This document shows, piece after piece, positions 1 to 21,639 of a stretch of 21,639 bases of DNA. Each line of letters opens with the position of its first letter. Within the stretch, counting starts at the first letter, position 1. Location: positions 215,228-236,866 of the forward strand of contig NW_003107096.1 in assembly GCF_000003605.2 (NCBI RefSeq), given 5' to 3'. Source of the DNA: Saccoglossus kowalevskii (Eukaryota > Hemichordata > Enteropneusta > Harrimaniidae). Below the pieces are notes generated by a model, which was given only the letters and a program-made list of their open reading frames with translations, was not told the origin of the DNA and ran no database searches. Both the position numbers and the translations under genes were made by a program.

Positions 1-226
1 CACAATTTGTAAAAATGTCGAAGTTCGACCTGCAGTTTCACCTAGTTTCCCGGTCGATCGCGTTGTTTCAAAGTTCTATTACGACAAACGTGGACAATGA
101 CATTCTCAATTTCCCCACTGTAGCACATTCCCAATGAATGAAAGATACAACAATTTTACGTAAATATTAATTTATTTTCAGAGAATTACAAGATGTCTTG
201 ACGTCGTTGACAACGCGATATCAATG

Positions 227-331
227 CCACTCGCACTATGTACATTTTAGCACTAGATCTAGTGCCATTTTAGCACTAGATCTAGTAGTTTTTCGGATTA
301 GTGCTACTAGCACTAACCACTCGCACTATGT
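227..331. repeat. Palindromic tandem motif inside a longer direct repeat
   Basis: A 21-bp unit (CATTTTAGCACTAGATCTAGT) occurs at 243-263 and again at 266-286, giving a 23-bp period. Each copy contains the palindrome ACTAGATCTAGT, which extends to a perfect 14-bp palindrome CACTAGATCTAGTG in the first copy (251-264). The pair is bracketed by a second direct repeat, CCACTCGCACTATGT, at 227-241 and 317-331. The arrangement looks like a small local duplication or part of a repeat family. No coding function is seen. Confidence 0.75.
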
Positions 332-993
332 CCATTTCGACACATTTACATACCTCCATAATTTGTCTGATTAAATCTAATAAAAATATAACATATTGCC
401 CAAAAGGATTTGAAATTACAAATTGAATCAAAACAGTATATTGGTGGATAGAGTTTTGAGGTATCACACAAAAAATGGCGGGAATACACAACTTCAATCG
501 TGGGGATAATGATTCGCCATTACCAAAAAAATATCCTATCCCCCATTATAGTTACATGGTTTAGCTGGGAAAATTTGTCAAACCGATTTTTAATGACAAT
601 ATCTAAAGACATACACTTAAACAATATATTTCCGGATACGTTCACGCCAATATAAAACAGACTACCGATTCTGACGTTTTATTCATTCAAGAATTTGGAA
701 CGATGACATGTAATACACTTCTAATAGTGGTATTTTTTAGCGGGGCTTCATTCACCAAATTTTATCAAATTGATCATGTTTGCCAACAATGTTCATTTTA
801 GTTTCAGCGTCATAGCATGACACTGTGCTTGTGATTTAGTACAAAAACACTGGTGGCATGAATGTCATTTAATTGATGTAGACGTCAGGTTTCAAACATA
901 AATCATTCGATTATTTCTCAGATAAATATATGGCGGGTGCCGCATGTGAAGGAATGTGTCTTCACTCAGGACATACAATCCGTGGTTTATGGT
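332..993. other. Non-coding stretch, nothing recognised
   Basis: AT-rich sequence with stops in all frames. A 71-codon open frame on the minus strand at 282-497 has no family signature and overlaps the palindromic repeat. I see no gene here. Confidence 0.5.
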
Positions 994-1441
994 GCCATTC
1001 GTTTATTCTTTTTTATAATGCGTTAACGAATTTGTAATTAAGGCAAATTCCAAATGTTGAAAACGGTGCACAAGTATACTAAAACACCATTATTTTGCTT
1101 TTTCGTTTATTACTTTTGACTGATCATCTCTGGACGAACTTTTCATAACTTTATGACTTGTAAAATTGAAAATTGATAACTTGGAAGCAAATTTTGATGA
1201 AGACAACTTTGCGTTCAATATACCATAATTCACCGTCATTAGATTTGTTTAAGTCTATTGTTGTGAAGGAAATCGAATAAACGAATGGCTACAAGATGCA
1301 CCTCGGGATGCATTAATCTCAAAATTGGTAATAAATGAAACTAAATATTAATGTTTTAGAAAACCTTAGAAATTTAGAATTTGGCATTTTCTCCCAATCT
1401 TAAGTTTGTTAATACATTATACAATAGAATAAACGAATGGC
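994..1441. repeat. Three copies of a 15-mer, one inverted
   Basis: GAATAAACGAATGGC is present at 1275-1289 and 1427-1441, and its exact reverse complement at 994-1008. The inverted pairs span about 296 bp (994-1289) or 448 bp (994-1441). This could be terminal repeats of a small non-autonomous DNA element or the debris of one. Similarity stops almost at the ends of the 15-mer and I see no clear target-site duplication. Confidence 0.5.
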
Positions 1442-2069
1442 AATCAAAACGTAGCCACTAACACAAAACAAATACACAGTAAGGCACATAATGAACACAA
1501 AACAATATTGAAATGATTAAATAAATGGGATAGCTGAATATTCCCAAAGTCTAATTTTAAAAAGTCCCCTATGTCTGAGACAATTTTTTGCAAACAACTC
1601 ATGTCCAGCAGTTTCCCCTATGTCGGATGGACAGAATTCTAATTATACTACAATAACTCGATTTGTTGCTGTGTTTATGCAGTTTACGACACAAATATTT
1701 AATTAATACATGTTATTTGCACAAGTTTAACTGTATCTAAAAGTCCTTTGAGATACTATGACCCAACGCAGCAAAACAACTCGTCTTTTCTCTCAACGCC
1801 ACGCAATGACAGAGGATGACAACACATGATTTACTGGACCAAAAGGCAAGCAATCTGAATATTTCATAAATATTATCTTAATGCAAAAACAAACTACATT
1901 AGTACATTGTCTTAAATTGATATTATCCGTGGCTGGGATATAATAAGTACATATTGTAATACACAGATGTAATTGGTGTACAAATGTATATATTTTTCAT
2001 GTTGTAACGCCAAAGTCTCTTTTTTAAAACAGTATTTTTTTTTTTGATAATGATTACACTTTTTATTTA
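1442..2069. other. Non-coding stretch, nothing recognised
   Basis: Very AT-rich, with many short homopolymer runs (a T-run around 2034-2045) and stops in all frames. If the retroelement relic to the right was once complete, its 3' end and downstream LTR would have lain here, but no LTR boundary or second LTR copy is recognisable. Confidence 0.45.
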
Positions 2070-2156
2070 ACTATCACACTGAGTGTTGAATATCTTTATA
2101 TCAGCTTGCACAAGAACAACCCGGCTAGCACTGGCATCTACTAACAAAGAAAATTG
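2070..2156 (-). pseudogene. RNase H fragment of the retroelement
   Basis: The minus-strand frame starting at 2156 reads FSLLVDASASRVVLVQAD, which matches the start of the RT-linked RNase H domain of Ty3/Gypsy elements (pattern F.L.VDAS..G.GAVL.Q.D). One or two residues around the usual glycine/alanine are missing. The catalytic-type Asp in VDAS is retained. It continues with IKIFNTQ, comparable to the family's YFSKKFN.HQ, before a stop. Only about 29 codons survive, and roughly 300 bp expected between this and the RT palm are absent. Confidence 0.7.
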
Positions 2157-2349
2157 TTAATAAAAACATGGTGTACAGAGAACTTGTACCGTATATAAAT
2201 AAAGATTCAACCTTATAACAGTTGTTGACATATTTTTATTTTTTTAGTAAATTTGTGAGTGGTCTGAGACCGGATATTCAATAATGCATTTTATTTATTT
2301 TATGTATTATTAATAGCCAATAACCTGACCCATTATACATACCTATAAT

Positions 2350-2795
2350 TATATACGGCTCAACATTACTTAAGTCACCTAAACAAGCATTCATCATTTT
2401 TGCGAAATGTAGATTGGATATTTGTCATACCGAACGGCATCACCCACAACTGGTACAATGCGTCAAGAGTTTTCAAATGCATATTTTGCCCCTCCACCAA
2501 CGGAACACCGCAATAACATTTCGATTTTGTCATACGTATTTGGCGTTGCTTACCCTGTCAATACAATCATTCATGATTCTTGTTATGAGGTAATAATCTG
2601 TTTTTGTCGCCACATTTATTTTGAATTCGGTACCAAAACACAAAGCGAAGCCCCGTTAATCTGGCTAGATTCAATATTATTGTTATCCAGCACATACTCG
2701 GTCTGTATGCAGATTCAGAAGGATTTACTCGATTTGGGTTATATGCTTGATCGGTCTTCCATTGCTTATTTCAATATAGTAAATTATGGTAGTTA
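2350..2795 (-). pseudogene. Ty3/Gypsy reverse transcriptase relic
   Basis: RT motifs appear in order on the minus strand. RPIKH is the family's PIKQ-type motif before the fingers. SSQINGASLCVLVPNSK corresponds to PSQSNW.SPCVLVPK. FKINVATKTDYYLITRI corresponds to FRKVN.VTK.DSYPLPRI, followed by DCIDRVSNAKYV. WVMPFGMTNIQSTFRK is the MPFG motif region, and MMNACLGDLSNVEPYI leads up to the usual catalytic YIDD. The reading hops frame at least four times (for example near 2640 and 2480, and at an A-run near 2400), and in-frame stops occur. The YIDD aspartates are gone: sequence after PYI is unrelated. Any plus-strand open frame here (2422-2796) is an antisense artefact of this relic. Confidence 0.85.
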
Positions 2796-2897
2796 GCTAA
2801 AGATGTCTGACAATAAGCATTCATAATTTATTATTAATTTTACCAGACCACCCCTTCTTACACTATTTAAATGGCGTAGTTTTTCATCCAGATTATG
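2796..2897 (-). pseudogene. Integrase-RT linker of the retroelement
   Basis: A continuous minus-strand frame of 34 codons reads HNLDEKLRHLNSV, then a basic stretch, then LLSDIFS. From memory of fish and invertebrate Gmr1-type polyproteins, a segment of the form L.NLE..+.HL..V.R..+..L.....LFSD+P.+T directly precedes the RT domain. Its presence between the integrase tail and the RT argues that the two domains belong to one element rather than being two unrelated insertions. The frame ends at a stop just before the RT start. Confidence 0.65.
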
Positions 2898-2918
2898 TGG
2901 TGTTACTGTATTAGTTTG

Positions 2919-2937
2919 CAACAACAACAACAACAAC
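2919..2937 (+). repeat. (CAA)6 microsatellite
   Basis: Six CAA units plus a final C. It lies inside the retroelement relic between the integrase tail and the linker, so it probably expanded after the element died or within a variable linker. Confidence 0.9.
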
Positions 2938-2978
2938 TTGTTGGACTTTGTCTCTAAATTACTATATTAACTTTTTAT

Positions 2979-3800
2979 ATAAACTTTATAAATGTCTATG
3001 TGATACAATTGTGTAGCTTTTCTACGATTTAGAGTTTCTTTACATATTACACATTATTTAGGTTTTTTGATAGCTGTATGTGATATCGAGCCATCGGTGT
3101 ATTGCCTTAAATTTGCAATAATAGTGAAACCATGTCACCACAACTGAATGGACAGAAAAGCAGATTGGCTTATGCCATTACAAAAGCATGATTAAACCGA
3201 TTTCTAAACTTCGGCACATAGTCAAATTTTATCATCAACAACTTAATAAATAGACTAAAAGATCTGATCTGATTCTCTCACTGCCATACTACTTGCTGAA
3301 ACAAGTCAGAATCGTCGTCAGACTGTATTTTAGTGATTCTATAGAAGCAAAAAAATGTATTAAAGCGTTTGAAATGTTGGAAGCAATAATATTAGTATGG
3401 CTCCTAGAAATCATGCAGCAGCACACAAAACGGTTTTTAGATATGGATTACCAAATTTTGTCTTGTGCTATCACACGCCCACCTGAGATGTTCTTTTGTT
3501 CTGTTTCGCCGTTTGTTATTATTTTTCTATATATGTATTGTCATTGTCCGCCACTAAACGTTTGCATATTGTATCATTGGTTTGTCACAATTGCCGTTGA
3601 GCAATGGTTCCACATGGTCGATAAGAAATACAGCAAAATGCTTCCTCGGAAGCTAAGATACCGTTCAATGAGACGATAATTTTTTTATTGGGTTTTCCCA
3701 TCTTTTGGCAAACATGGCAAGTTTGTAATTGTTCACATGTATCATTTGCTCAAAGTATACTTATTTTGGTAAAATGAATTTGCGCGGTTTTTGCGCTGTC
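2979..3800 (-). pseudogene. Ty3/Gypsy integrase relic
   Basis: Read on the minus strand. The zinc-finger end is QTCHVCQKMGKPNKK (near 3725-3690), the C-x2-C half of the HHCC finger followed by the family's GKPN motif; the His half is only faintly visible (SAKTAQIHF, 3797-3771). LASEEAF corresponds to the P.FEEPF segment leading to the first catalytic Asp, which is not preserved. KIQSDDDSDLFQQVVWQ (near 3320-3270) matches the second core motif, Q(S/T)D.G.NF....F..V. Then QIRS, DYVPKFRNRFNHAF (the C-terminal DYV..FR.R...A helix), PMARYH and QLSKNLNNV, and finally RRKATQLYHIDIYKVY, equivalent to the DRRK...CHINMLKPY tail. Multiple stops and frameshifts make it non-functional. The plus-strand open frame at 3293-3679 is its antisense shadow. 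Confidence 0.82.
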
Positions 3801-4408
3801 ATATTCGGAATGATTTGGAGCAGCAATAAATGCCGACCATTTAATTGATAAAAATCGTGTCCAGTATATGATGTTAAATGGTCGAACTTATAGAGAAATC
3901 AGTCTCGTATTGTAAAGCATGTTTCCGGGAAGGAGAGGTATCGAGGTGGCGTGGCGTGGTGAGTAGATTTCCTCCCGGAATGCCGAGTTGGGCTTCGGTA
4001 CCGAGAGGGAGGCGGTGAATATAGTGTCGAGCGACCAACATAGTAAACCAAACTTGCGATACTGGTGCAGACGACTATGGTCGAACAACTATGATGAAAT
4101 TGTTTTTGCGTATCTGTTAATCGACTTAATTAGCTGATTACTAGCGAACGGCTGTGTTATGTCTGTCATCGTTTCAGCCCATTTGAGGTTCTGAACGGAA
4201 CTTGGTTCAGTGATTTGGAAATAATTACGAGATAACCGTCGCTATTCGGACTACTATTTCTGACAGTTAGTATTCGCAGTTATTAATACAGTGAACGATT
4301 AATCAAAAGATATGACGTGTTCAGTACTTAGTGTAATTGGCTTTATGATTGAAGGTTACGCCTTAGAGTGTTTTTACTGCTTTGTAATTGGTTAAGGTTT
4401 TGAAAGTG

Positions 4409-4414
4409 AATAAA
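4409..4414 (+). terminator. Poly(A)-signal-like AATAAA with GT-rich downstream element
   Basis: AATAAA is followed within 25 bases by GTTGTTTTAGTTGGTCTTGG, a typical GT-rich downstream element. In an LTR this would mark the U3/R end. On its own AATAAA is common in AT-rich DNA. Confidence 0.35.
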
Positions 4415-4427
4415 GTTGTTTTAGTTG

Positions 4428-4449
4428 GTCTTGGCGAGTACACCAAGAC
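4428..4449 (+). repeat. 7-bp perfect stem-loop
   Basis: GTCTTGG (4428-4434) and CCAAGAC (4443-4449) are perfectly inverted around an 8-base loop. The stem shares its GTCTTGG word with the 11-bp repeats that follow. Confidence 0.7.
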
Positions 4450-4469
4450 AGACGCAGTACAGTCTAGAG

Positions 4470-4535
4470 AGTCTTGGGCGAGTCTTGACGCAGTCTAAAG
4501 GCAGTCTTGAGTCAGCCTTTCGATAGTCTTTGGGA
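4470..4535 (+). repeat. Six tandem 11-bp repeats (AGTCTTG-type)
   Basis: Units start at 4470, 4481, 4492, 4503, 4514 and 4525, exactly 11 bases apart: AGTCTTGGGCG, AGTCTTGACGC, AGTCTAAAGGC, AGTCTTGAGTC, AGCCTTTCGAT and AGTCTTTGGGA. The first five or six bases are conserved and the rest drifts. A further AGTCTAGAG at 4461 precedes the array by 9 bases. The constant period with conserved heads is close to one DNA helical turn and could present a repeated protein-binding site on one face. Confidence 0.85.
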
Positions 4536-5071
4536 CTTTTTTCCAGGGCGCTGTGTTTATAGAGTGCTCAAAAGACCGACTAAGACGAGAGTAGAAACGT
4601 ATTTCGTTGTGTGTGTCTTATTTGACTGTAAAGTTTAAGTGACTTTCCCGATCCCGTACCTCAAGGAGATATAGCTGACCGAGACGAGTTTCCCCCCTGA
4701 CACGTGTGGAGAACCCCACGAGGCCGAAGAATTAACCCTCTCATACAACCATGAAAAATAAATGGCAGGACTTTGGTATTGCACATTCAGCGCAGAAATA
4801 AAAGACACGCCAACAGATAGACAACTAATCATTCTATTATTGGTCACATGTACCACGGATCATTTCCACGTCCTTTGTAAACACCACATACACGATGTGC
4901 CGCCATCTAATGACGGAATTAGCGGCTTCGTCTGTGCACAATCAGCGTCAACTTCATGAGAGAAACACGAAACACTTGCTAAGCCAGACCGACTGGTGGC
5001 GCCCTACTATTTTATCAATAACCAAATATACTATTATCTTGTTCCCGTATTGGACATTTGTTTATTTGCAG

Positions 5072-5252
5072 TAATTTCCAATTCTACGCCAGGTCCTTAG
5101 TAATTAATGATTCCACGTATTTATTTGGCCGTTATTTGACAGACGTAAAATGCCATAATGTTAATTCGCGGAAATTTAAACACAATGATACTGATAATGA
5201 ATTAAAAATTTGCCAAAAAATACTAAATTTGATATCCCATGGAAATAATTGA
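5072..5252 (+). CDS. Candidate 3'-terminal exon, unknown protein
   Basis: A strong acceptor-like tract, TTTGTTTATTTGCAG, ends at 5071. The frame that continues across it runs about 60 codons (NFQFYARSL..., ending ...LISHGNN) to a stop at 5250-5252. The residues look protein-like: mixed charged and hydrophobic, two Cys, one N-glycosylation-type NDS and one NDT. I recognise no family. No partner exon upstream could be joined, and the sequence before the acceptor is the GC-rich island. It could equally be a chance frame after a chance acceptor. Confidence 0.22.
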
Positions 5253-5641
5253 AATCAAAATATCTGGCAATATATTAAGTTTTGCGTCGCATGCACACGA
5301 TTGAAATATCATATAAAATGGGCCTAATATACTAAAGTTGTATTTATTTAATTGTAAGAACGAGTTTACATCCTGGAATTGCCACGATGTACTACGGATC
5401 GAATATGACGAGGATTGTAAACAACGCGATTTTTAGTTATAACTGCGTGCCATAATATTGCCTCAAAACCAGTTGAATAAAAAATTTATCAAATGCATTA
5501 ATTACATGCATTACAATTGTGTTAACTGAACAATAGCTGCGGGAATCAAATGCAATTGCACGTAATGCCCAGAAATAACAAATCCAATCGTTTTAACACG
5601 TTGAAATAAAAATATTTTGAACATTCGTATAATTAATAAAT

Positions 5642-5830
5642 ATGAATTTTGTAATTATTGTAACATTATGTTCAACAGCACAAACAATTAATAAAACTAT
5701 CAGGAGTTGGGATAACGAGCTTGTGTATTTTAAACGAAAAACGACAGATCCTTTCAGAGATTCAATTAATTTTATTCCAAATGGCCTTTTTCCTTATCAG
5801 TATAGTTTTGTACGCATTGCATTAAAATAA
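5642..5830 (+). pseudogene. Possible N-terminal piece of a tyrosine phosphatase domain
   Basis: A 62-codon frame. Residues 47-59 read NGLFPYQYSFVRI, resembling the conserved entry motif of classical protein tyrosine phosphatase domains (N.(I/L)(L/V)PYD(H/Y)SRV.L), with Gln where Asp is usual and Phe where Arg is usual. The preceding residues (ELVYFKRKTTDPFRDS) are where the family has its N-terminal helices. An AG at 5702-5703 could be the true exon start, with the apparent hydrophobic start MNFVIIVTLC then being intronic. The phosphatase reading gains weight because the next motif of the family (DYINAS) seems to occur 0.8 kb downstream on the same strand. The substitutions suggest a divergent or dead copy. 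Host gene fragment or chance similarity remain possible. Confidence 0.3.
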
Positions 5831-6666
5831 TGTTTGTATATTTTGTTTATATATGTATTAACCGTGTTCATTGCAGGTTTTGACTTGGTCCAATTCATTT
5901 CACAGACAACGTGTTTGATGCACTTGTACAGTGTACATCTCACATTATTAATTTGTTAAATTTTACAGATAATTATCAAGGACAACATTTATCACTGAAT
6001 GCAGAAGAAAACACTACAAATGTATTAGACATGTAGATCTAACTATGGTTACTCAAATTACATATATATCAATTGAATATAATGTCCTTGATTGGATTGA
6101 ATATACATGTACCTTGCCAACGCAGTGCGCCATCGCAGGGTTAACAATGGCCAGCATGTTCTGTGAAATTGTTTTGTGTAATTTTAACGGTTTTCATTAT
6201 GCATGTCAGCAGACGCAAAATAACTGTGCTAGTTCACAGAACAGGAATCAGTCTAGACATCAATTACCGGCTCGACATGGGGTACAATCGTTCAAGTCAC
6301 AATGCGTATTCATTCAACTTGTGAAAAACCGGGGTAGGCGGTCTCATAAATGGCTGATTATAAAATCGACCCCCTCTTTCTGCCATGAGCCGCGTGTACG
6401 TGTCCTTTAACCCATCTATTTAGGTGTTGACGTGTGACACTGCCTTAATATTATTTCATTTACATATGAGACATTATAGGCATCATATGTACGATAGTTT
6501 CTTATTGTGTCGTATGGCATTATAATAATATTGCAATGTACTGAATGAATACGTGTTTGATATCCTTGGTTTTATATGACAAACATCTACCCAACTGGCT
6601 CTGGATTTACAGTTATTCATGCAGAACATTTTATTTAATTGAAACTTTTGCAATAATTCTTTCTAG
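5831..6666 (+). other. Intron-like stretch with unassigned open frames
   Basis: If the two phosphatase-like pieces belong together this is the intron between them. Acceptor-like tracts end at 5876 (GTGTTCATTGCAG) and 5968 (AAATTTTACAG); the second is followed by a short frame (NYQGQHLSLNAEENTTNV) that stops after about 22 codons. A 121-codon frame at 6045-6410 has no recognisable motif and atypical composition. I do not call it a gene. Confidence 0.3.
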
Positions 6667-6745
6667 AGGAACAGACTACATCAACATCAGCTTTATGCAG
6701 ACTGCACATATATAACATTTATTGCCCCAGTGAAATTCGAACAGG
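6667..6745 (+). pseudogene. Broken tyrosine phosphatase exon (DYINAS region)
   Basis: The 79-base segment is bracketed by a good acceptor (GCAATAATTCTTTCTAG, ending 6666) and a near-perfect donor (AACAGG/GTAAGTA, GT at 6746-6747... read as GT at 6746-6747 with exon end 6745). From 6668 it reads GTDYINISFMQ, close to the hallmark (S/T)DYINAS(Y/F)(I/M) of classical protein tyrosine phosphatases. That frame hits a stop at 6713. In a different frame the exon ends CPSEIRTG, matching the family's (A/T)QGP.E.T..DFWRM position just downstream. The distance between the two motifs is about six residues short, so a deletion plus frameshift inside the exon is the simplest reading. No catalytic loop (HCSAG.GR) exon was found in the window. 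Confidence 0.38.
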
Positions 6746-7169
6746 GTAAGTACTTCAGCTGATCTTATGATTTGTTATGATCTAGCAAGTACTGCATGGC
6801 TTCCATTTTGGTAGTTATGTAAAAAAATATTGTATGTATATATCTCATGGAAATGACAACCAATCAAATTCACGAATTACAGGATATACAGATTACAATC
6901 TATATATACCTCCTGTCATATTCGCATGTATACCTTCTTTCCTTATTTACGCCAACAGCTTGTCAACGGGACACGGTATGCACCAATATGCTCGCAATAA
7001 ATAGTTTGCCATGTTTGCCTTCAATATTTGAGAGACAACTAACGTTTTATATCGACTTTGCTTTATTTTTAGTCGCTCTTGCTTGCCGCGAGTTTCGTCA
7101 ATTCACTTCGGCTGCACGCTTTGAGACATTCGATTCGTGCTTGCGTAATTCGAATTCGTCACTGTGCAT

Positions 7170-7199
7170 CACGCCTGTATATGCCACGCCTGTATATGT
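7170..7199 (+). repeat. Tandem 15-mer, two copies
   Basis: CACGCCTGTATATGC (7170-7184) is followed directly by CACGCCTGTATATGT (7185-7199), one mismatch. It is a small tandem duplication inside an open frame (6847-7212) that otherwise has no family resemblance. Confidence 0.85.
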
Positions 7200-7212
7200 A
7201 AATGTATTGTAG

Positions 7213-8886
7213 AGTTCATTTGTTGAAAGAGAATGGTGTTGTTATAAGCCGAGATTCCAGCAGTGTGCATCTTGGTTCGGTGTCCCGATGCCAACTGGAA
7301 ACCCTCGTGTTGCGCAAAGCGTGTGTTTGTGGAAGTAATTCTTTGTTAAGTAGGTGCTGGTGAAATTATAAGTTTAAAAAGATTAAATAAGGTGTTAATG
7401 ATAAAACGCACCTCTAGGTGGGTGATCTGGTAAAGTACCATTACGTTTGGGTGCCAAAATTTCTGTTTCAATGCCCACCATAACAGTGGTAATAGGGTTT
7501 GCAATACACAGCATGTTTATATTGCTACTATTTATTGCAGTACAAGTGAAGATACTACCTTTTATAGGCGTAAATGCATATTTCACAACTTCAGTTAAAT
7601 AGTCTTCAAATAATTGTCTTCTTACATATGTAGTTTTTATATTGCAGTTTAACCATTTTCAAACAGTTTGTTGGTGTATTATTGGTAATATGACTGTATT
7701 GCCCAACACATTTGTAGCAGATAATAAAACTAAAACAGCCATGCATTTATTAATTTATTTATTTATCGTTATGCTTAAACTTTTCACTCTCTTAATGTTT
7801 TTAAATATCTAATGTCCGTATACAAGGTATATTTATATTGGATATTATTTAAAACTATATTTAGAAATTTACTACCAGTAACGTATTTTTTCAACACCTA
7901 TTCTAATACTGTTTGTGGTTTGACTAACCATTGTCAAATAATTTTAGAAAATAAAAATTGAAAATATCAACAAAGTTAACAAAGAATATTAACTTTAAGA
8001 AATGAATGAGAATGTTTAAGAAAAGGTCATTTACTGAATAATAAATAACTAACAACGATGTTGGCAAAGTTTCAATCATTAATGGCTCTTCCTTCTTCCT
8101 GTGCCTTCCACATAGTGTTGTTACTTAGATCAATTGATAGCATACTGGCCTATTTGACTATAATATTGTTATTATTAAACTGCAAGAGTAACAAACTTGA
8201 CAACAACATAGCTAGCGAAGAAAGTGTTGGCTGCCAATGAGGGCGCAATAACTGATAGTCAATGGTGGTGTGAGGTGAAAAGTAGAATCAAAGATGATCG
8301 ATAGAGAAATTGAGCAATGGAAAAACATAAATCCAAAATATAAAAACATGTAAGATGAAAAAGATTAGTTTGATTATTTGGTGATAGATCAAAATATTGA
8401 CAAATTACTAAAAGAAGAAAATGGATAAAACCCTCAATGAAAATAGATTACACGAGATTGATCGCGATAGATAGAATGCATTGAGTATGTACAAATCGAT
8501 AATCAATTGAGAAAAAAATACAATAATCAAATTGCTTGCTGAGTGTGTAGTATAAAAACCTGTAAACACAACCATCAAATAACTTGCATGAAAACAAAAA
8601 TCTTAAATCAAAAAAGGAAGTTATCTCAAGTATTGGTGTAGCTTTCGGTATTGGATCATCCTTCAACGAGGATGTGAAGTATTGCCTTGGAAATGCGACA
8701 AAGAAAAAATATCTAGCAATAATGTTACAGTAGGAAAGTTTTGTAACCTTTCTATTACCAACTACACGTCATTGGTTCTTGACAGAGTACCAAATTTCAA
8801 TTTTGAGTTTTGGACTTATGCTTTGTTAGCAAAAAACCTTGTTGCATTTAGATAGCTTATATTTATCTTTATTTCTTGTATCATGA
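7213..8886. other. Long AT-rich stretch, no gene recognised
   Basis: Frames of about 60-70 codons occur (minus 7395-7586, plus 8058-8240, minus 8448-8666) but none shows a motif, and composition is that of AT-rich non-coding DNA. The plus strand from about 8280 to 8640 is unusually purine-rich, with broken hydrophilic frames (for example NIDKLLKEENG). This might be a very decayed coding remnant, but I cannot assign it. Confidence 0.4.
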
Positions 8887-8887
8887 G

Positions 8888-9231
8888 ATTGCGAAGCCGA
8901 GGTCGATGCGACGGAGTACGGTCTTATTAATATACATCTTTTTCCCTCCAATGATACATCATGGGAATGCCGAAATCCAAAAGGTTTAGAACAGAATCAG
9001 CGAACTTCTCAGTATGGAGTCCGGTCAAACCCGAACTCCACACAGCTACATGCGTGTTACGTATCACCACTGCACAAAGCAGCTTTGCATATGACCATTT
9101 GCATATTCAAATATGTTCAAACTACAAGACTCCGTACGTCGGTTAACAAAGTTATGCGTAAGTCGCTCGGTCACTTGAGTCACTTTAATAAAACGTTTCA
9201 CGCCATGATTGCGAATAAAATGTTCAGTTAA
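8888..9231 (+). CDS. Candidate exon, unknown protein (114-codon frame without early Met)
   Basis: An uninterrupted frame runs from 8887 to the stop at 9229-9231. Its first Met is only at 9091, so it would be an exon rather than a whole gene. A pyrimidine-rich tract and AG end at 8887 (TTTATTTCTTGTATCATGAG), giving a phase-1 start at 8888. It begins CEAEVDATEYGLINIHLF and contains SNDTSWECRNPKG, with Cys spacing that could suit a disulphide-bonded extracellular domain. A second frame in the same interval (8961-9146) is also open for 61 codons and contains SFAYDHLHIQICSNYKT, so which frame, if either, is real is unclear. No family is recognised. Confidence 0.22.
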
Positions 9232-9411
9232 TTAGATTAAAATACATATGACATGCGTTAGAAAAGTGCAATCCTTTCCTATATGCCAAAATCTAAGATT
9301 GTACAATAAATTACTAACTTTATGACCCTACTAGAACCTTTTGTGTTCTATGGCTGTTAGACGCGGAGAATAAAACCCGTTCAGGCCAGAAATAGTATTG
9401 ACATATTCACC

Positions 9412-9614
9412 GGAATACAAGATGAATGGAAATATTAAGAAACTCTTTTCAGTGAAATTAATCTTTGATGTTTCTTTTCCAACTATATTCGTTAACAGAA
9501 TGTTTTTTCCTTCAAGATTTAGTGTATCACTTGCCGTGCCGTGCGTAGTGAGGTGATTGACCACAAAATTGAAGGCTGCCTGTGGCAGAGGTACTATTGA
9601 AAAAGCACAAAGAC
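9412..9614 (-). CDS. Candidate minus-strand exon, unknown extracellular-type protein
   Basis: The minus strand has a textbook-like 3' splice site (TTGATCCATTCTCTTTCCCATAG, ending at 9615). After it one frame stays open through AAFNFVVNHL, TASDTLNLEGKNILLT and TSKINFTEKSFLIFPFILY to a stop at 9331-9333. A donor-like GT lies at about 9411-9410 (TATTCCG/GTGAAT), which would give a 203-base exon starting in phase 1. The alternation of polar and hydrophobic residues and an N-glycosylation-type NFT suggest a beta-rich extracellular domain; a distant likeness to polycystin/REJ or GAIN-type segments was considered but is too weak to name. Its strand is opposite to the other exon-like frames. Confidence 0.28.
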
Positions 9615-9816
9615 CTATGGGAAAGAGAATGGATCAAACCATGGTGACGTGCCACATGACTTAAATGCATGATTTGATTGGATAATGACAGATATTCCTC
9701 TTGCCACTCGAATTGTACTTAGATCGCGACAATTTGTCGATTATTTATTAGAAGAAACGGATAATAAGCATTGCGCTCTCACTATATAAACTGTAATACA
9801 CCATCAAACAATCATA

Positions 9817-9829
9817 TAATAATAATAAT
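9817..9829 (-). repeat. (TAA)4 run at the LINE 3' side
   Basis: TAATAATAATAAT on the plus strand, ATT repeats on the element's sense strand. It directly follows the last recognisable ORF2 residues plus about 20 bases, so it may be the original 3' tail or target-primed tail of the LINE. Confidence 0.5.
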
Positions 9830-9849
9830 GTAGGGCGGTGTCAATTCAT

Positions 9850-11280
9850 GCAGTGACTTGTACGTGAGTAGTACAATTTTTAAGTGTATAGTGAACTGAC
9901 AGCCAAAGTAATTTACGAAGAACAAGAGTGATATGATCACATTTTTTGCCCTAATCCAGTTTAGCGGTTATAATAGAGTGAATGAGTTTAAGACTGGTAT
10001 GCTCAGATAGATGTTGGCGAATGAGTCCTTTGCGTTCGATATGCATGTATATGCTCTGGCATGTACTGATGATGTATTTACTGAACTGAAGTGAATCATC
10101 GAAGATGACACCAATGTTGCGAGCTGCCTTAACCGGTTTAACGAATGTTGATCCAATGTTGATACCATGTAAGGGATATTGAACGGATTTGCAATATCTC
10201 TGTTTTACCATCTTTTAGCTGTAGTTTGTTGTTAACCATCCAAGCCTTGATGTTAGATAGGCAATTTTCAATTTGGGATGTGGCAGCTGAAATGCTATCC
10301 TTGGTGAAAGTAAGGTAAAGTTGATTGTCATTAGACTATTGATGAAAATGAAGATTCTGGAGACTAATAATTTGACCAAGTGATGAGATGTAAATTGAGA
10401 ATAACAGGGAACCAAGTACTGATCCTTGGGGAACTCCATAATGAAGGGTTGTTTCTTTAGATGAATGACCATTAATGACAATAGACTGATGGTGAGATAT
10501 GAAGCTAGCCATTGCCAGGCGAGATCACATATGCCCATATCTGCTAGCCCTGCAAGAAGGATGTCACGGTCGATCGTGTCAAAGGCAGCAGACAGGTCTA
10601 GGAGGAAAAGGATAACATATTGTCCTGCATCAATACACATTGATATGTCATTGTGGATCTTGATGAGTGATGTCTCGGTGCTGTGAAATGTCCTGTATGC
10701 AGACTGCTGGCGACGACTTTTTCCAAAACTTTTGAAAGGAAAGGTATGTTAGAGATGGGACGGTAATTATTGAGTATTTGCTGATCAAGTGTTTTCTTCT
10801 TAAGCAGTGGTATGACAACTGCAAACTTCCGATTAGCTGGTACGAGTCCTTGTTGGAAAGATAGGTTGATGAGATACATGAGCCAGAGTATGATCTGTAA
10901 TTGAACTTTCTTCAATAAATATGTGAGAATTGGGTCAAGGCAACATGATTTAGATGGCGATTCCTTAATGATTTTCCTGTGTAGTAGTAGGCTGGAAACT
11001 TGAAAGTTGTGCAGATGTACATGTAGCATTTGAAGTAGAAATGACTGGATTATTATCATTCTATCTGCCTAATTCCAAACCGAATATTGGTGATTTTGGT
11101 GAATTCACTAAATGTATCTGATTGAGCTGAAGAATGAGTTGGCAGTGGTGATGTTTTATCAGTGGTTAAATTTGATGATAACTGAAATAGTGCTTTTTAA
11201 TTGTGAGCGTTCTCTTTAATTATATCTGAATAGTACTTAGATTTAGCATCTTCAATGAGCTTGTTAACTTTACAACAATG
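9850..11280 (-). pseudogene. LINE reverse transcriptase and C-terminal region
   Basis: In order: VNKLIEDAKSKYYSDIIKEN; KIIKESPSKSCCLDPI; NNYRPISNIPFLSKVLEKVV; motif A with the first catalytic Asp (FLLDLSAAFDTIDRDILLAG, Asp near 10598); motif B in another frame (GVPQGSVLGSLLFSIYISS, 10437-10381). The catalytic YADD box should lie at 10353-10321, but only HQ-stop-SNDNQLYL is left, so one Asp has become Asn and the box is broken. Then KDSISAATSQIENCL, VNNKLQLKDGKTE, NIGVIFDDSLQF, IRQHLSEHTSLKLIHS, a roughly 20-residue gap after AKLD, and CDHITLVLRKLLWLS. At least three frame changes occur. It cannot encode an active enzyme. Confidence 0.92.
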
Positions 11281-11432
11281 GGTACGGTAAATTTGATTTG
11301 TGAATTTCCAGTTTCGTAGTGCGCCACTTCCTTTCATGAAGTCTGCGTGTTTTCTTAGCTACCATTATGTCCGTTGTATACCAGTCTGCATTAGGGCGCA
11401 CAGTGATAAGTTGTTTATGTTGCGGTGAATGT

Positions 11433-12135
11433 TTATTTAGTAGTTTCCTGAGGCACGATTTGTAATGAGAAACAGCCAGGCAGTGGATTTGTTCTTTGTG
11501 TTGTGGGACAATACACAATTATAACTTTAAAAGTAATGCCATGGTAACGCAGAGTGACTTCAACAGCTGCAAAGATAGTAACATTCCGTAGCGGATTCCA
11601 GGTGGTGATTGTAATACTAGACTTAAATATAAATGCAATCCCTCCACAAGTTGATTTCACACGCGGAAAATGATGGTAAGTGTAACCAGCTGGTGTAACT
11701 TCGTTAATGATTGATTCATCGCCACTGTCTTTCAGCCATTTCTCTGTGATTGCAGGTGCATCAATACTATGTTCTACAATATAGTCAGAAATTAGTGTAG
11801 CCTTATTCCGAATTGAATGAACATTTCAACAACCAGGCTGGAAATGCTGATTCCGTACGTTGTGGGTGAGAATTCAGCTGACGAGTACCAGCTCTTTTCC
11901 CTCTGTGGATTGATGACTTTGACTGAATGCCTAATGATCTGATCCTATTTCGGACAGAGAGAGAGAATTTGTGCTCAATAGTACAGATGTTATTGTTCCT
12001 AATACTAAATAGATCCTTTTTAGTATAATTAATTCTCCTGAAATTTGCATGTGAATGATAATTAGTAGGAAAACGATTTCAAAGAGTCTTTTCATTTAAA
12101 CTGCTAAGTGGTGACAAGTATTTCCAAGTGTGCAT
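11433..12135 (-). pseudogene. LINE ORF2 N-terminus and APE endonuclease, internally deleted
   Basis: From 12135 the frame reads MHTWKYLSPLSSLN, a stop, then continues to FPAW at about 11835. A frame change and a stop (a likely former Trp codon) precede NVHSIRNKATLISDYIVEH and the catalytic-type Glu in ITEKWL. Next come GYTYHHFPRV, KSTCGGIAFIFKSSITI, and VEVTLRYHGITFKVIIVYCP at about 11516. In intact relatives another 120-150 residues of endonuclease (including the D..P and SDH motifs) should follow. Here the sequence jumps within about 60 bases to the post-endonuclease LLNKHSPQHK segment, so the second half of the nuclease has been deleted. Confidence 0.85.
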
Positions 12136-12477
12136 GAATATAAATGAGTCTATTGTTCATGCAAGGTAATTACCATAAAAATGGTGACTGAGTTGAAACA
12201 CAAAACAAAAAGGATATGAAGAAAATACAGCAAAAAGCGATTCTGGCACACAAAATGACAGTTCTGCTAGTCCAACGTGTCCTCTGACTGTTCATAGATG
12301 GAGTAGTGACACAAAACCAGCTTAATAATCGATGGTATTCAATAAATCAAACAAGTTTTCAGAGCTTCTGTGAGGGGCAGCCTGCTAGGCGCACACCAAT
12401 TAACCAAAATACTTGTTTAATTCGAATGACCACAAACGCCACTTCGAGATCTTTGTCAGTGAACGACGATCAAGCAA

Positions 12478-12900
12478 GCTTTCAACTAATGCATCAGAAA
12501 CCACTTCTGAAGTAATTTTCTTTAACGCTACGGCAGTTAAATTCTGGTCTTATGACATATATCACATGACCTGCAATATCTAATAAGATCATCTTGCATA
12601 CCAGGCCAATAAAACTGAATTGCTTTTCTATCTGTATTCTTCTTAGCACCCAGATGACCTAGTGCTAGTACTTGATCACGGTAACACAGTGGTACAACTA
12701 ATTGGGAAAACACTCGTCCTCTCACAACATGAGGTGACTGAAACTCTCTATACATCAGCCTCTTGTTCGTCAAAAAACCCTGCCCGATTGCTACGACCTG
12801 TGATCAACTCCTCACCTGTACTCACTAACTTCCTAGCACGCTCTAATGTGGGACCAGGCCGCTGTGCCCCTCGCACTGCATCCAATTTCTCGGAGTTTTC
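12478..12900 (-). pseudogene. Ty3/Gypsy integrase fragment of a second, different element
   Basis: The minus strand reads RARKLVSTGEELITG and AGFF, then (after a one-base shift at a T-run near 12773) LMYREFQSPHVVRGRVFSQL, VVPLCYRDQVLALGHLGAKK and IQFYWPGMQDDLIRYCRSCD followed by ICHKTR. This is the integrase zinc-finger (H2C2) region of a canonical Ty3/Gypsy pol. The two Cys of the finger are intact, but about seven residues around the first His are missing, so only one His remains. After CHKTR a frame change and loss of about 60 residues, including the first catalytic Asp, lead directly to AVALKKITSEVVSDALVES (12534-12478), the mid-core motif. No RT or LTR is attached. Its wording differs from the integrase at 2979-3800, so it is a separate family. 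Confidence 0.82.
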
Positions 12901-13078
12901 AATAATTTCATATGTTCACGAACAAAATATGCAAAAAGACATAAGCATTAGTTATAAACATTAGCGATTCTTTTAGCCATTCTGATCGTAAACGAGCAAA
13001 TAATATTTTAAAGATTTCGCATTCTGTGTAGAAAGTGGGTAAGCTCTCATTACTCAATATAACATACAACTAAGTTTG

Positions 13079-13451
13079 CATATCTTAATTAATTAATTTA
13101 CATATCGGACTTTCGAATAATTTATTCAATATCAAATATTTCAACAAAATTCAATACTGGATATGCAAAATTTCTTAAAAATGCCACACGATATCCTGGA
13201 CTCGTTTGGCCGTCATTACCAATGAACTCTCAAATAATACTGAAATTGAACGTTCAAAGTTAATACATAAAAAACAGTATCAAATCACGGAGTTCAATGA
13301 TTTTGTTTGGTTTGAGAATGCCTTGTTTTCTGTTCAAAGCACTGATTCTATCAAGTATTATCAGGTTGCGTTTCTCCCTCTAGGGGATATTAGCAACGTG
13401 CTGGAGAACATATTTTCTGAATATTACGTGGTCATGAAATCCAGAAAATGA
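13079..13451 (+). CDS. Candidate exon with weak fibronectin-III character
   Basis: The frame is open from 13079 to a stop at 13449-13451 (about 123 codons; no ATG near its start, and the first ATG codon is near the end). It reads coding-like throughout: ELSNNTEIERSKLIHKKQ, YQITEFNDFVWFENALFSVQ, STDSIKYYQVAFLPLGDI and SNVLENIFSEYYVVMK. The segment YQITEFNDFVWFENALFSVQ resembles the L.PFT.Y...V.A strand pair of fibronectin type III modules, and LGDISNVLENI the T.E..P..P.N. inter-module linker seen in receptor tyrosine phosphatases. That likeness is suggestive only. I found no good acceptor directly upstream; the nearest in-frame AG is within the frame. Confidence 0.28.
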
Positions 13452-15017
13452 AATGAAAACTATTTCTTAAGAATAGGTTTCTAAATAACCCAGGCTATGT
13501 TTAAACTGAGCCATGGCATGTCGCCCTCTAGAGTAATTTGTATAAATGAAACGGCACTGAAAACAGTGGATTCATTGCATACAAGGATGGTGGTGACTGT
13601 TGATATGCCAATGTTTAGTGTGCAAGACTAAATGTATTCTGGAATGACGCGAGTGTACGTCTTGTGCATTTGCTTACCATCAGATGATACCAATTATATT
13701 TATATTATTATGTAGAAGGTATATTGATTTGATGAGTTTGTGATAAATAAAAACATTACAGATGCAAATGAAACAAAATAGTCTGCTGCAAAGCAACTGC
13801 AAAGTATCGTTATATGATTTAAATGAATCTGGAAAAGAGATAAAAGAAATATACACATCTTGAAATCACTTGTTATTATGTAAGTTCAACATATTTGGCG
13901 TGAAAAGGTTATATGATTATACCGGTGCAACGTGTACTTTCTGAGCTAAACTATTAAATTATGAATAACTTGCTATATTATTCAGGGTATAATGCGCTTG
14001 TCGGCAAATATGATAACCTTCTTTCACAGATGAACTTTGAGAGAAGCTATGTCACTTGTGTAGTCTTGGGAACCACATATCTTGTTCAATATTTTGTTAT
14101 GTAGTTTAGGTTTCTGATAGTCATTTAGAGTGTTATCGAACATCGATTGAGTTAATTGAATCTAACATCCGAAACATACATGATCATTCACAGTGATCAA
14201 CATATAGAAACTATTATCACACAACACATTGATGATGTTTAGTCCAGCTATCATCAATGCATAATGAAGTTGACTGGAAAACAATTACGCGAACTGGAGT
14301 ACATTGCAACAAGTAAAATTGATAGACTGGTTATTGTTATCTCTGTAAAGTAATTTTGTCTTACTTGTTCCAAATATGTTAAATTGTCTCGATGTTATCA
14401 CACTACATAAAGGGCACATTGAATTTAGTTTAATTCGTTAATTACGGTTTATTGTACGTGATTGCGACAATTGTCGCCTTGTATATCTGAATATATCTCC
14501 ATTATTGGTGAAGAGATTCAAGGTTAAGAAGGGATACAGGAAACTAGGTTAACTGTACTTATAGATTATACATTGAATGTAAGTAACATTATTTATTACT
14601 ACGTTCGTCTAAGGAAATCATCAGTAAAATCATGGGTCAACCAATCATTGTTTTTAACTGAGTATAGTGAATGTTCCGTGACAAGGGCATAAATCAGCAA
14701 ATAATTATTGATATCTAGTTGAAGTATTATGATTTCCATGATGTGTTAATAATTATAATGAATTACTGTCATATAGTGGGACCGGGTGGCATGATATATG
14801 TTTGTGTATACCGTTGCCAATAGCAACGTAAGTCATATGTATTACTTGTAGTTTTTGGAAGATGTAATACAATTCCACTAGAGACAACCCACAAGTTGTT
14901 ACAAGCTATTGCCGATGATGGGTACTGGTATCATTGGATAACTGTTCATACTCGTATGTACACTCTCAGACACAAACCCAATATGTTTGGTTTATTGTTC
15001 TTATTTCTTTAGCGTAC
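13452..15017. other. No gene recognised
   Basis: AT-rich. One acceptor-like tract ends at 14029 (GATAACCTTCTTTCACAG) and is followed by a 24-codon frame (MNFERSYVTCVVLGTT...) that stops at about 14104. It is too short to assign. Confidence 0.45.
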
Positions 15018-15049
15018 AGTGCACGTACGTTTGTTTCCGCACGTGCACT
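15018..15049. repeat. Perfect 9-bp inverted repeat
   Basis: AGTGCACGT (15018-15026) and ACGTGCACT (15041-15049) are exact reverse complements separated by 14 bases. Each arm is CpG-containing and contains CACGT, an E-box-like core. It could be a hairpin or a paired binding site; function is unknown. Confidence 0.75.
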
Positions 15050-16257
15050 TTGGTGATTTCATACTTGAGTTTAAAAGGCCACGGATTGAATTCCCTCTAA
15101 CGTTAATAAATATATAACAAATCCCCCCCCCTGAAACCGTAAATATTCATGGAACACCGTTAAAACATATATCTCTTCTCTCCAGAGGGCCAACTGTGTC
15201 ATGAATTTTATTCTCGCACATTTGTTGGGTAAACAAAATAGCTGCAATGATTGAGGACGAAAATGTACAAGCCATTATTTAGATAGTAGCTTGGGTCTAA
15301 GTTCTACATTGTACTTCGTAAAAGTGACCCAGCTCATTTTTCTACATTGAATTAAGATATTCATTGATAAGTTCTCGAAAAATGCCCTTACGTTTTAATT
15401 GGTACACCCTCTACATGAGATGTTTTCTACGCCACGCCATAATACAGTGATATAGACAACAGGGAAAATGACTTTGTGCTTGTCGTTGATGGCGCAATAA
15501 TTCTTGTTGTTTAATATGAAAAATGAACACAAAGTACATTACAGATAGGATCAATTGAAATCGAAGCAAAAACAGAATAGAAAACGGTTTAACTTTGCTG
15601 TGCGTCGTGGAACAAAGTAACATGTGTCTGTAATTTAGACTTCGTAGAAGATAAAAATGATATATTATATACTGATTTATTATTATCATGTCAATATTTG
15701 GACAATATCTGATAAAAAGAACATTGGTAACACATGTCGGTATAGCTAATGATAGTCAATTGTACATGTAATTCAAATTATTAGATCAAAGCAAAGCGAA
15801 TTGTATGCATCAATCATACTCCCGTACGCAAAACACGGGCGGCAGATGTTCGTAAATCTAATAACTGCCTAAGATAATGTATGCACAATTATATAGTGTA
15901 GTTTACCTGGACGAGTAACAGTGTTTTCACAGTGCATATAACGTATCAGTCAGACCTCATTCCGAAAAGAATTGCATAAATTTAATTGTCCTCTGTATCA
16001 TAGAACTTTACTGTAATAGAAAGGTATTATATTTTTTATATATCCTCAGTGTGCAGTAAAAATCCCCGTAATCAGATTGGACCAGACAAGGGAACGGAGT
16101 TTTTCCAATCACTACTGACAATCTGAAAATACGCCAATAAGGTTGGTGGTATTACACTATATTTTAAAATATATTACACCTTTTCTAAATCCTCACAACA
16201 TCAACCTGCACAACAAAAAAATATTTTCAGCCCATTGCATGTCTTGCGCTTTGCGTC
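15050..16257. other. No gene recognised; C9 run
   Basis: A run of nine C lies at 15123-15131. A 92-codon minus-strand frame at 15411-15689 is rich in Leu/Ile/His and has no motif. I see nothing that supports a gene. Confidence 0.45.
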
Positions 16258-16568
16258 ATGACCAATAATTTGATTTACTGCAAAATTAGTAACCAATGTT
16301 TTCCCCAAAGCGAAAATAAATTGATTGTTCCCGAAGTAAAAATAATCCGTAAACTGACGGTAGTCGGTGTTCGTGAACTGCGATCGTCTTTTGCAAATGT
16401 GGCTACCGCTCTGAAACTATTGACAACGCGCTCACAAATTATATTCAGTTTTAGACTGTGTGCTTCGCTTATACTTGTTTCAAGCCTTGGTACTTGAAAT
16501 GTGAATACCTGATGAACCAATTTGCATACAAATTCACATTCTCTATAGAACGAACTAGCTGCATGCAC
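16258..16568. other. Opposed overlapping open frames, undecided
   Basis: A plus-strand frame (16258-16497, 79 codons) and a minus-strand frame (16568-16275, 97 codons) lie over each other. The minus frame after an acceptor-like TTCACATTTCAAG reads VPRLETSISEAHSLKLNIIC and then TPTTVSLRIIFTSGTINLF, which is protein-like. The plus frame reads KLIVPEVKIIRKLTVVGVRE and ends beside a donor-like CTTG/GTACTT. At most one is likely to be real; neither has a recognisable family. Confidence 0.2.
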
Positions 16569-18374
16569 ACTTATACGTAATATATGTATAATAATAACTC
16601 ATTGCCTCGGTCTGGCAGTCATGATTAATGAAATTAATTCACATGAGGTGAGGGGCATTCATGCTCTCATATTGATAGGAAGTGGAGAGATAACGGGATT
16701 ATCATTTACTTTCCGATAACACTCGCATACCTTTTGATTGTTTGAAAGTAAGTACACTTAACAGCATATTTTAACGGACTGAACTGAAACAAAGTGGTGA
16801 TTGTCTTAAACGAAATAAAAGTATTTGCGCAACCAACAGTTTGCCAAAGTGGCAGAGAGCCACCTTGCGATTGAATCGAACAGTTGACACAACACACAAA
16901 ACAAAACACACACATCAAATATAAGCCTGCTTGGTTATGAGGTAGCTAACCATCAACGCCGACGAGTTTTGGGCTTCCTATGCCAGAAAAGAGATGGTTC
17001 ACTAACTTAAACTATAATATTACTTAAATACTTTCACAGCTTTCAATTCCAATGAACTGACGTGACAACAGCACAGAACGTTGCAATACATTTTTCGAAT
17101 TAACGTTTTGAAACGTTTTTTATTTATTCCCTTCAAAAGAATTGGCAATGTTGATTTCATAACCGACTGCTGTTCAAAATTGACACATTATCTGGCGTGC
17201 ACATTGCTGTATAAGCTTAATATTATTATGAGCAGAAAATAAAATACTTGATACATACATACATGCAAGTATAATCACAAGCCGTTTGCAACATTTCCTC
17301 GCAGCAGGCAAGCTTGGCTCGGTTAGCATAGTGGCTGTTTGGATGTTCGAAGACCTGGATCGTGTCATATAAAAGGAGGAAGTTGCACTGTAACTTTCAG
17401 ATCAAAGACAGATTTCGCCAGGGGTAAACAGCTTCGGTCTTCAAGAAAACACCAGAAGTTCTAGGATTTCCTCCGGATGTTACGGTCCGAGTTGATAGTT
17501 TTTTTCTAGATAATTACATCGCCCTATAATGTTGTGTTACCGTGATAGTGGTTTGAATAATATAACGTTATATATCCAATATATCATGATGTGATGATGT
17601 CGTTTAATGATTGTCTAAATCTCCATACTATTAAAATACCGGAAGTCTGATTAACCTTTTTGGCATCATCGCTGACATCACAAAATAAGCTGATATTTCG
17701 ACATATACACAATATTTCTCGAATCGTTTATTAAAAATAATTAATAATTCGAATATTCCTGGTAGTTTTAGATGACAGCTAAAATGCCGCGTATATGTGA
17801 GTTCTTATTTACAATTCTTCCAATCTCAAATTCTCGCGCACATAAATTGGTTTCGCCCATATGCCTCGTGGCGATTTGATACGGATTGTAAAACTACAGG
17901 GATCCCAGAAACTGTAATCAATTGTAAGCAGTCTCTATGACCAAAGGAGATATCGGCTGGTATCTCGTGTAAGAAATAGACAAGGGATAAAAGATCCTGC
18001 AAGTTCACATTTTTAAACTGAAAAAAACAGACGAAAATAATGAAAAATTAAATCTATAAAAAATATCATCTTAAAGAAAATTAGTTGTTTTTTCACATTT
18101 CGCCAAACACTATATTTCACCGATATCTTCAGAATAAATTAAGAAAACTACACAAGTTGACTCCATTTACGAGCTACTAGATTCATACACGGCCACTGTA
18201 TCCCTATGTCACGCCTTGTTTACAAAATTATGAGTTGATGAGATGACTGTACCCTCGTCGTCACGGAAGTAAATAATAATTTTATATTTGTAGTAATATA
18301 ATTATTGCTCCACAAGAATGAAATATCAATATTTTGCACATTTTATACAAGTATACAAGTTTATAATAAATTAG
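16569..18374. other. No gene recognised
   Basis: AT-rich with scattered short frames (minus 16706-16918, 17174-17368, 17826-18008) lacking family motifs. A tRNA-promoter-like pair of boxes at 17324-17355 is discussed separately. The minus frame at 17826-18008 follows a good pyrimidine tract (TATCCCTTGTCTATTTCTTA), but its residues do not suggest a domain. Confidence 0.4.
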
Positions 18375-18461
18375 GCGCACCCTGTGTTGAGCTTCACCAT
18401 GGTTATTGCAACTCTGAAGCCAAATTCAATTACAAACCCGTTGAGAGAATATCTGCGAATG
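18375..18461 (+). CDS. Candidate short phase-1 exon, unknown
   Basis: After an AG at 18373-18374 the frame reads APCVELHHGYCNSEAKFNY and KPVERISANG. A donor-like GT at 18462-18463 (GCGAATG/GTGGTG) would close it in phase 1, as it opened. The upstream tract is AT-rich with a poor pyrimidine run. Two Cys seven residues apart hint at an extracellular loop. Evidence is slight. Confidence 0.15.
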
Positions 18462-18670
18462 GTGGTGTTTAATCCCATCTGTTTTCGAGCCGGCGTTACC
18501 TAATAGATGCACTGGTGTAAACACACACCCAAAGGAGTTTAAACTACATAATTATAAATCTCTATTGCCATTCCTGCTTTCCTCTTACGCCGGCGTAAAT
18601 ACTCAAACAAAAAAGACGTGAACTCGCTATACATGTTTCTGTATATGTCACACTGCGTACAAATAGTTAC

Positions 18671-18821
18671 CGATCCCAACAAAACAAACTTGTTAGAGGA
18701 AAGTAACACAAGAGTTGTTGTGAAAAATAAACTAGAAGCTATTATACGGAAAAAACATGAAGGTGTGCATTATGACTCGTTTATATTCTCGTTTCAATAC
18801 AAGTCGTTATACATCGTTTGA
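18671..18821 (+). CDS. Candidate exon, unknown protein
   Basis: An acceptor-like AG at 18669-18670 (ACTGCGTACAAATAG) opens in phase 1 into TDPNKTNLLEESNTRVVVKN, then KLEAIIRKKHEG and VHYDSFIFSFQYKSLYI, stop at 18819-18821. The open frame actually starts at 18618. The string VHYDSFIFSFQY resembles VHHDSVLSFDVQY in the next candidate exon (19350-19570), so the two could be copies of one exon. No known family is recognised. Confidence 0.22.
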
Positions 18822-18919
18822 AAACAGCTAATGTATTTTCTATGACCGCGTGGAAGTACCTTCACTGAAATGTTTGAACGAGCTGTTTATTTCCCCGTTC
18901 ATAAAACCTACATCGTCAT

Positions 18920-19129
18920 CAGTGGCGGCGGCACGACACATTGCGTGAAGGCCTGATCTGCTACAAACCTCGCGTCAAAGGCGCGATTACACTAGCGGGT
19001 TCGATGGCTTGCTCCCGTTTAAAACTTTGAAATCTAGACCCTCTGAAACGCTATTCCTTGCTATTTAGTTTAGACAAAAAGGTTCAGCTTGATTTGCTTG
19101 AGCCCCCCCCCCCCGAGCCGCCACCACTG
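18920..19129. mobile_element. Non-autonomous hAT-like DNA element (MITE)
   Basis: A 210-bp segment has 13-bp terminal inverted repeats with one mismatch: CAGTGGCGGCGGC at 18920-18932, and the inverse of CAGTGGTGGCGGC at 19117-19129. The CAGTGG-G-CGG start, followed on the right arm by a 12-base G run (C run 19103-19114 on the plus strand), is typical of hAT-type termini. The flanking octamers ATCGTCAT and ATCATGGT agree at five of eight positions, which is at best a decayed target-site duplication. There is no transposase inside, so it would have moved using an enzyme encoded elsewhere. The interior is clearly more GC-rich and CpG-rich than the surroundings. Confidence 0.62.
19103..19114 (+). 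repeat. C12 homopolymer
   Basis: Twelve consecutive C inside the right arm of the hAT-like element, 2 bases before the inverted repeat region. Prone to length change and to sequencing error. Confidence 0.9.
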
Positions 19130-19349
19130 ATCATGGTATTATATTCGCCGAGAAAGGTAACTTTGGTAAACAAATTTCTTGAATTCACGACTCTCAACAT
19201 CACATTACTTCCGACATAACAGGACTAGCCGTGCAAATATGTCATGTAATCTAGATATATAGAAAGTAACACATTCACAAGCACTCCCACTCAAGTGTGT
19301 GATACACAATATTGTCAACACACATGAATTTAGACACGCTTCCAAGCAG

Positions 19350-19570
19350 CAATGGTTGAATTCGCGCTATTTAAAGTAGTTTTGCAGGCCAAAGTTAGAT
19401 TAGCAAGAACGACAGCATGGTTATCAGTGTTTTTAAATGATGTGCATCACGATTCGGTTTTATCATTTGATGTACAATACAACGTACTGCTCAGCCGGTT
19501 CGGATGTAGCTGCTCCGTTGGAGTATACCAATGGTGTATGTTGAGTGACTCCTTAATTATCCGTTATTAA
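19350..19570 (+). CDS. Candidate exon, unknown protein
   Basis: An AG at 19348-19349 (CACGCTTCCAAGCAG) opens a frame in phase 1. It reads MVEFALFKVVLQAKVRLART, TAWLSVFLNDVHHDSVLSFD, VQYNVLLSRFGCSCSVGVYQ and WCMLSDSLIIRY before a stop at 19568-19570. It is beta-rich in appearance with three Cys near the C-terminus. The part VHHDSVLSFDVQY echoes the exon candidate at 18671-18821. An ATG at 19352 could alternatively be a start codon. No family recognised. Confidence 0.25.
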
Positions 19571-19744
19571 TAAAAAAAATATCGTGAAACACGATTTAGT
19601 ACTGATATCACAGTATTGTTTATGTTGTATAAAAGAAGTGTGTGGAGCTTGAACAAACGTTCAAGATATACGTGTGTTTGGTTCATGCGTTGATATAAAA
19701 TACATTTGTTTGTTCGTGAACGTACTTCCTGCACTATCATCCAG

Positions 19745-19931
19745 CGCCGGCAGATTTTTATCTGATCAATTAAAAAGTAAAAAAGTTGTGCACTTGACTT
19801 GGATCATAAGAGATGACAATCTCGCTCTGAAAGACGATCCGATCCGCCCACTAATAAAAAGTAGTAGTTCTCCTACTAGTGAAAAATGTCGTGTAACATC
19901 TGATAACAAAATAACTTTTTGTATTACATGA
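19745..19931 (+). CDS. Candidate exon, possible beta-sandwich module
   Basis: A pyrimidine-rich tract ending in CAG (GTACTTCCTGCACTATCATCCAG, AG at 19743-19744) is followed by AGRFLSDQLKSKKVVHLTWI, IRDDNLALKDDPIRPLIK and SEKCRVTSDNKITFCIT, stop at 19929-19931. The VVHLTW string has the shape of the B-strand of fibronectin III modules (v.L.W) and resembles SIHIDW in the exon candidate at 20317. The opening would be phase 2, unlike its neighbours. A donor-like GT near 19920 (TTTTT/GTATTA) precedes the stop. Assignment is tentative. Confidence 0.22.
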
Positions 19932-20316
19932 CGTACCTGGACCATTTATTTAAGCATTTTATATCTGTCCTCACCGCATATACTTAACAATGAAAACAAG
20001 AAAACATCTTTAGTTTTTACTAATGTTTGCCAAACCGAGGAATTTGTATCGGGAATAGAAATGTCAAAGAAGTGAATTGAACAACCCAAACCCTTCCATA
20101 ATATCGTACTCTATTCCTCACTCAACGGAGTAGTAAACAATTTTCAGTACATGTCAACACGTGACAAAACGTTCATGTACCCAAGAACGCATACAAAAGA
20201 CGATATTTCAGGCTGTCTTTGCCTCATACAGTGATAATAACGATTTGATATGCTTAGTAAAATAACATCAGTGTAGTAACTAGTCTCTGACTGACATTGT
20301 TTGTGTGACATTTCAG

Positions 20317-20495
20317 CCTGGTTAGCAAAAGTACATAGCATACACATTGACTGGACCACAAGCTATGGCGAACAGTGCAGCAGTTTTCTAAACATTGCCC
20401 CACGGTCACCAGAACACTCATTTGCATATTCTATTGAGCCATTCGAATTTCAACAATTTTCAGTACTCTTGTTCACGACCTGCGGTTATAACTGA
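20317..20495 (+). CDS. Candidate exon, possible fibronectin-III-like module
   Basis: One of the better splice acceptors in the window, TTGTTTGTGTGACATTTCAG, ends at 20316. The phase-1 frame reads WLAKVHSIHIDWTTSYGEQC, SSFLNIAPRSPEHSFAYSIE, PFEFQQFSVLLFTTCGYN, stop at 20493-20495. The other two frames close within a few codons of the acceptor. A donor-like GT (CTGCG/GTTATA, near 20485) would also be phase 1. Strand-like segments beginning IHIDW and including FAYSIE and FSVLLFTTCGYN are compatible with a fibronectin-III fold, with Cys at both ends possibly paired. The family call is inference. Confidence 0.3.
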
Positions 20496-20558
20496 ATTAT
20501 TATTAACTATAATATAAATTGTGAGTGTATTTGTCAATCTTGTCTCAAATTTCGTGAG

Positions 20559-20785
20559 TGTACGAAAAATGGTTTGATATTTCTGACACTTACACAGGCG
20601 GATATGAAGGGAAAAATCAATTCTGCCCCAAAACTGTGAAACACGCGATAAATTGTAACTATGATAATCATAAACTCATCACAGAAGACTACGACGCCTG
20701 TGTAAACTTCTTCAGAAAAGTTATGCCTTGTAAATACGTTGCAACCAGTTTATCTGATCTGATTAAAACAAATATTTATTTTTAA
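20559..20785 (+). CDS. Candidate exon, Cys-containing secreted-type protein
   Basis: After TTTCGTGAG (AG at 20557-20558 region) a 75-codon frame reads YEKWFDISDTYTGGYEGKNQ, FCPKTVKHAINCNYDNHKL, ITEDYDACVNFFRKVMPCKY and VATSLSDLIKTNIYF to a stop at 20783-20785. Codon choice and residue mix look genuinely coding, and four Cys (two at spacing C-x9-C, then C-x8-C) suggest a small disulphide-bonded extracellular region. I do not recognise the family. It lies between an acceptor-bounded exon candidate and the immunoglobulin-like segment on the same strand, so it may belong to the same gene or be a last exon. Confidence 0.33.
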
Positions 20786-20875
20786 AACCATCAATATATT
20801 CACTGTAAACATTGACAACAGTTTAAAATATTAAATTATCATTATGCATTAGTTCTAATAGTGCTGTTCACACAG

Positions 20876-20974
20876 CAGTAAATCGGCACGAGGTAGTAAT
20901 TTTTTTATGCGGAAGCGAAAGGTTTGGAAACAGTGGAACTTATAAATGTGACTTTAAAACGAAAACGCAGATTG
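20876..20974 (+). CDS. Candidate exon: end of an immunoglobulin-like domain
   Basis: The acceptor-like TGCTGTTCACACAG ends at 20875 and a donor-like ATTG/GTAAATG has its GT at 20975-20976, giving a 99-base exon that opens and closes in phase 1. It reads AVNRHEVVIFLCGSERFG and then NSGTYKCDFKTKTQI. NSGTYKC is the F-strand signature (D/N-x-G-x-Y-x-C) of immunoglobulin domains. Without the splice, the same frame continues to a stop at 21061-21063. There is no start codon in the frame, so it can only be an internal or terminal exon. Phase-1 bounded exons are usual for extracellular immunoglobulin modules. Confidence 0.42.
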
Positions 20975-21063
20975 GTAAATGTAAAACGTCATATACACCT
21001 AATGATCTTGCAATAAAACACACAGTTCCCCGTTTGAGAAGCTGTGATCCCAATTTTCTTTAA

Positions 21064-21457
21064 GTTTGTCTCTATGTAATATGAGCCGAGTCAATATCCA
21101 CAATATATTACCCTTGAAGGCGCCTTGCCGTAAGCAAAAATCTTACTTCTATAATCACACAGAAATATCACATTGTTTGGAAGTTTGCAATCAAGAATGT
21201 TTTAATGTTTGCACTGTATCAGATTAAACCAACGAGAAATGTTATGTTTTAACTATTTATTGGGCTCTAAGGTTGAAACATTTAAATAGTATTACGGACG
21301 ACTACAGTCAAGAAAGTGTCGGGATAATTCCCTGTCTCTTGGATCACACACAATTTCTGAGTATCAATATACATCCCTTATTTTTATTCGAAAGGCCGAA
21401 TTAGACTGCTTAATGACTGTCTTGGAATTTTTACTTTGTCAATCTTTTACAAAAAAG
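21064..21457 (+). other. Putative intron between two immunoglobulin-like exons
   Basis: No open frame of note. If the donor at 20975 and the acceptor at 21457 are used, the intron is 20975-21457 (483 bases). An AATAAA at 21012-21017 lies within it. Confidence 0.3.
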
Positions 21458-21639
21458 CAATTGTAGCTTCATATGAAGCAGAAGCTGGTGCCTTGACAAA
21501 TAAATGTGACAACACTGAAGATCAAATAATATGGTGTAGTAATTGGGTACAGTTTTATAAGGGAACGCTTTATTATGAATCACGGGTCAATTCTAGTATT
21601 ATATCTGTAAATAATGTTGTTGATGACAAGGGTAAAATA
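21458..21639 (+). CDS. Candidate exon: start of the next immunoglobulin-like domain (cut by window end)
   Basis: A pyrimidine-rich stretch (TTTACTTTGTCAATCTTTTAC) runs to an AG at 21456-21457; another AG at 21465-21466 gives the same phase. The frame is open to the window end: IVASYEAEAGALTNKCDN, TEDQIIWCSNWVQFYKG, TLYYESRVNSSIISVNNV, VDDKGKI. It has the B-strand Cys (LTNKC), the C-strand Trp (IIW), E-strand-like SSIISV, and DDKGK where the D-x-G-x-Y-x-C signature begins. Joined in phase to the exon at 20876-20974, the Cys-to-Cys distance across the join is about 25 residues, typical of tandem immunoglobulin domains. The protein is presumably a cell-surface or secreted receptor; which one is unknown. 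Confidence 0.48.

Follow-up and report, generated by a model that had tools for sequence, protein, structure and literature searches.

A dead, probably Gmr1-like Ty3/Gypsy relic and its integrase-first relatives in the genome of Saccoglossus kowalevskii

Gypsy elements in which the integrase (INT) lies upstream of the reverse transcriptase (RT) are described as Gmr1-like in passages of several papers (PMC8220671, PMC3587641, PMC6238403). Excerpts of the literature report such elements from fish (PMC11117352), from frogs with approximately 200 copies (PMC4131045), from crustaceans as the first protostome cases (PMC3587641) and from an annelid (PMC8220671). A later annelid survey, according to the relevant passages, lists Gmr1 among five Gypsy clades present in several phyla and did not find the clade in its own analysis (PMC8556966). 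The SCAN domain has been derived from Gmr1-like elements in sections of three further papers (PMC4592553, PMC3406341, PMC3424704). Judged by these excerpts, the INT-first arrangement is unusual among Gypsy elements, yet well described in several phyla, and the word "rare" in the preliminary description of our locus was an overstatement.

The stretch of DNA analyzed here (the window, 21,639 nucleotides) corresponds to C173:215228-236866 of an assembly of 572 Mb in 4,830 contigs. By six-frame translation a relic was traced on the minus strand from approximately position 3743 down to 2130, whose pieces are spread over several frames and broken by stop codons. The peptides quoted in the preliminary description were recovered in these pieces. 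Its order of INT, INT tail, linker, RT and RNase H was confirmed by collinear matches to pieces of C3898, a fuller copy in the same genome, the RNase H being placed by order only, since 43 of 300 simulations reached its score and no match was obtained for piece 2070-2156 at E 0.5 (Table 1). About half of the residues in the matched pieces are identical to C3898. The spacing fits as well: zinc domain and tail are 690 bases apart in the relic as against 858 in C3898, tail and RT 398 as against 477 bases.

Table 1. Features of the relic and of the repeat adjoining it, in coordinates of the window
Feature	Position	Strand	Match or remark
End of INT zinc-binding domain and start of catalytic domain (CHVCQ..GKPN)	3588..3749	-	52% over 31 aa to C3898, E 5e-4 and 1.2e-4
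Possible INT catalytic core piece, weak	3343..3390	-	E 0.36 (C907), 0.63 (C3898); order right, alone not significant
INT after core	3161..3220	-	E 0.41 (whole window), E 0.027 (2000-3900)
INT tail	2979..3035	-	47% over 19 aa to C3898, E 0.02
Linker, INT tail to RT	2805..2957	-	part of joint E 3e-9 alignment; best single match C907, E 0.15
RT N-terminal part	2628..2705	-	38% to C907, joint E 1.95e-9
RT first part (TKTDYYLITRIMNDCIDRVSNAKY)	2533..2637	-	57% over 35 aa to C3898, E 3e-7
RT second part (LYQLWVMPFGMTNIQSTF), other frame	2378..2557	-	46% over 24 aa to C907 at 2470-2399
RNase H remnant (LLVDAS)	2130..2213	-	E 0.11; placed by order only
Unrelated dispersed repeat, abuts relic on 5′ side	3768..5406	.	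insertion ~4095-4744; found in 19 other loci

That the copy is dead, as had been noted before, is evident from its stops, frame breaks and small deletions. None of the nine window pieces scanned gave a match to the expected Pfam domains, which fits heavy decay, and the relic itself did not appear in the genome-wide INT and RT search results at E 0.01 because it is too decayed. RTs carry the motif YxDD; the corresponding site of the relic (piece 2281-2424) reads, by eye only, YIII. The relic has no recognisable 5′ part: a search of the whole window with the protease and gag pieces of C3898 and with the gag half of C907 yielded no hit below E 0.2, the best value for gag pieces of the two relatives being E 0.24 at a place nowhere near the relic. 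Direct repeats of at least 30 bases were not detected in the window by an ungapped search, which would miss diverged LTRs; the copy is truncated and old.

Chance likeness was ruled out for the INT and RT of the relic, while the tail, linker and RNase H were not significant alone. The score of the RT first part was reached in 0 of 300 simulations, that of the INT tail in eight and that of the linker in 57. The counterpart of the tail in C3898 lies inside a match to the Pfam model Integrase_p58_C (E 2.3e-11). At E ≤ 1, the only non-self genome matches of the piece at the zinc-binding domain were C3898 (E 0.07) and C446 (E 0.12). None of four canonical INTs matched the INT of the relic, whereas those of the C3898/C907 sublineage did. 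Taken alone, the RT second part matched other INT-first loci slightly better than C907, with its best value (E 5.7e-4) for C346. The preliminary description had named best matches of INT and RT to different families as the outcome that would speak against a single element; both pieces, the RT being taken as a whole, best matched one INT-first sublineage, the RTs compared being those of INT-first elements. In a DNA search for copies of the relic, 36 of the 37 non-self rows belonged to the neighbouring dispersed repeat (at its end, 3764-3900). The remaining row paired 131 bases of the INT region (window 3467-3594) with C1359:215339-215469 (L034) at 81% identity. Since C1359 did not match the C3898 pieces at E 1e-3 and contains a second match of 39 bases to window 3467-3505, the segment 3467-3594 could represent a short repeat of its own that lies within the relic, and not element sequence.

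The dispersed repeat consists of the parts 3768-4094 and 4745-5406, separated by an insertion of approximately 650 bases. Thirteen of the 19 fetched loci run through the repeat without it, and ten of them show an overlap of approximately 10 bases between the two sides, like a target-site duplication of the insertion. Further elements were observed in the window, both on the minus strand. An open frame at 12540-12803 encodes an INT zinc-binding domain of another Gypsy element (Integrase_H2C2, E 6.7e-12) and resembles the eight best rve loci in their INT region (E 1e-4 to 8e-7). A relic at 9951-11825 has the appearance of a non-LTR retrotransposon, with hits to RVT_1 below the curated cut-off at 10218-10748 (E 1.7e-5) and at 10601-11068 (E 0.039); the frame up to 11825 resembles an endonuclease by eye only and gave no Pfam match.

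The genome-wide search for fuller copies suggested in the preliminary description disclosed the same INT-first order in C3898, where protease, INT, tail, linker, RT and RNase H follow one another. In relatives of the relic in this genome, a SCAN-type capsid and a zinc knuckle of the CCHC type are followed by INT, tail, linker, RT and RNase H. In C3898, C3406 and C907 a protease-like piece precedes the INT, that of C3898 giving no Pfam match. Some INT-first loci possess open frames of more than 1,000 codons at the INT. The sublineage of the relic comprises C3898, C3406, C446 and C907.

To determine domain order throughout the genome, the INT of C3898 was used as one query (147 rows; 143 of 382 candidates scored) and its tail-linker-RT segment as another (150 of 152 rows listed, 143 of them extending into the RT part; 150 of 276 candidates scored). 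An RT within 1.3 kb downstream of an INT was counted as INT-first and one 0.9-2.6 kb upstream as canonical, limits that we set ourselves. As only part of the candidates was scored, the numbers of INT and RT places are lower bounds. At least 132 INT places remained after merging, 31 of them INT-first, 44 canonical, none both and 57 with neither. Identities to the C3898 INT, each the best of the merged rows and taken over differing lengths, ranged from 30 to 100% at the INT-first and from 25 to 31% at the canonical places. Among the matches listed, all 29 decided places with at least 32% identity were INT-first; the RT-before-INT copies that might have contradicted the preliminary description were thus not met with among these close relatives.

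Both kinds of element also occur in regular head-to-tail arrays of LTR elements, observed on C907 (L036, L037), C3559 (L038), C395 (L039), C1135, C1400, C4161, C4254, C4813 and others, with INTs spaced approximately 4.4-10 kb apart. Of these contigs, C907, C3559 and C395 measure only 16-24 kb. The laps of three arrays (four comparisons) were 95.6-99.0% identical and differ mostly by substitutions with an excess of transitions and few indels. We therefore lean towards real tandem arrays formed by LTR sharing, and consider multi-lap circles or noisy reads of circular DNA to be less likely. Each array unit seems to contain a single LTR, as no second repeat was found inside the C907 unit.

Trees were calculated for the INT (27 rows: 12 checked INT-first, eight canonical, seven of unknown order) and for the RT-C/RNase H region (15 rows: eight INT-first, seven canonical). 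The canonical row L004 was too short for the check and was counted as canonical, being almost identical to L001. Checked INT-first and canonical rows separated with supports of 100/100 and 100/99, respectively, a split helped by the choice of rows, since INT-first rows were included for their resemblance to C3898, and canonical rows for having the best rve scores. Unlike the tree rows, the count of domain orders rests on coordinates, its list of INTs still deriving from the C3898 query. C3898 grouped with C907 in both trees, L041 (C3406) formed a long branch in the INT tree, and several sublineages were discernible within the INT-first group in these trees of the genome's own elements.

The Pfam SCAN model matched the gag half of two INT-first families, C907 (E 2.1e-11) and C395 (E 5.5e-7); the match in C3898 was weak (E 0.053). 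A CCHC knuckle was recognised by Pfam over the cut-off in C907 (E 3e-4) and under it in C395 (E 0.0072). Genome-wide, 15 of 26 SCAN matches adjoin an INT place. Within 4 kb upstream, SCAN was found at 13 of the 31 INT-first, none of the 44 canonical and two of the 57 undecided INT places (Fisher p 1.6e-6 for INT-first against canonical, a value that is too small since the copies within a tandem array do not give independent SCAN rows). The pattern is one-sided nonetheless. The other 11 matches, without a listed INT place up to 4 kb downstream (C2675, C1001, C2268, C1437, C2298, C129, C4512, C726, C3647, C1211 and C3850:157805), are possibly solo gag relics or captured gag genes.

The order seen in the relic could have arisen by accident, if two canonical Gypsy relics had come to lie side by side or one had been rearranged. 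The window is rich in relics and contains the zinc domain of another INT (12540-12803), canonical tandem arrays in the genome place the INT of one copy before the RT of the next, and the RT half of the relic was scored against RTs of INT-first elements; nonetheless we consider such an accident highly improbable in view of the tail and linker between INT and RT with a spacing as in C3898, the INT matches to the C3898/C907 sublineage but to none of the four canonical INTs, and the uniform order in the 29 decided close relatives among the matches listed. A rearranged canonical element was rejected on the INT matches and on the order at the decided places listed over the genome. INT before RT is normal in Ty1/Copia elements, too, and domain order alone would admit the relic there. 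The chance that it belongs there is negligible, however, because the RT of its relatives found Ty3 RT as the best match in the PDB (E 7.7e-63) and, in Pfam, RVT_1 and Gypsy-type RT_RNaseH models, while the best matches of their INT were spumavirus (PFV) and Ty3 integrases. With RT and INT of the relatives being of Ty3/Gypsy type and the RT of the relic matching theirs, Ty1/Copia was ruled out. From the relatives in other parts of the genome we concluded that the INT-first order is the layout of the element family itself and not the product of a local rearrangement.

It is also unlikely that we are dealing with an INT-first Gypsy lineage that is separate from the published Gmr1 and gained its order independently. 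Such a lineage would agree with the depth of the INT-first group, which has several sublineages and INT identities to C3898 of 30-100%, and likeness to Gmr1 was judged by published descriptions. Yet the order is accompanied by a SCAN-like capsid, as passages on Gmr1-like elements describe, and the checked INT-first rows form one side of a branch against the canonical rows in both trees. The Gmr1-like assignment proposed in the preliminary description is supported by the INT-first order together with the Ty3-type RT and SCAN-like capsid of the relatives, and for these reasons we file the relic there. Very probably it derives from an LTR retrotransposon of the Gmr1-like branch of Ty3/Gypsy, of which it is a dead and truncated copy; the name of the branch is based on domain order and on the SCAN-like capsid of its relatives.

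The relic alone adds little, as it is one more dead copy of a known group published, according to excerpts, in several phyla. What is added is a genome with several INT-first Gypsy sublineages, in which domain order follows the lineage of RT and INT and does not arise by local rearrangement. The association of this order with a SCAN-like capsid, observed within one genome, is relevant to the origin of the vertebrate SCAN domain. We suggest only tentatively, and regard it as rather doubtful, that the INT-first Gypsy elements of this genome are one old and diverse branch with SCAN-like capsids, and that the sublineage of the relic branches off within published Gmr1, or is its sister, in a host group from which Gmr1 has no record so far. 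If the latter were true, the domain order would have changed earlier, and the vertebrate SCAN domain would have an older source.

Judging from the anatomy and from known LTR elements, the capsid protein would package the element RNA, the polyprotein would be cut, the Gypsy-type RT and RNase H would copy RNA into DNA and the INT would insert the DNA copy, so that only the place of INT in the polyprotein should differ from ordinary Gypsy elements. On its 5′ side the copy in the window borders on another repeat, and stops, frame breaks and small deletions mark its decay.

The canonical Ty3/Gypsy elements in this genome contain the same kinds of domains as the INT-first elements, but their RT lies 1.2-1.9 kb upstream of the INT in 44 places. 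Ty1/Copia elements have the INT-then-RT order in common with the relic and differ in their types of RT and INT, those of the relatives being Ty3/Gypsy. Unlike Gmr1-like elements as described, the copy in the window is dead and truncated. Its relatives, by contrast, resemble Gmr1 of Gadus morhua and its kin in having INT upstream of a Gypsy-type RT and a SCAN-like capsid, and the unit of the INT-first arrays (approximately 5.7-6.5 kb) is close in length to the 6.1-6.5 kb given in a section of PMC11117352 for the consensus elements Gmr1-4 of Tetraodontiformes.
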